Assembly: GCA_026129905.1 (NCBI GenBank)
Contig: JAHCHE010000004.1
Span: forward strand, 124,001 to 188,000
Direction: 5' to 3'
From: Bryobacteraceae bacterium
Lineage (GTDB): Bacteria; Acidobacteriota; Terriglobia; Bryobacterales; Bryobacteraceae
Length of the DNA: 64,000 nt
The first letter of the stretch is position 1; each line of letters begins with the position of its first letter. Below are positions 1 to 64,000 of this stretch, one piece after another. The position numbers were made by a program, and so were the translations under genes. Under the pieces are notes generated by a model that did not search any database, was not told where the DNA came from, and saw only the letters and a list, made by a program, of their open reading frames with translations.

Positions 1-1000
1 CCATCAGCTTGTATTTGTCCGCGTCCGCGAACATCAGGTTCTTGTTCGAGGCCTGCTGCTTCGTCAGGAACCCGATCACTTCCTTCCGCTCGTCCGGGTA
101 GTGCGCCGCCACGGTCACCATCTCGAATGCGCGTTGACGGTACATGCGGTTGATCTCCACCAGGTCCGGGAATTCGGTGATGCAGGGCCCGCACCACGTG
201 GCCCAGAAGTTCACCAGCCGCAGCTTGCCCGAGTCGTTCTTACGTAGCGCCCGCAGCGCGGCCGCGTCGGCCGGCTCCACCGAGACAGGCTCCGCCGCCA
301 GCTTGGCCATGAAGCGTTTGACCGAGTCCGCCTTGCCGGCCCACTTGATGGAGCAGCCGAAGGCTCTCGTTTGCGCCACCGGGACCTCGCGTCCGGCGAG
401 CAGCGCGTCGAGCGCGTTTCGCAGGTCGCGCACCTTCACGAACTCCTCGCGCTCGCTGTCATCAATGCGCCCCTGGTAGCGCAACTTCCGTTCTGCGTCA
501 AACAGGAAAACGTGCGGCGTGGCCGTCGGACCGTAGGCCCGCGAGGAGCCCGTCCGGTCTCCCTCATAAAGGTAGGGGAAGTTGAACTTCTTGTACTCGG
601 CCCGGATCTTCATCTCCTCGAAAGAATCGTTGAGGTCGGTGTAGCCCAGTTCATCCAGCCGCACCGAATGCTCATCGTTGGGAGAAATCGCCACAAACGC
701 CGCGCCTTTCGGCTTGTATTCGGAAACCAACGTCTTCAGCCGCTCCTCGTAATACTGCGCCGTCGGGCAGTGGTTGCACGTGAAGACCACGGCCAGCAGT
801 TTTGCCTTCGAGAAATCGGAGAGCGAATAGGTCTTTCCGTCCACGCCCTGCAACTTGAAATCGGGCGCTTTGGCGCCGATGGCCAGAGGCCGGATCGATT
901 CTTCGTCCGCGCCCCGGAGGAAAGGGCCCGCTTGTGAAAGACAAAGGGCCAGCACGAATAGGGTTCGCCCAGCACGGCCGCCGACGGATTCGTTACGCAT
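1..1000 (-). CDS. Two-domain redoxin/thioredoxin-family protein (C-terminal part cut by window edge)
   Basis: The reading frame runs without a stop from an ATG at 1000 to the window edge, so the C-terminus is missing. It opens with a hydrophobic signal-like segment (VGGRAGRTLFVLALCLSQAG), followed by an AhpC/TSA-type redoxin domain with the motif FTCNHCPTAQYYEERL near residue 70. A second thioredoxin-like domain contains a TlpA-type NFWATWCGPC motif near residue 270. Both CxxC-type centres therefore look intact. Families with this layout act as exported thiol-disulfide oxidoreductases or peroxiredoxin-like proteins. The gene stands alone, divergent from the next gene at 1160. The substrate cannot be told from sequence. 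Confidence 0.85.
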   Translation of the reverse strand, partial: MRNESVGGRAGRTLFVLALCLSQAGPFLRGADEESIRPLAIGAKAPDFKLQGVDGKTYSLSDFSKAKLLAVVFTCNHCPTAQYYEERLKTLVSEYKPKGAAFVAISPNDEHSVRLDELGYTDLNDSFEEMKIRAEYKKFNFPYLYEGDRTGSSRAYGPTATPHVFLFDAERKLRYQGRIDDSEREEFVKVRDLRNALDALLAGREVPVAQTRAFGCSIKWAGKADSVKRFMAKLAAEPVSVEPADAAALRALRKNDSGKLRLVNFWATWCGPCITEFPDLVEINRMYRQRAFEMVTVAAHYPDERKEVIGFLTKQQASNKNLMFADADKYKLM

Positions 1001-1159
1001 TACCTGTCAGCTTACAGCACCGGCCGAGCGGCGCGCGGCCTCCGGCCGTTACGGTTGCGTGAAACGAATCGATCGGAATTGTGGACCTTGACCTGAATTT
1101 GAACCCGCCATTACAATCGACAGACGATTCCGGCACAAACGCCGGAAACAGGAGGGTGG

Positions 1160-1945
1160 ATGCGCAACAGAGTTCGATGGGCGGGTCTTTCGCTGCTCGC
1201 CGTGGGCATGCTCGCAGGGCAGGAGCCAAAGCCGTTGACGGCCATTTCCATGTTCAAGGTGAAAGTGGATAAGGCGGCGCCGTGGCTGGAGACGATGAAG
1301 AAGGTATATGAGCCGGTGATGAAGAACCTGCTCAGCGATGGCGCCGTACTGGCTTACGGCATCGACTTCGAGGTCTTGCACCGCGCGGGTCGCACGAACG
1401 CCGCGGCTTGGTTCGACGCGCCGAACTTCGCCGCCTATGGTAAGGCGATCGCCGCGATCGATGAGGCGCAGGAAAATCATGCGGCCGACTTCCAGCGCCT
1501 GTTGGAGTGGCAGGATATCGAAGCGCACGAAGACCTGCTGTTGCAGACGATCGACGCGAACTTTAAGCCCGTGAAGTCCGGCGCCCGGCCTTACGCGATG
1601 CTCAGCGTATTCAAAGTGCGAGAGGGCCTCGACCAGGAGTTCATGGACGGCTTCAAGAAGGTCGTCAAGCCGGGCTGGGATCGGCTGGTGGCCGACGGGG
1701 CGATCAACGGCTACTCCGTGATGAAAGAAGCCGTACACAGTTCCGATATGGGGCATACATGGTTCGCCATATCGATGAACGACCTGAGCGGAATGGACAA
1801 GATCGTCGCCGCCGACGAGGAAGCGATGAAAAGCCGCTCTCCCGAAGACCAGAGAATGATGACGGAGGGTCTGCGCAAGGTGGCGGACCTGAGCGCGCAC
1901 CGCGACTGGCTGTTACAGTCGGCGGTGTTCGCGATGAAGGAGTAG
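1160..1945 (+). CDS. Exported protein with two tandem ferredoxin-like (dimeric alpha/beta barrel-type) repeats, function unknown
   Basis: A 261-residue product follows an SD-like AGGAGGG about 8 bases upstream. The N-terminus is a short signal-like stretch (RWAGLSLLAVGMLA). The mature part contains two similar halves. Residues about 30-75 (AISMFKVKVDKAAPWLETMK) and about 145-190 (MLSVFKVREGLDQEFMDGFK) share the pattern FKV-x(6-8)-F/W-x-D/E-x(2)-K-x(3)-P-x-W-L/V-DGA-x(3)-Y. Each is predicted to be a beta-alpha-beta ferredoxin-like unit as in ABM/Dabb-type proteins. No catalytic motif is recognised. It is convergent with the phosphofructokinase gene. A large antisense frame over this region is a GC-rich shadow. 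Confidence 0.75.
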   Translation: MRNRVRWAGLSLLAVGMLAGQEPKPLTAISMFKVKVDKAAPWLETMKKVYEPVMKNLLSDGAVLAYGIDFEVLHRAGRTNAAAWFDAPNFAAYGKAIAAIDEAQENHAADFQRLLEWQDIEAHEDLLLQTIDANFKPVKSGARPYAMLSVFKVREGLDQEFMDGFKKVVKPGWDRLVADGAINGYSVMKEAVHSSDMGHTWFAISMNDLSGMDKIVAADEEAMKSRSPEDQRMMTEGLRKVADLSAHRDWLLQSAVFAMKE

Positions 1946-1949
1946 CGGT

Positions 1950-1975
1950 CCCCGCGTGCGCCTGACGCAGCGGGG
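1950..1975. terminator. Possible bidirectional terminator hairpin between convergent genes
   Basis: CCCCG (1950-1954) and TGCG pair with CGCA and CGGGG (1971-1975) around a short loop, with a one-base bulge. It sits exactly in the 35-bp gap between two convergent stop codons. There is no clear U-tract on either side, so this is only a candidate. Confidence 0.35.
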
Positions 1976-1980
1976 CTGGC

Positions 1981-3159
1981 TTATGCCCGGGTCAGGAACA
2001 CCGGCAGTCCGGCTTTGAAGGCGTAGTTCGGCCGGTACTGCTCGGTGTCGTACATCGTTTCCAGGTCGACCGAGCGCGGGCCCAGCTTCGCGTCGGGAAT
2101 CGGGGCCATCGTGAAACAGCCACCCGCAATCGCCGTCATCACTCCGCTTTTGCCGTCGACGATCGCATCCACGGCCATGTTGCCGAAGGTAATGGCGATG
2201 AGCGAGTCCATGAAGTCTGGAGCGCCGCTGCGCAACTCGTACGTGAGGTCGCTGACGATCGTCTCCTCTTTCGTCCGCTTCTTGATTTCCTCGCTCAGGT
2301 CTTCGGCGACATTGGCCTTCTTGCGGTGGCCGAACGCGTCCGCCTCGCCGTACTCGCGGATGCTATAGCCTTCCCACTCGGCGCCCTCCGAGAGGATGAC
2401 GATCGAGTAGTTGCTCGGATTCTCCTTCTTGTCCCGCATGACGAGTTCGATCAACCGCTCCAGGTTCACCTTATACTCGGGCAGGCAGCAGCGGACGTTC
2501 TGAACGTAGGCGGTGTAGAGCGAGGTGTAGCCGGCATCGCGGCCGAACAGCCGGAAGATGCCCACGCGCTCATGCGAGCCGACCGTCGTGCGCTGTCGCG
2601 CGATGGCGTCCGAAGCGCGCGTAATGGCGGTCGAGAAGCCGATGCAGTACTCCGTGTTCCGCACATCGTTGTCCATCGTCTTCGGTATGCACACCACCTT
2701 CACGCCTTCCCGGTGCAGCCGGTCGGCGTAGCTCAGCGTGTCGTCCCCGCCGATCGCCACCAGGCAGTCGAGCTTGAGCGCCTCGATGTTCTTAAGCACC
2801 TGCGACGTAATATCGAACACCGTGGACGTGACGCCGCGCTTGGTGAACTCCGACTTGGGGAATTGCGCCGCGTTTAAGAAGCCTGGAACCTTCTTCATCT
2901 TCTGGGGATTCGTCCGGCTGCTGTGAAGGAACGTGCCTCCCGTGCGGTCCACCTTGCGCGTATTGAGGCGGTCCAGCGGCAGAATGTAGCGCGCCGTGCT
3001 CTGCTCGTCGTCCAGGTTCAGGTGGGTCAGCGCCTCCCAGCCGCGCCGGAGACCAACGACTTCGTAATCGACGTCGCTGCCGCGGTAGACGACGCTCTTG
3101 ATCGCATGATTGAGGCCGGGGACGTCGCCCCCGCCGGTAAGTATGCCGATGCGCTTGGC
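1981..3159 (-). CDS. pfp: 6-phosphofructokinase, probably pyrophosphate-dependent
   Basis: Phosphofructokinase phosphorylates fructose 6-phosphate to the 1,6-bisphosphate in glycolysis. The 392-residue product begins MAKRIGILTGGGDVPGLN, with the nucleotide/phosphate loop GGGDVPGLN at residues 10-18. Two signatures point to PPi rather than ATP as phosphoryl donor: GGDDT at 138-142 (ATP enzymes have GGDGS) and PKTMDND at 160-166 (ATP enzymes have PGTIDND). An in-frame upstream TTG at 3207 would add 16 residues of non-family sequence, so the ATG at 3159 is preferred. PPi-type enzymes are reversible and can serve gluconeogenesis. The assignment to PFK is very firm; PPi use is inferred from the two residues. 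Confidence 0.92.
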   Translation of the reverse strand, partial: AKRIGILTGGGDVPGLNHAIKSVVYRGSDVDYEVVGLRRGWEALTHLNLDDEQSTARYILPLDRLNTRKVDRTGGTFLHSSRTNPQKMKKVPGFLNAAQFPKSEFTKRGVTSTVFDITSQVLKNIEALKLDCLVAIGGDDTLSYADRLHREGVKVVCIPKTMDNDVRNTEYCIGFSTAITRASDAIARQRTTVGSHERVGIFRLFGRDAGYTSLYTAYVQNVRCCLPEYKVNLERLIELVMRDKKENPSNYSIVILSEGAEWEGYSIREYGEADAFGHRKKANVAEDLSEEIKKRTKEETIVSDLTYELRSGAPDFMDSLIAITFGNMAVDAIVDGKSGVMTAIAGGCFTMAPIPDAKLGPRSVDLETMYDTEQYRPNYAFKAGLPVFLTRA

Positions 3160-3230
3160 CATTATGATTCGTGGGATCCCTTCTGCAAGAAGATGGTCAA
3201 ATCCCAATTATACCGGCCGGCCGGGGCGCC

Positions 3231-3698
3231 TCAGGCGGCTGGGGATGCTTCGGATTGGTCGTCGAACCCTTCGACCGAGACGTCAATGTCGATGCCGTCG
3301 CGCACGCTTTGCGTGACCGTGCAGAACTCTTCGAACAGCTCCAGGCAGCGCCGCGCCCTGGCGCGCTCGGCCTCCTCCACCTGGGGCGTAATGGCCACCT
3401 CGATGCGGCCGATGCGGAGCCGTTTCCGGTCGTTCCGCACGGTCTGCACCTTCACCTCCGCGTGGATGTTCTTCACGCCCACGCGGACCTTGCCGGCGCA
3501 GAACAGCAGGCTGGCGCAGAGACAGCTTGCCACCGACGAAGCCAGCAGCTTGGTGGGCGTAGGCCCGGTCTCGTTGCCGAGCGGCGGCGGCTCGTCGACG
3601 ATCATCGGCGCCAACGACTCTTTGTGGAAATCGACCCGAAACTGGTAGCCGTCGATCTGGTCGATGGAAATCGAAAAGCCGCCTACAACTTCCGTCAT
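3231..3698 (-). CDS. OsmC/Ohr-family protein
   Basis: A 155-residue protein with the OsmC fold pattern. GPTPTKLLASSVASCLCAS around residues 45-63 carries the first reactive cysteine region (C59/C61), and CTVTQSVRDGIDIDV near 126-140 carries the second. Members use paired cysteines to reduce organic or fatty-acid hydroperoxides in the cytoplasm. The GPTPTELL-type motif and C-terminal placement of the second Cys fit the YhfA/OsmC-like subgroup. It lies 25 bases downstream of the TIM-barrel gene and may be co-transcribed with it. The exact peroxide substrate is unknown. Confidence 0.85.
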   Translation of the reverse strand: MTEVVGGFSISIDQIDGYQFRVDFHKESLAPMIVDEPPPLGNETGPTPTKLLASSVASCLCASLLFCAGKVRVGVKNIHAEVKVQTVRNDRKRLRIGRIEVAITPQVEEAERARARRCLELFEEFCTVTQSVRDGIDIDVSVEGFDDQSEASPAA

Positions 3699-3723
3699 TT
3701 CGCTTCTTCGCTTATCATCGGCT

Positions 3724-4698
3724 TCAGGCCGAGACGTTGTCCACCCACCACGGGGCGGTCGTGCTCTGCTTGATGACGAGATCGTTGAGGAATCGCGCGG
3801 CCTTGGTCAGCCCTTCCTCCGGCGACATCAGCGTGTCTTCGTGCTCGATGGATAGGACGTAGTCGTAATCGCACATCCGCAGGGTGGAGATGAAGTCGCG
3901 CCACCAGTCCGCGCCGTGTCCGTAGCCGCAGGTCCGGAAGATCCACGAGCGGTTCTTCTCGTCGGTGTAGAGCTTCATGTCCAGCACGCCGGTCTTCGGC
4001 AGGTTTGCCTCGTAGATCTTGGTGTCCTTGGCGTGCGCGTGGTAGATGCAGCCGGCCAGGACGCGGACGGCATCGATGGGATCGATGCCCTGCCAGAACA
4101 GATGGCTGGGATCGAAATTGCATCCGATCTGCGGGCCGGCCACTTCGCGCAGCCGGAGCAGCGTCTCCGGGTTGTACACCACGTAGCCGGGGTGCATCTC
4201 GATGGCGATCTTCACGCCGTGATCGGCGGCGAACCTGGCGTGCTTGGTCCAATACGGCGCCACCTTCTTTTCCCATTGCCACTTGAGCAGTTCCTGGTAG
4301 TGCGGCGGCCAGGGAGATACCACCCAGTTCGGGTACTTCGCTTTGTCGCTGTCGCCCGGACAGCCGGAGAAATCGCACACCACCGGGACGCCGAGCTTCT
4401 CGGCCAGCAGGATCGTCTTGCGGGCGACTTCCTGATTCTTCTTGGCGATGCCGGAATCGGGATGCAGCGGCTCGCCGTGGCAGCTTAGCGCACTGATGGT
4501 GAATCCCTTGTCGGCCAGCAGTTGTTTGAAATCGTTCAGCTTGCGCTTGTCGTTGAGCATGTCGAGCGGGCAGTGCGCGGGTAGCGGGTAGTTGCCCGTT
4601 CCCAGCTCGACGGTATCGATGTTCAGGCTCTTCAGCTTATCGAGGACCTGGTCGAGCGGCAGATCGGCCAGCAGTACGGTAAGAACGCCAACTTTCAT
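3724..4698 (-). CDS. Sugar phosphate isomerase/epimerase (xylose isomerase-like TIM barrel)
   Basis: A 324-residue cytoplasmic AP-endonuclease-2/xylose-isomerase-like TIM barrel. The start is fixed by a strong SD (GGAGGAAAGCAC before ATG at 4698); the longer frame to 4776 is non-coding. Metal-ligand segments typical of the fold are visible: IAIEMHPGY, GCNFDPSHLFWQG, HAHAKDTK and LSIEHED supply the Glu, Asp, His and Glu residues that hold the divalent cation. Such proteins interconvert ketoses or inositol derivatives, and in this type of genome they often accompany Gfo/Idh/MocA oxidoreductases, three of which occur elsewhere in the window. The specific substrate is not predictable. Confidence 0.85.
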   Translation of the reverse strand: MKVGVLTVLLADLPLDQVLDKLKSLNIDTVELGTGNYPLPAHCPLDMLNDKRKLNDFKQLLADKGFTISALSCHGEPLHPDSGIAKKNQEVARKTILLAEKLGVPVVCDFSGCPGDSDKAKYPNWVVSPWPPHYQELLKWQWEKKVAPYWTKHARFAADHGVKIAIEMHPGYVVYNPETLLRLREVAGPQIGCNFDPSHLFWQGIDPIDAVRVLAGCIYHAHAKDTKIYEANLPKTGVLDMKLYTDEKNRSWIFRTCGYGHGADWWRDFISTLRMCDYDYVLSIEHEDTLMSPEEGLTKAARFLNDLVIKQSTTAPWWVDNVSA

Positions 4699-4937
4699 GT
4701 GCTTTCCTCCTGTATGAGCGCTTCCCGCAAAAGGATAGCAGATGCGCGGACCGGCGTCGGGGAAACCTGCCGTCAAGGCAGGAACTTCGCATTACCGCGG
4801 CAGCCTGGCGTTGTGAGGCCGGAAAAGCCGGTTCAGATGATGCGAACTGACGGGGCCGAAGCGTCCGGAGCGCGGATCCGTGGCGGCCGTTTCGACTCCG
4901 ACATTCGCAGTTGACGGGCCACCTCGATGCCGGTCTG

Positions 4938-5105
4938 ATGGCAACGCCGCACCAGCTTGGAGTTCGGCGTCAGGTCATTCCAGCCGTTGTTTTCCTTTTT
5001 CCAGCGGTCATGCCCAGCTGGCGCACGAGCTGAGCGGGAAACGCCTGCGGCTCCAGCGTCGTGATCCACAAAAAGCCGATCGCACGGGCGCCATCGGCAG
5101 CGTGA
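4938..5105 (-). pseudogene. Frameshifted transposase fragment
   Basis: Read on the minus strand, one frame gives IGFLWITTLEPQAFPAQLV-RQLG. The adjacent frame then gives HDRWKKENNGWNDL. Joined across a one-base shift near 5015, they resemble the C-terminal catalytic region of DDE transposases, which ends in a pattern like RW-x-IEN-x-GFN-x-L carrying the last catalytic Glu. There is no intact ORF, terminal repeat or target duplication visible. The family assignment is from memory of the motif and should be searched. Confidence 0.45.
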
Positions 5106-5161
5106 GTGCTCTGTACTATTACTACTAACCATCCGTTTCTTTGTCTCCCGCGAAGAATTCG

Positions 5162-5293
5162 TCAAGCTGCCTTCTTCATCAACTGGTTGGCGCTAGCCTG
5201 GCGAGCGATCTGGAACGTCGTTAGTATGGTGCGGCCAGCTTCACTGACCTGATACGGATTGCGGCCCTTGCCAGCCCTTGCTGCTTTCGCGCG
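5162..5293 (-). pseudogene. C-terminal fragment resembling a winged-helix tail found in transposon-associated ORFs
   Basis: A 43-codon open stretch begins right after a TAA and has no start codon. It encodes GRNPYQVSEAGRTILTTFQI followed by ARQASANQLMKKAA and a stop. The layout R-x-YQV-x-E-x-GR-x-ILT, followed by A-x-Q-x-A-x(3)-L, resembles a winged-helix C-terminus that I associate with mobile-element proteins. It lies just upstream of the transposase-like fragment on the same strand and may derive from the same element. Confidence 0.35.
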
Positions 5294-5763
5294 TTATCGA
5301 CCGTCTCAGCCACCGGAGATTCGTGTAACGAGGCTACGTCTGCGTTCACTGCACGTTGCAACCTGGTGCGTTGCCACTCCTTTCCGAGCATGTTGTCGGA
5401 GGGCTCCGCCGTCTTGCTTTCGCGCCACGGCGCGTCCCCAGCTACGAGGCCTGAGTTTTTTGACCTCGGTCGGTCTCTCACCGACTGGAAAATGTGTCCT
5501 TGACTGGACACGCCGATCTGCCCAGCGTGACTTGTAGATCTTCGCGATCGTAGTCGCTGGAAGGGTGAAGTTGTTCGTGAAAAACTTCAGCCGCTTGTCT
5601 GGTTCGTGCGGTCAGCGGCAAGGCAACTTGACCGCCCTCGGCCGCCGAGCGGCAAGAACCCCGCATCGCCCGCGCCGCCCTCCTGTAATCCGCGCGTACG
5701 ACGCTTGTGCGCTCCGTTACGCGTTCCCGGACATCGCTCGAACCGCTTCCTCGCGGCCGGAAG

Positions 5764-6228
5764 TCACGCGACCGAAACGTCAACTGCCAGGAACTGAGCA
5801 CGCAGAGCGTGCAGCCGCTCCTGGGCGATGCCCAGCAGCCCGCGCATCAGCGCGTAGCCAAGCGCCGGATCCTCGTCGCAGAGCTGGAGCATCCGGCTGC
5901 TCAGAAAGGCCAGGGCCTCGACCGGCGTCAGGGCCCGCGCGTGAAACTGCGCCTCCCCAGCCACCCGCATCGACGACCACCCAAGCTCGTCTCCCGGTCC
6001 CAGCGACTGGACCGTCACGGCGCCATACGGCGTGTAGACTTCCAGCGCCACCTTGCCCGCCAGTAGCAGGTAGAAGTAATCCGACCTGACGCCTTCCCGG
6101 ACCATGATTTCCTCCGGAGCAAAGCGGACCTCGCTGGCGGTCGCAGCCGCCTTCTTGATCTGGCCGGCGCTGAAGCCCTCAAAAAAGGGTTGCTTCCGCA
6201 CCTTTTGGAACAGGCTACTTGTTTTCAC
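5764..6228 (-). CDS. Cyclic-nucleotide-binding (CRP-like sensor) domain protein without DNA-binding domain
   Basis: A 154-residue protein starting at GTG 6228. Nearly the whole length is one cNMP-binding beta-roll: FFEGFSAGQIKKAA, then EEIMVREGVRSDYFYLLLAGKVAL and LGPGDELGWSSM. Unlike CRP/FNR there is no helix-turn-helix at the C-terminus, so it is a stand-alone sensor. The canonical phosphate-cassette pattern GE-x(3)-R-(S/T)-A is not clear; the corresponding segment reads DELGWSSMRVAGEAQFHARA, so cAMP binding is uncertain. It follows the histidine kinase on the same strand after 120 bases and may belong to the same regulatory unit. Confidence 0.75.
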   Translation of the reverse strand: MKTSSLFQKVRKQPFFEGFSAGQIKKAAATASEVRFAPEEIMVREGVRSDYFYLLLAGKVALEVYTPYGAVTVQSLGPGDELGWSSMRVAGEAQFHARALTPVEALAFLSSRMLQLCDEDPALGYALMRGLLGIAQERLHALRAQFLAVDVSVA

Positions 6229-6348
6229 TCACGCACGCTCCTTGCCGGCGCACCGCCGGCGCTTCCCACTTCGGCGCCCTCGCAGGGGAACCGTAACCCT
6301 CCCGCCGGAACCGCAAACCACCCGTGCGATTCCCGCTTGTCGGAAACC

Positions 6349-7818
6349 TTAGCATCGGTCGCCTTCCGCGCCGGGCAGCGTCACCGCGAAACGCGTTCCG
6401 TGGCCGAGTTCGCTTTCGACGGCGATGCTGCCGCCGTGGCGTTCCGCAATGGCCCGAACGATCGATAGTCCCAAACCGGTTCCCTCGGACGCATGCACTC
6501 GAGCATTGGCGCCGCGGTAGAACTCGTCGAACACTTTCGGCTGATCCTGGGCCGAGATTCCGATGCCGGTGTCCTGAACTTCCAGTTCCCAGCATCCGGC
6601 CCGAGGGCGCAGTTGCACGGTTACGAATCCACCCGGGGGCGTGTAGCGGATTCCATTCTCGACCAGGTTCGCCACAAGCTGTCTCATGGCGACCGCTTCG
6701 CCGAGCACGACTCCTCCCGCCGCCGCGCCCGTCGAAAGCGTTAAGCCTTTTCGTTCTGCCTCCCCTCTGAAGTCTTCAATAACTTCGGCCACCAACGCAT
6801 CCAGCGCGACAGGCGTCCAGAACCGCTCGTCTGGACTCGCCTCCCGCGCGCTCGCCAGCAGCAGCAGGTCGCGCGTCACTGCGGCGAGTTCTCCGGCGCG
6901 TCGCCGCGCCCGGTCGATCAGTTCGCGGGCGGGCTCACCCAACGCGCCCGCCATGCCCTGCAACACCACCTTGAGCGCCGTCTCAATCGTGCCGAGGGGG
7001 CCGCGCAGTTCGTGCGCCACCTTGCGCATGTATTCGGATTTGGAGCGCTCGGTCTTCGCCAGGATTTCGTAAGCCGTCTCGAGCTGCCGCTTGTCTGAGC
7101 GAATCTGGCGCGACAGGAGCACATTAACGCGCACCCGCTCTCGCAGGTCCACCGCGATCGTGCTGCACAGGTACGATGCCAGATAAAGCGTCACTCCCAA
7201 CACCGCCACATAGGCGGCGGCGACGCTCCATTGCCGGTATGCGGCGGGAGCCCAGACCCAGCCGAGCGAGTGATGGTCCATGAGACCGGAGAACTCTCCC
7301 AAAACAACGCCTGCAAAAAGCAGCAAGCCGATCGTTGCCTGAAGATACGTAGCGCGCCGCGATAGCAGTATGCTCGCGATGACGATGTGAAAGGCGAAAA
7401 ACGCGGAGAATGGACTCTCCACTCCGCCGGTGAAATGCAGCAACAGGGCCAGCGCGCAGAAATCCAGCGTGATTTGCGCGAACGCGAACAGCGCCGCGCT
7501 CGCCACCCGGCTCTCGCCGCCAAGCCCCAGGAACGTGCGCGGCGCCAGCAGGCGGGCGAACGCGCCGGCGCTTCCCCAGTCCTGGTCCACCGGCCTCGCT
7601 GCGAACCGCCGAGCCACGGAGAACAGAACGGCGTTGTAGACGACGAGGCCGGCGGCTACGCACAGAATGGGACCTACCGGCAGATCGAACAAGCCCAGGT
7701 AGCGCGCCATCGCGGCGGCGACGGCAACAGCTATCGCGGCCACCCATCGCAGCTTGATGAACCAAGCATTACCCCGCTCCAGGGTGCCCGAGACCGGAAG
7801 CTCCGCGGCGTCGGTCAC
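6349..7818 (-). CDS. Membrane-bound sensor histidine kinase
   Basis: A 489-residue kinase with a GTG start at 7818 after GGGAGGG. Residues about 20-220 contain about six hydrophobic segments forming an integral membrane sensor region. A short coiled linker follows, then HisKA with the phospho-acceptor H269 in AHELRGPLG. The HATPase_c domain shows an N box (NLVENGIRYTPPGG), G1 (DTGIGIS), an F box (FDEFYRG) and G2 (GTGLGLSIV). The response regulator gene lies 55 bases upstream on the same strand, at the distal end of the hydrogenase operon. It is the likely partner kinase, and the locus position suggests control of, or response to, hydrogenase-linked metabolism. The ligand is unknown. Confidence 0.9.
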   Translation of the reverse strand: MTDAAELPVSGTLERGNAWFIKLRWVAAIAVAVAAAMARYLGLFDLPVGPILCVAAGLVVYNAVLFSVARRFAARPVDQDWGSAGAFARLLAPRTFLGLGGESRVASAALFAFAQITLDFCALALLLHFTGGVESPFSAFFAFHIVIASILLSRRATYLQATIGLLLFAGVVLGEFSGLMDHHSLGWVWAPAAYRQWSVAAAYVAVLGVTLYLASYLCSTIAVDLRERVRVNVLLSRQIRSDKRQLETAYEILAKTERSKSEYMRKVAHELRGPLGTIETALKVVLQGMAGALGEPARELIDRARRRAGELAAVTRDLLLLASAREASPDERFWTPVALDALVAEVIEDFRGEAERKGLTLSTGAAAGGVVLGEAVAMRQLVANLVENGIRYTPPGGFVTVQLRPRAGCWELEVQDTGIGISAQDQPKVFDEFYRGANARVHASEGTGLGLSIVRAIAERHGGSIAVESELGHGTRFAVTLPGAEGDRC

Positions 7819-7873
7819 TTTACCCTCCCGAGAGCGCGCGGGCTCGCCTCGATGCCCGCGTAGCCGCTAACCG

Positions 7874-8302
7874 TCAGGCCGGCCGCTTCAGCCGGAGCAC
7901 GCGTTCGATTCGCTCCAGCAGCACGGCCGGATCGACGGGCTTGTCTACGAAATCCTGGACCGGCAGATATTCGCCCGCCTGGTATGTCCCGTCCCCGCTA
8001 TCGGGGTAAAACCGCAACTCGGTCCGCTCGTGTATCGCGGTCAGAATGATTATCGGTACGTCCTTGAAGTAAGCCTCATCCTTCTGTCGCAGGCGCCAGA
8101 CGAAATGAAACCCTTCGGTCGCATTCGGCATCATCACGTCCAGAATGATGCAATCCGGCCGCTGCGCCGCCGCTGCCTCCAGCCCGGTTGACAGATCGTG
8201 AGCCGCCGTCACGCGCAAGCCTTTGCTCTCCAGCGCCACGCGCAGCGCCGCGACCAGATCCTTGTCGTCGTCGACGATCAGTATCCTGGAGCCTTCGCTC
8301 AC
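7874..8302 (-). CDS. Single-domain response regulator (receiver only)
   Basis: The 142-residue product consists of one REC domain: acidic pocket VDDDKD (residues 10-15), phospho-acceptor D55 in IILDVMMP, conserved Thr in IIILTA and Lys in DFVDKPVDP. No output domain follows, so it signals by protein contact or acts as a phosphate relay/sink. The start is a GTG at 8302 preceded by AGGAAGGAG with 8-base spacing; longer upstream extensions lack family character. It starts 34 bases after the NiFe small-subunit gene and precedes the histidine kinase, which suggests co-transcription with the hydrogenase operon. Confidence 0.87.
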   Translation of the reverse strand: MSEGSRILIVDDDKDLVAALRVALESKGLRVTAAHDLSTGLEAAAAQRPDCIILDVMMPNATEGFHFVWRLRQKDEAYFKDVPIIILTAIHERTELRFYPDSGDGTYQAGEYLPVQDFVDKPVDPAVLLERIERVLRLKRPA

Positions 8303-8336
8303 GATGACCACTCCTTCCTGAGCCGGGACGCCGCCA

Positions 8337-8840
8337 TCACGTCTTTCCCGCAAACGCCGACTTGCCCTCCGCCAGCTCCTCGAGCGTCTCCTGCTTGTAC
8401 CGTTCCTCGGCGACCTTTTTCGGAACCAGGCCCAGCGCCAGCGCCACGCCATAGAGAATCGCCTCGGGCCGCGGAGGACAGCCCGGCACGTAATAGTCGA
8501 CGGGTATCACTTTGTCGGCGCCGCCCATCACGCTGTACGTGTCGAACCAGCAACCCCCGCCCGTGGCGCAAGAGCCGATAGCGAACGTGAGCTTCGGATT
8601 CGGCACGGCTTCCACCAGCCGCTTCAGCGCCGGGGCCACCTGGCGCGTTACGGGACCGCACACCAGCAGAACATCCGCGTGCCGCGGAGAAGCCACCAGC
8701 TTGATCCCGAAGCGCTCGGCGTCGTAGTACGGCGTAAGGACGTTGATGACCTCGATGTCGCAGCCGTTGCACGCGCCGACGTTGGCGTGGTAGACCCACA
8801 GCGCTTTAGCGAAGGCCTTTTTGCAGAGAGCTTCCAACAC
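8337..8840 (-). CDS. hyfI: Group 4 [NiFe] hydrogenase small subunit (HyfI/HycG/NuoB-like)
   Basis: A 167-residue iron-sulfur protein starting at GTG 8840 with SD GGAGGCG. The four cysteines of the proximal [4Fe-4S] cluster are present: C24 and C27 in ACNGCDIE, C91 in GSCATGGGCW and C121 in VPGCPPRPEA. The short single-cluster layout is that of HycG, EchC and NuoB, not of group 1 small subunits. It passes electrons between the polyferredoxin and the NiFe site in the large subunit on the cytoplasmic face of the membrane arm. It is the last structural gene of the operon, preceded by a membrane subunit. Confidence 0.93.
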   Translation of the reverse strand: MLEALCKKAFAKALWVYHANVGACNGCDIEVINVLTPYYDAERFGIKLVASPRHADVLLVCGPVTRQVAPALKRLVEAVPNPKLTFAIGSCATGGGCWFDTYSVMGGADKVIPVDYYVPGCPPRPEAILYGVALALGLVPKKVAEERYKQETLEELAEGKSAFAGKT

Positions 8841-8868
8841 GGTTACGCCTCCCTACCCGTTCCACGAA

Positions 8869-10383
8869 TCACCTGCCCAAGGTCGCCACAACCACGGCGG
8901 CGCGATCCAGCAGTGGAAACGCGGCCTGCGGGTACACGCCCAGCAGCAGGCACAGCGCTCCCAACACCGCCATCGGCATCCACATGACAGGGGGCGCTTC
9001 CCGCGCCGCCGCCTCGGAAACCGCGGGCGCGCGCGCCTCGCCCCAAAACACCCGGAAACCCGCCCGGACCATGACGAACATGGTCAGGATGCTGACCGCG
9101 ATGGCGACGATGGCCGCCCACCACAGCCCCGCCTTTGCCAGCGCGAGGTAGATGGTCAGCTTGCTCCAGAAGCCGTTCAGCGGCGGGAACCCGGCGATGG
9201 CCAGCGCGCCGAGGAGAAAGCAGCCGCTGGTGATCGGCATGCGATGCCTCAGCCCGCCGAGTTCGGAAATCCGCCGCGCGCCGGTAGAGTGTATTACGGC
9301 GCCCACGCACAGGAACAATAGCGATTTGTATATCGCGTGGTTCACCAGATGAAAGAGCCCGCCGTAACACCCCAGGTACGTGCCCAGGCCGACTCCCGCA
9401 AGCACGTATCCCATCTGGCTGACCGACGAATAGGCCAGCAGCCGCTTCAGATCGTTCTGCGGCAGCGCCATCAGGATTCCCAGCAGCATGGTGAACGCGC
9501 CCAGCGCCACCAGGAAAACAGCCACCTGAGGCCACGAGGGATAGAAAATGCTCACCGTGCGCGCCAGCGCATAAAGAGCCATTTTGATCATCACGCCCGA
9601 CAACAGCACGCTGATCGGCGTGGGCGCCTCCGCGTGCGCGTCCGGCAGCCAGGGATGAAACGGCGCAATGCCGGCCTTGGTCCCGAACCCGATCACCAGG
9701 AACGCGATCGCCAGAGCCGCCGTGCCGCCCGGCATGAAGCGAACCACCGTCCTCACCTCACTGATCAGGAGCGCGTTGCCGCCGCTGAGTTGCCTGGTGG
9801 CCGCGGCGGCGGCGTAGATCAGTACGCACCCGAACAACGCGAAGGTAATCCCGATGGTTAGAAGCATCAGATATTTGTATCCTGCCTCGAGCGCCCGGCG
9901 ATCCCAGTAGAAGGCGACAAGAAGGCCCGACGTCAGGGTGGTGGCTTCAATCGCCACGTACAGCATGATCACGTTGTTTGTCACCGAGCCCCACAGCATC
10001 GTGCCGAAGAACCACAGCAGCAGGGCATAGAAGATGCGCGTCCGCCGCGTCGCGGCCTCTTTGCCCACCCGCTCCACCAGCCCTTCCAGTCGCAGATACC
10101 GTACCGAGTACACCGACGCCAGCAGCGCGACAAGGCCGATCACGAGCACCAGGAGCGCGCTCAAGGCGTCGACCCGCAGTTCGTCGTTCCAAGCGGTTAG
10201 CGTTACCCCACCGGCGGCCTTGATCGCCATCCAGACGCCCATGCCGGTGACCAGCGCGGCCACCACGATCGGCAGGCCCTGCTGGGCCCGGCGATCCATC
10301 CCTTTCCACAACAGCACCGGCGCGCCGGCCGCCAGCGGCAACAGGAACGTTATGGCGGGTATCATCGATATCTCAGTCGCCAT
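8869..10383 (-). CDS. hyfF: Antiporter-type membrane subunit of hydrogenase (HyfF/NuoN-like)
   Basis: A 504-residue polytopic protein with about 14 hydrophobic helices and the proton_antipo_M signature. Recognisable pieces are MLYVAIEATTLTSGLLVAFY, FLVIGFGTKAGIAPFHPWLP and SVSQMGYVLAGVG, containing the conserved Glu and Lys residues used for ion translocation. SD GGAGGCAACG precedes the ATG at 10383. E. coli HyfF is of similar length. It probably contributes a proton or sodium channel to the membrane arm, driven by electron flow to or from the NiFe site. It is the third such subunit in the operon. Which ion it moves cannot be read from sequence. Confidence 0.88.
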   Translation of the reverse strand: MATEISMIPAITFLLPLAAGAPVLLWKGMDRRAQQGLPIVVAALVTGMGVWMAIKAAGGVTLTAWNDELRVDALSALLVLVIGLVALLASVYSVRYLRLEGLVERVGKEAATRRTRIFYALLLWFFGTMLWGSVTNNVIMLYVAIEATTLTSGLLVAFYWDRRALEAGYKYLMLLTIGITFALFGCVLIYAAAAATRQLSGGNALLISEVRTVVRFMPGGTAALAIAFLVIGFGTKAGIAPFHPWLPDAHAEAPTPISVLLSGVMIKMALYALARTVSIFYPSWPQVAVFLVALGAFTMLLGILMALPQNDLKRLLAYSSVSQMGYVLAGVGLGTYLGCYGGLFHLVNHAIYKSLLFLCVGAVIHSTGARRISELGGLRHRMPITSGCFLLGALAIAGFPPLNGFWSKLTIYLALAKAGLWWAAIVAIAVSILTMFVMVRAGFRVFWGEARAPAVSEAAAREAPPVMWMPMAVLGALCLLLGVYPQAAFPLLDRAAVVVATLGR

Positions 10384-10428
10384 CGTTGCCTCCGATCGTT
10401 CTCCGCCGCATCGATTGCTCGCCTTCGG

Positions 10429-11112
10429 TCACTGTCGAAGCTCCCGCAACTGGAACGTGTCCGTGGTACCGAACTCTCGCCGGACCCCGCCGATCACGTA
10501 CAGCAGGAGAAACACCGTTACCACAACCTCCGTTGCCACGCCGAACATGGCGGTTTCCGGCAGCTCAGGCGCCAGGCTTACCAGGCTCAGGTGCACGCCG
10601 TTCTCCAGCAGGCACAGTCCGATGACCGCCTTGATCGCGTCCCGCCGCGTCAGTACCGCGTACAGGCCAAGGGCGAACACGGTAGAAGCCACGGCCAGGT
10701 TGGTGCGGAAAACCTCGTGCTCCGCCATTCCGGTCAGCCCGAGCAGGGGGGCCTGACCGTGGGTCAGGCGAAAGAATCCCAGCATCAGCAGGCACGCGAC
10801 GATCACCGAGGCGCCCAGCCCCATCACCGGTTTCAGTTCGCGGTCGGCGGCGCCCCGCATGGCCCGAAACAGGAACCAGGGTGTGAGAACGGCCTTGGTA
10901 ACCAACGCCGTGCCCGCCCACCAGTAAAGCGCCGGGTTCACCGCGGCAAACGCCGCCAGGAGAGCGACGATCAGCAGCGCCTGGCAGACGTAGGCGGCCA
11001 CCGACAACCGGAGCCGCCGCATCTCCACCGCTGCCACCGACGTGATCACCAGCAGCAGACTCAGGGTCTCGATCGGGTTCGCGTTGAACGCCGCGGGATC
11101 GGCTTGGGTCAC
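10429..11112 (-). CDS. hyfE: Hydrogenase-4 component E-like membrane protein
   Basis: The 227-residue product has about seven hydrophobic helices and the HyfE/NuoK-like end (AVIGLCLLENGVHLSLVSLA). The GTG start at 11112 is chosen because GGAAGGAGG lies six bases upstream and the coding sequence overlaps the polyferredoxin stop by four bases (GTGA). The longer frame to 11235 would be buried inside that gene. HyfE resembles a fused NuoK-type unit of the membrane arm and helps couple redox chemistry to ion transport. Position between HyfH-like and HyfF-like genes matches group 4 hydrogenase clusters. Confidence 0.85.
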   Translation of the reverse strand: MTQADPAAFNANPIETLSLLLVITSVAAVEMRRLRLSVAAYVCQALLIVALLAAFAAVNPALYWWAGTALVTKAVLTPWFLFRAMRGAADRELKPVMGLGASVIVACLLMLGFFRLTHGQAPLLGLTGMAEHEVFRTNLAVASTVFALGLYAVLTRRDAIKAVIGLCLLENGVHLSLVSLAPELPETAMFGVATEVVVTVFLLLYVIGGVRREFGTTDTFQLRELRQ

Positions 11113-11561
11113 GCTCGCCCTCCTTCCAGACCGTGCCGGAAACCGGTCGTCATCATTTTGTCGAGCGGCGTGGGAGGAGGGAAACACCGGCCGCACCGCT
11201 GGCACGGTCCCATGAAGACCTCCAGCCGCATGCACAGGTCCCGGGCATCGTCGGTGGCCGTCTCAAACTGGCCGCTCAGGCGGATGGCGCCCTCCGGGCA
11301 GACTTCTTCGCACCGGGCGCAGTACGTGCACCGCCCCCAGAAAAACTCCAGCAGGCGGTAGTGTTGCTCCCGGTCGGAAACGACAATTACGCCGGCCTCG
11401 CAGACGTTCGCGCAGCCGCCGCAGCCGAAGCACAGATCCGGGTCCACCGTAACCTTACCCCGGAAGCCCGGCTTCGGATCGTTCGGGGCAAACGGGTAGC
11501 CAAGCGTCACGCGCCCCGCCTTCAGGCAAATCAGCGCTTCGCGGACCTTGCTCACCAACAC
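11109..11561 (-). CDS. hyfH: Polyferredoxin subunit of hydrogenase (HyfH/HycF/NuoI-like) with an extra C-terminal cysteine motif
   Basis: A 150-residue protein with two classical [4Fe-4S] motifs: CFGCGGCANVCEAG near residues 44-57 and CTYCARCEEVCPEGA near 78-92. They bridge electrons from a donor to the small subunit. An additional CQRCGRC segment near residue 119 follows; it lacks the fourth cysteine of a standard motif in line and may bind a further cluster with C110 or be a zinc-like site. It overlaps hyfE by four bases. HycF and HyfH are of similar size. The extra motif is visible; its ligand is inference. Confidence 0.88.
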   Translation of the reverse strand: MLVSKVREALICLKAGRVTLGYPFAPNDPKPGFRGKVTVDPDLCFGCGGCANVCEAGVIVVSDREQHYRLLEFFWGRCTYCARCEEVCPEGAIRLSGQFETATDDARDLCMRLEVFMGPCQRCGRCFPPPTPLDKMMTTGFRHGLEGGRA

Positions 11562-11570
11562 GGCAGTCTC

Positions 11571-12476
11571 CTACCTCCCGATCACCGCAAACGCCAGCGC
11601 CGAGACCGACGCGAGTCCCACGCGCATGAAGTAGCCCATCGCCTGGTCGATGCGCAACCGGGGATTCACGACGTCGATCAAGGCGACCAGCAGAAGAACC
11701 CCCAATACCTTGAGCCCGCTGGCCAGGAGATCGACAACCGGGATGCCCAGGCGCGGCCACGGCAGGAACACCTCCACCAACAGGAAAGCGAGTACAAGCT
11801 GCTTCGCCCACAATGCCCATCGGAACAGCGCCAGCCGCGGCCCGCTTTGCTCCACCAGCGGACCGCCCATCAGTTCCTGATCGGCTTCCGCAATGTCGAA
11901 CGGCAGCTTCCCGGATTGCGCCTGCAGCGCCAGGAAAAAGGCCAGGCCCGCGATCGACATGCTCACGCTGGGCCCGTTTTGCGCCTGGAAGTCCACCATG
12001 CCGCCCAAGGCCAGCGTGCCCGCCTTCAACGCGCCCACCGCAAGCGAGACCGCCAGCGCCGGCTCCACCGACAGCGCCATCATCATTTCCCGGGAGCTGC
12101 CCACCGAGCCGTACGGGCTGCCACTGGTCATCCCGCTCAACATGATCAGTACCGCGCTCATGCCCGCCACATAGAGAACCACGATCATGTCCCCGGCGAA
12201 CGCCAGCGGCGCGGCGGCGCCCATCGGCGTGAGCGTCGCCAGAAGCAGAACCGAGGCGAGGGTCAGCGCCGGCAGCGCCGCGTACGCCATGCCGCCCCCG
12301 CTCCGCAGGTCTTCCTTTCCCAGCAGCTTGAGTAGATCCCAATACGGCTGCGTCACCGGCGGCCCGACGCGGGAGTGAATGGCCGCCCGCATCTTGCGCA
12401 GGAGACCCTCGTAGAGCGGCGAAAGCAGCAGCGCGATCGCCACGTTGAGCAAACACCCCAACAGAAGCCAGACCAT
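11571..12476 (-). CDS. hyfC: HyfC/HycD/NuoH-like membrane subunit of hydrogenase
   Basis: The 301-residue product is polytopic (about eight helices) and carries NuoH-family landmarks: PLYEGLLRKMRAAIHSRVGP near the N-terminus, PYWDLLKLLGKEDLR, and the loop PFDIAEADQELMGGPLVEQSG that faces the hydrogenase module. NuoH/HyfC anchors the peripheral arm and lines the coupling site. The start at 12476 overlaps the upstream stop as TGATG, a translational-coupling arrangement. A longer upstream frame to 12698 lies inside the large-subunit gene and is non-coding. Confidence 0.92.
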   Translation of the reverse strand: MVWLLLGCLLNVAIALLLSPLYEGLLRKMRAAIHSRVGPPVTQPYWDLLKLLGKEDLRSGGGMAYAALPALTLASVLLLATLTPMGAAAPLAFAGDMIVVLYVAGMSAVLIMLSGMTSGSPYGSVGSSREMMMALSVEPALAVSLAVGALKAGTLALGGMVDFQAQNGPSVSMSIAGLAFFLALQAQSGKLPFDIAEADQELMGGPLVEQSGPRLALFRWALWAKQLVLAFLLVEVFLPWPRLGIPVVDLLASGLKVLGVLLLVALIDVVNPRLRIDQAMGYFMRVGLASVSALAFAVIGR

Positions 12477-14176
12477 CACCCGCCCCCTTTCGCCCTGGCG
12501 CGGCACATCTTCAGCAGCTCGGCGCGCGAGAACACGCGAACCGCCTTCGTACGCCGGTCGATCGTTTCGACGCGCTCCGTGCACGAGAAGCACGGGTCCA
12601 GGCTCCCCAGGGTAATCGGCGTGTCCGCGATGTTCCCGTCCCGGATCGCCGCCGGAAGTGCTTGCAGGTTCGGATACGTGGGCGCCCGCACTCTCCACCG
12701 GTACGGCCGGTTGTCGCCGCCTGTTAATACGAAGTGGATCGCCTCGCCGCGCGGCGCCTCCACCACCGAGACCCCGATTTTGCCGGGTGGGATTTCATCT
12801 TTTATTTCCGCGCAAACCGGCCCATCCGGGATCGAGGACAGCCCTTCGCCGACCAGCCGGATGGACTCGGCCAATTCACCCAGCCGCACCACCACCCGCG
12901 CCCACACGTCACCCGCTTCTTCCGTGACGATCCGCGGCCGGATTTCATCGTATGCGGCGTAAGGGTGATCGATCCTCGCATCGATCGCCACGCCGGAAGC
13001 CCGGGCGGGCGGACCCACCACGCAGATGCTCCGCGCGGTTTCCTCCGACAGCGTCCCTACGCCTTGCGTCCTGGCGTGCAGAGCGCTGTCCCCGGCGACG
13101 GCCTCCCGCACGGCGACAACTTCCTTTTCCACTTCCGCCAGGACCCGCAGGAGTTCCGGCCGGACGCTGTCCGGCAGGTCGCGCCGCAAGCCGCCGACCG
13201 TATTCATGCCGTACGTCTTTCGATTTCCGCAGATCGCCTCGCACAGCCACATCACCGGCTCGCGAATGCGCCAGGTCTGCATCAAAACGGTTTCAAAGCC
13301 GAGGATGTGTCCGGCGATCCCCAGCCAGAGCAGGTGCGAATGGATCCGTTCCAGCTCCAGCATGATGGTCCGGATGTACCGCGCCCGCCGAGGCGCCTCG
13401 ATGCCGGCGGCCTTCTCCACCGCCTGGCAATAGCAGGTGGAGTGAATGAAGCCGCAGATCCCGCAGATCCGCTCGGCCAGGTGCGGAATCGCGCTGTAGG
13501 TCAATACGCTGTCGCCGAGCTTTTCAATGCCCCGGTGATTGTAGAAGAGGCGCGTATCGCAGCCGACAATCCGCTCCCCCTCCACGAAGAGCCTCCAGTA
13601 CGACGGCTCTTCGAGTACCGGGAAGAACGGGCCCATCGGAAACACGCTGGCGCCCGCCGGGGCTCCGGCCAATTTCGGTCGGGCCGCGTCGTCGGCCGGA
13701 GGACGGAAATTATACGGGAAATCCCTCCGCAGCGGGTAAAGGCCTTCCGGCCAGTCGTCCGGCAGGAGCAGGCGGCGCGGGTCGGGATGGCCTTCCGCAC
13801 GCACGCCCACCGCGTCCTGGAATTCGCGTTCCGCCCAGGCCGCCCCAGGAACCACCGGCGTGATCGAGTCGATCCGCAGGTCGTCCGCCGGAATCGGCGA
13901 CTCGACCAGGACGTACAGATGATCGCGGTCGAGCGAGAAAATATGCAGGACGCCGAAATCGCCGCTGAGGGGTCTCCTGTCGGTCCCCACCGAAATGAGA
14001 AACCGGGCGCCCAAATGGTCGACCAGCCCGCCGGTCACGGCTCGCATCGCGCTCCTGTCGACGACGAAATGCAGCGTGTCCGAGTGCGGCTGCGTAGCGC
14101 ACAAAAGAGAGCCGTTGCTTCGCTCGGCGGCCACCTGGTGAACCGCCGCGAGAGTCCGCTCATGCTCCGTTGACAT
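12476..14176 (-). CDS. hyfG: Group 4 [NiFe] hydrogenase large subunit, fused NuoC-NuoD type (HyfG/HycE-like)
   Basis: A 566-residue catalytic subunit. Residues 1 to about 160 are a NuoC-like 30-kDa domain (DWPEGLYPLRRDFPYN). The rest is NuoD/HycE-like. Both nickel-binding pairs are present: C238/C241 in AERICGICGFIHSTC and C529/C532 in SLDPCFSCTER. Complex I NuoD proteins lack these, so this is a hydrogenase. A 31-residue tail after R535 matches the peptide removed from HycE during maturation, and a matching protease gene lies upstream. The enzyme would interconvert 2H+ + 2e- and H2 on the cytoplasmic side. ATG 14176 has SD GAGGTGA. A longer N-terminal frame is non-coding. Confidence 0.95.
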   Translation of the reverse strand: MSTEHERTLAAVHQVAAERSNGSLLCATQPHSDTLHFVVDRSAMRAVTGGLVDHLGARFLISVGTDRRPLSGDFGVLHIFSLDRDHLYVLVESPIPADDLRIDSITPVVPGAAWAEREFQDAVGVRAEGHPDPRRLLLPDDWPEGLYPLRRDFPYNFRPPADDAARPKLAGAPAGASVFPMGPFFPVLEEPSYWRLFVEGERIVGCDTRLFYNHRGIEKLGDSVLTYSAIPHLAERICGICGFIHSTCYCQAVEKAAGIEAPRRARYIRTIMLELERIHSHLLWLGIAGHILGFETVLMQTWRIREPVMWLCEAICGNRKTYGMNTVGGLRRDLPDSVRPELLRVLAEVEKEVVAVREAVAGDSALHARTQGVGTLSEETARSICVVGPPARASGVAIDARIDHPYAAYDEIRPRIVTEEAGDVWARVVVRLGELAESIRLVGEGLSSIPDGPVCAEIKDEIPPGKIGVSVVEAPRGEAIHFVLTGGDNRPYRWRVRAPTYPNLQALPAAIRDGNIADTPITLGSLDPCFSCTERVETIDRRTKAVRVFSRAELLKMCRARAKGGG

Positions 14177-14186
14177 CGGGATCACC

Positions 14187-16187
14187 TCATCGCGCCAACC
14201 CCAGCGTGATCGCCGCCACGACGATGGCGCCAAGCACGATCCACAGAAGATAAATCTGCGGCGCGCCGGCGTGCGTTCTGCTGATTCCGCCGGCGGCTTT
14301 CTCGATGGCGTGCGCCGCCGGCATGTACAGCCACCGGTCGAGATCGAGCAGCCGCCGGACCTGGACCGGAAGGCGGGGAGCGGGCAGCTTCGCGGCCGGA
14401 TAGACCCCCTGGACCGCGTGCTTGAACGGCAGGTAGTAACTGCCGGCCGGGTACCGCACCGTCTCCGGCCCGTGTTCTTCGCCGCAATACCACACCGGCA
14501 CAGACCGGGTCCTGGCCTTTCCGGCCCGCTGGATGCCAAAGGCGAGCAACGCCAGAATCAGCAGGGCCGCCAAGGCTGCCAGCGGCCACCAGAACGCCAC
14601 CGGCGTCCCGTCCACTAGCGCGATGCCGTCCCACAAGCCCCCCGTGGCCACGGCGGCCGCGGGAGCCCCGTTGAGGCTTTCCAGCGCCTGCCCGATAAAC
14701 CGCAAGGCCGGCTGCGGGAACACCCCAAGCAGGACGCACAACGCCGCCAGCGCGACCTGCGGCGCAATCATCGACGCCGGAACCTCCTTCACCGCGCGGC
14801 GCTCATCCGCGCGTCCCAGATACACCGCGCCGAGCACCTTCAGAAACGACGCCAGCGTGGCGATGGAAATGAACAGAGCGATCAGCCCCAGCACGAGAAA
14901 CAGAGGCGAGCGCAGGCCCGTCAGAATGCATCCGGAGACGATCAGCCACTTGCTGGTGAAGCCGTTGAAGGGCGGCACGCCCGCGATGCTCAACGACGCA
15001 ACCGCCGTCGATCCCGCCGTGTACGGCATGGCGCCGGCCAGGCCGCCCAGTTTGTCCATGTCGCGCGTTCCCGTCCGGTACAATACCGAACCCGCCCCCA
15101 GGAACAGGCACGATTTGAAACAGGCGTGGTTCACCGCGTGTAGAAGCGCCCCAGCCAGGCTGATCGAGGCCAGCAGCGGCGCCGTCGAAAGGCAGTAGAC
15201 CCCGGCGCCCAGCCCCAGGCAGATGTAGCCGATCTGCCCGATCGTGTGAAACGCCATCAGACGCTTCGCGTCGGTTTGCCGCAGCGCCGTCAACGTGCCG
15301 GCGAAAAGCGAAGCCGTGCCCGCCAGCGCGACGATGATCCCCCACGCCGCCAGCGGCGGCGACGGAACCAGAATCCAGCAGAACAGGCGGACCAGGCCGT
15401 AGATCCCGAGCTTCACCAGCACGCCCGACAGCGTCGCGCTCATGCCGGACGGCGCCACCGGGTGCGCGTCCGGAAGCCAGTCCCCCATCGGCAGGATTCC
15501 CGCTTTCGTCGCGAATCCCAGGAAGAAGAGAAACACCACCAGGTGCGCCACCAGCGGTTGGGTGGACATCACGCGGGAGAGCGTCTCCCTGGCGGCGTCG
15601 AAGTGAAACGAACCCGAAACTCGCCACAGCAGCAGCGCCGCCGCAACCATGCACAGCGTCGCGCCGTGCGTGATGACGAAGTACTTCAGCCCTGCCCGCT
15701 GGCTCGCCGCGCTCTCCCGCTCATATGTCACCAGGAAGTACGAGGTCAACGTCATGGATTCCCAGCAAACGAGAAAGGCAACCAGGTCCGCCGAGACGAG
15801 CACTCCGTTCATGCTCGCGATGCACAGCAGCAGCGGCGGATAGAACTTCGCCACCTTGTCGCCGCGGTAGTGCTCCATGTAGCGGACTGAGTACACGGCG
15901 CTGGCCGGCGCCACCACCGCCACAATCGCCAGGAACACCGCGCTGAGTGGATCTACCCGCAGCGTGAAGCCCGCGCCGAGCTGCGGCAGCGAGACCAACG
16001 TACGCTCGGATGTTTGTCCCGCGAACGCGCCGGCCGCCGCCAGCCACGCGCTCACCGCCGACGCTCCGGCGCAGGCAGCGCTCAGCCATCCGCAAAGGCG
16101 CGGCCGGCCGGACACCGCGAGGCTCGCAAGCGAGCCCACGATCAGGATCGCCAGGCTGACCTCAACGTAGAAAACCGGATCGCCCAT
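14187..16187 (-). CDS. hyfB: Large antiporter-type membrane subunit (HyfB/NuoL-like)
   Basis: A 666-residue polytopic protein. After an N-terminal Oxidored_q1_N-type region (VDPLSAVFLAIVAVVAPASA, YSVRYMEHY), the antiporter core shows LVCWESMTLTSYFLV, ATKAGILPMGDWLPDAHPVA and AFHTIGQIGYICLGLG, with the Glu/Lys/His residues of the channel. C-terminal helices extend beyond the core, as in HyfB (672 residues in E. coli). The start at 16187 lies two bases after the upstream stop (TGACATG). It is expected at the distal part of the membrane arm, translocating protons or sodium. Confidence 0.9.
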   Translation of the reverse strand: MGDPVFYVEVSLAILIVGSLASLAVSGRPRLCGWLSAACAGASAVSAWLAAAGAFAGQTSERTLVSLPQLGAGFTLRVDPLSAVFLAIVAVVAPASAVYSVRYMEHYRGDKVAKFYPPLLLCIASMNGVLVSADLVAFLVCWESMTLTSYFLVTYERESAASQRAGLKYFVITHGATLCMVAAALLLWRVSGSFHFDAARETLSRVMSTQPLVAHLVVFLFFLGFATKAGILPMGDWLPDAHPVAPSGMSATLSGVLVKLGIYGLVRLFCWILVPSPPLAAWGIIVALAGTASLFAGTLTALRQTDAKRLMAFHTIGQIGYICLGLGAGVYCLSTAPLLASISLAGALLHAVNHACFKSCLFLGAGSVLYRTGTRDMDKLGGLAGAMPYTAGSTAVASLSIAGVPPFNGFTSKWLIVSGCILTGLRSPLFLVLGLIALFISIATLASFLKVLGAVYLGRADERRAVKEVPASMIAPQVALAALCVLLGVFPQPALRFIGQALESLNGAPAAAVATGGLWDGIALVDGTPVAFWWPLAALAALLILALLAFGIQRAGKARTRSVPVWYCGEEHGPETVRYPAGSYYLPFKHAVQGVYPAAKLPAPRLPVQVRRLLDLDRWLYMPAAHAIEKAAGGISRTHAGAPQIYLLWIVLGAIVVAAITLGLAR

Positions 16188-16188
16188 G

Positions 16189-17649
16189 TCACGTCCCCAT
16201 GAACCCCACCAAAGGTATGCCGACAATCGGGGCCGTCAGGCAACCGATCATCAGCGCCACCAGCGTCGCCTGAATGGGCCACGGCGCGGCGCTCCGTACG
16301 TCGGCGGCCGCCCGCGGCGAGCCGAGAAACACCTTCTGCGCGATGTACAGCATCCAGCCGAACGAAATCAGCGTCTCGCACAACACCAACGTCAGAATCA
16401 ACGGGCCCGCGGCCCCTTCCAGCCGCATGGCGCCCGCCAGGATCATGAACTTGCTCCAGAACGAAGCCAGCGGCGGCACCCCCGTGACGCTGAGCAGTCC
16501 GACGAAGAACGCCGTCGCGGTGAGAGGCATGGTCCGCGCCAGTCCGCCCAGCTCCGAGATCCGGCGCGTCCCTGTGACGTACGCGATCGCCCCCACGCAG
16601 AAAAACATCGTCGCCTTCCCCAGGCCGTGGCAGAGGATGTGGAGTACGCCGCCGCGATAGCCCAGCGGCGCGCCCAGCGCCCCGATGGCGATGCCCAGCA
16701 GCACATAACCCAGGTGCGCGATCGTCGAATACGCCAGCAGCCGCTTCAGATCGTCCTGCACGAAGTAAAACGACAGTGCGAGGAAAATCGTCAGCAGCGC
16801 CATGATCGCCATCAGCGTCGCAACCTGCGGCGTGATCGCCCATCCGCTGCTCACCGTCCGCGCCATCAGGTAGACCCCGGCCTTCACCATCGCCGCCGCG
16901 TGCAGATAGGCGCTCACCGGCGTGGGCGCCTCCATCGCATCCGGCAGCCACGTCTGTAAAGGAACCTGGGCCGCCTTCGCCCAGGCCGCGATCAGCAGGA
17001 AAACGAAGACCCAGGTCCTTGGTCCGTCGGGCAGTTGCGACAGCGCCGAAAACTCGAACGAGCCCGTCGACGCGAACAGAATCAGCGTCGCCACCAGCAA
17101 TAGCGCGCCGCCCGCCTGCGTCATCACCATCGCCTTGAAACCGGCGCTCAGGCTCCGCTCGTCCTGGTGGAACGAAATCAGCGCCCACGAACACACCGTG
17201 GTCAGCTCCCAGAACACCAGGAGCTGCAGGAAATTGGGCGATATCGCCACGCCCGTCATGCTGGCGATGAACAACAGCAGCCAGAAATAATACCGGCCGT
17301 ACTGCTGGCTTCCCACCGGGTGCTCACGGTTGTTCCTGGTCAGATACGACGTCGAATAGAGCACCGTCAGCAGACCCACTGGCGCTACCACCAGCAACAT
17401 CAGCAGCGCCAATGGATCGATGGTGACGCCGAACACCGGCGGCGCCGCCAGGCCGCGCAGCCACGGAAGGTCCCCGACAACAGCGTGATGAGTGGCCCCA
17501 AAAGTGGAGACCACCAGCGCGACCGCGGCCGCCGTCGTCAGGCCGGCGCTGACCACCGCCGCCGGCCGGGACCTCTCTTTCAAAAAGACGCACAGGAGCG
17601 CCCCCGCGACGGGCAGCGCCAGAATCAGCAGGGCAAGCAGGGTGTTCAT
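16189..17649 (-). CDS. Antiporter-type membrane subunit (HyfD/NuoM/MrpD-like)
   Basis: A 486-residue polytopic protein of the same ion-channel family as its two neighbours. Motifs are LLVFWELTTVCSWALISFH, AAWAKAAQVPLQTWLPDAME, APTPVSAYLHAAAMVKAGVY and STIAHLGYVLLG. The phrase PLQTWLPDAMEAPTPVSA is typical of NuoL/MrpA/MrpD proteins and differs from the hyfB and hyfF homologues here, so this is a distinct paralogue and not a recent copy. SD GGGGAGG precedes the ATG. It overlaps the protease gene by four bases (ATGA). Three antiporter-type subunits imply a long pump arm. The name HyfD versus MrpD-like cannot be decided by eye. Confidence 0.87.
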   Translation of the reverse strand: MNTLLALLILALPVAGALLCVFLKERSRPAAVVSAGLTTAAAVALVVSTFGATHHAVVGDLPWLRGLAAPPVFGVTIDPLALLMLLVVAPVGLLTVLYSTSYLTRNNREHPVGSQQYGRYYFWLLLFIASMTGVAISPNFLQLLVFWELTTVCSWALISFHQDERSLSAGFKAMVMTQAGGALLLVATLILFASTGSFEFSALSQLPDGPRTWVFVFLLIAAWAKAAQVPLQTWLPDAMEAPTPVSAYLHAAAMVKAGVYLMARTVSSGWAITPQVATLMAIMALLTIFLALSFYFVQDDLKRLLAYSTIAHLGYVLLGIAIGALGAPLGYRGGVLHILCHGLGKATMFFCVGAIAYVTGTRRISELGGLARTMPLTATAFFVGLLSVTGVPPLASFWSKFMILAGAMRLEGAAGPLILTLVLCETLISFGWMLYIAQKVFLGSPRAAADVRSAAPWPIQATLVALMIGCLTAPIVGIPLVGFMGT

Positions 17650-18170
17650 GCGGGCGCCTCCCCTACCCGGGAACTGGCGGGAACCGGGCCCGCCGCCGCT
17701 CGATTTCGCGCGAGAGCTTCGTTCAATAGGCCCGCGACGGCGCCAACGCTCGCCGCCACGGCGTTGCTCACAGGTTCGAGCAAGCCGGTCCGGCCCGGCT
17801 GAATGCCGATCGCAAACACCCGGGCCCGCGTCGCCTCTTCGAGAATGCCGATCAGGAAGGTGAGCGGCGTCCGGTGGGTGGTTGGCCAGTAATTGGCTAA
17901 CTGGTCCCGTTCCAGGAACGCGATCGCGCCGGGAGTCGAGCCAAAGTCCACCGCATCGATCAGAATGATCGTGTCAGGTTGACGGCGCACCGCCGCCGCC
18001 ACATGGGCCTCGGGAACGTCTTCGGCGTCAATCACGCACACGCCCGGCCGCGGCGTGATCCGCCGGGCGACCAGGCTGCCGGCCGCATCGTCGCCGCGCA
18101 TCGGGTTGCCAATGCCCATTACCACCACCGAACCTTCCACCCTGGCGGCGAGTTGTTCCTCCACGTTCAT
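17646..18170 (-). CDS. Hydrogenase maturation protease (HycI/HyaD/HoxW family)
   Basis: A 174-residue endopeptidase that trims the C-terminal tail of the NiFe large subunit once nickel is inserted. Family marks are VVVMGIGNPMRGDDAAG (residues about 15-31), with the metal-sensing acidic residue in GDD, DAEDVPEAH, and a late His in TTHRTPL followed by GIQPGRTG. The start at 18170 is the first Met after a GAGG-type SD downstream of the flavoprotein stop. It overlaps the next gene by four bases. Its presence inside the operon supports that the large subunit encoded at 12476-14176 is processed and active. Confidence 0.9.
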   Translation of the reverse strand: MNVEEQLAARVEGSVVVMGIGNPMRGDDAAGSLVARRITPRPGVCVIDAEDVPEAHVAAAVRRQPDTIILIDAVDFGSTPGAIAFLERDQLANYWPTTHRTPLTFLIGILEEATRARVFAIGIQPGRTGLLEPVSNAVAASVGAVAGLLNEALARNRAAAGPVPASSRVGEAPA

Positions 18171-18180
18171 GTCGCCTCGC

Positions 18181-19005
18181 TCACTCCACCAGTTCGCGGA
18201 TCTGCCGGAAGTTGAAAACCGGTCCGTCCCGGCAGACATAGCGATGCCCGATCGCGCAGTGGTTGCACTTGCCGATCCCGCACTGCATCATCCGCTCCAG
18301 CGTCGAGATCACGGACTCCTCCCGGAACCCGCGCATGAACAGGTCCTGAACCACGAACTTGATCATGATCGGCGGCCCGCAGACGTATGCGATTGTGCTT
18401 TCCGGCCGCAGCGCCGTCTTGGTGAACAAGACCGGAACCATTCCGACGTTCCCGCTCCAGCCCGGCGCCCCGCGGTCCACCGTCATGTGGAATTCGACGC
18501 CCGAAGTTCTCGCCCACTCATCGAGTTCGTCTTTGTAGACCAGGTCGGCGGGCGTCCGGGCGCTGTAGAGGATCGTCACGTTCCGGAAACCGGCGCGTTC
18601 GTCCAGCACGTTCCAAATCAGGCTGCGCAGCGGCGGCAACCCGATCCCGCCTGCCACAAAGAGCAGATCCTTTCCCCGGGCGCCCTCCATGTCGAACCCG
18701 TTGCCGAACGGCCCTCGAATACCCACCTCCTCCCCGCACTCAAGCCGGTGCAGCGCGTCGGTCAGCTTGCCCGTCCGTCGGATCGTGGTTTCGAACATCC
18801 CGGACCGCGTCGGACTCGAAGCGAGGCAGAATGGCGCCTCGCCGTAACCGAACACCGAAAGCTCGATGAACTGTCCGGGCAGGAAACGGAAAGCCCGAGC
18901 CTCGTCCGGCTCGCGGAAGCGCAGGCTGAACGTTTTGGTATCGGGGGTCTCGTCGCGCACCGCGTCGATCCGTGCGATCTGGGGGAGGAACGCGTCATTG
19001 TTCAT
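18181..19005 (-). CDS. HydG-like FAD/NAD(P)-binding oxidoreductase subunit with [2Fe-2S] cluster
   Basis: A 274-residue ferredoxin-reductase-type protein, like the gamma subunit of archaeal sulfhydrogenases and anaerobic sulfite reductase subunit B. The FAD-binding beta barrel includes FLPGQFIELSVFGYGEAPFC and LASSP. The nucleotide-binding domain shows VAGGIGLPPLRSL and YVCGPPIMIKF. Near the C-terminus C242, C247, C250 and C258 (CGIGKCNHCAIGHRYVC) bind [2Fe-2S]. It should exchange electrons between NAD(P)H and the neighbouring iron-sulfur subunit. It overlaps the HydB-like gene by 11 bases. In known systems the partner is a soluble group 3 hydrogenase; here the neighbours are a group 4 hydrogenase and an FDH-like protein. 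Confidence 0.88.
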   Translation of the reverse strand: MNNDAFLPQIARIDAVRDETPDTKTFSLRFREPDEARAFRFLPGQFIELSVFGYGEAPFCLASSPTRSGMFETTIRRTGKLTDALHRLECGEEVGIRGPFGNGFDMEGARGKDLLFVAGGIGLPPLRSLIWNVLDERAGFRNVTILYSARTPADLVYKDELDEWARTSGVEFHMTVDRGAPGWSGNVGMVPVLFTKTALRPESTIAYVCGPPIMIKFVVQDLFMRGFREESVISTLERMMQCGIGKCNHCAIGHRYVCRDGPVFNFRQIRELVE

Positions 19006-20047
19006 GCCAGGCCCTCCTCCGGATCGCGGCCACCACCGCCGGCATGTCCGTTCCGCCCAGGCACACCTTGATGCACCGGCCGCAGCCGACGCAGCCCGTC
19101 GCGCCGTCGCGCACGTAGTACTGAGCGCTCACTTTGTGGAAGAAGCGGCGCTTCATCCGTTCCCCCCGTTGCGCCCGCGGATTGTGTCCCGAAGCCTCCA
19201 GCGTGAACGCCCCGTACTGGCACGAGTCCCACATGCGGCAGCGCGTCCATCGGCCATCGCCGCCCCGATCCTTCACGCTGAAGCAGTAACACGTTGGGCA
19301 GATGAAATTGCAGCCGCCGCACTCGAGGCACCAATCGCCCATCTGTTCCCACAACGCGTCGTCCACGCGCCGGGTGGAAATGCGCCGCATCGCCGAGGCA
19401 AAGTGGCAGGTCTGGTCTCCAAAGCGTCCCCGCGCCACCGTCTCCAGCCTCTGTCGCTGCGCGACCTCCTCTTCCGAAGCGGGACGGAAAAGGCCGGACG
19501 CATGCCCGATAGCCGCCTCTCCCTTTTCGCTGCCGGTCTCGGCCAGGTATCTCTCGCCGAGATCCGTCAGTTGAACGTCATAGCCGCCGCTCAGGAAGGG
19601 GCCGGAGTCGCTGCACACGCAAAAACCCAGCCTGCAGGGTACGTGACACGCCAGCGCGATCAGCGTGAAGTTCGCCCGGCGCCGCAGATAGGAAGCGTCG
19701 GCCGGCTCCATTTCGTGCATTCGCGTCAGGAACGCGATGCCCCGGACGTCGCACGGCCGCACGTTCAACAGGATTCTCGGCGCATCGTCGTAAATCGGAG
19801 CCACCGTCGTGACGCCGCCGTTTCGCCGGATCGCAACGATCGGGTCGGTCTGCGGCAGCAGGAACTGCTTGGGCGGCGCGAGAGGATTCTCGAACTCCCA
19901 CAACGGCTCCTCCGGGGATTCAATTCGGCAAAACGCCGCCTCGCCGCACGGCCCCCGCACCGGAGCGATCACCTTGCCACTTTCCAGCAGCGCTCCCACC
20001 CATTGCGCGATGTCGCGTTTGGCTATCGTCAGTACAAGGGGCTGCAT
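18995..20047 (-). CDS. HydB-like 4Fe-4S dicluster subunit (sulfhydrogenase beta / anaerobic sulfite reductase A family)
   Basis: A 350-residue iron-sulfur protein. It starts MQPLVLTIAKRDI at 20047, two bases after the FDH-like stop (TGAGATG). C-terminal clusters are visible: CLECGGCNFICPTCYC near 246-261 and CVGCGRCIKVC near 330-340. An upstream cysteine-rich CHVPCRLGFCVC may bind another centre. The family sits between the flavin subunit and the catalytic subunit and forms an electron wire. Its tight packing with the flavoprotein downstream and the molybdopterin protein upstream indicates a three-protein module linking NAD(P)H, formate-type chemistry and the hydrogenase. Confidence 0.87.
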   Translation of the reverse strand: MQPLVLTIAKRDIAQWVGALLESGKVIAPVRGPCGEAAFCRIESPEEPLWEFENPLAPPKQFLLPQTDPIVAIRRNGGVTTVAPIYDDAPRILLNVRPCDVRGIAFLTRMHEMEPADASYLRRRANFTLIALACHVPCRLGFCVCSDSGPFLSGGYDVQLTDLGERYLAETGSEKGEAAIGHASGLFRPASEEEVAQRQRLETVARGRFGDQTCHFASAMRRISTRRVDDALWEQMGDWCLECGGCNFICPTCYCFSVKDRGGDGRWTRCRMWDSCQYGAFTLEASGHNPRAQRGERMKRRFFHKVSAQYYVRDGATGCVGCGRCIKVCLGGTDMPAVVAAIRRRAWHEQ

Positions 20048-20048
20048 C

Positions 20049-21956
20049 TCAGGCTCGCTCCACCTGCACGGCGGTGATTCCTTCGTCCGCCAGCACGCCC
20101 GCCAAGCAGTCGCGGAAGGCGTACGGCGCCAGCAGGGTTCCGCGCCGCAATCCATCCCGGCGCCGGATGGGAACGATCGCCTCGCCGCGGGCGGAACCCA
20201 GCTTCACCTGCCAGCCCGCGCGCACCCCGAGCGCATCCGCATCGTCGCCGCTCATTTCCACGAAGCCGTTCGGGAACAGCTTCCGTTCCGATTGGGAGTC
20301 CCGGCTCAGGGTCGGCGAAAACGAAACCAGTGGGTCGCCGCCCCAGTCAAACGCGCCATCCCACGCGAGTACGAACGGACGCTCGGCGGTAGTCAGCTCT
20401 TGCGTCGCGGCGGCCTGGACGTTGAATCGAACCGCTTCCGGCATCTCCGTCAACGCCGAACCCCATCCTCCGTCGAATATCCGCGCCGCCGTCCCGCCAT
20501 ACCGCGGCGCCGCCCGTTCAATCTCGTGAAACACGTCCGCGGCCGAATTCCACGTTCCCCCCGCGCCTAGCCGCGCGGAAAGCTCGGCCAGCGCTCTCCA
20601 ACCCTCCACCGCGTCGCCCGGCAAGGGGCCCGCCGGACGGACCCTTTGGATGCGGGCTTCCATGTTGGTCACCGTTCCTTCGGTCTCCGCGAAACTGGCC
20701 ACCGGGAGCACGGCGTGGGCGGCTTCCACGACCGGCGTCACAAACGCATCCAGCGCCACCAGGAACTCGATCCGCTCGATCGCGGCTCGGGCCCGCTGAC
20801 CCGCCGAGAGGACTGCCGCCGGATCGTCCGCCAGCACAACGAGTCCGCTGACGTTCTCGATCATCCGGTCCGCATCGAGTCCGGCGCCGGACGGCAGGGC
20901 CTTTCCCCAAACCGATTCGACGCGTCTTCGGGCTTCTCCATCTTCGATGGGCTCGTACCCGGGCAGCCGGTCCGGGGCCAATCCCACGTCGCAGGCGCCG
21001 CGCGCGTTGCTGCGTCCGAGGAGCGGCAACAACCCGCTGCCCGGCCCGCCGAGATGGCCCGTGACCGCGGCCAGCGTGGCTATCACCGCGGCGGTTTTTC
21101 GAGACGCGTCCCCGCAGCCGGCGCTGGGTCCTATCAGGAATGCCGCCCGCTCCGCCGCCGCGATCCACTCCGCCGCCTCGCGGATCTCATCCGTCGCGCT
21201 CACCGCTTGCAGGTCGCCACGCAGCGCGTCGTACCCCGCGCAGCGCGCCGCCTGTTTCTCTTCACCCGCCGCGCGCAGAGCCGCTGCCAGCAGAGCATTG
21301 ATCGCCTCGCCCTCGCTTCCGGGCGCAACCTGAAGAAAGCGCGACGCCACGCGGGCCATCTGCGTGCGAGCGCATCCGATCGCAATCAGCCGCGCGCCTC
21401 GTGTGCGCGCTTTCAGGACCGACGCCGCAGCGCGAGGATGCGTCTTCGCTAGATCGCCTTCCACGAGCACGACCGCATCGCAGGATTCGATGTCCCGCAG
21501 GGCGATAGGGCGAGTGGAACCGCCGGTGACGTCTTCGATGCCCGCCAGAAGCGGGCGGCATTGGGAGTGGTAACAGAAATCGACGTGATTGGTCCGGAGC
21601 CCTGCTCTCGCGAGGCGGCCGGCGAGGTAGTTCTCCTCGTTGGTGGCGCGCGCCGAGCCGAGGACGCCCACCGGCTTGCCCGCCGCGATCAACTCCCGGA
21701 GCCGCCCCGCGACGTGATCCAGAGCCTCGTTCCAGGGAACCGGTTCCAGGCGCCGATTCCGCCGGATCATCGGGCGCAGGAGCCGGCTGCCCCAGGACGG
21801 CGCTTCGTGCGCGCACCACCCGCGGGCGCAGAGCTTTCCTGCCGATACAGGATGACTTTCGCCCGGCGCCACGCCGGCCGCCTCTCCGTTCTTCGCCAGC
21901 AGGAAAAACCCGCAGCCACAGGCGCAGAAGGGGCACGTCGTCGCGGTGCTCACCAT
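20049..21956 (-). CDS. Molybdopterin (bis-MGD) oxidoreductase, formate dehydrogenase alpha-like, with atypical active-site cysteine
   Basis: A 635-residue member of the FdhF/NuoG superfamily. The N-terminus has a [4Fe-4S] site (CPFCACGC at 8-15, with C43 in GKLCARG), then molybdopterin-binding domains (LGSARATNEENYLAGRLAR; FAETEGTVTNMEARIQR near 460; C-terminal MopB_CT part with GVRAGWQVKL). In FDHs the Mo-ligand Cys/SeCys lies in a C-A-R-x-C/U-H pattern. Here the segment reads CYHSQCRPLLAGI (C128-I140): a gapless alignment puts Gln at the ligand position and Cys one residue later, with no following His. It is shorter than FdhF (715). ATG 21956 has SD CGAGG. No TGA/SECIS is needed. It heads the hydrogenase operon. 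Formate as substrate is inferred from family and context only. Confidence 0.85.
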   Translation of the reverse strand: MVSTATTCPFCACGCGFFLLAKNGEAAGVAPGESHPVSAGKLCARGWCAHEAPSWGSRLLRPMIRRNRRLEPVPWNEALDHVAGRLRELIAAGKPVGVLGSARATNEENYLAGRLARAGLRTNHVDFCYHSQCRPLLAGIEDVTGGSTRPIALRDIESCDAVVLVEGDLAKTHPRAAASVLKARTRGARLIAIGCARTQMARVASRFLQVAPGSEGEAINALLAAALRAAGEEKQAARCAGYDALRGDLQAVSATDEIREAAEWIAAAERAAFLIGPSAGCGDASRKTAAVIATLAAVTGHLGGPGSGLLPLLGRSNARGACDVGLAPDRLPGYEPIEDGEARRRVESVWGKALPSGAGLDADRMIENVSGLVVLADDPAAVLSAGQRARAAIERIEFLVALDAFVTPVVEAAHAVLPVASFAETEGTVTNMEARIQRVRPAGPLPGDAVEGWRALAELSARLGAGGTWNSAADVFHEIERAAPRYGGTAARIFDGGWGSALTEMPEAVRFNVQAAATQELTTAERPFVLAWDGAFDWGGDPLVSFSPTLSRDSQSERKLFPNGFVEMSGDDADALGVRAGWQVKLGSARGEAIVPIRRRDGLRRGTLLAPYAFRDCLAGVLADEGITAVQVERA

Positions 21957-22347
21957 GTTACGCCTCGGGTTGTACGCGATCCGCGGACAAACCTCAGACG
22001 GGAGCGCGATGAATTGAGATCTCCCTCGGCCTCCGGGAGCCGGAAACCACTTCGACGGGCAAGGCAGGCGCCGACGCGGGAGCCGCTCGCCTCACGACTC
22101 CCGAACCGGCCGCCTAAAGGGGGCACGTCAGAACCGCTGAGCGCCGGAGCCATAAAGCCTCCGCGGCAGTATTAATGATTTTGCGGTCTGTTTATCTCCA
22201 GGCCTATTGTGCATCCTTTTCCATGGCAAGTCAACCCTGCCGGCGCCGCCGAGCCGCCGGACCCTTCGAGCATGTTCGAATTCGGGATTTGTCTGTCCGA
22301 ATTGGAATGCCTGCCGCGTCTTGGACCGTTGGAACGCTCGGAACCGC
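21957..22347. other. Leader/upstream region of the hydrogenase operon; no gene seen
   Basis: About 390 bases between the operon start and a terminase remnant contain no supported ORF. On the minus strand the last 200 bases before the ATG are GC-rich with several short inverted repeats, for example CTCCC and GGGAG around 22020-22035, so a structured leader RNA is possible. I found no sigma-54 type GG-N10-GC element or clear -10/-35 pair. Confidence 0.4.
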
Positions 22348-22610
22348 CCCCATTCGGTCCCGCTCCTTCACCACCTTGCCCTTCTCGCCCCCGCGGTAAA
22401 GCCGCAACTCCGCGAACTACTGCTTCGGACTTTTGAGCACCTTCAACCGTCCCGCGCTCAGCCGCTCCCACACGCGGTAGATCCCCGCCTCGACCGCGTT
22501 GTCGGCCGTCTGCAGCTTCAGCCCTTGGTCCGTGTACATCTGCCAGAGCTGTCGTCCGTCGACCTGGCTCCGCCCGCGGCAGGCCGGATCGATCGCGCCG
22601 CGGATCCACT
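22348..22610 (-). pseudogene. Remnant of a phage terminase large subunit (C-terminal nuclease part)
   Basis: The minus-strand frame encodes WIRGAIDPACRGRSQVDG, then QLWQMYTDQGLKLQTADNAV and EAGIYRVWERLSAGRLKVLK. It then meets an in-frame TAG (22417-22419) and resumes with FAELRLYRGGEKGKVVKERD. Terminase C-termini share this order: IDPA-x-GRSQ-x-DG, ADN-x-VEAGI, VWERL-x-GRLKV and E-x-RLYRRDEKG-x-(I/V)VK. No start, no ATPase domain and an internal stop mark it as dead. It is evidence for a former prophage between the hydrogenase operon and the lipoprotein cluster. Confidence 0.65.
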
Positions 22611-22854
22611 TACCACGCGCCTGAATCGCCTGCGCATCATCAACGCCGCGATGGTTTGGCGACGATCGCAAACGCGGGCGACAACCGTCGCCGGCGAAAA
22701 ATCCGCAAATCGAGGCGATGCGCTCCGGCGGGCCGGTGCACGGCTCCGGAAGCAACACGGCGGTCGCGGCGATGCGCTCCAGAGGGGCGTTTTGCGCGTT
22801 TCCCTCTTTTTTTGGTGTCGGCGCGAAGACGAGGCATTTCGGTCGAAAGGCCTC

Positions 22855-22942
22855 CCGGATACCATGCTATACATAACATACAACACATATCAAGTAAGAT
22901 TAATCCAATTCTATTCTTTCGCGGCATGTTAAGATTGAGGAT
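22855..22942 (+). promoter_or_regulatory. AT-rich upstream region of the small repeat protein gene
   Basis: This stretch is sharply richer in A and T than the surrounding high-GC sequence and contains TATACATAAC-, TAAGATTAAT- and TTCTATTC-type runs, with GAGGAT just before the ATG at 22943. It probably holds the promoter, possibly acquired together with the gene. No single -10/-35 pair can be chosen. Confidence 0.35.
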
Positions 22943-23167
22943 ATGGCGAGACATCCCGAGGTCGACAAGTACATCCGCCAGATCGCGTCGATGGGCGGCA
23001 AGGCGCGGGCGGAGAAGCTAACGCCGGAACAACAGAGCGAGATCGGCCGCAAAGCCGGCCTGGTCGGCGGCAAGGCGCGGGCTAAGAAGCTGTCGGCGGA
23101 GCGGCGCAGCGAAATCGCCCGCAAGGCTGTCCAGGCGCGGTGGAGCAAGGTTTCCGACTCGCAATAA
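22943..23167 (+). CDS. Small basic protein with two tandem GGKARA repeats, unknown function
   Basis: A 74-residue, Lys/Arg-rich protein. Residues 18-37 (MGGKARAEKLTPEQQSEIGR) and 41-60 (VGGKARAKKLSAERRSEIAR) are clear tandem repeats of the pattern GGKARA-x-KL-(T/S)-x-E-x(2)-SEI-x-RKA. The C-terminus AVQARW is also seen in other small proteins of this type. Such basic repeats suggest nucleic-acid binding, but no function is established to my knowledge. The gene has its own AT-rich upstream region and lies among prophage and antitoxin fragments, which suggests a mobile origin. Coding is supported by the conserved repeat at protein level. Confidence 0.7.
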   Translation: MARHPEVDKYIRQIASMGGKARAEKLTPEQQSEIGRKAGLVGGKARAKKLSAERRSEIARKAVQARWSKVSDSQ

Positions 23168-23379
23168 AGCTTGCGGTGCCGCTCTCCCATCGGTTTGTTG
23201 GTAATTGTGATGGGCAGGCGCTAGCTCGTCGGGGCTTCGCGTGCCTGGTTTCGGATGACGATCAGACGCTGTCGCCGCGGGACGCGCTCTGTGGTTGATG
23301 CGGTGGGCCTTATCTCCCGGGACGGCATGCCAGGCCACGTGGCGCGGCGAACCCAGGCCGGCCCAACGGACTTCAACCT

Positions 23380-23565
23380 GAGTATCGGTACGATTACGCC
23401 AAAGCAAAACCAAACCGCTTCGCCGATCGCATACGTGCGGGATCTGTGGCCATCTTGCTGGATCCCGATGTAGCACAGGTTTTTCAGAATGCCGAATCCG
23501 TAAACAGTGTGCTGAGGGCCCTTTTGGCGACAATGCCTGCCCGCCGTACGCGTGGGGCGCGCTGA
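23380..23565 (+). pseudogene. Remnant of a small antitoxin-like (CopG/BrnA-type) protein lacking a start codon
   Basis: The frame encodes EYRYDYAKAKPNRFADRIRA, then GSVAILLDPDVAQVFQNAES and VNSVLRALLATMPARRTRGA before a stop at 23563. The order EYDY/F-x-KAKPN-(R/P)-(F/Y)-A, (V/I)-x-LDPDVA-x-VF and SVN-x-(V/A)LRAL is typical of small proteins often adjacent to toxins. In frame with it, no ATG, GTG or TTG occurs back to a TGA at 23296, so the N-terminus is lost. The flanking bases (23168-23379 and 23566-23625) show nothing else. Confidence 0.5.
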
Positions 23566-23625
23566 GTCCTGCTGCCTGGGATAGCTCTCGACTCGGCTCG
23601 CTGCCGCGAGGTTCCCCAACTCGCG

Positions 23626-24993
23626 CTACCTGCGTCCGGCGTTGAACGGCCCGGGTATCGAGATCAAATCGGTGCGGGCGTGCTCGCCCTCGCTGACGCG
23701 GGATAGGGCGTAGACCGCGCCGTCCTTGCCGACCGCGATCGAGTTGACGTATGTGGGCTTGCCGCCGCCTTCGAAAAAGATAGGGCCGTGATCGGTGTAG
23801 CGGGCGGCCGGAATGTCGTATGTGACGAGGTGCAGATTCTCCTCGCCCTTGGACTCGCCTTTCGCCGTGCTGGACTTTCCGCTGACGCGGCGGCCTTCAC
23901 GGTAGACCGGGCCGCCGGTGAGGTAGTGAAGCGTGTGCCCGTCGGGGCCGAGCGCGAAGCCGAGATAGCCGTAACTGAACTGGTCAAACATGCCGCTGCG
24001 TTTGGATGGCAGCGACGTTAGCCGCTCCAGGACCTCGACGCGTTCGTCCTGCGGGACGAAGCGGAACAGGTAGCCCGAATTGCCGTGCACTCCGTAAACG
24101 GCTTTGTCGGGCTCATGCCAGACCACTTGCCGCCAGTTGTACCCCATGTGGCCGGCCGACGTCGGATCGTAGAGGCCGAAGTAATCCTTCTTTAGGTCGT
24201 CGCCGCGCACCGGTTCGAGCGAATCGCTCGCCAGGCGGTAGCGCATGATGACGCCCTCGCCCGTGGTGTAGTAGACCGACCCGTCGTCCGGATTCACCGC
24301 CAGCGAACGGCAGAGCGTTCGGTATGTAGGGCCGCGGCCGTCCTCGCCCTGTTCGGACACCAGACCGAGATTCCGCAGGTCTTTCTTCGCCAGGTCCAGC
24401 CGCAGGAAGTAACCCTTGGGCCACGTGATGCCGTAGAGTCGCCCGCGCCGGGTGTCCATGGTCATCGAGATGATCCCCTCCCGATCGGGCGCGATGCCAA
24501 GGTCCTCGAATTTCCCGCTGGCAATGTCGAACGAGAGGAAATGGCCGCCGGGGTAGGGTGTGAAGCCGGGCGGTGGGATGCCGGGCTTCTCCATGCCATC
24601 GATGATGCTGTAGAAGCCGATGTGCGAAGCGAAGTACAGCTTGCCGTCGGATTCCACGAAGTTGACGTGGCTCTTGCCTTGGACAATGGCCTTGCTGCCG
24701 GCCTGCCCGCAAGCCTGATCCAGGTCGCCGAGGCTGTCGATTTTGCCGGAAGCCGGGTCGTACGAAAACATCCGCGCGGCGACGTCATGCTCGGCGGACG
24801 ACAGTACATAGTAGATTTTGCCGTTGCTTGCGGCGCCCATGCCGTTGTAGGTATCGTGAGCGGCCGCGAATCCTGAGTCGTGAATCTTAGCGATCAGTCG
24901 TTCCTCCTTCCCGGTGGCGCGCGGCGCCTCCGGCGCGCAACTCGATAGCGCGGTCAGAGAGACCGCCAATAAAGGATAAATAAGCCGATTCAT
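23626..24993 (-). CDS. Lipoprotein with beta-propeller-like repeats
   Basis: A 455-residue lipoprotein. The signal peptide MNRLIYPLLAVSLTALSSC ends at a lipobox with C19. The mature part shows repeated short blade-like segments (GKIYYVLSSAEHDVAARMFS; GKLYFASHIGFYSI; RGRLYGITWPKGYFLRLDLA; AVYGVHGNSGYLFRFVP; GAVYALSRVSEGE), characteristic of Kelch/WD/SMP-30-type propellers that read out ligands or act in sugar catabolism. The ATG overlaps the upstream stop as ATGA, so it is translationally coupled to the Gfo/Idh/MocA gene. No catalytic residues are recognised. Likely anchored in the outer or inner membrane facing the periplasm. Confidence 0.8.
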   Translation of the reverse strand: MNRLIYPLLAVSLTALSSCAPEAPRATGKEERLIAKIHDSGFAAAHDTYNGMGAASNGKIYYVLSSAEHDVAARMFSYDPASGKIDSLGDLDQACGQAGSKAIVQGKSHVNFVESDGKLYFASHIGFYSIIDGMEKPGIPPPGFTPYPGGHFLSFDIASGKFEDLGIAPDREGIISMTMDTRRGRLYGITWPKGYFLRLDLAKKDLRNLGLVSEQGEDGRGPTYRTLCRSLAVNPDDGSVYYTTGEGVIMRYRLASDSLEPVRGDDLKKDYFGLYDPTSAGHMGYNWRQVVWHEPDKAVYGVHGNSGYLFRFVPQDERVEVLERLTSLPSKRSGMFDQFSYGYLGFALGPDGHTLHYLTGGPVYREGRRVSGKSSTAKGESKGEENLHLVTYDIPAARYTDHGPIFFEGGGKPTYVNSIAVGKDGAVYALSRVSEGEHARTDLISIPGPFNAGRR

Positions 24994-26336
24994 TTCGACG
25001 ATTTCCTTCCCAATTCGACGCCTTTCGTCGTCACGTAGTACTTGGCCAACATATTCGGATCTTCCCACGCCGGCTGCGAAGCCGGGTTTGCGAGGTAGGA
25101 AAAGAATCGTTCCGTCAGAAGCGCGAAATGAGCCTCGTGCCCGACGCGCAGGCGATCCGGAATCGTCAGCAGGAAGGCCCCATCCGTTTCGCGGAACCCG
25201 AGAGCGGGATATGTCCGCTGGAGGTCCGCCACCTTCCGCTCGAGCGCTCGCCGCACCGCCGCGGCGTCCGACGCCGCCTCCGGAACCACGTAGACCTCGG
25301 GCCGGTAATTTTCCTCCTTGCCCTGGCGCACCTCCACCCGTGAACGGCTCCCGCGGAAGATCGCGAGTTCCGTGTCGGATGTTCCGGGCGGCGGCTCGAA
25401 GTCCCAGCGGATGTCCAGTTCGACGTGAACGCCGCGCAGCGCGTACCGGACCGTGTTGTTGCAGAAGTAGTCGAGCGCGGCGCTCTGCGCGGGCAGAACC
25501 GACGGATTGGGATCGCCCGTGACGCGCTGCAATTGTTCCCGGGTGAGCGTGGTGGGCTCGCGGGCCGCATCGAGGATGCGGATGTCCCGGGCGAAGTCCA
25601 GCGCTTTATCCGGGAACAGAATCCACTGCACGAGGTCGACCAGGTGCGTCCCCACGTCGGTGAGCCCTTCACCCTGCTCGCGCGTGTCGAAGAACCATAC
25701 CGGCCGCAGGTTCGGGACCCCCGCGACCAGCTTGTAGAGGTAGTGAACGCTCGCCATCCGTACGGCGGGATCCTCCAGCGACCCTTTTTCCGGCTCGCCG
25801 AACAGTTCTCGATCGTTCACCAGTTCCCGCTGAAGCTGGCAGGTGACCTCGAACCGCTGCGTCATCGCGTCGTAGGCGACCAGGTTATTGCGCCGCGCCT
25901 TTTCGAGCACGCTGCGCAATCTTGGAAGCTGGGCCGCATCCAGGATCCACGGCTTGTCGGCCAGCACGTGCAGACCGGCGTTCACCGCGGCCTCGATCCG
26001 GTCGATCTTCAACGCGTTGCGGCCTGACAACACCACCACGTTGCCCGGCCGCTCCGCCAGCATCCGCTCGAAGAAGTCCCCGCCCGCGTAGATCTCCAGT
26101 TTCCAGGCGGTGGGCCGGTCCGCCCGGCGATTAAAGCGCGAGACGCGGTCGAGGTGGGCCAGCAGGTCCGGACCCAGCGGCGCGTAGACGAATGCCAGCG
26201 GCGAGACGCCGGGCAGCATTTCCTTTTGCAGGAGCGCCGCGTGGAAGTGTCCCGGATCCACCGTGACGATGCGGATCTCTTCCGCCCGCGCCAGCCACGC
26301 GGCGCAGAACATCAGGCCGACGCATTTGACCGTCAT
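24990..26336 (-). CDS. Exported Gfo/Idh/MocA-family oxidoreductase-like protein
   Basis: A 448-residue protein with a signal peptide (MTVKCVGLMFCAAWLARA). The Rossmann region is divergent (RIVTVDPGHFHAALLQKEML), but ERPGNVVVLSGRN, VNAGLHVLADKPWI (the EKP-like DKP motif), and the substrate-domain segment GLTDVGTHLVDLVQWILFPD identify the family. The start at 26336 is chosen since upstream codons lie in non-coding antisense sequence and it follows the previous stop by 7 bases. These proteins use NAD(P) bound tightly to oxidise or epimerise sugars and are commonly exported in Acidobacteriota and Planctomycetes. It forms an operon with the upstream paralogue and the downstream lipoprotein. Confidence 0.85.
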   Translation of the reverse strand: MTVKCVGLMFCAAWLARAEEIRIVTVDPGHFHAALLQKEMLPGVSPLAFVYAPLGPDLLAHLDRVSRFNRRADRPTAWKLEIYAGGDFFERMLAERPGNVVVLSGRNALKIDRIEAAVNAGLHVLADKPWILDAAQLPRLRSVLEKARRNNLVAYDAMTQRFEVTCQLQRELVNDRELFGEPEKGSLEDPAVRMASVHYLYKLVAGVPNLRPVWFFDTREQGEGLTDVGTHLVDLVQWILFPDKALDFARDIRILDAAREPTTLTREQLQRVTGDPNPSVLPAQSAALDYFCNNTVRYALRGVHVELDIRWDFEPPPGTSDTELAIFRGSRSRVEVRQGKEENYRPEVYVVPEAASDAAAVRRALERKVADLQRTYPALGFRETDGAFLLTIPDRLRVGHEAHFALLTERFFSYLANPASQPAWEDPNMLAKYYVTTKGVELGRKSSK

Positions 26337-26343
26337 ACGGGAC

Positions 26344-27483
26344 CTAAATCTCCACCCCGAGTTCCTTCCAGTCGACGCTCCGACCTTTGTAGATGGCTTC
26401 GCGGCCCATGATGGCCGTGAGCGCCGCGATGGCGCCCACGCGAATGTCGGCGAATGGCTGACGCCCGGCGCGGATATCCGCGACGAACTGCGCCACCGCG
26501 TCCTCGCCCTCGAGGTCGCCCTTGCCGGCCAGCAAATCCCGCGGCTCAGCTTCGCCGTACAGGTCATAGAAATGCGCGGAAGTGTGCGTCATGTACACCG
26601 TGCCGGTTTCGCCGAAGACGGTGTACCACATGCCGCTGGGCAGCGTTTTCAGATGCCGTGGATGGAAGCTGATCTGGCTGTAGTCGCAGTGCATGTCGTT
26701 TTCGTAGATGTACTGGACGCTGAAGCCGTCCATCATCACCGTGCCCGGGGGAATCGGCTCGGGAAAGTATTTCTTGCCGTGGCCGAAGGCGCTCACGGGT
26801 TTGCTGGCGGCGATCCAGTTGCACGCGTCGATGTTGTGGACGGCGTTCTCCACGATCAGGTCGCCCGAATGCTTGACGTCGGCGTACCAGGTCGTGCGCG
26901 TCTTTTCCTGCGGCGTGGTTTCCGCCTCGCGCGAGCGGCTGCGCCCGCCGTGCCGGTGCGCCTTGATGATGTAAGTCTTGCCGGCGACGCCTTCGTGGAC
27001 TTGGCGAATGGCTTCGCGGACCGCCCGGTAGTAGCGCAGTTGCTGGCCGACCTGGAGGAATGCGTTCGAGCCGCGCGCCGCGCGCAGGACCAGGGCCACC
27101 TGTTCCGGCGTGATGCCTAGCGGTTTTTCGCAATAGACGTACTTGCCCGCCCCGAGGCAGGCCGCCGCCATCTCCGCGTGCAGATCGCACGGTGTGGCGA
27201 TGAAAACGGCGTCGACCTCCTTTAGATCGACAACCCTCCGCCACTCGGTGAACGATTGCGGGGAGTGCGCGGCCGCGGCGCTGAGGGCGCGGTCCCGCGT
27301 GTCGGCGTCGATGTCGCAGACGGCGGCCACTTTTACGTTGCGCTCGGCAAGCGACAGCCGCAACAACTCGCTTCCCCGCACGCCGGCGCCGATGTAAGCG
27401 GTGCGGATCTCCTGTTCCTGCGCGGCGGCGAGGCCGGCGGCCGCGGTCCCAAGCAGAAATGTTCGTCGGTCGGTAAGAGCCAT
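26344..27483 (-). CDS. Tat-exported Gfo/Idh/MocA-family oxidoreductase
   Basis: A 379-residue protein with a twin-arginine signal (TDRRTFLLGTAAAGLAAA). The NAD-binding motif is TAYIGAGVRGSELLRL, then FIATPCDLHAEMAAACL and YVYCEKPLGITPEQV with the catalytic-site EKP. The substrate domain includes GDLIVENAVHNIDACNWI, with the conserved His. Cofactor-loaded Tat export is typical of glucose-fructose oxidoreductase relatives. The start at 27483 is the only one with a Tat signal; the much longer frame to 28767 is antisense to the MFS gene. First gene of a three-gene minus-strand operon, divergent from the transporter/aldolase operon. Confidence 0.9.
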   Translation of the reverse strand: MALTDRRTFLLGTAAAGLAAAQEQEIRTAYIGAGVRGSELLRLSLAERNVKVAAVCDIDADTRDRALSAAAAHSPQSFTEWRRVVDLKEVDAVFIATPCDLHAEMAAACLGAGKYVYCEKPLGITPEQVALVLRAARGSNAFLQVGQQLRYYRAVREAIRQVHEGVAGKTYIIKAHRHGGRSRSREAETTPQEKTRTTWYADVKHSGDLIVENAVHNIDACNWIAASKPVSAFGHGKKYFPEPIPPGTVMMDGFSVQYIYENDMHCDYSQISFHPRHLKTLPSGMWYTVFGETGTVYMTHTSAHFYDLYGEAEPRDLLAGKGDLEGEDAVAQFVADIRAGRQPFADIRVGAIAALTAIMGREAIYKGRSVDWKELGVEI

Positions 27484-27615
27484 AAGATTTCCGGAAGGTT
27501 CTACGTTCGCGTCTCCATAAAGACTATACTGCGCGCGGGCGGTGGAAGGCGGGCGCGTGGCCGGTGGACTCCGCGTTGTCGCGGCGGAAGGTTTCGCTGT
27601 AGATTGAGAGCTTCC

Positions 27616-28869
27616 ATGATCGGCGTCGCGAAGGCCACCCGCACCCGTCACAAAGTGGTGACCGCCGCCTTCTTTCTGGCGACGGTGTTGTACCTGGACC
27701 GCGCCGCACTCAGCGTGATGGCGCCGGTCATCCGTCAGGACCTCGGCTTTTCGCCCATGGCGATGGGCTGGGTGTTCAGCGCGTTCGTATGGGGCTACGC
27801 GCTGTTTCACATTCCGTTCGGCTGGCTTGGCGACATCGCCGGGCCGCGGCGCGTATTGAGCGGCATCGTCCTGCTGTGGTCCGCCTTCACGGCAGCGACG
27901 GCGGCGGCGTGGAACCTGGCGTCGATGCTGGCCATTCGGTTCCTGTTCGGCGCGGCGGAAGCGGGCGCGGCGCCGAACGTGACGCGAGCTTTCTCCCGAT
28001 GGATTCCGCCGGGGGAGCGCGCCCGCGCCCAAGGATTCTTTCTGTCGGGCATGAGCGCCGGCGGAGCGCTGGCCCCGCCGCTGACGGCGGCGCTGCTGGT
28101 GTTGTGGGGATGGCGCGTGACGTTTGTTCTGCTCGGCGGACTCGGCGTCATCTGGGCCGCCGCCTGGTACGCGTGGTTCACCGATCATCCCGCTAATCAC
28201 AAATCGGTGAACCAGGCCGAACTGACGCTGATTGCCTCCGCGCAGCCGGCGAACCGGGCGGCGTCGATTTCGTGGCGGCGCTTGCTCGGATCGGCGAATC
28301 TCCGCGCCATCCTCCTGATGTACTTCACCTACGGCTATACCGGCTACATCTATATCACCTGGTTTCCAAGCTACCTTGTCGAGGGCCGCCGCCTGTCGGT
28401 GGCCATGATGGGATTTCTGGCCGCGCTTCCCACGGGATTGGGAATGATCGCGAAGCCGCTCGGCGGGTGGTGGAGCGACTGGGCCGCGGCCAAGCATGGC
28501 CTGGCCTTTGGACGCCGCGTGGTGGGCATGGCGGGATTCGGGCTGGCCGCCCTCGCGGTGATCCCCGGCATCCTCGTCTCGAACGCGTACGCGAGCGCGC
28601 TGCTGCTGGCTGTGGCGGACGGGGGCGCGGCGCTGGCGCACGGCGTCTGCTTCGCCGTCTGCCTGGACATCGGAGCGGGCCGGGCGGGGACGGTTTCCGC
28701 CCTGATGCTGACCGCGGGCAGTCTGGGCAACGTCCTGTCGGCCCTCGCCTTCGGCGCCTCGCTCCAATACCTTGGCTCATGGACTCCGCCGTTTCTGATC
28801 GGCGTGGCGGCGAACCTGGCCGGAGCGTTGCTCTGGCTGGCAATCGATCCGAAAAAACAACTCGTATGA
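27616..28869 (+). CDS. MFS transporter, sugar-acid (ACS/ExuT-like) type
   Basis: A 417-residue polytopic protein with 12 predicted helices. Family motifs include YLDRAALSVMAPVIRQDLG in helix 1 and GWLGDIAGPRRVL (the D-x(2)-G-x-R-R signature in loop 2-3). RFLFGAAEAGAAPNVTRAFS in helix 4 is typical of anion:cation symporters for hexuronates and other organic acids. The ATG at 27616 lies downstream of a divergent promoter region shared with the Tat oxidoreductase gene. It overlaps the aldolase gene by four bases (ATGA). Likely imports a sugar acid processed by the next two enzymes. Confidence 0.87.
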   Translation: MIGVAKATRTRHKVVTAAFFLATVLYLDRAALSVMAPVIRQDLGFSPMAMGWVFSAFVWGYALFHIPFGWLGDIAGPRRVLSGIVLLWSAFTAATAAAWNLASMLAIRFLFGAAEAGAAPNVTRAFSRWIPPGERARAQGFFLSGMSAGGALAPPLTAALLVLWGWRVTFVLLGGLGVIWAAAWYAWFTDHPANHKSVNQAELTLIASAQPANRAASISWRRLLGSANLRAILLMYFTYGYTGYIYITWFPSYLVEGRRLSVAMMGFLAALPTGLGMIAKPLGGWWSDWAAAKHGLAFGRRVVGMAGFGLAALAVIPGILVSNAYASALLLAVADGGAALAHGVCFAVCLDIGAGRAGTVSALMLTAGSLGNVLSALAFGASLQYLGSWTPPFLIGVAANLAGALLWLAIDPKKQLV

Positions 28870-29783
28870 ACACGACTAGCAAGGTATTTCGTGGAATTTT
28901 CACGATTCCATCGACGCCGTTTCGGTCCGACGGCGAAATCGACGTTCCCAGCTTTCGCCGGCTGGTGGATTTTTGCGTCGATTGCGGAGCGCATGGCCTG
29001 GTATTCCCGGTGAACGCCAGCGAGTGGATCCACCTGAGCGACCAGGAGCGGTTCACGCTCTCGGAGACCCTGGTGGAACAGAACGCCGGCCGTCTGCCGG
29101 TGGCGGTCGGCGTGTCGGCGGCCACCAGGGAAAACGCGGCGCGGTTTTCGTCCCACGCCCGCGAAATCGGCGCCGACGCCGTCATCGCCATGCCGCCGCA
29201 CATACGCCGGCGCTCTCTCTCCGAGGAGGCTATCTTCGACTACTTCGCCGCCATCGCGACGGCAGCGCGCTTGCCGGTGTTCATCCAGAACTGGCCGGGG
29301 CCAGTCGGCACGGACATGCCGGTCCGCTTCCTGCTGCGGATGTGCCGTGAGATCGAGTGGGTCGACTACATCAAGGAGGAGACCGAGCCGAGCACCGTCA
29401 AGCTTACCGAGGCGCTGGCGTCCAGCGACGGGGCGGTGAAAGGCGTCTTCGGCGGCGCGGGCGGACGCTACCTGATCGAGGAATACCGCCGGGGCTCGGC
29501 CGGCAACATGCCCGGATGCCATGCCACGGACGTCGTCGTGGCGTTCTGGAACGCTTTGGAAAGCGGCGACGACGCAAGGGCGATGCACATATATAAGGAA
29601 ATGGCGCCGCTCTTTTTCTTCGAAACGCAACTGGACGGCTGCTATAAGGAAGTGCTTTACCGGCGCGGCGTCATCGAGTGCCCGCTGAAACGGAACGGAG
29701 CGATGGCGCTGGACTCGATTTCGTCGATATACCTGGACGAAATTCTGGCCGCGCTTGCGCCGCTGATGACGTGGCGCGGGTAG
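28866..29783 (+). CDS. DapA/NanA-family class I aldolase (dihydrodipicolinate synthase-like)
   Basis: A 305-residue TIM-barrel lyase. N-terminal GIFTIPSTPFRSDGEIDVPS and GLVFPVNASEWIHLSDQER are typical, with VNASEW in place of the GTTGE loop. K170 in DYIKEETEPS is the Schiff-base lysine. Residues near the usual catalytic Tyr read FIQNWPGPVG, so the proton-relay Tyr is not at its canonical position, as in some 2-keto-3-deoxy-acid or decarboxylating relatives. The ATG overlaps the transporter stop. With the dehydratase gene that follows, it suggests cleavage of a 2-keto-3-deoxy sugar acid to pyruvate and an aldehyde. Substrate inferred. Confidence 0.87.
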   Translation: MNTTSKVFRGIFTIPSTPFRSDGEIDVPSFRRLVDFCVDCGAHGLVFPVNASEWIHLSDQERFTLSETLVEQNAGRLPVAVGVSAATRENAARFSSHAREIGADAVIAMPPHIRRRSLSEEAIFDYFAAIATAARLPVFIQNWPGPVGTDMPVRFLLRMCREIEWVDYIKEETEPSTVKLTEALASSDGAVKGVFGGAGGRYLIEEYRRGSAGNMPGCHATDVVVAFWNALESGDDARAMHIYKEMAPLFFFETQLDGCYKEVLYRRGVIECPLKRNGAMALDSISSIYLDEILAALAPLMTWRG

Positions 29784-29805
29784 AGCGGCCGGGATCGGAG
29801 AACCG

Positions 29806-30936
29806 ATGCGAATCACCGGAGTGAAGACGATCGTCGTGGGCAATCCCTGGAAGAACTGGCTGTTCGTCAAGCTGGAAACCGATGAAGGCCTGACCGGGCT
29901 CGGCGAAGCGACGGGCGGCCTGGAAACCACGCCGATCGAAGCACAGGTGCGCGAGATTAGCCGATTTGTCGTCGGCGAAAACCCGCTCGAACCGGTCCGG
30001 CTCTGGCAGCGGATGTACAAGGGCGTTTTTCTGAACGTCTCCGTGGCGATGAACGCGATCGAGATCGCCTGCTGGGACATCCTCGGAAAGAGTCTTCAAA
30101 CGCCGCTGTGGAAGCTGCTCGGCGGAAAGCAGCGGCCGCGGCTTCGCGCCTATGCCAACGGCTGGTACCAGGGGCCGAGAGACCCCTCGTTCTTCGCGGA
30201 AGCGGCCGGCCGGGTGAAAGAGATGGGCTATACCGCATTGAAGTTCGATCCGTTCGGCGCGGCCTACCGCTTCCTCGATCGCGAGGCGGAGGAACTCGCG
30301 ATACACATCATCCGCGCGGTGCGCGAGGCGGTCGGAGACGGCGTCGACATCCTCATCGAAGGCCACGACCGGTTCAGCGTATCGACGGCCATCCACCTGG
30401 CGCGGCGCATGGAAGAGTTCCACCCGATGTTCTTCGAGACGCCGGTAATGTCCACCGACATCGCGGCCACGCAGCAGGTGGCGCGGTCCGTCCGGGTTCC
30501 GGTCGCCGCCGGCGAGCGATTCCGGCGGCTGGCGGAGGTCGCTCAACTGGTGGCGGACCGCTCGGTGAGCATCGTACAGCCGGAGACGCTCAACATCGGC
30601 GGAGTCTCCGGGGCAGCCAAAGCGGCGGCGATCGCGGAGGCCGCCGAGGCGTTTGTCGCGCTGCACCAGGCGCAGAGCCCGCTCTGCACCGCCGTTAACG
30701 CGCACATTCACGCAAGCATCCCGAATTTCCTCATTCAGGAGTGCTTTGACGACTTTCTGGCGCCGTGGGCGCGCGAAGTCTGCCGGGGCGTACCCGCTGT
30801 GAAGGACGGCTATCTTGATCCCTCCGACAGCCCTGGACACGGCGTGGAACTCGACGAGGCGGAGGCCGCCCGGCGACCCTACGGCAGCGCGAATTTTCTT
30901 CGGCTGTTCGAAGACGGGTGGGAACTCCGCAAATAG
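29806..30936 (+). CDS. Enolase-superfamily (mandelate racemase/muconate lactonizing type) sugar-acid dehydratase
   Basis: A 376-residue protein with the N-terminal capping domain (VKLETDEGLTGLGEATGG) and an alpha/beta barrel. Likely functional residues are the Lys in GYTALKFDPFG, the Asp in ILIEGHDRF, the Glu in MFFETPV and the Glu in VAAGERF, and the His of VALHQAQSP near the end. The pattern resembles galactonate/arabinonate-type dehydratases. It sits 23 bases after the aldolase gene. Predicted role: dehydration of an imported aldonate to a 2-keto-3-deoxy acid, the substrate of the upstream aldolase. The exact sugar cannot be told. Confidence 0.87.
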   Translation: MRITGVKTIVVGNPWKNWLFVKLETDEGLTGLGEATGGLETTPIEAQVREISRFVVGENPLEPVRLWQRMYKGVFLNVSVAMNAIEIACWDILGKSLQTPLWKLLGGKQRPRLRAYANGWYQGPRDPSFFAEAAGRVKEMGYTALKFDPFGAAYRFLDREAEELAIHIIRAVREAVGDGVDILIEGHDRFSVSTAIHLARRMEEFHPMFFETPVMSTDIAATQQVARSVRVPVAAGERFRRLAEVAQLVADRSVSIVQPETLNIGGVSGAAKAAAIAEAAEAFVALHQAQSPLCTAVNAHIHASIPNFLIQECFDDFLAPWAREVCRGVPAVKDGYLDPSDSPGHGVELDEAEAARRPYGSANFLRLFEDGWELRK

Positions 30937-31015
30937 CGGGTCGCCGGCGCACTACCAGCGGAGGATCGCGATGGTGATAAGGTAACTTCTATCGGGATCG
31001 GGCAAGCGAGCCGGG

Positions 31016-31031
31016 TCCCGCAGGAGCGGGA
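31016..31031 (+). promoter_or_regulatory. Hairpin presenting the Shine-Dalgarno sequence in its loop
   Basis: TCCCGC (31016-31021) pairs perfectly with GCGGGA (31026-31031). The loop AGGA is the probable SD, and the ATG follows immediately at 31032. The structure would place the ribosome-binding bases in an exposed loop directly abutting the start codon, which could tune initiation. Confidence 0.4.
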
Positions 31032-32258
31032 ATGAAACGGGAAACACGGGAAACACGGCGAAACTTCGTCAAAATCGGTTGCGCCATACCCGGGCTGGCA
31101 AGCGCGGCGGCCGCGAGCGGCTCGTCCAGCCTCCGGGAAGCGGCGCCGATCTATCGGAAGCTGGGCGTCAAGACCTACATCAACGCCTACGGCACGCTCA
31201 CCACGCTGAGCGGGACGCTGATGCCTCCGGAGGTCACCCGCGCGATGGAAGAAGCCTCGCGTAACTTCGTCGAAATCCACGACCTCCAGGACAAAGTGGG
31301 CCGGCGCCTGGCGGAATTGACGGGAGCCGAAGCGGCGTTCGTGACGGCCGGCGCTTCGGCGGCGCTGTGCCTGGGCGCCTGCGCGGTCACGGCCGGCGAC
31401 GACCCCGCGAAGATGAAGCAACTGCCCGACCTCACCGGCATGAAGAGCGAGATGGTGATTCAGAAGGCGCACCGGAACTCGTACGACCACGCCTTTCGCA
31501 TGGTGGGGATCACGCTGATCGAGGCGGAAACCGCGGACGAAGTCCGTCAAGCCATCAACGCCAAGACGGCCGCGCTGGCCATGGTGCTGAGTCATAACAG
31601 CCTCGGGCACAAGGTCGAATTGGACCAGATGATCGAGATCGCGCACGGCGCGGGCGTACCGCTGATTCTCGACGCGGCCGCCGAGATTCCTCCGGTCGAG
31701 AACCTGAGCAAGTTCGTGAAGATGGGCGCGGACCTGGTGGCGTTCAGCGGCGGCAAGAATCTCCGCGGGCCCCAATGCAGCGGGCTTCTGCTGGGGCGCA
31801 AGGAACTGGTCCGGAAAGCGTATGCGAACAGCTCGCCGAGCAACTACTTCCCGCGGATCGCCAAGGTCGGCAAAGAGGAGATCGTCGGCCTGCTGGCCGC
31901 GGTGGAACTGGCCTTGCGGACGGACTGGGACGCGCGATTTCGCGAATACCACGCGATGCTCGACCGCGTGGCGGAGCGCGTCAAGGACGTTCCGACGGTG
32001 TTCACCGAACTTGCGCCGAACGACGACTTCAGCCACTCGCCGCGACTCTCCATTCAGTGGGACGAAGCGCGGCTTGGTGTGACGCTCGCGGAAATGATGC
32101 GCCAGCTTCGCGAGGGCGAACCGGCGATCATCGCCACCGATCTCACCCGCTATCGCCCGCATTGGAAAGGGCTCGGGATCTTCCCCTACAACCTGATGGC
32201 GGGCGAGGAAATCGTCGTCGCGGACCGCGTGAGGCAGATCCTGCTCGCAAAGTCGTAG
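31032..32258 (+). CDS. Tat-exported SelA-like PLP-dependent enzyme
   Basis: A 408-residue fold-type I PLP protein related to SelA and D-glucosaminate-6-phosphate ammonia-lyase-type proteins. It opens with a Tat-like signal (TRRNFVKIGCAIPGLASAAA). Core motifs are KTYINAYGTLTTLSGTLMP, FVTAGASAALCLGACA and LILDAAAEIPP (Asp holding the pyridine nitrogen). Then comes LVAFSGGKNLRGPQCSGLL with the Schiff-base Lys. Real SelA is cytoplasmic, so an exported version is a different enzyme, likely a deaminase or lyase acting on an amino-sugar acid. It follows the dehydratase gene by 95 bases. Function inferred only from family and neighbours. Confidence 0.82.
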   Translation: MKRETRETRRNFVKIGCAIPGLASAAAASGSSSLREAAPIYRKLGVKTYINAYGTLTTLSGTLMPPEVTRAMEEASRNFVEIHDLQDKVGRRLAELTGAEAAFVTAGASAALCLGACAVTAGDDPAKMKQLPDLTGMKSEMVIQKAHRNSYDHAFRMVGITLIEAETADEVRQAINAKTAALAMVLSHNSLGHKVELDQMIEIAHGAGVPLILDAAAEIPPVENLSKFVKMGADLVAFSGGKNLRGPQCSGLLLGRKELVRKAYANSSPSNYFPRIAKVGKEEIVGLLAAVELALRTDWDARFREYHAMLDRVAERVKDVPTVFTELAPNDDFSHSPRLSIQWDEARLGVTLAEMMRQLREGEPAIIATDLTRYRPHWKGLGIFPYNLMAGEEIVVADRVRQILLAKS

Positions 32259-32273
32259 CGCCGGGGCGCGGGG

Positions 32274-33311
32274 TCAGCGAATGGCGACGATCAGGTCGCC
32301 GGGCGACGCGGGGCGCGCGATCTTGACGAACCCCGCCGATTCCAGCCACGAGCGGTACTCCTGTTCCGAGTACGTCGAGCCGCCGCGCGTGTTCACCAGC
32401 ATGTGCACGGCGAACATCGCCGCCGGCCTCGGCGCGGTCTTGCCGGGTTCCAGGATGAAATCGCGGATGACGAGGCGGCCGCCGGGCGCGAGCGCGCGGT
32501 GACAGCGGCGGAACAGGTCCTGGTTCTCCTCGGGGCTCAGCATGTGGCAGATGGCCGACAGCAGCGCCAGGTCATAGTCGCGGCCGAAGTCGTCCTTGGT
32601 CAGGTCGCCCACGCGCGTCGTCACGCGGCTGGAAAGACCGGCTTCATCGATGTGTTTTTGCGCGATCGGCGCGACGGCGGCCAGGTCGAGCACTTCGGCG
32701 CGCAGATCCGGCTTGGCTTGCGCGAACGCGATCGAGTAGGCGCCGGAGCCGCCGCCGATGTCGATCATGCGGCGAACGCCGGTCACTCCGACGTCGCGCA
32801 CGAGAGCCGCCGCGTTGGTCGCGGCGTTGCGGTGCATAGCGGCGATAAAGGCCCCGGTCCACTGCGGGTCCTGAGCCTCGACGCCGGGCGGCGCCGCGGC
32901 CGTGCCGGCCCGGATCGACTCCGTCAGCGCGCTCCAGCCGGTCCACATGTGGACGGTGTGCATCAGCGCCGGCCGCGCGTATTCGGGAGAGCCGGACACC
33001 AGCCGCCGCGCGATGTCCGGCGTGTTACGGAAGACGCCTTCCTGTTTCGACAGCGCGCCGACGGCGGCCAGGGCGTTGAGAAATGTCTCCGTGGCGCGGG
33101 GATTCGTCTTCAGCTTCGCGGCCACCTGCGCCGCGGAAGCGCCGTCCCCAACGGCTGTGAAAATATCGAGTTCAACGGCGGTAAGCAGCAACCGGCTTTC
33201 CTGGAACGAGCCCATGATGCGCGTGAACTCGGAATAGGACATCGGATTCCCCGCGGCGCCGGCGAAGCCGCAGGCGAGCAGCGCGAACGCCGCAGCAATG
33301 GATGGACGCAT
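32274..33311 (-). CDS. SAM-dependent O-methyltransferase-like protein with an apparent signal peptide
   Basis: A 345-residue protein with an N-terminal dimerisation/winged-helix domain (SRLLLTAVELDIFTAVGDGA; FLNALAAVGALSKQEGVFRN) and a class I methyltransferase domain with motif I RMIDIGGGSGAYSIAFA. It matches plant-type/hydroxyneurosporene O-methyltransferases. Before this lies MRPSIAAAFALLACGFAGAA, which reads as a signal peptide. The ATG at 33311 has a strong SD (AAGGAGG with 9-base spacing). A second possible ATG at 33242 would give a normal cytoplasmic enzyme. SAM is not available in the periplasm, so either the internal start is used or the protein has an unusual role. Confidence 0.8.
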   Translation of the reverse strand: MRPSIAAAFALLACGFAGAAGNPMSYSEFTRIMGSFQESRLLLTAVELDIFTAVGDGASAAQVAAKLKTNPRATETFLNALAAVGALSKQEGVFRNTPDIARRLVSGSPEYARPALMHTVHMWTGWSALTESIRAGTAAAPPGVEAQDPQWTGAFIAAMHRNAATNAAALVRDVGVTGVRRMIDIGGGSGAYSIAFAQAKPDLRAEVLDLAAVAPIAQKHIDEAGLSSRVTTRVGDLTKDDFGRDYDLALLSAICHMLSPEENQDLFRRCHRALAPGGRLVIRDFILEPGKTAPRPAAMFAVHMLVNTRGGSTYSEQEYRSWLESAGFVKIARPASPGDLIVAIR

Positions 33312-33394
33312 GACTGACTGCCTCCTTCGGCCACCATCTTATGCCGATTGTTCCAAGCTACGGTTGTGGCGCAGATTGGCCGAAGGCAACCTGC

Positions 33395-33415
33395 GGGCCG
33401 ATCGGCGATCGGCCC
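33395..33415 (-). terminator. Perfect 9-bp stem hairpin, candidate terminator
   Basis: GGGCCGATC (33395-33403) is followed by GGC and its exact complement GATCGGCCC (33407-33415). It lies in the 165-bp gap downstream of the DUF1566 gene and upstream of the methyltransferase gene on the same strand. It has no T-run, so rho-independent function is uncertain. Confidence 0.4.
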
Positions 33416-33476
33416 GGCGGCGGCATGGTTATTTTCCGACCGACGCTTAGCGCGCACCCGATCGCCGCCGGTCGCC

Positions 33477-34058
33477 TCACATGCCGCCGCGGACGGCAGT
33501 GACGAAGAATGAGTTTCCTCCGCTCTTCAGGGCGTTGCCCGTGCTGCCGTCGACGAAACTCACCACCCACGCGAAGGCCGGGCCGACCAGGTTTGTCGTT
33601 GACGACCAGTAGTCGGCGGGGACGAACTTGAAAGGATGGCCCGCCGGCAACGCCGGATAATGCGCTTGCACGTCGATCAGGCTCATCAGCTCGTTGCGGT
33701 TCGGCAATCGCCAGTCGCCTGGCAAGCTCCTATCGGTGAGGCCGCAAGCTCCGCTAGCCAACGCATTTGCCGCGGAGATAGCGGTAGACCAGTCTTTCTG
33801 GCCAAGGCACTCGGCGTTCTTCAGCCATGTCAGTTTGGTAAGTTTGTCCGTGACTGTCCCATTCTTGTTATCGGTGAAGCGGGGGCTCGGAGCTTGAGCG
33901 CCCGCCTGGTGGTAGCCGTCATCGCCCGTCACATAGACCGTCGTCTGGCCGGTCTTGAGAACCACATGTTGTTGTTTCGGTTTCGGCGCCGCTCTGCCGG
34001 ACGATACGCATATCGCCATTGCCACGAGCGCGGCCAGAAGACCCAGGGTTTTTTTCAT
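33477..34058 (-). CDS. Exported DUF1566 (Lcl C-terminal-like) protein
   Basis: A 193-residue secreted protein with signal MKKTLGLLAALVAMAICVSSG. The mature region matches DUF1566: RFTDNKNGTVTDKLTKLTWL, GDWRLPNRNELMSLID, DYWSSTTN and AWVVSFVDG. This domain occurs in bacterial lectin-like/Lcl surface proteins with a C-type-lectin-like fold. The ATG at 34058 has a strong SD, GGAGGAGG. The mature N-terminus is an unusual QQHVVLKTGQTTVY. Probably an extracellular binding protein; ligand unknown. Confidence 0.85.
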   Translation of the reverse strand: MKKTLGLLAALVAMAICVSSGRAAPKPKQQHVVLKTGQTTVYVTGDDGYHQAGAQAPSPRFTDNKNGTVTDKLTKLTWLKNAECLGQKDWSTAISAANALASGACGLTDRSLPGDWRLPNRNELMSLIDVQAHYPALPAGHPFKFVPADYWSSTTNLVGPAFAWVVSFVDGSTGNALKSGGNSFFVTAVRGGM

Positions 34059-34268
34059 ATCCGTTCCTCCTCCGAACAATCGCCTCAAGTTTTCGAGATC
34101 ACTTGGGCTCTGGAAGGCTTGGTTGGCCTTCAGAAACACCTGCGTAATTCGAAGGGGAAATACGACAACGGAGGGTAAAAAACCAAGGCGCCGGCCACGG
34201 CCAGGCAACGGTCCCACAAGCAGCTATCAGGCGGCGTATGTACACTGAAGCATGGCCGCGCACCTGCC

Positions 34269-35009
34269 ATGGAAGGCCCCCGGACCACAAGACGGCTGAA
34301 GCTCCTGACGTATAACATCCATTCCGGAATCGGCAGGGACGGCAGGTCCGATCTCGACCGCGTCCGGCGCATTCTTTTGGAAGAACGAGCCGACGTCGCA
34401 GCGCTTCAGGAGATCGAAAGGAGCGCCGGCGCCGGTCAAGTGAATGAGCTGGCGATGGATCTGCCGGCGACCGCATCTTTCTGCGAAACACGCCCGGCGG
34501 GAAAAGGGTCGTTCGGTCTGGCGACGCTCAGCCCATTGCGGGTCGTGCATTGTGAAAACTACGACCTGAGTTATGCGGGGGCGCGCGAGCCGCGATTCTG
34601 TCTGCGGACCGATCTTGAAGTCGCCTCAGGCGCGGCGCTTCACGTTTTCAACTGCCACCTCGGACTGACGATGAGGGAGCGGCGTTTTCAACGCGACCGG
34701 ATGCTGAGCGACGCGATTCTGTTGAGCCGGGACCTGCGTCATCCGGTGGTCCTGATGGGCGACTTCAACGATAGTCCGTTCAGCGTGATTCACTCCAGTT
34801 TGCGCCGGCGCTTCCAGGACGCTTATCGCGCCGCCGGTAGGCGCTGGGGCCCGACGTTCCGCCTGGGGGTGATTCCGATCCGTCTCGACTATATATATGT
34901 CAGTCCTGGGATTCGCGTTCTGGATTGCTCGGTGCGGAACGACCGCCTGGCGCGCGTTGCCTCGGATCATTTGCCCGTAGCCGCTACCGTCGAGATCTGC
35001 TGGCCGTGA
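34269..35009 (+). CDS. Endonuclease/exonuclease/phosphatase (EEP) family protein
   Basis: A 246-residue Mg-dependent phosphodiesterase-fold protein. The signature order is LKLLTYNIHSGIGRDGRSDL (Asn), VAALQEIE (catalytic Glu), FNCHLGL (His), VLMGDFNDSPFS (Asp/Asn) and ASDHLPVAATVE (Asp-His pair). No signal peptide. Members hydrolyse phospholipids, nucleic acids or phosphates; this short form is often next to PLD-type proteins, as here. Its 3' end overlaps the convergent PLD gene by 26 bases. Substrate unknown, but joint action on phospholipid head groups is plausible. Confidence 0.87.
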   Translation: MEGPRTTRRLKLLTYNIHSGIGRDGRSDLDRVRRILLEERADVAALQEIERSAGAGQVNELAMDLPATASFCETRPAGKGSFGLATLSPLRVVHCENYDLSYAGAREPRFCLRTDLEVASGAALHVFNCHLGLTMRERRFQRDRMLSDAILLSRDLRHPVVLMGDFNDSPFSVIHSSLRRRFQDAYRAAGRRWGPTFRLGVIPIRLDYIYVSPGIRVLDCSVRNDRLARVASDHLPVAATVEICWP

Positions 35010-36474
35010 GTTTTGCCAGCGCCGCTCCGACAGCAATGCCCGCGAACGCCCATCCCCACTTGCTCCGGGCGGCGGACGCGGCTAGCGTTCGCAGAACGAA
35101 CCCCGGCGTGACCGGCTGCGGCGGATCGATGAGCGCGGCGCTGAGGATCTGGATCTTGTTTCCGTCCTGAGGCAGCTCCCGCAGGCAGCGCGACTGGCTC
35201 GAGCATGAATCGATCAGCCGGATCAACGAGCGATCTTGGGCCAGCCGTTCCCGCACCGCTTCCTCGGAAAGCCCCAGGTGCTCGCCCAGCAGGCGATTGC
35301 GAAGCCGGGCGATCTCGAGTCGTCGCCGTTCAGATTCCGCCTCGATCGTCAGGTCGCACTCGGTATCGAGGGCCATCGAACGATCCGTGAGGTTCGCGGA
35401 CCCGACGCGGAACAAACGGTCGTCGGCCACCAGGACCTTCGAATGAACGACGATTGAATCGTCCTCCCGGTTCAGGCCGCGAACCGTGGGATAGCATATC
35501 CTCAACCGTCCAAAGCGGTCCGCCTGGCGAAGCCGCCGGACCTGGCGAAAACGCAGCACTTCCACCGTATGGTCTTCGATCCACCCGTGGTTATTTAGCG
35601 GAAGCACCATGACGATCTCCGGGCCATCCACTTCCCGCAAACGACGGCTCAGCGCTTCCACGATTCGAGCGCTCGTCAAGTACTGATTCTCGATATACAG
35701 GAACTCACGGGCGGCCGCGAAGAGATCAAGATGCAGTTGTTCCACTTCCCGGCAGGAGTCCAGCGGGTCGGTGCGGGAGATTCCTACGTCCACATCGGTC
35801 AGATCCGCGGCCGTTTCGGCGGGCCACGGATCGTTGCCGATGTCCGCTTTCGGGATCGATGCGCCGGTCGCCCGACGCCAGCGCTCAGCGGCGATTTCGG
35901 CGAGGGCCGCCGCCGCGTCGCCGTCCAGCATCGCCTGGATGTCATGGGAGGGAGGATATGCTTCCTCGCCGGTTCCGCGGCGCGGGTCCCGGGCGCGATG
36001 CTCCGGCGTGTCCCAACGGCCCCCCGCGAGGTCCATTCCTCCAGCAAAGGCGAGCATTCCGTCGACAATGACGACTTTCTGGTGATGGCTCCCCCCGGGT
36101 GGATGGACATCGTCCAGTTTGAAGTGAATGCGAGGGTGCTCGAAGGGGTCCTGTCCGAGCACGAGCTTCGGATCCCGAACGTTGGCGAACAGGATAGGGA
36201 AGTTCCACGGGAGAACAAAAATGTGCAAGTTCGGATTCCGGATGACCAGATCGCGCAGAAATTGCCGGATTGGACCGGCGCCGCCGGCAGGATCGTCTTC
36301 GAAGAGCTGCGCCCGGGTGTCCAGATCCCAGGCAAGGAGCGCGATCGTCCGCTGTGCCCGCCTCATGGCTTTCACAAGCGTTCCGTAGTAGTTGGACCCA
36401 TCGATCAGCAGCGCAAAGCGGTTCGCCCTGGCTATTCGCCAGCAGTTGCGACCTGGTCGGAGAACCCCGGCCAT
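34984..36474 (-). CDS. Phospholipase D-superfamily protein (cardiolipin synthase-like)
   Basis: A 496-residue protein with two HKD motifs: GSHHQKVVIVDGMLAFAGGM near residue 130 (H-x-K-x(4)-D) and VHSKVLVADDRLFRVGSANL near residue 345. IENQYLTSARIVEALSRRL between them is typical of PLD1/2-like enzymes. A hydrophobic segment near the C-terminus (WGWAFAGIAVGAALAKL) may anchor it to the membrane. It would transfer or hydrolyse phosphatidyl groups. It is convergent and overlapping with the EEP gene. Both catalytic motifs look intact, so it should be active; synthase versus phospholipase is not decidable. Confidence 0.9.
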   Translation of the reverse strand: MAGVLRPGRNCWRIARANRFALLIDGSNYYGTLVKAMRRAQRTIALLAWDLDTRAQLFEDDPAGGAGPIRQFLRDLVIRNPNLHIFVLPWNFPILFANVRDPKLVLGQDPFEHPRIHFKLDDVHPPGGSHHQKVVIVDGMLAFAGGMDLAGGRWDTPEHRARDPRRGTGEEAYPPSHDIQAMLDGDAAAALAEIAAERWRRATGASIPKADIGNDPWPAETAADLTDVDVGISRTDPLDSCREVEQLHLDLFAAAREFLYIENQYLTSARIVEALSRRLREVDGPEIVMVLPLNNHGWIEDHTVEVLRFRQVRRLRQADRFGRLRICYPTVRGLNREDDSIVVHSKVLVADDRLFRVGSANLTDRSMALDTECDLTIEAESERRRLEIARLRNRLLGEHLGLSEEAVRERLAQDRSLIRLIDSCSSQSRCLRELPQDGNKIQILSAALIDPPQPVTPGFVLRTLAASAARSKWGWAFAGIAVGAALAKLTASRSRR

Positions 36475-36559
36475 GCTTTTTGAGCAGCAGGCATAATGCC
36501 GCGGCAGGGCGGCTGCTTCGGACTCAGCCCCGGCTCACGTACCGCCGCCTGCCCGCTGC

Positions 36560-37027
36560 TTATCCCTCTGCGAGGATGGCTCTGATTCGCGCGACTTTGT
36601 CACCTGTCAGGCGCGTTGCATCGGCAACGGCGATCTCCCCTTCTTTGATGATCGCTGCCGAGGAGACTCTGATCTTCTCGTCCTTACATATACCCGGTGT
36701 GCGTATAATCATCGTTTCGACGCTGGCGTGCTTGATCTGGATTCTACAGTCGCCTTCGCCGTACACCACGAAATCGGGAACTTCCACCCGGGACCAATCC
36801 GTCACTTCGGCCACGGCGCCAGTTCGGGGATCGCATCGGCAGTTCTCGCCGCAGGTTGTTCCCCTCTTGGTCGCGGCTTGCAGGATCATTTCCCCGGCTC
36901 GGTTGTAGAGCCTGTTGAACTGCTCGTCCGTACAGTCCTCATACCTGATTTCGGTAACCGCGTACCTCGGCTCACGGGCTTTTTGCTCAATAATGAAGCA
37001 ATCTTTGCCAAAAGTGTCGCACCCCAT
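36560..37027 (-). CDS. Unknown cysteine-containing protein
   Basis: A 155-residue protein, not recognised. The preferred start at 37027 (MGCDTFGKDC) has GGAG seven bases upstream; two other Mets lie 4 and 7 codons earlier. It contains scattered cysteines (CDTFGKDC; TTCGENCRCD) and an acidic/amphipathic C-terminus (GDKVARIRAILAEG). No signal or membrane segment. It shares strand and close spacing (56 bases) with the following-upstream gene at 37084, so the pair may be a two-gene operon. Possibly accessory; no function offered. Confidence 0.6.
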   Translation of the reverse strand: MGCDTFGKDCFIIEQKAREPRYAVTEIRYEDCTDEQFNRLYNRAGEMILQAATKRGTTCGENCRCDPRTGAVAEVTDWSRVEVPDFVVYGEGDCRIQIKHASVETMIIRTPGICKDEKIRVSSAAIIKEGEIAVADATRLTGDKVARIRAILAEG

Positions 37028-37083
37028 TTTGTTCTCCATGCCTTCCAAAGAAGCCGCTTTTGGAACTGTATCAGGCGGGGCCG

Positions 37084-37473
37084 TTAGGCTGAGGAAAACA
37101 CTTCCAGCCCCTTGACGGGCCTCTTCTCCGCTTCATCCTGGTACATCACCCGGACGCTGAGACCATGGCTTTGCGCGCGCTTGGATTCGTCCAACTGCTG
37201 GTCCGACATATCCCGTGGGTGGTAGAAGATCGTCGTACTGCCGTCCCGATCGATTACTTCGACTAATGTCACGCCATCGCCCATAGTCGTGACCGCCCGA
37301 ACGCTGCCGGTGGTCTGCTCCCATGGTTTGGCCGCAACCTGTTGCCAAAAAGCTTGCTGCAAATCTCCCGCCAACTGCATTCTGGAAAAGAGTTCCGCAA
37401 TAACCGGGAGCGGTATTCCCTCCACTTTCTCAAAACGCCGCAAAGCTTTATCGGGAATGGCCTCCATGCTCAT
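37084..37473 (-). CDS. Unknown 129-residue protein
   Basis: Not recognised. The soluble product starts MSMEAIPDKALRRFEKVEGI and has a predicted helical N-terminal half and a beta-rich second half (VTLVEVIDRDGSTTIFYHP). No cysteine cluster, signal peptide or catalytic motif. SD-like AGGGGAA lies about 9 bases before the ATG. It is immediately upstream of the cysteine-containing gene on the same strand. A TATACT hexamer occurs on the minus strand near 37535, a possible promoter for the pair. Confidence 0.6.
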   Translation of the reverse strand: MSMEAIPDKALRRFEKVEGIPLPVIAELFSRMQLAGDLQQAFWQQVAAKPWEQTTGSVRAVTTMGDGVTLVEVIDRDGSTTIFYHPRDMSDQQLDESKRAQSHGLSVRVMYQDEAEKRPVKGLEVFSSA

Positions 37474-37605
37474 AACGCGCTTCCCCTGTTACGTTGATGT
37501 CCGGGATTTCCATTCCAGGTTCCCAGGCCGAATTAGTATACACCAAAGTCCCGGTTCGACTGCTGTTGATGAGAATGGCGCCTTCTGCGACGCAGACTCG
37601 GCCCG

Positions 37606-38145
37606 TTATTCCTCGTCGAGCCGGGCCAGGAGTTCCGTGCTGTCGAAGGGAAGGGGTTCGGACCCGGGGAACTCCAGGCTGACGAGGTCGCGGCGAACCA
37701 GGTCGCCGCGGAGAAAAACGAAGGTGGTGCGCTCGTCGGGGTCCATCTGGATGATGTGGCGGACGCCGTGTTGCTCGTACTCGCGAAAACGCTGGAGCGT
37801 GTCGCGCATCCGGTCGTCGGGAGACAGGATTTCGACGATCGCCAGCGGGGGATCCAGCACAACGCGCTCCGTCTGACGGAAAGGGCGGGCCATCACCAGC
37901 ACGTCCGGCACGCGGTAGCGCGTCTCGGCAATCCGCGTGCGGCACTCTGGCCGGACGGCGATGTTGAGCCGCTTCTCGAAGGCTGCCAGGTGGACGATCA
38001 GGATCTTCTGGAGGGCGCTGTGCAGGGGAGTTCCCATGTTTCGCTCGACTACCAGGCCGTCGAGATACTCTCGGTCGCCGTCCGGATAGCTCGTTTTCAG
38101 ATACTCATCCACCGGGATGAGGGGCGGATGGGGGACGGCAGCCAT
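37606..38145 (-). CDS. Uma2-family (DUF820) putative endonuclease
   Basis: A 179-residue protein with the PD-(D/E)xK fold features of Uma2: LIPVDEYLKTSYPDGDREYL and DGLVVERNMG, then RTRIAETRYRVPDVLVMARP (the PD), and PPLAIVEILSPDDRMRDTL (E-x-LSP). These proteins are abundant in cyanobacteria and Acidobacteriota, usually as multi-copy accessory genes; nuclease activity is predicted from fold, and biological role is unclear. No partner gene is evident. It is divergent from hslV. Confidence 0.88.
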   Translation of the reverse strand: MAAVPHPPLIPVDEYLKTSYPDGDREYLDGLVVERNMGTPLHSALQKILIVHLAAFEKRLNIAVRPECRTRIAETRYRVPDVLVMARPFRQTERVVLDPPLAIVEILSPDDRMRDTLQRFREYEQHGVRHIIQMDPDERTTFVFLRGDLVRRDLVSLEFPGSEPLPFDSTELLARLDEE

Positions 38146-38289
38146 CGCTCTTAATTGTAATCAGGGCGGAAGACCCTTCGCCTGGCCAGCCGCCCCTCCG
38201 GATGGGGACGTTCGGCGAGGCGCGGACGGCGCGGATGCCGCGTTCCCAGTTCCGGGGATTTTGGCCCCTGCGCTAAAATGTTAGATTCC

Positions 38290-38829
38290 ATGCACAAGCG
38301 AATCCGTTCGACGACGATTCTGTGCGTTCGCCGCGACAGTAAAGTCGTCATGGCGGGCGACGGGCAGGTCACGATGGGCCAGGAAGTCGTCAAGGCCGGG
38401 GCGAGGAAGCTCCGCAGGCTGTATCAGGACAAGATCTTAGCGGGATTCGCCGGCTCCACCGCCGACGCCTTCTCCCTTTTCTCGCGCTTCGAGGCCAAGC
38501 TCGAGCAGCACAACGGCAACCTGCCGCGCAGCGTCGTGGAGCTGGCTAAAGACTGGCGGACCGATAAGGCGCTGCGCCACCTGGAGGCGCTGCTGCTGGT
38601 CGCCGACGCGCAGAACACCTACATCGTCAGCGGTTCGGGCGATGTCATCGAGCCGGACGAAGATGTCGCGGCCATCGGCTCCGGCGGCCCGTTCGCCAAG
38701 TCGGCGGCGCTGGCGCTGCTGGAGAACACCTCGCTCGACAGCCGCCAGGTGGTGGAAAAGGCCATGGAAATCGCCGGCCGCATCTGCATCTACACGAATC
38801 AGAAAGTCAGTTATCAGGAACTAGGGTAA
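38290..38829 (+). CDS. hslV: ATP-dependent protease subunit HslV (ClpQ)
   Basis: A 179-residue proteasome-like peptidase. The N-terminal threonine T8 in [20 protein letters not shown] becomes the nucleophile after removal of a seven-residue leader, a longer leader than the single Met of E. coli Hsl[12 protein letters not shown] and [18 protein letters not shown] are family landmarks. An earlier in-frame ATG at 38278 overlaps a TAAAAT box (38274-38279) that looks like a -10 element, so the ATG at 38290 is preferred. hslU follows after two bases, forming the HslVU chaperone-protease that degrades unfolded proteins. Confidence 0.96.
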
Positions 38830-38831
38830 GC

Positions 38832-40193
38832 ATGGTCATCTATCTCCCTAGCCAGTCCGCCGAGGAAAGCCCGCTGCTCGATGAGCTGACGCCGGCTGAA
38901 ATCGTCCGGGAGCTGGACAAGTACGTGATCGGCCAAGCCGACGCCAAGAAGGCAGTGGCCATCGCGCTCCGGAATCGCATCCGCCGGCAGAAGCTCGATC
39001 CCGAGATGGCCGAGGAAGTCATCCCCAAGAACATCCTCATGATCGGGCCGACCGGGGTGGGTAAGACGGAGATCGCCCGCCGGCTGGCGCGGCTCGCCAA
39101 CTCGCCTTTTCTCAAGGTGGAGGCCAGCAAGTACACCGAGGTCGGCTACGTCGGCCGCGACGTCGAGTCGATGATCCGCGACCTGCTGGACGTCGCCATC
39201 GAGATGGTCCGCGAGGAGCGGCTGGACGAAGTGGCCGAGCGCGCCGAACGCAACGCCGAAGAGCGCCTCCTCGACCTGCTGATGCCTCCGCCGCCGGAAC
39301 AGAGCGAAGCCAACCCCGAGAAAACTCGCGAGAAGTTGCGCGAGCGCCTCCGGGCCGGCCGCCTGGACGACCGGATCGTCGAGATCGACGTGCGCGAGCG
39401 CGGGCCTACGTTCGAGATCACCACCAATTCCGGCGTCGAGGAGATGGACATCAGCCTCAAGGACGTCCTGCCCGGCCTGTTCGCCGGCCGCAGCCGCAAA
39501 CGCAAAATGCGCGTCGGCGAAGCGCTCGAGTACCTGGTGCAGGAAGAGGAGCAAAAGCTGATCGACATGGACCAGGTGACGCGCATCGCCATCGACCGCG
39601 TCGAGCGGAACGGTATCATCTTCCTGGACGAGATCGACAAAATCTCCGGCCGCGAAGCCGGCCACGGGCCCGATGTGAGCCGGGAGGGCGTGCAGCGCGA
39701 CATTCTGCCCATCGTCGAGGGCACCACGGTCAACACGCGCTACGGCTTCGTGCGCACCGATCACATCCTGTTCATGGCGGCCGGCGCGTTCCACGTTTCC
39801 AAACCGAGCGATCTCATCCCGGAATTGCAGGGCCGCTTTCCCATCCGCGTCGAGCTGAAATCGCTCTCGGAGCAGGATTTCATCCGGATTCTGAAGGAAC
39901 CCAAGAACGCGCTGGTGAAACAGTACACGGCGCTGCTCGAAACCGAGGGCATTCAACTCCGGTTCACCGACGACGCGCTGGAGGAAATCGCGCGCATGGC
40001 CGCCCGGGTGAATCAGTCGGCCGAGAACATCGGCGCCCGGCGCCTGCACACCATCATGGAAAAGGTGATCGAGGAGATCTCGTTCCAGGGACCGGACCTG
40101 AAGAAGAAGGCTGTCAGGATCGATTCCGAATACGTCCGGAAGCAGTTAGCCGAAATCGTCAAGGATCAGGACCTCAGCCGCTACATTCTTTGA
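38832..40193 (+). CDS. hslU: HslU ATPase subunit of the HslVU protease
   Basis: A 453-residue AAA+ unfoldase. N-terminal [20 protein letters not shown] is diagnostic. Walker A is [14 protein letters not shown] (about residues 72-85), followed by [19 protein letters not shown] with the pore GYVG loop. The I domain spans roughly 110-230. Walker B is [11 protein letters not shown], and sensor/arginine residues lie in [14 protein letters not shown]. The C-terminus ends SRYIL, the tail that docks into HslV. Hexameric HslU unfolds substrates and feeds them to HslV. A 411-residue antisense frame over this gene is a codon-bias shadow. Confidence 0.97.
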
Positions 40194-40200
40194 GCGTGCG

Positions 40201-41193
40201 ATGCGTCATCGGATGGCGGTGGTGGTCGCTGGACTCGCGCTGGGCGGGTGTGGTTATGTCGGGGACCCGCTGCCGCCGTCGCTGCGCATACCGGTCGCCA
40301 TCTCGGACCTGGCCGCGGTGGAACGGGGACACAGCATCATCGTGCAATTTACGATTCCGGCCGTGACGACGGACGCGCTGCCATTGGGCAGGCTCGAGGA
40401 GGTGGAGTTGCGCATCGGCGCGGAGGGGCTCAGGCCATGGAACCGGGAGACCTGGCACGCCGCCGCCGCCCGCGTACCTGTGCCCGAGGCCGTTCCGGGC
40501 CGGCCGGTGCGCCTGGAGACCGAAGCCGCCCCGTGGGTGGGGCGTGAAGTGATCCTCGGAGCGCGCGTCGCCGGGCCCAGTGGCCGCTGGTCGGAGTGGT
40601 CCAACCTGGTTCCGGTGGACGTGGTCGAGCCCGCGGCGGCCCCCCAGGAGCTGACGGCCCAATCGGCGCGCGACGGCGTGACGCTCCAGTGGCGGAGTCC
40701 CGACGATCGGCCGGGGCGGAAGTTCCGTGTGTTTCGAAGCGGCCCCGGGGAAACAGCGTTCTCCCTGGCCGGCCAGACAGAGGAACTCGCCTGGACCGAC
40801 CGCGAGGCCCGCTATGGGACCACGTATACGTACCGCGTCCAGGCGGTGGTCCCCGCGGGCGGCCGGACCGCGGAAAGCGAGTTGAGCGATCCGGTGGCCA
40901 TCACGCCGGAAGACCGCTTTTCGCCCGATGTCCCGGCAGGTCTGACGGCGGTGGCCGCCCTTGGCGCCATCGAACTGGCGTGGGATCGCGTGCCGGAAGA
41001 GGGCGCCGCATACCGCGTCTACCGCTCCCGGGACGACGGCGAAATGAGCCGCATCGCCGACGGGCTCCAGACGCCGGTCTACAGCGACCGGGACATCGAG
41101 GCGGGCGCGCGCTACGCCTACGCGGTCTCGGCCGTGGACGCGCTGGACAACGAAAGCGATAAATCGGCCGCGGTGGCGGTGACCGCGCCTTGA
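40201..41193 (+). CDS. Lipoprotein with fibronectin type III-like domains
   Basis: A 330-residue lipoprotein with lipobox LALGGC (C17). It contains about three FN3-like beta-sandwich units: residues about 25-140, about 145-235 (APQELTAQSARDGVTLQWRS; YRVQAVVPAGGRTAESELSD) and about 240-330 (LTAVAALGAIELAWDRVPEE; YAYAVSAVDALDNESDKSAA). The W-x(2)-P and Y-x-Y-x-V signatures are evident. No catalytic domain. It follows hslU by 7 bases and may be co-transcribed. Likely a surface or periplasmic adhesion/scaffold protein. Confidence 0.82.
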   Translation: MRHRMAVVVAGLALGGCGYVGDPLPPSLRIPVAISDLAAVERGHSIIVQFTIPAVTTDALPLGRLEEVELRIGAEGLRPWNRETWHAAAARVPVPEAVPGRPVRLETEAAPWVGREVILGARVAGPSGRWSEWSNLVPVDVVEPAAAPQELTAQSARDGVTLQWRSPDDRPGRKFRVFRSGPGETAFSLAGQTEELAWTDREARYGTTYTYRVQAVVPAGGRTAESELSDPVAITPEDRFSPDVPAGLTAVAALGAIELAWDRVPEEGAAYRVYRSRDDGEMSRIADGLQTPVYSDRDIEAGARYAYAVSAVDALDNESDKSAAVAVTAP

Positions 41194-41203
41194 AAAGGAT
41201 GAC

Positions 41204-41998
41204 ATGACCAGGCACATACGCTTTACGCTCGATCGCGAGTCGCCGGCGACGGTGACGGACGCCGATTCGAATGTCGGCTACGGGATGTTCGAGGAGGACG
41301 CGATCCTCGAAACCGAGGGGCTGGCTGGAATCCGCACAGGCAGGACGCTCCGGTTGCCGGAGGTCCGGCTGCTGCCGCCCTGCTATCCCTCCAAGATCGT
41401 CTGCGTCGGGCGCAACTACGTCGATCACGCCAAGGAACTGGGGAACCCCGTCCCGGAAGAACCCATTTTCTTCCTGAAGCCGCCGTCTTCGCTGGCCGCC
41501 GACGGCGATCCGATCGTGTTTCCCGCTCTTTCGGAGTTGCTTAGCTACGAGGGCGAACTGGCGGCGGTGGTGGGCCGTCGCGCGCGCAACATCCGGCCGG
41601 AGGAGGCCGAGGAAATCGTCTTCGGCTACACTTGCCTGAACGACGTCACGGCGCGCGACTTGCAGAAGAGAGACGGGCAGTGGACACGGGGCAAGGGGTT
41701 CGACACGTTCTGTCCGGTGGGTCCGTGGATCGTCCCGCGCGCCGGCGTGGATCTGGCTGCACTGCGTGTCCAGACCTGGGTGGACGGCGAAAAAAAGCAG
41801 GACGCTCCGGTCGGCGACATGATTTTTCCGCTTGACGCGATCGTCGCGTACGTGACGCGGTTCATGACCCTGGAGCCGGGCGACCTGATCGCCACCGGAA
41901 CGCCGCCGGGCGTCGGCCCCATGCGCCCCGGCTCGGAAGTTAGCATAGTGATTGAGGGGATAGGTACTCTCCGAAACCGGATCGTCGAGGAGCGCTGA
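41204..41998 (+). CDS. Fumarylacetoacetate hydrolase-family protein
   Basis: A 264-residue protein with the FAA hydrolase fold. Motifs are [48 protein letters not shown] (metal-binding E-x-E region), [20 protein letters not shown], and [18 protein letters not shown] near the end. Members hydrolyse or decarboxylate C-C bonds of acylpyruvates, oxaloacetate or aromatic ring-cleavage products using Mg. The short N-terminal domain fits acylpyruvase/oxaloacetate decarboxylase (FAHD1-like) or 2-hydroxyhepta-diene isomerase types. Next to a transaldolase gene. Substrate not determinable. Confidence 0.9.
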
Positions 41999-42056
41999 GC
42001 CGCGCCCGTACCATGCCTTCGGCGAGCCGATATCACGAGAACCGAGGAGATGCGAA

Positions 42057-42719
42057 ATGAAGATTTTTCTGGACAGCGCGAACCTGGATGAAATGCGCAA
42101 GGCCGCCGAGTGGGGGATCATCGACGGCGTCACCACCAACCCGTCGCTGATCGCCAAGGAAGGCCTGCCGATCCACGACCAGATCCGCGCCATCTGCGAC
42201 ATCGTCGACGGCGACGTCAGCGCCGAGGTCGTCGCCACCGACGCGAAAGCGATGCTGGAAGAAGGCCGAAGCCTCGCCGGCATTCACGAGAACGTGGTGG
42301 TGAAGACGCCGCTGACGCGCGATGGCATTCAAGCCACGTCGCGGCTGAGCAAGGAAGGCATCCGCGTGAACGTGACGCTCTGCTTTTCGGCGGCGCAGGC
42401 GCTGCTGGCCGCCAAAGCCGGCGCCTACATCATCAGTCCGTTCGTCGGCCGCCTGGACGACATCGGCATCGAAGGCATGGACCTGATCTCGTCGATCACC
42501 AAGATCTACCGCAACTACGGCTTCCAGACCCAGGTGCTGGCGGCGTCGGTCCGCTCGCCCATCCACGTCATCGACGCCGCCAAGGCGGGCGCCGACATCG
42601 CCACCATGCCGTTCAAAGTGCTCGATTCGCTATTCAATCACCCGCTCACCGACAAGGGACTGGCGCAGTTCCTCAAGGACTGGGAGAAAGTCTTCCAGGA
42701 GACGCACGCCAGCCGGTAA
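42057..42719 (+). CDS. tal: Transaldolase, TalC type (short, FSA-like fold)
   Basis: A 220-residue TIM barrel of the transaldolase/F6P-aldolase family, starting [16 protein letters not shown] and including [13 protein letters not shown]. The Schiff-base Lys is in [13 protein letters not shown]. Two residues separate transaldolases from fructose-6-phosphate aldolases: at the FSA Gln59 position this protein has Glu (SAEVVAT), and at the FSA Tyr131 position it has Phe (SPFVGRLDD). Both are transaldolase-type, so a role in the pentose phosphate pathway is preferred. SD-like GAGGAG lies 6 bases upstream. Confidence 0.92.
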
Positions 42720-42771
42720 ACGACGCGCCATCATAAGGTCTGTTCAACTCAACTCACGGAGACACAATCGC

Positions 42772-43164
42772 ATGACGAGAATCCTGCATTGGAAAACCGG
42801 CGTCGCGGTCGCGGCGGCGCTGGCGATATTCGGGGCGGGCGCGCTGATCGGCGCGGCCGGCAAGCCCAAGAGCGTCATCCACGTGGTGACGGTGAAGTGG
42901 AAACCGGGGACGACGCCGGACCAGATCAAGGCCGCGCTCGACGGCGTCCACAAACTCGGCGAGGCCTATCCCGGGATCAAGAACGTCTGGACCCGCTCGA
43001 TCAAGGTCCAGGGGCCCGAGTCCGGCGTCACCCACGCCTTTGTCATGGAATTCGAAAGCGAGCAGGCGCTGAAGGACTACGCCGACAGCTCCGCGCAGAA
43101 GGAATGGTATAAGGTCTACGTTCCCATCCGGGACCAGAGCCGCACCTTCGACATTACGAATTGA
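42772..43164 (+). CDS. Exported Dabb (stress-responsive alpha/beta barrel) protein
   Basis: A 130-residue protein with an N-terminal signal or anchor (VAVAAALAIFGAGALIGAAG) followed by one Dabb domain: SVIHVVTVKWKPGTTPDQIK, GVTHAFVMEFESEQALKDYA and EWYKVYVPIRD. The domain forms dimeric barrels that bind small hydrophobic or heme-like ligands in some members; most have no assigned role. SD CGGAGA lies about 8 bases upstream. Only loosely spaced from the transaldolase gene. The export signal is unusual for the family but common in this kind of genome. Confidence 0.85.
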   Translation: MTRILHWKTGVAVAAALAIFGAGALIGAAGKPKSVIHVVTVKWKPGTTPDQIKAALDGVHKLGEAYPGIKNVWTRSIKVQGPESGVTHAFVMEFESEQALKDYADSSAQKEWYKVYVPIRDQSRTFDITN

Positions 43165-43245
43165 TTGGAACTGGCGGCGCGGCGCGCTGAGACGCCGGCA
43201 ACGACGTGGAGCGCAAGATCCCGTTCATGCGCGCCCGCCGCCGTT

Positions 43246-43545
43246 CTACGCCTGCGGCCTTTTGCCTTCGCGCGGCTCGAAGCTGATCAGCAGCCGCGAG
43301 CCGGTGGCCTCCGCAAGGCGCTCCAGCGTCCGCATCGAGGGGCGTACGCGCCCGCTTTCGAGGCGTGCCACCACCGGCTGGGTTGTCCCCATCCTGAGGG
43401 CCAGTTCCTGCTGCGTGAGGCCCGCGCGATTGCGCGCGTCAATCAAGGCCGAGGCGAGGACGAACTCCTCCTCCAGAGCGTCGTTCGCCTTGCGGTACTT
43501 CGGCTCCTTCATCCACTTCCTGTGCAGATCCAATACGCGCGCCAT
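43246..43545 (-). CDS. XRE-family helix-turn-helix antitoxin (HigA-like)
   Basis: A 99-residue protein. An N-terminal helical tail (YRKANDALEEEFVLASALID) precedes an HTH domain, LTQQELALRMGTTQPVVARL followed by ESGRVRPSMRTLERLAEATG. This arrangement is typical of HigA antitoxins encoded directly after HigB toxins. The upstream HigB-like frame is interrupted (see 43559-43882), so the antitoxin may persist without a functional toxin. It would bind the operon promoter and repress it. The final residues (REGKRPQA) are disordered. Confidence 0.87.
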   Translation of the reverse strand: MARVLDLHRKWMKEPKYRKANDALEEEFVLASALIDARNRAGLTQQELALRMGTTQPVVARLESGRVRPSMRTLERLAEATGSRLLISFEPREGKRPQA

Positions 43546-43558
43546 TGCTAAACCTCCC

Positions 43559-43882
43559 TTATTTGACCGATTTCGCGCGCGACCGCGCCAGCTCTATCTC
43601 GCGCCATGGCGTCTTCTGGGTTTTCTTGACGAACACCCGCACGATCACTACACGCTTGCCCAAGGCGGTCACATACAGCGCCCGCGAAATCCCGCTGCGT
43701 CCCGACAGCCGCATTTCCCAAAAAACGGCCCTCGATATGCTTGACGTGCGGCTCGCCCACGTGCTCCAGGCCCTTCTCCTCGATGAGCAAGGCGATCGCG
43801 CCAGCCGCGCCCGCATGTCCTCAGCCAGGGCCTCAACCTCTGCGTCGACGGTTTCGTTCAGGGTCTCGACCGTCCAGCCCAC
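43559..43882 (-). pseudogene. HigB/RelE-type (Gp49-like) toxin with two compensating frameshifts
   Basis: The outer parts are in one frame: GWTVETLNETVDAEVEALAE at the start (GTG 43882) and FWEMRLSGRSGISRALYVTA plus KTQKTPWREIELARSR at the end. The middle, IALLIEEKGLEHVGEPHVKH followed by IEGR, is only readable in another frame. A missing base near 43794-43800 and an extra base in a six-A run (43720-43725) restore one continuous protein of normal length. As written the middle third is scrambled, so the toxin is probably inactive unless these are sequencing errors. A TATACT box at 43888-43893 lies just upstream on the minus strand, implying a near-leaderless mRNA. Confidence 0.7.
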
Positions 43883-44021
43883 ATCTCAGTATACCAAAAA
43901 CGATATATTCAGCGGCGGCTTTCAACGCCTCGGACCTTGTGGGAATCCGGGGTTACCCGCCACGACATCACACTGACACCACTGAACTCGGCGATGCCTT
44001 CCGCGGTCGTGGTCTTCTCCT

Positions 44022-44122
44022 GAAGCTGTCGAAAACGGCGCGATCCGCAAAGAGATTCCCCTTGTTACAGCTTGAACAGCGTGCGCAGGCGCTTTGTCTG
44101 AACCCGGCTCGCCGGGATCTCG
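44022..44122 (-). repeat. Left copy of a ~100-bp direct repeat: displaced 3' end of the LytTR regulator gene
   Basis: This segment is about 80% identical to 45687-45786. Read on the minus strand it encodes IPASRVQTKRLRTLFKL and stop, against IPVSRVQTKRLRTLFKL at the end of the intact LytTR gene. Similarity continues about 40 bases past the stop codon. There is no gene body attached. The two copies bound the two-gene segment 44123-45686. Confidence 0.85.
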
Positions 44123-44197
44123 CGACGACAATAGAGATGTCACCGCTCAAGGCCAAGGGTCCTTCCGGATCTGCCGGTAATGTTTTAGAGTTGAGCG

Positions 44198-44548
44198 ATG
44201 GACAGCCTCTCGGCCGAAAGCCAGTTCAATCGCGCCATGCACGAGCTCTACGCCCGGATCGTGCGTGAAACCGACTATAACCCGACCATCTTCTTCAGAA
44301 TGATCGACGAGCACGGCGGCCTGGAAGCCGCCCACCGCCTCCTGAAGCCCGATGCGGACTTCTTCAGCTACGGCTTCGAACACCTCTGCCGAATGCGGCG
44401 GGACGACCTGACGATGGAGTCCCTTATCCTCTCCCTCGACTACAGCGACCAGCTTTTCACACCCAAGGAACTGGCGACTGCCGAGGAACGCCTCAAGGCC
44501 GCCCGGCAGCTCTACCCGCCCTCTCCGGGGCCCCGAACCCGATCATAG
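44198..44548 (+). CDS. Small helical protein of unknown function
   Basis: A 116-residue acidic, mostly helical protein. Landmarks are FNRAMHELYARIVRETDYNP, FFRMIDEHGGLEAAHRLLKP, FEHLCRMRRDDLTMESLILS and LFTPKELATAEERLKAARQL. I recognise this as a widespread uncharacterised small-protein pattern (tyrosine-asparagine-proline turn, then GGLEAA-x(2)-LL, then DLT-x-E-x-LIL), but know no function. It is cargo between the duplicated LytTR 3' ends, 61 bases ahead of the HEPN-like gene, so the two are probably co-expressed. Confidence 0.65.
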   Translation: MDSLSAESQFNRAMHELYARIVRETDYNPTIFFRMIDEHGGLEAAHRLLKPDADFFSYGFEHLCRMRRDDLTMESLILSLDYSDQLFTPKELATAEERLKAARQLYPPSPGPRTRS

Positions 44549-44609
44549 ATAATTCGTGCAGTCCTGTTGCAGGGCTCGCTTGCATGTGATAACTCCTCTA
44601 TAACACTCG

Positions 44610-45626
44610 ATGAGACGCCATCCCGCAGTGGACTACCAATTTCAGAACAAGGGCAAGTTCGCCCTCCTGACCTTCAGTGTCTACGTCGATCTCCCGTCGG
44701 CAGCCTTCCGGATGTCGGACGGTACCTGGGTCATGCCTGGCGTCCCGGTCCCCGACCTCGGTGTCTGGAAGGAATGGATCGGCTCCATCCGGCTGGCGCG
44801 GCTTGAAAAGGCCAATCTCGTCCTTTTCGCCGAGGAACCCTCCGGCGACCCCGAGATCCTTGACGCGGTGCACCAGCGCCTCGGCAACGAACTGAGCCAG
44901 CTGTTCTGCATGGCGCATCTCCGCAGCGGCATCGAGTGCGAGAGCGCCGACTTGTTGTGCGGCTCATCCGAGCAGGGCGTCCCTGGCATCCGGCAGGTGC
45001 GCCAGCTCCCGACGTTCTACCAGAGCAACGGTTACAGCCGGAGTCCCATCACCAAGGAGTGGCTTGAAGAGACGCTCACCCTCCGCGCCGGCGTCATGGC
45101 AATGGAGGCCGACAAGACTCAATTCCGGCGGGTCATTCGCGGGCTCAATACGCTCTTCAAGGGCCTAAGAGAAACCGGACAGGACCGCCTCCATCAGTTC
45201 GTCCGCTCGCTGGAGGCGCTTATCGTCCCCGACATCGGCCAGACGCAAACACAGTTCGCGCACCGTTGTCAGACCTTCGCCCGCGCGGGCGACGACACGC
45301 GCACCCTGCTGCTGGAGGCCTTCAAGATGCGCAGCGACACGGAACACCTGCATCCCTGGGACAAGACCGTGCAGAATTATCCCCCGGACCAGCGGGAGGA
45401 CGTGTGCTGGCGCAGGACGCGCCAAATCGAGCACCTAGCTTGCGACGCCTATTCACGGCTCCTCCGTGACGCGAGCATTCGTCGGCATTTCCAGACGGAC
45501 GCTACGATCGCGGCATTCTGGAAGCTACCGGACGATCAACGGCGGGCGCAGTGGGGAAAACCCCTCGACATCGCGCGAGAGCCTCTGATCCACCTGTACG
45601 ACCAATGGGGAAGGGCAGCCACATAA
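44610..45626 (+). CDS. Unknown protein with a HEPN-like C-terminal region
   Basis: A 338-residue soluble protein with no recognised N-terminal family. Residues about 160-285 are helical and read like an Apea-type HEPN domain: HQFVRSLEALIVPDIGQTQT, FAHRCQTFA, then AFKMRSDTEHLHPW, in which R241 and H246 form the R-x(4)-H motif of HEPN ribonucleases. The N-terminal ~150 residues (beta-rich, YVDLPSAAFRMSDGTWVMPG) could be a sensor. HEPN proteins cut RNA in toxin or anti-phage systems. Located in cargo bounded by direct repeats and next to a broken toxin-antitoxin pair. HEPN assignment is inference from one motif and helix pattern. Confidence 0.6.
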   Translation: MRRHPAVDYQFQNKGKFALLTFSVYVDLPSAAFRMSDGTWVMPGVPVPDLGVWKEWIGSIRLARLEKANLVLFAEEPSGDPEILDAVHQRLGNELSQLFCMAHLRSGIECESADLLCGSSEQGVPGIRQVRQLPTFYQSNGYSRSPITKEWLEETLTLRAGVMAMEADKTQFRRVIRGLNTLFKGLRETGQDRLHQFVRSLEALIVPDIGQTQTQFAHRCQTFARAGDDTRTLLLEAFKMRSDTEHLHPWDKTVQNYPPDQREDVCWRRTRQIEHLACDAYSRLLRDASIRRHFQTDATIAAFWKLPDDQRRAQWGKPLDIAREPLIHLYDQWGRAAT

Positions 45627-45686
45627 GCACCGAAATCGTCCTCTCCCCACGCCTGAGCTGCAGCCCGCAGCGCTATTCATGCTCGC

Positions 45687-45786
45687 GAAGCTGGCGAAAG
45701 ACCGCGTGATCCGCAAGAACTGCCTGCGTTACAGCTTGAACAGCGTGCGCAGGCGCTTGGTCTGAACCCGGCTGACCGGGATCTCG
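45687..45786 (-). repeat. Right copy of the ~100-bp direct repeat, overlapping the intact LytTR 3' end
   Basis: Matches 44022-44122 in the same orientation. It covers the last ~58 bases of the LytTR gene including its stop (45729) and 42 bases downstream. The coding part is better conserved than the downstream part. Confidence 0.85.
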
Positions 45787-46511
45787 GTCTGCGCCTTGTC
45801 ATCCATGCGCAACTGGTAACTCGACTTGAACCAGGGGATCACTTCCTTGATCCGGTTGATGTTCACCAGGTAGGAGCGATGGACGCGCCAGAACATGTCC
45901 GGGTCCAGGTTCGACTGGAGTTCCTCGATCGTCCGGTAGTTGGACAGTCCTTCCAGCCGCGTGGAAACCACCGTGATCAGGCCGTCCTGGATGGTGGCGT
46001 AGATCACGTCGTTGGCGTCCACGATGAAGTTCCGGTTGCTGGCCTTGATGAGCAGCTTGCTCCGCTGCGCGGCCGGACGTGGCGGGGCGGGATGTTCCAC
46101 CGGGGGGCCGCCCTTGATCAACCCGGCCATCGACCGCCGGGCGCGGTCCACCGTCACCGCCAGCCGCTCGTGGTCCACCGGCTTCAGCAGGTAGTCCAGG
46201 GCTTCCTGGTGAAACGCCTCGACGGCGTACTGGTCGAACGCCGTGGTCAGCACGAATCGGGGCATGGGGCTGGTTTTCTCGCGCAGCTTCCGGATCACCC
46301 CCAGGCCGTTCAGGCCCGGCATCTGCACGTCGAGAAACACCAGGTCCGGCTCCAGCGATTCAATCAACTCAACCGCTTCCAGGCCGTTGCGCGCGGTTCC
46401 GACGATCTCGATGTCGGAGAAGTCTCTCAGCAGGTAAGCAAGTTCGTCCGATGCCAGCCGCTCGTCATCGACCAGAATCGTCCGGATGCACTCCGTTTCG
46501 CGCCCTCCCAT
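45729..46511 (-). CDS. LytTR-family response regulator
   Basis: A 260-residue two-domain regulator. The receiver (residues about 9-125) has VDDERLASDEL, D59-like acceptor in PDLVFLDVQMPGLNGLG, Thr/Ala in FVLTTAFDQYAV and Lys in YLLKPVDHERL. A proline-rich linker (PPVEHPAPPRPAAQ) leads to a LytTR DNA-binding domain: NDVIYATIQDGLITVVST, WRVHRSYLVNINRIKEVIPW. Start MGGRETE at 46511 is preferred over a longer frame because a TATACT box lies 10 bases upstream. The partner kinase is not adjacent. Its 3' end is partly duplicated 1.6 kb downstream, bounding a cargo segment. Confidence 0.92.
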   Translation of the reverse strand: MGGRETECIRTILVDDERLASDELAYLLRDFSDIEIVGTARNGLEAVELIESLEPDLVFLDVQMPGLNGLGVIRKLREKTSPMPRFVLTTAFDQYAVEAFHQEALDYLLKPVDHERLAVTVDRARRSMAGLIKGGPPVEHPAPPRPAAQRSKLLIKASNRNFIVDANDVIYATIQDGLITVVSTRLEGLSNYRTIEELQSNLDPDMFWRVHRSYLVNINRIKEVIPWFKSSYQLRMDDKAQTEIPVSRVQTKRLRTLFKL

Positions 46512-46520
46512 TAGAGTGCT

Positions 46521-46526
46521 AGTATA
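46521..46526 (-). promoter_or_regulatory. Probable -10 box of the LytTR gene (near-leaderless)
   Basis: TATACT on the minus strand ends 9 bases before the ATG at 46511, so transcription would begin within about 3 bases of the start codon. No good -35 match (GGATCG at 17-bp spacing). No SD precedes this ATG. Confidence 0.45.
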
Positions 46527-46578
46527 GCATCTTGCATTCTTACCGATCCGTAATGCCAACCCTATAAGGAGTCATCAT

Positions 46579-47898
46579 TTGCCGACGCAAGAACCAGTGA
46601 AAATCGCCCCGGCTGAGGGCAAGCTCGGGGTCATGATACCCGGCATGGGCGCCGTGGGCACGACGTTCGTCGCCGGCGTGGAAGCCATTCGCCGAGGACT
46701 CGGCAAGCCCGTCGGCTCGCTCACGCAGATGGCCACCGTCCGCTTGGGCAAGCGGACCGAGGGACGCAGCCCCCTCATCAAGGACCTGGTGCCGCTGGCG
46801 AGCCTGGACGACCTCGTCTTTGCCGGCTGGGATATCTTCGAGGACACCGCGTACGAAGCGGCGGTGAAGGCGGGCGTGCTCGAGCGCACCCTGATCGACC
46901 AGTTGAAGGACATGCTCACCGGCCTCAAGCCGATGCCGGCCGTGTTCGATCCCAACTACGTCCACCGCCTGAGCGGACCCAATGTCAAGCCCGGAAACAC
47001 GCTGATGGATAAGGCCGACGCCGTGATGCAGGACATCCGGGACTTCAAGGCCTCCTCCGGCGCCTCGCGCCTGGTCATGATCTGGTGCGGCTCCACCGAA
47101 GTCCACCACAAGCCCGCCGCGCCGCACATGTCGCTCGCCGCCTTCGAGGAAGGCCTGTGCAAGAACGACCCGAACATCGCGCCGAGCCAGGTGTATTCGT
47201 ACGCCGCGTTGAAATCCGGCGTCCCGTTCGCCAACGGCGCGCCCAATCTCACCAACGACGTGCCTGCGCTGGCCGAACTCGCCAAGATCACCGAAACGCC
47301 CCACTGCGGCAAGGACTTCAAAACGGGCCAAACCTTCATGAAGACGCTGGTGGCCCCCGGTCTCAAGGCGCGCATGCTGGGCGTGCAGGGCTGGTTCTCC
47401 ACCAACATCCTGGGCAACCGCGACGGCGAGGTGCTCGACGACCCCGAGGCCTTCAAGACCAAGGAAGAGACCAAGCTCTCCGTCCTCGACTACATCCTCC
47501 AGCCGCAGCTTTACCCTGATCTGTACACCAACGTCTGCCACGAGGTGCGGATCAACTACTATCCGCCGCGCGGCGACGCCAAGGAGGGGTGGGACAACGT
47601 CGACATCTTCGGGTGGCTCGGCTACCCGATGCAGATCAAGATCAACTTTCTGTGCCGCGACTCGATTCTGGCCGCGCCGCTGGTGCTGGACCTGGTGCTG
47701 TTCCTCGACCTGGCGCAGCGCGCCGGCATGCGCGGTATTCAGGAGTGGCTGTCCTTCTACTTCAAGGGCCCGATGACCGCGCCGGGGCTGTACCCGGAGC
47801 ACGACATTTTCATCCAGCTTATGAAGCTCAAAAACACGTTGCGCTGGATGAAGGGCGAAGATCTCATCACGCACCTCGGCCTGGAATACTACGACTGA
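46579..47898 (+). CDS. ino1: Inositol-3-phosphate synthase (myo-inositol-1-phosphate synthase)
   Basis: A 439-residue NAD-dependent enzyme converting glucose 6-phosphate to inositol 3-phosphate. GVMIPGMGAVGTTFVAGVEA is the Rossmann motif, followed by the family core TPHCGKDFKTGQTFMKTLVA, LGVQGWFSTNILGNRDGEVL and CHEVRINYYPPRGDAKEGWD, which carry catalytic Lys residues. The start is a TTG at 46579 with AAGGAG seven bases upstream. It is divergent from the LytTR regulator and followed after 3 bases by an SDR epimerase gene. Likely supplies inositol for phosphoinositide lipids or compatible solutes. Confidence 0.93.
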   Translation: MPTQEPVKIAPAEGKLGVMIPGMGAVGTTFVAGVEAIRRGLGKPVGSLTQMATVRLGKRTEGRSPLIKDLVPLASLDDLVFAGWDIFEDTAYEAAVKAGVLERTLIDQLKDMLTGLKPMPAVFDPNYVHRLSGPNVKPGNTLMDKADAVMQDIRDFKASSGASRLVMIWCGSTEVHHKPAAPHMSLAAFEEGLCKNDPNIAPSQVYSYAALKSGVPFANGAPNLTNDVPALAELAKITETPHCGKDFKTGQTFMKTLVAPGLKARMLGVQGWFSTNILGNRDGEVLDDPEAFKTKEETKLSVLDYILQPQLYPDLYTNVCHEVRINYYPPRGDAKEGWDNVDIFGWLGYPMQIKINFLCRDSILAAPLVLDLVLFLDLAQRAGMRGIQEWLSFYFKGPMTAPGLYPEHDIFIQLMKLKNTLRWMKGEDLITHLGLEYYD

Positions 47899-47901
47899 CG
47901 C

Positions 47902-48894
47902 ATGAAGGTTCTGGTCATTGGAGGCACGCTGTTCATCGGCCGCGTCCTTGTCCGGAACCTGCTTGCCGGCGGGCACGACGTGGCCGTCCTGCACCGCAAG
48001 GACGCGCACGGCTTCGGACCCGATGTCGAGAACCTGACGGCGGACCGCAACGACCCCGACTCCGTTCGCCGGGCGGTGGGCTCGCGCCGGTTCGACGCCG
48101 TCTTCGACAACGTGTACGATTGGGAGCGCGGCACCACCGCGGAGCACGTCGCCGGCTCGGCCCGCGCCTGCGGCGGCAATCTCAGCCGGTACGTGTTCCT
48201 GTCCAGCGTCGCCGCTTACGGCGATGGCCTGGACCATCGGCCGGACGACCCGCTCGCGCCCGACGGTCACCCGATCGCCTATGTCCGCCACAAGGCGTCC
48301 TCCGAACGGGCGCTGTTCCGCATGCGCCACCAGGAGGGCCTCCCGGTTGTCACCATCCGGCCGCCCTTCGTCTACGGTCCGGAGAACCCGTTTTATCGCG
48401 AGGCGTTCTTCTGGGACCGCCTGGAAGCCGGCCGGCCGATCGTCATCCCGGACGATGGCAGCCGGTTCATGCAGTTCGCCTACGTGAGCGACGTGGCGTG
48501 GCTGTGCGAGCGCGTCCTGTCGGCGCCCGCGGCGGTGGGCCGCGCCTTCAACGTCGGCAACGATCGCCCCGTCACGCAACTCGAGGCGGTCCGCGCCGTG
48601 GCCGCCCCGGCGGGCAAAGAGCCCCGGCTGGTCATGGTTCCGCGGGCGCGCATCGAAGAAGCGGGCGGCAGCGCCATGGGCCCCGACAACCTGTACTTCG
48701 GCGAATATTGGGACCTCCCGCCGATCACCATGCGGATTGACGACACCCGCCGTCTCCTGGGATTCGAGCCCACGGACTTCGGCCGCGGGCTCAGCGAGAC
48801 CTACGCCTGGTACCGCTCACAGCCGAAGCGGCGCCCCGACTACTCATTCGAAGACCGGCTGCTGGCCGCCGGGCCCAGCCAATCACTCCACTGA
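47902..48894 (+). CDS. NAD-dependent epimerase/dehydratase (extended SDR)
   Basis: A 330-residue extended SDR. The nucleotide-binding motif is MKVLVIGGTLFIGRVLVRNL (GG-x(2)-FIG instead of G-x(2)-G-x(2)-G), the Ser region is VFLSSVAAYGDG and the catalytic Y-x(3)-K is AYVRHKASSERAL. TIRPPFVYGPENPFY follows. GT-x-F-IG-type members act on nucleotide sugars or related compounds and include plant-like CSP41/RNA-binding relatives. Gene begins 3 bases after ino1, so the two are co-transcribed, hinting at a joint pathway of inositol-linked glycolipid metabolism. Substrate not known. Confidence 0.87.
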   Translation: MKVLVIGGTLFIGRVLVRNLLAGGHDVAVLHRKDAHGFGPDVENLTADRNDPDSVRRAVGSRRFDAVFDNVYDWERGTTAEHVAGSARACGGNLSRYVFLSSVAAYGDGLDHRPDDPLAPDGHPIAYVRHKASSERALFRMRHQEGLPVVTIRPPFVYGPENPFYREAFFWDRLEAGRPIVIPDDGSRFMQFAYVSDVAWLCERVLSAPAAVGRAFNVGNDRPVTQLEAVRAVAAPAGKEPRLVMVPRARIEEAGGSAMGPDNLYFGEYWDLPPITMRIDDTRRLLGFEPTDFGRGLSETYAWYRSQPKRRPDYSFEDRLLAAGPSQSLH

Positions 48895-48925
48895 CAAGGC
48901 GGCGTAGACACGCCAGGTCGCGCTC

Positions 48926-49054
48926 TTGCCTTGGCATCATCGCAATCCTTTCGATCGCGTGCTCGTCGCTCAGGCGCAACGGGAGAACCTGTTGTTGCCC
49001 ACTACCGATAACATCGTCACCCGCTACGGAGACTTTGTCCGGCTTGTGCCGTGA
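48926..49054 (+). pseudogene. C-terminal fragment of a PIN-domain (VapC-type) toxin
   Basis: A 42-codon stretch, LPWHHRNPFDRVLVAQAQRE followed by NLLLPTTDNIVTRYGDFVRL, ends at a TGA. The order HH-R-(D/N)-PFDR-(L/V)L-(V/I)AQA and T-x-D-x(2)-(F/I)-x-(R/Y)YG is characteristic of PIN-domain C-termini with the acidic metal ligands. No upstream part of the toxin nor an antitoxin is found; the rest of 48895-49187 holds nothing else. Confidence 0.65.
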
Positions 49055-49187
49055 GATCGCGCGAGATCGTGACCCGATTAGCGACGACGTCGCGATGCTG
49101 GCGGAGGAGCGCGGCAAGACGTGGCCCAGTTGCGCGAGCTTGGACTGGCTGTTGATCCGCAAGGTGGGCGGGATTCGGTTACCGCCG

Positions 49188-49817
49188 CTACTGCCCGCCG
49201 CGGACTAGGCGGGCGGCGATTTCCGCGACGCGGCGGCCCTGGGTCCGGGCGATGCCGAGTTCGTTTTCCGTCGGCATGCGCTTGCCGTCGTTTCCCGACA
49301 TGGTGGACGCGCCGTAGGGGCTGCCGCCCGTGATCTCCGCCATATTGAGCAGCCGCTCCTCGCTGTACGGCACGCCGGCGATGATCATACCGAGATGGAG
49401 CAGCGTGCTGTGGAAGCTGGTGATCGTTGTTTCCTGTCCGCCGTGCTGGGTCGCGGTTGAAGTGAAGACGCTGCCCACTTTGTCGATTAGCGTCCCCTCC
49501 TGCCACATCTTGCCCGTTTTGTCGAGGAAGTTCCGCATCTGGGCCGCCATGTTGCCGAAGCGGGTCGGGCTGCCGAAGACGAGCGCGTCGGCCTCGGCCA
49601 TCACGTCGGGCTCCGCCACCTCCACGTGGGCGAATGCGGCCCGGGCGGCCTTGGCGCCGGATCGCTCCAGCACATCGTCCGGGACGAGTTCCGCCACCTG
49701 GTATAGCGTCACTTTCGTCCCCGCGACTTCCCTCGCGCCTTCAGCAATCGCCTCGGCCATCCGGTAGATATGGCCGTACATGCTGTAGAAGATCACCTGC
49801 ACTCTGACGGGTCGCAT
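49188..49817 (-). CDS. wrbA: NAD(P)H:quinone oxidoreductase WrbA
   Basis: A 209-residue flavodoxin-like protein. FMN-binding loops are [40 protein letters not shown] and [20 protein letters not shown], all diagnostic of Wrb[18 protein letters not shown] provides another conserved loop. Strong SD GGAGG precedes ATG 49817. It reduces quinones by two electrons, protecting against redox cycling. It is divergently transcribed from a TetR-regulated efflux operon with a shared 142-bp promoter region containing a perfect palindrome, so joint induction by quinone-like or toxic compounds is plausible. Confidence 0.93.
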
Positions 49818-49891
49818 CGAGATTCCTCCTCCGGTACTTCCGCGGATGAGCCGCCGCGATGCCGGGCTCAAAGAATCGACTGATGGGAACC

Positions 49892-49920
49892 TTGACCGTT
49901 TCGTTAGCGTATGCTAACTT
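49892..49920 (+). promoter_or_regulatory. TetR operon promoter with embedded palindromic operator
   Basis: TTGACC (49892-49897) and TAACTT (49915-49920) form a -35/-10 pair with 17-bp spacing. Within the spacer and -10, GTTAGC (49903-49908), GTAT and GCTAAC (49913-49918) make a perfect inverted repeat, a typical TetR-family operator. It lies 40 bases before tetR and 86 bases from wrbA. Binding would block the efflux operon promoter and perhaps wrbA. Confidence 0.6.
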
Positions 49921-49959
49921 AGTGTTTACTAGCATAGCTCTGGGCAAAGCTGTACCTCA

Positions 49960-50616
49960 ATGACAATCCCCTCTACGAATCCTGCCGCCGCTCCTCCGCA
50001 CCAGCGGCCCCGAATGACCGCGGAAGAGCGTAAAGCCGCCATTGTGCAGGCGGCGGTAAAGCTGTTCTCGGAAAAGGGCTTCCGCGGCGCAACCACGCGT
50101 GAACTGGCGGCCGCGGTGGGCGTAACGGAACCTATTCTGTATCAGCACTTTGGAACCAAGCGCGACCTCTACAGCGCGATCATCGAGTCGAGTTGCCGCG
50201 TCCAGGAGGGCCAAACGGATCCCCAGCTCGAGCAGGCTCGCCTCGCCGAAGACGACCGGGCGTTCTTCACGCGCTTGGGCGAGTTGCTCCTGGGGTGGCA
50301 CGCCGAGCAACCGCACATGCTGCGCCTCCTGCTCTTTAGCGCGCTGGAGGGGCACGAATACTCGGAGCTGTTTTTTGAACGGCAGATTGTCACTTACTAT
50401 CGCGTCCTGACCGAATACCTGGAAGGACGGATGAAGAAGAAGGTCTTTCGCCAGATGGATCCGCTGCTGGCGGCGCGGGCCTTCACCGGCATGGTGGCGC
50501 ACCACGGGATGGTGGTGACCATCTATCAGAACCACGACCTGGGCGGGCGCTCGGCGGAAATCGTGGCGGAGTTCGTACGCATATTCCTGGATGGAATGAG
50601 GACAAAGACGGCATGA
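49960..50616 (+). CDS. TetR-family transcriptional regulator
   Basis: A 218-residue repressor. The N-terminal HTH region is RKAAIVQAAVKLFSEKGFRG and TTRELAAAVGVTEPILYQHF, followed by GTKRDLYSAII. The C-terminal ~150 residues are the helical ligand-binding domain with no recognisable specificity. It overlaps the membrane-fusion gene by four bases (ATGA) and heads a four-gene efflux operon, so it almost certainly regulates efflux in response to a pump substrate. A perfect palindrome overlaps its own promoter. Confidence 0.93.
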   Translation: MTIPSTNPAAAPPHQRPRMTAEERKAAIVQAAVKLFSEKGFRGATTRELAAAVGVTEPILYQHFGTKRDLYSAIIESSCRVQEGQTDPQLEQARLAEDDRAFFTRLGELLLGWHAEQPHMLRLLLFSALEGHEYSELFFERQIVTYYRVLTEYLEGRMKKKVFRQMDPLLAARAFTGMVAHHGMVVTIYQNHDLGGRSAEIVAEFVRIFLDGMRTKTA

Positions 50617-51827
50617 AGCGCGCGTATCTTCTTTTTTTGGCGCTGACTCTGACGGCGCTGGCGGGCTGCTCGAACAAGCCGCAGCAACAAAACGTGGCGG
50701 CGGCGGGCAATGCGCCGGCGCCCCTCGAAGTGCGGGTGGCGCCGGTCCAGACCCGCCAGGTCGAGCAGACCATATCCGTCACGGGCTCTCTGGCCCCCGA
50801 TGAAACGGTGACGGTGAGCAACGAAGTGGCGGGCACGGTGGCCGAGATCAAGGTGGATTTCGGACAGCTCGTGCGCAAGGGCGACGTCATCGCCGAACTC
50901 GACAAGCGGGAATTGCGTCTCCGCGTCGAGCGGGCGCGCGCGGCCTTGACGCAGGCCATGGCGCGCATCGGGTTGAGCCCGGGACAGGAGGACCAGGCGC
51001 CGGACACCACGCCGGCGATCCGCCAGGCGCAGGCGCAGTTGGAGGACGCGCGGAGCCGGTACGAATCGGCCGAGAAGCTGGTGAAATCCGGAGACATCTC
51101 CAACGAGCGGTTCGTTGAGCTGGAAAAGACGTTTCGCGCGCGCGAGGCGGCAGTGGACGCCGCGCGGGACGAACTGCGGACCATGCTCGCGAACATCGAG
51201 GGGCTGAAGGCGGACTTGAAGCTGGCCGAGAAAACAATGGGAGACGCGACGATCCGCGCGCCGTTCAGCGGGTCCGTTTCCGAGCGGCTGGCATCCCCAG
51301 GCCAGTACCTGCGGGAAAACACGGCCATCGTGACGCTGGTGAAAACAACGCCCCTTCGGCTCCGGGCGGATATTCCGGAGAGCGCGGCGGCGGCGGTTCG
51401 CGTGGGGACCAGCCTCACGTTTTCGACACAGGCGATCCCGGGGCAGGAATTCGAGGCGGTGGTGCGCGAGGTGAATCCGTCGCTCGATCCGCGCTCGCGA
51501 TCGCTTACCGCGGAGGCTCGCCTGACGAAGAACGACGACCGGCTGCGACCCGGGATGTTCGTCCAGGTCAGGTTGGTGACGCATCACAACGCAACCATCG
51601 TCGTAGCCCCGAAAGAGGCCATCCAGACCGTAGCGGGGCTCACCAAGATCTTCAAGGTCGAAGAGGGCCGCGCCGAGGAAGTGCGGATCAGCCGCGGCCG
51701 GGAAATGGACGGCTGGGTGGAGATCCGGGACGCGGACCTGAAGCCGGGCACAATACTCGCCGTCAGCCACCTGGCTTCACTGGTTACCGGAACGCCGGTC
51801 CAGGCCGTGCCGAACGCGGGGAGCTAA
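50613..51827 (+). CDS. RND efflux membrane-fusion (periplasmic adaptor) lipoprotein
   Basis: A 404-residue AcrA/MexA-type adaptor. Lipobox LALAG-C at C19 anchors it to the inner membrane. The order is barrel-sandwich half (SVTGSLAPDETVTVSNEVAG; VDFGQLVRKGDVIAELD), a helical hairpin of about 110 residues (RLRVERARAALTQAMARIGL through KLAEKTMGDA), second half (TIRAPFSGSVSERLASPGQY) and beta-barrel/MP domains (VREVNPSLDPRSRSLTAEAR). It bridges the RND pump and TolC-like channel. Start overlaps tetR and is 3 bases from the pump gene at its end. Confidence 0.95.
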   Translation: MKRAYLLFLALTLTALAGCSNKPQQQNVAAAGNAPAPLEVRVAPVQTRQVEQTISVTGSLAPDETVTVSNEVAGTVAEIKVDFGQLVRKGDVIAELDKRELRLRVERARAALTQAMARIGLSPGQEDQAPDTTPAIRQAQAQLEDARSRYESAEKLVKSGDISNERFVELEKTFRAREAAVDAARDELRTMLANIEGLKADLKLAEKTMGDATIRAPFSGSVSERLASPGQYLRENTAIVTLVKTTPLRLRADIPESAAAAVRVGTSLTFSTQAIPGQEFEAVVREVNPSLDPRSRSLTAEARLTKNDDRLRPGMFVQVRLVTHHNATIVVAPKEAIQTVAGLTKIFKVEEGRAEEVRISRGREMDGWVEIRDADLKPGTILAVSHLASLVTGTPVQAVPNAGS

Positions 51828-51830
51828 AGT

Positions 51831-54800
51831 ATGCAGAAGCTCGCGGAATTATGCATCCGGCGTCCGGTCTTCGCCACCATGCTCATCATGGCGCTGGTGG
51901 TGATGGGCTTCGACGCCTATCACAAGCTGGGCGTCGATTTCTTTCCCAAGATTGAATTCCCCATCGTGACGGTCACCACCACCCTGCGCGGTGCGGCGCC
52001 GGAAGAGGTGGAAAGCCAGATCAGCAAGCGGATCGAAGAGGCGGTGAACACCGTCGCCGGCATCGACGACCTCAGCTCGCTATCGGCCGAAGGCATCTCA
52101 CTGGTAACAATCCAGTTCGTGCTCGAAAAAGATCCCGACGTCGCGGCGCAGGAGGTGCGCGACAAAGTCAACGCCGTGGTCAGCCAGCTTCCCCGCGACG
52201 CGGACCCGCCGGTGGTGGAGAAACTGGCCACCGACGCCGCGCCGGTGATGAACGTCGTGGTGTCGTCCCGCCGCGACCTGCGCGAGACCACCAAGCTGGT
52301 GGACGACCGCATCAAGAAGAACCTGGAGTCGGTGAACGGCGTCGGCCAGGTCCGGATGGTTGGCGAGCGGATACGCCAAATACAGGTTTGGCTCGACGGC
52401 GACAAGCTGCACGCCTACAACCTCAACATCGACCAGGTGCGCGCCGCGCTGGCCGCGCAAAACGTCGAGATCCCGGGCGGCCGAGTGGACCAGGGGCCCC
52501 TGGAACTGTCGGTGCGGACGCTCGGCCGTCTCGAGCGGCCCGAGGAGTTCGAGCGGTTGGTAGTGGCCAACGGCGGCGGCGCGCCGGTGCGCATCAGCGA
52601 CATCGGCTACGTGGTGGACGGCGTGGAGGAACCGCGGTCGCTGGCCCGTCTGAACGGGGTTCCCGCCGTCGTCCTCGAGGTCCGCAAGCAGGCGGGCACG
52701 AACACCCTCCAGGTCATCGACAACGTGAAGGCGCGAGTCGAGGAACTGCGGCCGTCGCTGCCGGCGGACTTCTCGGTCACCTACGGGCGCGACCAGTCCA
52801 AGTTCATCTCGGAATCGTTTCGAGCGGTGGAGCGGCACCTGATCGAGGGCGGTCTGTTCGCCTCGCTCATCGTGCTCCTGTTCATGCGCAACTGGCGCTC
52901 GACACTGATTGCGGCCGTGGCCATTCCGACCTCGATCGTCTCCACCTACAGCCTGATGAAGTGGATGGACTTCACGCTGAACCAGATCACCATGCTGGCG
53001 CTGGTACTGATGGTGGGCATCGTGATCGACGACGCGATCGTGGTGCTGGAGAACATCTTCCGCTTCATGGAAGAAAAGGGCCTCCCGCCGGTGCGGGCCG
53101 CGATCGAGGGAACGCGCGACATCGGGCTGGCCGTGATGGCGACAACGTTCTCCCTGGTCATCATCTTCCTGCCCATCGCCTTCATGGAGGGCATCGTCGG
53201 CCGGTTCATGTCGAGCTTCGGCTACACCGCGGCCTTCGCGATCATGGTCTCGCTGCTGGTGAGTTTCACGCTGACGCCGATGCTGTGCTCGCGCTTTCTG
53301 AAGCCTCCGCCGCGCGTCGAGGGCAAGTCCACCAAACAGACGCTGCTGTTCCGGACGATTTCCCGGCCTTACCAGGCGCTGCTCGGCTGGTCGTTGAACC
53401 ACCGGTGGGTGATCGTGGCGGTTTCCGTCGCGGTGGCGTTGTCGTCGATCCCGCTGATCATGATCATCGGAAAGGATTTCCTGCCCACCGACGACCAGAG
53501 CCAGTTCGAGGTGACGGTGCGCATGCCGCCGGGTTCGTCGCTCGAAGGCTCCACCGAGGTGATGAAGCAACTCGAAGCGGAACTGCATAACCTTCCGGGC
53601 ATCGATACGATGCTGACGACCGTGGGCGCCGATATCCGGCGCCAGGTGGACCGCGGATCCATCATTGTCGAACTGGTTCCGATCAAGGAACGCACGGAAA
53701 GCCAGCAGCAACTCATGCTGATGGCGCGCGAGCGGCTGGCGAAGTTCCATGATGTCGTCATCGGCGTCCAACTGCCCTCGCTGATTCAGGGCGCCACCCA
53801 GACCGAGCTGATGTTCTACGTGCAGGGCCCGGAGCTGGCGAAGCTGGAACAGTACTCAACCGAGATCATCCGGCAGTTGAAGCAGATCCCCGGCGTGGTC
53901 GACCTGGACAGCTCCTACGAGCCGGGCAAGCCGGAGGTGCGCGTCCTGATCAATCGCGACAAGGCCGCGGACCTGGGCGTGAACGTGGCCTCCATCGCCA
54001 CCGCGCTGCGGACCCTGGTGGGCGGCGACGAGCAGGCGACTACCTACCGCGAAGGCGAGGACCGCTATGACGTGCAACTCCGCGTCGACAAGGCTTTCCG
54101 CGATTCCCCCGGCGCGCTGGAGCGGCTGTTCGTGCCTTCCACCAAGCTCGGTAACGTGCCCGTCAGCAACGTGGCGTCGCTGGAGCGCGCCGAGGGTCCG
54201 ACGCAGATCACGCGCTGGAACCGGCAGCGCCAGATCACCATCATGGCCAACATCGCGCCGGGCCAGTCGCTGAGCAACGTCCTCCAGATCGTCGACCAAA
54301 CGGTGGCAAACATGAACCTGCCGCCGGAATACCGCACGGGGCTCGTCGGACGGTCCAAGGAATTCGGCCGCGCCGGCAAGGCCTACTTCATGGCGTTCCT
54401 GCTGGCGATCGCGTTCATGTACATGGTGCTCGCGGCGCAGTTCGAGAGCTTTATCGACCCGATCACGATTCTGCTCAGCCTTCCACTATCGGTACCCTTC
54501 GCGCTGTTGTCGCTGCTGGTGGCCGGGGAGAACTTCTCAGTGATCTACAGTTCGGTGGGCATTTTCGTGTTGTTCGGGATCGTGAAGAAGAACGCCATTC
54601 TCCAGATCGACCACATCAAGTCCTTGCGTCGCGAGGAAGGAATGCCGCGGCTCCAGGCCATCATGCGCGGCTGCGAGGACCGGCTGCGGCCGATTCTGAT
54701 GACGACCATGTCGCTGGTGGCGGGCATGGCGCCGCTTGCGCTGGGCGGCGGCGCCGGTTCCGGTTCGCGCCGGACCGTGGCTATCGTGGTGATCGGCGGC

Positions 54801-54965
54801 CAGACGCTCTGCTTGCTGCTGACGCTGCTGGTGACGCCGGTGGCTTATTCGATCTTTGACGACCTCGCGCACGCGTCGATCTGGGGGAGGCTGCGCGCGC
54901 TGTTCGAGCGCGGCGGCCTCACCGTGCGCCGGGCGATTTCAGGCGTGACGGGGCTGGTGAGGTAA
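51831..54965 (+). CDS. RND-family efflux transporter (AcrB/MdtB-like)
   Basis: A 1044-residue inner-membrane proton-driven pump. N-terminal helix ELCIRRPVFATMLIMALVVM, then the porter domain VVTVTTTLRGAAPEEVESQI. TM4 carries ALVLMVGIVIDDAIVVLENI with the two Asp residues of the proton relay, followed by FRFMEEKGLPPVRAAIEGTR. The second half repeats the layout (LAIAFMYMVLAAQFESFIDP; IFVLFGIVKKNAILQIDHIK, with Lys in TM10). Twelve helices and two large periplasmic loops are expected. Full length for the family. Substrate class (lipophilic drug versus metal) looks like the hydrophobe-efflux/MdtBC side. Confidence 0.96.
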   Translation: MQKLAELCIRRPVFATMLIMALVVMGFDAYHKLGVDFFPKIEFPIVTVTTTLRGAAPEEVESQISKRIEEAVNTVAGIDDLSSLSAEGISLVTIQFVLEKDPDVAAQEVRDKVNAVVSQLPRDADPPVVEKLATDAAPVMNVVVSSRRDLRETTKLVDDRIKKNLESVNGVGQVRMVGERIRQIQVWLDGDKLHAYNLNIDQVRAALAAQNVEIPGGRVDQGPLELSVRTLGRLERPEEFERLVVANGGGAPVRISDIGYVVDGVEEPRSLARLNGVPAVVLEVRKQAGTNTLQVIDNVKARVEELRPSLPADFSVTYGRDQSKFISESFRAVERHLIEGGLFASLIVLLFMRNWRSTLIAAVAIPTSIVSTYSLMKWMDFTLNQITMLALVLMVGIVIDDAIVVLENIFRFMEEKGLPPVRAAIEGTRDIGLAVMATTFSLVIIFLPIAFMEGIVGRFMSSFGYTAAFAIMVSLLVSFTLTPMLCSRFLKPPPRVEGKSTKQTLLFRTISRPYQALLGWSLNHRWVIVAVSVAVALSSIPLIMIIGKDFLPTDDQSQFEVTVRMPPGSSLEGSTEVMKQLEAELHNLPGIDTMLTTVGADIRRQVDRGSIIVELVPIKERTESQQQLMLMARERLAKFHDVVIGVQLPSLIQGATQTELMFYVQGPELAKLEQYSTEIIRQLKQIPGVVDLDSSYEPGKPEVRVLINRDKAADLGVNVASIATALRTLVGGDEQATTYREGEDRYDVQLRVDKAFRDSPGALERLFVPSTKLGNVPVSNVASLERAEGPTQITRWNRQRQITIMANIAPGQSLSNVLQIVDQTVANMNLPPEYRTGLVGRSKEFGRAGKAYFMAFLLAIAFMYMVLAAQFESFIDPITILLSLPLSVPFALLSLLVAGENFSVIYSSVGIFVLFGIVKKNAILQIDHIKSLRREEGMPRLQAIMRGCEDRLRPILMTTMSLVAGMAPLALGGGAGSGSRRTVAIVVIGGQTLCLLLTLLVTPVAYSIFDDLAHASIWGRLRALFERGGLTVRRAISGVTGLVR

Positions 54966-54971
54966 TCCACA

Positions 54972-56612
54972 ATGCGGAGAAATATCTTTGTACTTCTATT
55001 CGTGTGTTCAGCCGCGCTGGCGCAAATCGAAGGGCCCCCGCGCGTGGGCGTGGGGGTGATCAGGAAAGAGCTTTCTCTGGCGCAGGCGATCGAACTGGCG
55101 GTGCGCAACAACCTCGAAGTGCAGGTGGAGAAGACCGGCGTCTCGTCGGCGGTGGAGTCCCGCAAGGGCGCGCGCGGTTTCCTCGACCCGCGCCTCCGCT
55201 GGCAGCCGATGTTGGAGAACCGCAACACGCCGACCAGTTCCGCCCTCATCGGCGTGGACGGAAAACTGGTGGAGAGGATCCACTCCCAGAACTTCTATTT
55301 CGACCAGCGCCTGCCCTGGGCCGGCTCGACGTTCAACGTCAGCTTCGAAAACGACCGGGAATCCACCAGCAACCCGTTTGTCGCGCTCAGCCCCTTCATC
55401 ACCACGCGGCTGCGGTTTGCGCTGACGCTTCCCTTGCTGCGGAATCGCGAGATCGACCGCGAGCGGGCCAACCTGCGGGTCACCGCCAGGCAGGTGGAGC
55501 TTTCCGAATCGAATGTCGAAGTGAAGGTGATCGAGGTGGTGGAGCGCGTCGAGGAGGCGTACTGGAACCTGGTCGCCGCGCGGCAGAACGTCCAGGTCTC
55601 CTCCGAAGCCGTGAACCTGGCGCGCGAGCAACTGGCGCGGACCCGGCGCATGATCGACAGCGGCACGCTGGCCCCGGTGGAAATCGCCGCAGCCGAAGCC
55701 GAGCTTGAGCGCCGCGTCGACACCTGGTACGCCAGCATCGGCCAGGTGACGCAGGTGGAGAACGCGCTAAAGGTACTGATTACCGGCAGCCGCCACGAGC
55801 CGCTTTGGGACGACGAGATCGTCCCGGAGGAGCGCGTGCTGGAAGCGCCGCAATTCGACCAGGTGCGGCAGGCGGTGGACCTGTCGCTGAAGCGCCGCCC
55901 GGAGCTGCGGCAGGTAGGCATCCAGGAGGAGACGAACGCGATTCAGAGCGAGCTGGCGCGCAACCAGACGCTTCCCGCGATGAACCTGGTGGGCGGCTAT
56001 CTCTCGTCCGGGCTTGCCGGCTCGGTGACGACCACGCAAAACCCCTTCGTGGAGGTCTCGGCCGCCCAGATCGCGCGGCTGAACGAATTGTCCCGCCTCC
56101 AGGGACTGCCGCCCCTGCCTCCGGCATCGTTCGGCGGCGCGCCCGATAAACTCATCGGGGGCTACGGCTCGGTCTTGGGCGGCGTGTTCGAAAACCGTTA
56201 CCCGACGGCCTTCGTGGGACTGCAATTCGACTTCACCGCCCGCAACCGCGCCGCCGAATCGGAACTGGCGCAGACGGCGGTAAACGAGCGCCGCCTGAAG
56301 CTCCAGCGCGCCCTGGTGGAACAACGCATCGAAGCGCAGGTCCGCAACGCCCTGCAGGAACTGGAGACCGCCCGCCAGCGCATCACCGCCGCCGAATCCA
56401 GCGCCCGTGCCTCGCAAGAGAAATTGGACAGCGAGGTCCGCCTGTTCCAGACCGGCGAATCGACCAACTTCCTGGTCCTGACCCGCCAGAATGAGCTGGC
56501 CGACTCGCGGCAGAGGGTGGTGGCCGCGAAGGCCGACTTCAACAAAGCCGTCGCGCGGCTTCGCCTGGCGGTGGGCACGACGCTGGAAACGTACAACATT
56601 ACCGTGCAGTAG
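54972..56612 (+). CDS. TolC-family outer-membrane efflux protein
   Basis: A 546-residue outer-membrane factor with signal peptide RRNIFVLLFVCSAALAQ. Two OEP repeats are seen: residues about 40-260 (LSLAQAIELAVRNNLEVQVE; EEAYWNLVAARQNVQVSSEA) and about 300-540 (VDLSKRRPELRQVG-type helix; ALVEQRIEAQVRNALQELET; SEVRLFQTGESTNFLVLTRQ). The insert near 340-400 is long for the family. Together with the upstream pump and adaptor it forms a tripartite exporter. Its last ~107 codons plus about 40 bases of downstream DNA recur 2100 bases later (58326-58712). Confidence 0.93.
   Translation: MRRNIFVLLFVCSAALAQIEGPPRVGVGVIRKELSLAQAIELAVRNNLEVQVEKTGVSSAVESRKGARGFLDPRLRWQPMLENRNTPTSSALIGVDGKLVERIHSQNFYFDQRLPWAGSTFNVSFENDRESTSNPFVALSPFITTRLRFALTLPLLRNREIDRERANLRVTARQVELSESNVEVKVIEVVERVEEAYWNLVAARQNVQVSSEAVNLAREQLARTRRMIDSGTLAPVEIAAAEAELERRVDTWYASIGQVTQVENALKVLITGSRHEPLWDDEIVPEERVLEAPQFDQVRQAVDLSLKRRPELRQVGIQEETNAIQSELARNQTLPAMNLVGGYLSSGLAGSVTTTQNPFVEVSAAQIARLNELSRLQGLPPLPPASFGGAPDKLIGGYGSVLGGVFENRYPTAFVGLQFDFTARNRAAESELAQTAVNERRLKLQRALVEQRIEAQVRNALQELETARQRITAAESSARASQEKLDSEVRLFQTGESTNFLVLTRQNELADSRQRVVAAKADFNKAVARLRLAVGTTLETYNITVQ
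56291..56612 (+). repeat. Left copy of a 2100-bp-offset direct repeat (3' end of the tolC-like gene)
   Basis: These 322 bases align without gaps to 58391-58712, with about 19 differences counted by eye over 320 bases (about 94% identity). All but one difference at codon level are silent; only Thr versus Ala near the C-terminus changes. Weaker similarity continues about 40 bases past both stop codons (GGGAGTT-GCTTGAGA). Confidence 0.93.
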
Positions 56613-57025
56613 GGGCGGCGGGGTTTTCGGCGGGAGTTGGCTTGAGAGGGTTCCATCTCTCGAATTCAGCAGCAGGCACAAGGCGGCGAGGCTGACGGAT
56701 GATCGGCCTTTGAGGCACTGTCGCACTTCCTTTCTCGCAGAGTCGCCCGCCCGCGAGTTGGTGGTCACGACGCTCTACCCACAACATCGCGGGGCGGACG
56801 AAACTGTTTGGGACAACCGAGTACCCGCGCGCGAGAGGTGGCTCGGCCATCGTGAAAGCAGCCTTCCGGGTAGCGATCTTCTATGCTGGTCTGCCGTACC
56901 TGGTCAGCAGCCGCCGAGCCTCCTTTCACAGCGCGTAGGCAGCGACACCATCGGTGAGCCTTGCCCTGAGCGAATTCTGAGCAATGGTTCCGTGGCGTAC
57001 GGTTTAAGATCAGCTAGAGATCGTA
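56613..57025. other. 413-bp stretch without a supported gene
   Basis: After about 40 bases that belong to the duplicated tolC-like 3' region, I see no frame with family similarity, SD or convincing codon pattern on either strand. It is the first part of the segment bounded by the duplicated 3' ends. Confidence 0.5.
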
Positions 57026-58042
57026 CTACTCCGCAGCACATGCAGCGCGGATGCGGAAGAAATTTGGTGAGTGTTCACCTCCGATCACATCTTCTTCGCC
57101 TGAGACCCAAACACACCTCCATGTGTTCGTCGTTCCGAAAGCGGGTCCCGAGTAGATGAGTCTGAGGTGATCTGCCATCCAACGCTGCCTCGTTGTCTCG
57201 AAACTGTTGCCGTCTGCCGGCACGGGAAAATTGAACGTACACGATCCTCCCACGATCCTCTTGCCATCGCTACAGGTAACCCCGTAATCAGAAGGTGGTC
57301 GACCGCTCCCGAGGGGGCCGATCCAGTAGCTATTTCCTTTTCCATCATGAGCCCCGTAGGGTTCATCGAGGATTTCTAGGCCCGACCCGGTCTTGATGTT
57401 AGAGTCCCCGGAAGACTTGCAGTCGATGCTTTCGCTGAAAGAGGTGCACTCATATCCCTCAACGTTGAGAGTCTTCGGGAGGTAGTCTTTGGTGTTGTTG
57501 TTGACAATTGTCGTAACGGGGACCCGGTTAACCGCGCAATTGACGGTGTTGCCGGTCCCTTTGCACTCGATCCCGTCGCCGGTGAAGTTGAGGGCCTGAA
57601 CGCCGGGGAGCGATGTCCCTTCATCCTGAATGACGCGGGGCAATCCCGGATCCCCTTTGTCGCCTTTGGCCGGGAACGTGTAATCTATCGTCGCCGACTG
57701 GTTGGTGTTGTTGGTCAACGTCAGCAAGTACGTGCCGGGAGAGAGTGATGTCTGAGGCGGCAGTTTTGCCACGACCCAGGTTCTAGACGTCCAGGTAGGA
57801 GTCAGCCGCAACACTCCCGATTCGCTTTGCTTGGTCGGATCGATTGGCGGTTTGCCGAGAGTCACCGTCGGCTCCGGAAGATCTCGCGTCAGGTATTCCC
57901 CTATGATCACGATCTCACCGGCGGAGTTCATCGGCCTGACATGAAAGATTTTCGGGGGCGGGTCAGCCGCTGGCAGAAGCGGAGCAAGAAACAACAGCAG
58001 AGTGATGCTGCTGAGGATGATTGTTGAATTTCTGATCTTCAT
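57026..58042 (-). CDS. Secreted protein with an IPT/TIG-like domain and a single collagen-like turn, unknown function
   Basis: A 338-residue protein with a signal peptide (TIILSSITLLLFLAPLLPAA). Residues about 28-125 resemble an IPT/TIG immunoglobulin-like fold (KIFHVRPMNSAGEIVIIGEY; SPGTYLLTLTNN). One short collagen-like GDKGDPGLP follows at 127-135. The rest is a Cys-, Asn- and Gly-rich C-terminal region (GIECKGTGNTVNCAV; YECTSFSESIDC; VTCSDGKRIVGGSC; NTWRCVWVSG), suggesting several disulfides. Lower GC and Asn-rich composition than its neighbours fit acquisition by transfer. It is the only gene in the cargo bounded by duplicated tolC-like 3' ends. Confidence 0.75.
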   Translation of the reverse strand: MKIRNSTIILSSITLLLFLAPLLPAADPPPKIFHVRPMNSAGEIVIIGEYLTRDLPEPTVTLGKPPIDPTKQSESGVLRLTPTWTSRTWVVAKLPPQTSLSPGTYLLTLTNNTNQSATIDYTFPAKGDKGDPGLPRVIQDEGTSLPGVQALNFTGDGIECKGTGNTVNCAVNRVPVTTIVNNNTKDYLPKTLNVEGYECTSFSESIDCKSSGDSNIKTGSGLEILDEPYGAHDGKGNSYWIGPLGSGRPPSDYGVTCSDGKRIVGGSCTFNFPVPADGNSFETTRQRWMADHLRLIYSGPAFGTTNTWRCVWVSGEEDVIGGEHSPNFFRIRAACAAE

Positions 58043-58061
58043 GGCCTTCCTTTCGGTTATG

Positions 58062-58100
58062 CAGGTACTAAGATTCTTAGATCCTACGATTCAGTACCTG
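58062..58100. promoter_or_regulatory. Inverted repeat upstream of the secreted-protein gene, with an internal palindrome
   Basis: CAGGTACT (58062-58069) is the exact reverse complement of AGTACCTG (58093-58100). Inside, CTAAGATTCTTAG (58068-58080) is a 13-base odd palindrome. The structure starts 20 bases upstream of the ATG at 58042 (minus strand), so it could be an operator or a 5'-UTR hairpin of that gene. Confidence 0.45.
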
Positions 58101-58204
58101 TAGCCCGAGGAAAGCAATCGGATACCCAGAGGCGCCGCTGGAGGGTAACAGGCTTTGTTTGCAGTTGCTTAACGGTTGGGGTCCCTCCGAACAGCAGGTG
58201 AGCT

Positions 58205-58222
58205 GTTATCCGATCGGATAGC
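58205..58222. promoter_or_regulatory. Palindromic site GTTATCC-GATC-GGATAGC
   Basis: A near-perfect 18-base inverted repeat (inner 14 bases TATCCGATCGGATA are fully palindromic). It matches the site at 58297-58314 in both arms and in 4-base spacing. It lies between the cargo gene and the duplicated tolC-like 3' fragment. Confidence 0.45.
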
Positions 58223-58296
58223 AAACCTCGCCGTCTGCTCATCCTAAGGCCTTCGGAATCAGAGGCTTAGCGCGTACTATCAAAACGGATTGAGAA

Positions 58297-58314
58297 GTTA
58301 TCCTTTTGGATAAC
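58297..58314. promoter_or_regulatory. Palindromic site GTTATCC-TTTT-GGATAAC
   Basis: Seven-base perfect arms around TTTT, 92 bases after the related site at 58205. It ends 12 bases before the open frame of the duplicated fragment begins. Could be a repeated protein-binding site or a recombination site. Confidence 0.45.
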
Positions 58315-58325
58315 CGACGGCATAG

Positions 58326-58712
58326 GAGCCTCGAACCCGCATCGAGCGCCCGGCATCGGAGGCTACGGAGCAGGAAGCGGTAGAAGATCGCCGGCTGAAG
58401 CTCCAGCGCGCGCTGGTGGAACAGCGCATCGAAGCGCAGGTCCGCAACGCCTTGCAGGAACTGGAGACCGCGCGCCAGCGCATCACCGCCGCCGAATCCA
58501 GCGCCCGTGCCTCGCAAGAGAAACTGGACAGCGAGGTCCGCCTCTTCCAGACCGGCGAATCGACCAACTTCCTGGTGCTGACGCGCCAGAACGAGCTGGC
58601 CGACTCGCGGCAGCGCGTCGTGGCCGCGAAGGCCGACTTCAACAAAGCCGTCGCCCGCCTTCGCCTGGCGGTGGGCACGACGCTGGAGACGTACAATATC
58701 GCGGTGCAGTAG
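58326..58712 (+). pseudogene. Duplicated 3' fragment of the tolC-like gene
   Basis: The frame is open from just after a TAG at 58323 and reads ASEATEQEAVEDRRLKLQRA, then a stretch identical to the C-terminus of the upstream OMF except for one residue. From 58391 to 58712 it matches 56291-56612 without gaps. Upstream of 58385 the similarity decays quickly (EAVEDRRLK against TAVNERRLK). No signal peptide or first OEP repeat exists, so it cannot form a channel. A GTG at 58416 could start a 98-residue peptide but has no SD. Confidence 0.9.
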
Positions 58713-59559
58713 GGCGGGAGGTCGTCAGCGGGAGTTCGCTTGAGAACCCGAGCGGCGGGTGGCTTTAGGCGGCTTCTCAGAGACACCGCCGTAATTGGTG
58801 TCCGGGCGCCGCTCGAATGCCGCCGCCAGACTCGAGCCCTGGACCAACACCAGGCATCAGAGGCTACGACTCTGGCGGGTACAAGCTGGAGCTCGGTGGA
58901 AGCGGTTACAGGTTCGTGTGGGTCACTGGTATTCCCCTGCCCCGGCGCGCAACAACCGCGAAATACCGTCAAGCTACGAACCTGCGCACAATCGAGTGCT
59001 GGCGCGTGCCAAACTTCGCTATGCGCGACGATCTACGCCGAGGCAGGGACACCGGCACCAATACCGGTACCCCTGAGCCCACGGAGTCCGCAGCTCTGAT
59101 TATCCTCATGTCTGGAAGCGTGATTTCTCTGATCTGATGCTCCGAGGTGTGCCCAGGAAACGTAACCGCTAGCTCCCCGGTAGCTCCATCCGCCCGCTGC
59201 GCGCGAACTAACGTTCTTGCCGTCCTCACCGGCGTCGATGTCACATCGGGTCCTTTCCGATGAACCTCAGTAAGTGAAAGTGCGTATGGGATGTACTGTA
59301 CCGAGGCCGCCGCAATGTCAGAGCGAAAATGAGGCGCAACCGCACGCATAAAAGCGCACCCCCGGACAATAATTGTCGCAAATGGCTGATGGCGTCAGAG
59401 TTTCGGCGCGCTTTTCGGACCAGGGCGGACCGGGCCAGGCAGGCCGACGTGGCCGACGTCGCGCCGCTTGGCAGAAGGGGCCCGCCGCTGTAGAATCACC
59501 CCATGCCGGATAATCGCGTCCCGATCTCTGTCCGGCTCCTATCCTCAAGGAGAAACGAA
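58713..59559. other. 847 bases without a supported gene
   Basis: After about 40 bases that still resemble the region behind the intact tolC-like gene, several overlapping short frames exist on both strands but none has a family match, SD or start that I can support. One plus-strand stretch near 58850-58925 (GIRGYDSGGYKLELGGSGYR) looks protein-like and may be a relic. GACAAT-A-ATTGTC at 59365-59377 is a perfect odd palindrome, possibly an operator for the following oxidoreductase gene. Confidence 0.45.
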
Positions 59560-60870
59560 ATGCCAGCAATATCGCGCAGGTCGCTCATGGCGGGCGCCGC
59601 CGCCTTTCAGATCGTCAAACCGGAACTCGTTCGAGGCGCCGGCCAGGAAAAGGTGAAGTTCGGGATCGTCGGCTGCGGCGGCCGCGGCACGGAAGCCGCC
59701 ATCAACCTGATGACGGCCGATGCCAACACCGAACTCGTCGCCATGGCCGACATTTTCGAAGACAAGCTCGAAGGCTCCCTCCGGAATCTGCGGGACCCGG
59801 CGTTCGTCCAGCGCGTCGCTCGCCGCGAAGCTGCCCTCGTCGACAAGCCGCTGGACGAACTGGTGAAATCCATCGGCTCCCGGGTGAAGGTTGATCCGGA
59901 ACACCACTTCGTCGGATTCGATGCCTACAAGAAGCTGATCGCCTCCGAGGTCGACCTGGTCCTGCTGGTGACGCCCCCCGGCTACCGTCCCGAGCACTTC
60001 GAAGCCGTCATTAACGCGGGCAAACACTGCTGGGCCACCAAGCCCATCGCCACCGACCCCGTGGGCGTCCGGCGCTTCATGGCTTCGGTCGAAGTGGCCC
60101 GGCAGAAGCGGCTGTGCGTCAACGGCGGCACGCCCAGCGTTTCCGCCCGCAGCGCGCTCGGCACGAAGGAAAAGATCAAGGCCGGCGCCGTCGGCGACAT
60201 CGTCTCCGTCCAGACCCGCAACCAGGTGGGTCTTGTCCTCCACGTCACAACCGGCCGCGATCCCCGGTGGGGCGACATGGAATGGCAGCACCGCGAGTGG
60301 TATTCCTTCGTCTGGATTTGCGGCGACATGCTGGTGGAGCAGGCCGTCCACGGCGTCACCTTCTGCAACTGGATGATGGACTCCCACCCGGAGCGCGTCG
60401 TCTCCTCCGGCGGCGCGGCCTGGCGGCCCAGGGAGGAGATGTACGGCAACATTTACGATCACCACGATTCGGACTTCATCTATCCCAACGGCGCGCACCT
60501 GCACAGCTACTGCCGCCAGTACCCGAAGGGCTGCGCCAACGGCGTCGGCAACCTCTTCATCGGGACCAAGGGGAGAAGCAACGGACACGACCTGGCAGGG
60601 GTCGAGCGGCCAGGAAGCTCCTTCGTCGAGGAACACATGCGGATGATGAAAGCTATCCGCGGCGATGCCCCTTACCTCAATGAAGGCATGGTCATCGCCG
60701 AAGGCACCATGACCTGCATCATGGCCCGCGAGGCGGCCTACTCCGGCCTGGAGATCACCTGGGACATGATCATGAACTCGAAGCAGGACTTGCAGCCCAA
60801 ACAGTTCGGCTACAAGCTCCCGATGGACGCGCCGCCGCTGCCGGTCCCCGGCCAGTACAAGTTCGTTTGA
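59560..60870 (+). CDS. Tat-exported Gfo/Idh/MocA-family oxidoreductase
   Basis: A 436-residue protein with Tat signal ISRRSLMAGAAAF. The ATG at 59560 has AAGGAG seven bases upstream; a longer frame from 59503 is rejected. NAD motif VKFGIVGCGGRGTEAAINLM, then LLVTPPGYRPEHFEAVINAG and KHCWATKPIATDPVGV, where TKP replaces the usual EKP. The substrate domain contains EQAVHGVTFCNWMMD. It is longer and distinct from the two homologues at 24990 and 26344. Probably a periplasmic sugar oxidoreductase; no enzyme partners are adjacent. Confidence 0.9.
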   Translation: MPAISRRSLMAGAAAFQIVKPELVRGAGQEKVKFGIVGCGGRGTEAAINLMTADANTELVAMADIFEDKLEGSLRNLRDPAFVQRVARREAALVDKPLDELVKSIGSRVKVDPEHHFVGFDAYKKLIASEVDLVLLVTPPGYRPEHFEAVINAGKHCWATKPIATDPVGVRRFMASVEVARQKRLCVNGGTPSVSARSALGTKEKIKAGAVGDIVSVQTRNQVGLVLHVTTGRDPRWGDMEWQHREWYSFVWICGDMLVEQAVHGVTFCNWMMDSHPERVVSSGGAAWRPREEMYGNIYDHHDSDFIYPNGAHLHSYCRQYPKGCANGVGNLFIGTKGRSNGHDLAGVERPGSSFVEEHMRMMKAIRGDAPYLNEGMVIAEGTMTCIMAREAAYSGLEITWDMIMNSKQDLQPKQFGYKLPMDAPPLPVPGQYKFV

Positions 60871-60971
60871 GCGCGCGGCTGACAACAGACCGGGTATTTC
60901 CTAAGCGGTCCTAAGGCATTCGTCTGATAGCAGCGGCGGGCCGAACGTTCGAAGGTAGGCTGAGGGTCTCA

Positions 60972-62045
60972 ATGAGACGAAGCCTAACCATTGCCGTCAT
61001 TCTCTGCGCCGCCGTTGCGGGCGCCGTTCGCGCTGCCGACAGCGTCTCCATGCCGTCCATCTGGCGCTACACGCATCCCGACGCCAAGGCGTTGATCGGC
61101 ATCGAATGGAGTCGCGCGCTGCATTCCCCCATCGGCCAACAGCTCCGCGCAAAACTCCAGGAATCGGATTTCGGGGAACGGAAAGGTCTGGAGCTGATCG
61201 ACGAGATTCAGCGGATCCTTATCTCCTCGCCCGGGAATACGGAAGCGGGACACGACGGCCACGCGCCGGCGGTCGTCGCCGTTCAGGGCAATTTCGACCT
61301 GGACAAGATCCGCGAACTCGCGATGCCGAACCTGACGAAGGCCGTCTCTTACCAGTCCGTGGAGATCCTGGAGCGCCGCGGCGACGATGGCGCCACGATG
61401 GCCCTGGCGCTGGTGAGCCCGCAGACCATCCTGGTTGGCGACGCCCAGTCGGTACGCACGGCCCTGGATCATTACCTGGCCGTCGACGCCGCCCAGGCGG
61501 CGAATCCGCTGTTCGCTCGCGCGGCGGAACTGGCCGCCAACAACGACATCTGGATTGTGGCCAAAGCCTCGCCGGCGGATTTTGCGGGCGATGGCGCCGA
61601 ACCGCCGCCTTTTCTGAACGACATCGAGACGGTGGAAGCCGGCATCGCGCTTCAGAATGGGCTGGGCCTGGAACTCAATCTTGGGTCGAAATCGGCCGAA
61701 TCCGCGCAGGCCCTCGCCGGCGCGCTCCAATTCATGCTCGGCATGGCCATGGCGAAACGGGAGCCCGGCATGCCGGACTTCAGCGAGAAGCTGTATATCA
61801 GCACGGACGGCGCCCTGGTGCACATCGCGTTCTCGCTCGACGGCCAGGAACTCGAGACGGCCCTTGCGAAGATCGGACCCGAACTCGCGCCGCAACTGGC
61901 CGCAATGGCAGGCGACAGGGCGCTGCTGGAGACGGCCGCAAACGGTCACGAAGAGCAACTGCCGCCGCCACCGCCGCCGGAGAAGCGCGTTATTCGCATC
62001 TACGGTCTCGAAGAAGGCGTCCGCGAGATCCCCTTCAATCCTTAA
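60972..62045 (+). CDS. Secreted protein of unknown function
   Basis: A 357-residue protein with signal peptide RRSLTIAVILCAAVAGAVRA. The mature part has alternating hydrophobic strands and helices (KALIGIEWSRALHSPIGQQL; VVAVQGNFDLDKIRELA; QTILVGDAQSVRTALDHYL; DIWIVAKASPADF), an arrangement I have seen in DUF3352-like exported proteins, but I cannot name the family. The C-terminus has a run of seven prolines before EKRVIRIYGLEEG. No catalytic motif. It stands alone, 100 bases after the oxidoreductase and convergent with the methyltransferase. Confidence 0.75.
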   Translation: MRRSLTIAVILCAAVAGAVRAADSVSMPSIWRYTHPDAKALIGIEWSRALHSPIGQQLRAKLQESDFGERKGLELIDEIQRILISSPGNTEAGHDGHAPAVVAVQGNFDLDKIRELAMPNLTKAVSYQSVEILERRGDDGATMALALVSPQTILVGDAQSVRTALDHYLAVDAAQAANPLFARAAELAANNDIWIVAKASPADFAGDGAEPPPFLNDIETVEAGIALQNGLGLELNLGSKSAESAQALAGALQFMLGMAMAKREPGMPDFSEKLYISTDGALVHIAFSLDGQELETALAKIGPELAPQLAAMAGDRALLETAANGHEEQLPPPPPPEKRVIRIYGLEEGVREIPFNP

Positions 62046-62083
62046 CCCGTAGCGTCCGCCTCTACCTCTCAACCGAGGTCAGG

Positions 62084-63565
62084 TTAGAGGCGGCGCGCGA
62101 ACACGGCGTAATCCAATCCGCCGAAGAACGTTTTGCGGAAACCTTCCGGCAGTTCGCCGAGCGACGGCATCGACTCGATCGCGGGCGCGCGCGGATGCAC
62201 CTCGATGCGCCCGAATCCGGCTTCCTCGAGGTAGAAAGCCAGCAGCGAAGCCGGAACGGGCCGGGTGTGGGTGGGATCGATGTAGAAGTGCGACGCGAAT
62301 ATGGCCAGGCACTCCGGGTTTGGCGTTTCGAATGCGACCACGCCGTCCCGCCGCAACCGGCCGGCTGCCAGTTCGATCAGTTGCGGCAGGCGCGCGGGAG
62401 GAAGGTGCTCGATGACCTGGGCGCAAAAGATGCCGTCCAGCGCCCCCGGCAGAAGATCCTCCAGGTAGGAGAACATGTCGGCCTCGGTCACGTCGAGTCC
62501 CTTCGCGCGTCCGATCGCGGCCAGTTCCGCGCTGATCTCGACGCCGCGCGCCGGTATGCCCGCCGCTTTCGCGGCCTCCAGAAACTCACCGCGGCCGCAG
62601 CCGAGATCGAGTACGTCCGCGGACCCGCGAAACCGTTCGACGTAGAACTCCTGGTTCCGCCGGACGTATTCCTCCGACCCCCGAAACCGCTCGGCGAAAC
62701 GGAGGTAGTCCAACTGCGGCGTGAAGTCGCTCGCGGCGGGGGCCGTCGTAGCGGGCGGCCCGCCCAATGCCTGCGCCCGCTGCCGGGCCACGCGCAACTC
62801 GGTGTGGATCACCCGCTCATACTCCGCCCGGATACTTTCCAGGTTGCGGAGACGCTCTTCTCTGGCTTCCAGCAGGGAGCGATCGAGCGCGGCGGTGAAT
62901 TCCGCGTGCTGCGATCGCGTCAGGTCGCGAAAGCTCCGCTCCAAATCGGAGGCTCGATTCCGGAACGCCCGTTCGGCGTCGCGAAGCCCCTGCTCCACAG
63001 CCGCCGCGCGGCCCTGAAAGCCTCGTTCCACGTCCGTGACGCGGTGCTGATAGGCGCCCTGCAATTCGGCCACGCTGCGTAGAAGCTGGACCTCGGTCGC
63101 CGCGAGCTTGCCCTCCCACGCGGCGCGCCACTGCTCCCAGTGCGTCCGAAGGTCCGCGAGTTGCTCGTATTCGTTGCGCGTACCGCCCTGTAGCGAGGAC
63201 AGTTTCGCCAGCGCGCGGTTGGCTTCGTTCAACGCGTCCAGCGTGGCGTTTACCGCGTTCACCACCGCCCGGTTGAACTCCACCTGCTCCCGGACGTGCC
63301 AGTCGAGCGCGCGCGCCGCCAACCGCTTCACTGCCTGGATGACGTTGTTCACCAGGCCGGGCGCACGCGGATTTACCGTTCCGATGGCCGCGACTTTGCC
63401 CTCGGCCGAATCCCGCGCATGCAGCAGCGGAAGCAGGTCCGGCAGGATGACGCCGCCGCTCGCGGCGACCGCCGGATGCCGCGCCCGGACCCGTTCACGG
63501 ATCTGCCGGATCATCTCCGTCAGTTCTTCCTTTTCAAGATCGGGGTTCCCGTTAGCGCCGGCCAC
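62084..63565 (-). CDS. Class I methyltransferase with long N-terminal coiled coil
   Basis: A 493-residue protein. Residues about 60-270 are charged and helical with heptad-like spacing (coiled coil; EQWRAAWEGKLAATEVQLLR; ERSFRDLTRSQHAEFTAALD). A SAM-binding domain follows: SADVLDLGCGRGEFLEAAKA, then GIFCAQVIEHLPPARLPQLI and GVVAFETPNPECLAIFASHF. Its design resembles methyltransferases in capsule or O-antigen clusters (WbdD-like), where the coiled coil measures or anchors. The start is a GTG at 63565 overlapping queF by 14 bases; an ATG at 63514 is an alternative. The short C-terminal subdomain includes DYAVFARRL. Confidence 0.87.
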   Translation of the reverse strand: MAGANGNPDLEKEELTEMIRQIRERVRARHPAVAASGGVILPDLLPLLHARDSAEGKVAAIGTVNPRAPGLVNNVIQAVKRLAARALDWHVREQVEFNRAVVNAVNATLDALNEANRALAKLSSLQGGTRNEYEQLADLRTHWEQWRAAWEGKLAATEVQLLRSVAELQGAYQHRVTDVERGFQGRAAAVEQGLRDAERAFRNRASDLERSFRDLTRSQHAEFTAALDRSLLEAREERLRNLESIRAEYERVIHTELRVARQRAQALGGPPATTAPAASDFTPQLDYLRFAERFRGSEEYVRRNQEFYVERFRGSADVLDLGCGRGEFLEAAKAAGIPARGVEISAELAAIGRAKGLDVTEADMFSYLEDLLPGALDGIFCAQVIEHLPPARLPQLIELAAGRLRRDGVVAFETPNPECLAIFASHFYIDPTHTRPVPASLLAFYLEEAGFGRIEVHPRAPAIESMPSLGELPEGFRKTFFGGLDYAVFARRL

Positions 63566-63947
63566 GTTTGCTCCAGCTTGCCGCGATTCGGGTGTGGAGT
63601 CCGCCGCGAGGCCGAAACTCCCCGATCACCGTCGCCGATTCCGGCCGGGCCGCCGCTACGACGTCGCGCAAGAATCGATTCACGACGTTTTCCTGAAAAA
63701 TACCGAGATTCCGGTAGGCGAGCGCGTACATTTTCAGCGATTTAAGTTCCAGGCAAAGCTTGGCCGGCGTATATTGCAGAGTGATCGTCCCCGAATCGGG
63801 CAGGCCGGTTTTCGGGCAGACCGAGGTGAACTCCGGCATCGAGATCTCGATCGAATAGCCGGGGAACTGGTTGGGAAACGTCTCGATCTCCGGCAGCGCC
63901 GCGTCGATGCCCGCCCGGGCATGTTCCTCCGTATACTGGCGCTTCAT
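63552..63947 (-). CDS. queF: NADPH-dependent 7-cyano-7-deazaguanine reductase (QueF, unimodular type)
   Basis: A 131-residue tunnel-fold enzyme reducing preQ0 to preQ1 in queuosine biosynthesis. EFTSVCPKTGLPDSGTITLQ holds the catalytic Cys and Asp. LCLELKSLKMYALAYRNLG is the QueF motif for NADPH binding. FQENVVNRFLRDVV and the C-terminal RGGLHTRIAASW complete the family profile. Length matches the short YkvM-type enzyme. It lies just upstream of the methyltransferase gene and after another minus-strand coding end at the window edge. Confidence 0.95.
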   Translation of the reverse strand: MKRQYTEEHARAGIDAALPEIETFPNQFPGYSIEISMPEFTSVCPKTGLPDSGTITLQYTPAKLCLELKSLKMYALAYRNLGIFQENVVNRFLRDVVAAARPESATVIGEFRPRGGLHTRIAASWSKRGRR

Positions 63948-63954
63948 TCCTGCC

Positions 63955-64000
63955 TTATCCGGCGGCGATCAATGTTCGGGCGAGCTGGTCCAGAAAGAGC
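63955..64000 (-). CDS. C-terminal end of an unidentified gene entering from the window edge
   Basis: The minus-strand frame LFLDQLARTLIAAG ends with TAA at 63955-63957, seven bases before the queF start. Only 14 residues are visible, so no family can be named. Its close spacing and same orientation suggest it is co-transcribed with queF. Confidence 0.5.
   Translation of the reverse strand, partial: LFLDQLARTLIAAG

Follow-up and report, generated by a model that had tools for sequence, protein, structure and literature searches.

A LytTR gene end duplicated around a predicted HEPN module in a Bryobacteraceae genome: probable import by homology at one side

Integrase-bearing elements such as e14, which resides in icd, regenerate the 3' end of the host gene when they insert. 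The minimal mobile elements of Neisseria are characterized by alternative cargo between conserved genes and by having no mobility genes; to our knowledge, duplicated gene ends are not part of their definition, and the movement of small defence modules between bacteria by means other than a mobility gene is, as far as we know, poorly documented. Homology-facilitated illegitimate recombination brings in foreign DNA by homology at one end and by an illegitimate join, often with microhomology, at the other, and needs no recombinase (PMC2884548; PMC3240628); the events described in the accessible part of the former source are insertions or replacements, not duplications (PMC2884548). For the T6SS effectors of Vibrio cholerae, an incoming module anchored by homology has been proposed to displace the old 3' end downstream (PMC5361080), and in the merodiploidy of Streptococcus pneumoniae the transforming DNA produces duplications by alternative pairing (PMC3784515). 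The recombination process itself is already known. As for recurrent duplicated gene tails around defence cargo, no description was found in the open PMC literature, within the portions of text accessible there. In this paper a locus of this kind is described.

The window, that is, the whole stretch of DNA analysed, comprises 64,000 nucleotides of a Bryobacteraceae bacterium (assembly GCA_026129905.1, contig JAHCHE010000004.1, positions 124,001 to 188,000 of the forward strand). The features of the locus, in window positions, are as follows.

43246-43545, minus strand: HTH_3 protein (Pfam) beyond the distal repeat copy, in a toxin-antitoxin-like pair with the next gene
43559-43882, minus strand: Gp49-like protein (Pfam) beyond the distal copy, the partner in this pair
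44022-44122, minus strand: distal repeat copy, a bare LytTR 3' end, recognized by alignment to the proximal copy and the only second place in the assembly
44123-45686, no strand: cargo segment between the repeat copies, 1,564 bp with two ORFs
44198-44548, plus strand: orf116, 116 aa, no functional assignment, weak relatives in 3 of 60 other genomes
44610-45626, plus strand: orf338, 338 aa, with a HEPN-like C-terminal domain (about 167-299) and R241-x4-H246, according to alignment, an AlphaFold2 model and structural matches
45687-45786, minus strand: proximal repeat copy, the LytTR 3' end and 42 bases past the stop, 86% identical to 44022-44122 over 102 columns
45729-46559, minus strand: LytTR response regulator (Pfam Response_reg and LytTR), complete, the anchor gene

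In the self-comparison of the window the two copies form a direct repeat with an E value of 1e-24, and in its core (44064-44122 against 45728-45786) 56 of 59 bases are identical. When 44022-44160 was used as the query against the whole 8.57-Mb assembly, matches were obtained at exactly two places, the two repeat copies. The coding part is 58 nt long (18 aa, the stop and one base) with three differences, while the 44 columns past the stop contain eight mismatches and three one-base gaps, so the divergence is lower within the coding sequence than past the stop (3/58 against 11/44 columns, P 0.007). Lower divergence in the coding part agrees weakly with an import of DNA, and uneven decay could also contribute. 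The distal copy carries a V-to-A change (V262A) at a position which is V in all of the relatives' genes (33/33); it may be read as the native, decayed end, and the 3' end now carried by the complete gene as donor-derived. The preliminary description of this locus had placed the repeat on both sides of a 1.56-kb piece with two genes and had taken the distal copy as a bare 3' end, and both points are confirmed; its estimate of about 40 downstream bases was right (42), but instead of 17 codons the coding part comprises 18 amino acids and the stop.

Among the LytTR loci of relatives that were examined, most have the LytTR gene in a divergent pair with an inositol-phosphate synthase gene. The window's neighbours beyond the distal copy had no match in the relatives' LytTR downstream regions, and because of this no empty LytTR site is readable there. 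Neither a donor nor an empty site for the window locus was found among the 61 genomes searched, which include no second genome of the window's genus.

Both cargo ORFs lie on the plus strand and point toward the LytTR stop. The relatives of orf116 give no clue to its function. The HEPN motif is defined as R-x4-6-H, and R241 and H246 of orf338 are invariant in all eight aligned sequences (R-x4-H), though orf338 has no family match in Pfam, NCBIfam or PADLOC and, in particular, none to a HEPN family of Pfam. The AlphaFold2 model built from the eight-sequence alignment has a pLDDT of 76.5 and a pTM of 0.79. When the helical part (167-299) was compared with 998 chains, the top three structural matches were HEPN chains (Z 8.1, 6.6 and 6.2, the next being 4.9), Z values of a size which, according to the tool's own warning, may be frequent among helical bundles; with Foldseek alone, orf338 had no significant match. 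On the modest Z values and the motif, orf338 is likely to contain a HEPN domain, and the most likely prediction for the cargo is a small module of the HEPN-RNase type with a defence or toxin role. The term HEPN-like, chosen originally from the letters, is thus borne out by the predicted fold and the motif, and the statement that no recombinase is encoded agrees with the searches: neither cargo ORF had a recombinase match in Pfam, and the tyrosine and serine recombinase families PF00589 and PF00239 had no match on the 341-kb contig.

Relatives of orf338 were found in assemblies named Deltaproteobacteria, Nitrospira and Nitrospiraceae and in assemblies with several acidobacterial names, and none was found in the viral contigs or in the phages searched. 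In one genome (G046) the relative adjoins a ShosA match (2e-72) and a HAD-phosphoribosyltransferase that matches ShosT less strongly (3e-9), and the gene order is the same in a second genome (G042). A distant relative (25.8% identity, 1 record of 72,556) is located on a Bradyrhizobium plasmid, where nearby genes are annotated as AbiV, HEPN/Toprim-associated, SAVED and CBASS cyclase. On this plasmid (L213, 7001-11046) the relative is followed by a methionyl-tRNA formyltransferase-like gene and by HEPN/Toprim and AbiV genes.

The idea that orf338 marks a repeat-bounded element was rejected, since it is enclosed by direct repeats in just 3 of 10 loci (the window and nine genome-contig loci). The three are the window, L088 of G046 and L091 of G042, the last two having a common junction and so being counted as one insertion. 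In four loci (L083, L084, L087 and L089) the match lies no more than about 0.5 kb from a contig end and one side only was testable, and in the remaining three (L085, L086 and L090) no repeats enclose orf338, L085 having a repeat pair beside it. In G040 orf338 is broken and a long repeated sequence nearby does not enclose it. Two Nitrospira-type contigs are alike just upstream of orf338 (L084, 9759-9998; L087, 7597-7800) and differ in their outer genes; the common stretch is possibly a module boundary.

An analogous locus, between an MFS gene and a GyrI gene, was found in a sister family, where 11 genomes of the genus were searched and six could be judged. Three are unfilled (G051, G052 and G056), with MFS, 145 nt and then GyrI, and a single MFS 3' end; three are filled (G046, G042 and G045), with 4.5, 6.2 and 5.4 kb, respectively, between the two genes and two MFS 3' ends. 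The cargo of G046 and G042 consists of the orf338 relative and ShosTA, with a near-identical inner junction common to both. G045 has no orf338 match, and its sole ShosA-like match (35%) sits on another contig; varying cargo is thus seen between the same conserved genes. The distal copy adjoins GyrI at 6-7 nt in all three filled genomes, as does the single copy in all three unfilled ones, and therefore the GyrI-side MFS end is native and the other arrived with the cargo. At this locus, insertion strands the old gene end.

Duplicated 5' ends occur as well. In G046 (L040, 11035-11314 and 15176-15454) the MFS 5' end and upstream DNA are duplicated around a gene for a 1,082-aa receptor-like protein, and the small duplicated 5' fragment in L085 is another case of the 5' type. 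In G042 (L041, 5307-5356 and 12045-12094) a 50-nt piece of the 3' part of the GyrI-like gene is found next to the complete MFS gene, which hints at a deletion in this place or at a previous exchange.

In the window's own family, the LytTR 3' end of a genome of another genus (G006) is duplicated around a 1.3-kb segment, which closes with a diverged aconitase 3' end, and the real aconitase gene comes next. The LytTR copies are identical at 368 of 399 positions, with differences on either side of a 126-nt identical run. One crossover with the genome of a relative in which LytTR, cargo and aconitase follow one another would leave such a pattern. The LytTR 3' end as a general hotspot was rejected, a long second copy being present in 1 of the 33 relatives' downstream regions (that of G006), apart from the trivial self-match in every row which came from including 60 downstream bases in the query. 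Seven other rows gave short extra matches of 15-62 nt, and G034 has a LytTR paralogue (36% identical) downstream. Tandem complete LytTR genes, which had been named as the sign of a decayed tandem duplication, were absent from the 33 downstream regions of 1.6-9.6 kb, where G006 has its partial second copy.

Similar scars occur elsewhere in the genome of the window. In 1,964,106 bases (1.96 Mb, 23%), nine partial-gene direct repeats flanking cargo were counted, with gene calls from a simple ORF heuristic checked by eye. In five of them a complete gene has its 3' end duplicated: LytTR, an efflux gene, a LysR gene (C5), a gene for 518 aa (C12) and a gene for 455 aa (C14, where 22 coding nt and 89 downstream are duplicated). 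Two more (C2 and C8) are of a similar 3'-end type but incomplete, C2 only loosely so, with 35 nt missing between its fragment and the end of the gene, and C8 being cut by the contig end. Of the two in C1, one carries the 5' end of a serine recombinase gene and the other is internal. The ratio of 3' to 5' scars is 7:1 with the incomplete cases (P 0.035) and 5:1 without them (P 0.11), so that a lean to gene 3' ends is suggestive only. The efflux scar is the second within the window, its copies being 2.1 kb apart:

56277-56647 and 58377-58745: copies of the 3' end of an outer-membrane efflux gene (54972-56612), 92% identical, 374 coding nt and 35 beyond
57026-58042, minus strand: cargo of the efflux scar, a single long ORF of 338 aa with no Pfam match

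Cargo of conflict type is represented by a GT4-conflict/AAA/TPR protein (C8) and a Tc-R-P DSP phosphatase (C5), and cargo of other types by a protein kinase/WD40 regulator (C12) and a GH95-type hydrolase (C14). The C8 protein (L177, 1-6085) is 1,237 aa long and lies between two partial copies of one gene, which we take to be DUF1501-like, the contig ending inside the second copy. C5 (L174, 10711-11790) is a small scar much like that of the window, with the LysR end flanking the Tc-R-P type DSP phosphatase and a small ORF. Left out of the nine were tandem or short-spaced repeats (C3 at 238.7k and 14.4k, C34 at 258.1k, C8 at 2.2k, C9, C14 at 18.6k and C20), repeats bounding integrase-bearing elements (C1 at 480.2k/493.8k and C12 at 26.7k/35.2k), pairs interpreted as paralogues (C15 at 83%, C4 at 79% and others under 80%) and one 43-nt pair 11 kb apart (C3). 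Some further repeat pairs in relatives were left unclassified (eight in 400 kb of G008, two in L068 and one each in L055 and L076).

The differences between copies at codon positions 1/2/3 number 24/19/116 in the five large pairs (the efflux gene, C2, C12, and the LytTR and aconitase ends of G006) and 45/39/160 over all 13 pairs tested. The third position is in excess; for the most part, these copies diverged under selection and hence in separate lineages. Pairs with no clear excess are the window LytTR (0/1/2), the MFS ends of G046 (12/6/16) and G042 (3/3/6), L085 (2/4/2), C5 (2/2/4) and C14 (0/1/0). Depending on the case, the duplicated stretch comprises 22 to 465 coding nt. At the inner boundaries neither a common motif, as judged by eye, nor extended homology was found, and a comparison of nine cargo segments gave no sequence in common except orf338 in two.

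The reading preferred here, with a probability of roughly 0.6, is an additive import from a relative, anchored by homology at one side only, over a site-specific element, a duplication in situ and a misassembly. A DNA block of a related bacterium, consisting of the LytTR 3' end and the genes next to it there (orf338 and orf116), would enter the cell and recombine by homology at the resident LytTR 3' end, and its other end would be joined upstream of the crossover without extended homology. The resident gene would take over the donor 3' end and stay complete, and its own 3' end would be stranded beyond the cargo and decay there. Such a process could be homology-facilitated illegitimate recombination or a Campbell-type insertion of a circularised fragment. 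The DNA would enter by transformation or conjugation; ComEC is present in this genome, as it also is in 10 of 14 control genomes. For the window itself we infer the origin of the insert by import, the identity of the native copy, the way in which the DNA entered and a role of the cargo in defence. In favour of import, the LytTR-type architecture recurs in five of the nine scars (seven with the two incomplete ones) and also in relatives, and homology at one end is given by the repeat itself, with homeologous ends in G006 and other scars. The unfilled, filled and differently filled MFS-GyrI sites, the crossover pattern of G006, the pooled codon-position counts and the unlike boundaries and cargo also count for it. 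Against it, the repeat in the window has just 58 coding nt, which makes homologous pairing marginal, and its codon count of 0/1/2 is uninformative; the MFS pairs show little third-position excess, and the 3'-end lean is not predicted by plain recombination. Likewise, neither a donor nor an empty site nor microhomology could be shown for the window, and the homology-facilitated events described in PMC2884548 are not duplications.

That lean, with seven of eight end-type scars at 3' ends (two incomplete), would suit a satellite-type site-specific element, which attaches at the 3' ends of genes, bears an imitation of the gene end and depends on a recombinase that acts in trans or has meanwhile been lost. 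Regenerated gene ends, the MFS 3' end filled with two or more kinds of cargo in three of the six genomes judged, the use of LytTR ends in two genera, and the 14 PF00589 and five PF00239 matches elsewhere in the genome would fit as well. Nevertheless, we consider it unlikely: the window cargo and its contig gave none of the recombinase matches given above, the repeats are anywhere between 22 and 465 coding nt long, with unlike cargo ends and no common boundary motif by eye, and the G006 insert duplicates two different gene ends, while two integrase-bearing elements in the same genome have repeats of 51 and 65 nt located at the integrase ORF or about 100 nt from it. The same repeat lengths, boundaries, unlike cargo and missing recombinase speak against the core attachment site expected in the preliminary description; its insertion at a gene 3' terminus with regeneration of the end is supported at the MFS-GyrI locus, with one end in the three unfilled and two in the three filled genomes with different cargo, but not as a discrete element.

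Less probable still is a tandem duplication of the LytTR end in situ, followed by insertion of cargo and decay of one copy. Duplications are common in bacteria, and damage to the distal copy is seen in the window (V262A) and elsewhere (a stop and a frameshift in C12, a frameshift in the MFS end of G046); against this stand the third-position excess in several other scars, the diverged ends of both neighbours in G006, the unfilled MFS-GyrI sites with one copy, and the unequal coding and downstream divergence in the window, of which uneven decay could give some. A misassembly or strain mixture in this metagenome-type assembly, whose contamination is given as 4.38%, would likewise join homeologous copies; with a 341-kb contig free of any N, damaged distal copies, and a near-identical junction and the same architecture in the separate assemblies G042 and G046, it is very improbable.

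The scar identifies the anchor gene and the old junction, so such events can be counted from single genomes; it also predicts unfilled sites and alternative cargo, both of which were observed at one locus, MFS-GyrI. Furthermore, a HEPN-like protein which escapes Pfam, NCBIfam and PADLOC is added; in two genomes it is a neighbour of ShosTA, and a distant relative has defence genes around it on a Bradyrhizobium plasmid. A wider proposal, which is tentative and on present data rather doubtful, is that this order possesses a recombinase-free kind of island, in which modules of one to a few genes, often of conflict or defence type, would use the 3' end of the adjoining gene as a portable homology handle, the import regenerating the host gene and stranding its old tail. 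On this proposal, displaced 3' ends would be a readable record of gene acquisition, and the lean to 3' ends would come from 5' scars making truncated proteins.

Compared with homology-facilitated illegitimate recombination, the gene end is here duplicated and not replaced, and the scar recurs at many genes. In the T6SS of Vibrio cholerae, the 3' part of the effector changes its identity, whereas the anchor gene here keeps its sequence and gains unrelated neighbours; the duplications of Streptococcus pneumoniae are about 100-900 kb long and arise via repeats, whereas here gene tails are duplicated around new cargo. The alternative cargo at MFS-GyrI resembles that of the Neisserial minimal mobile elements as they are generally defined. 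As in integrase elements of the e14 type, the gene end is regenerated, but here with neither a recombinase nor a constant core.
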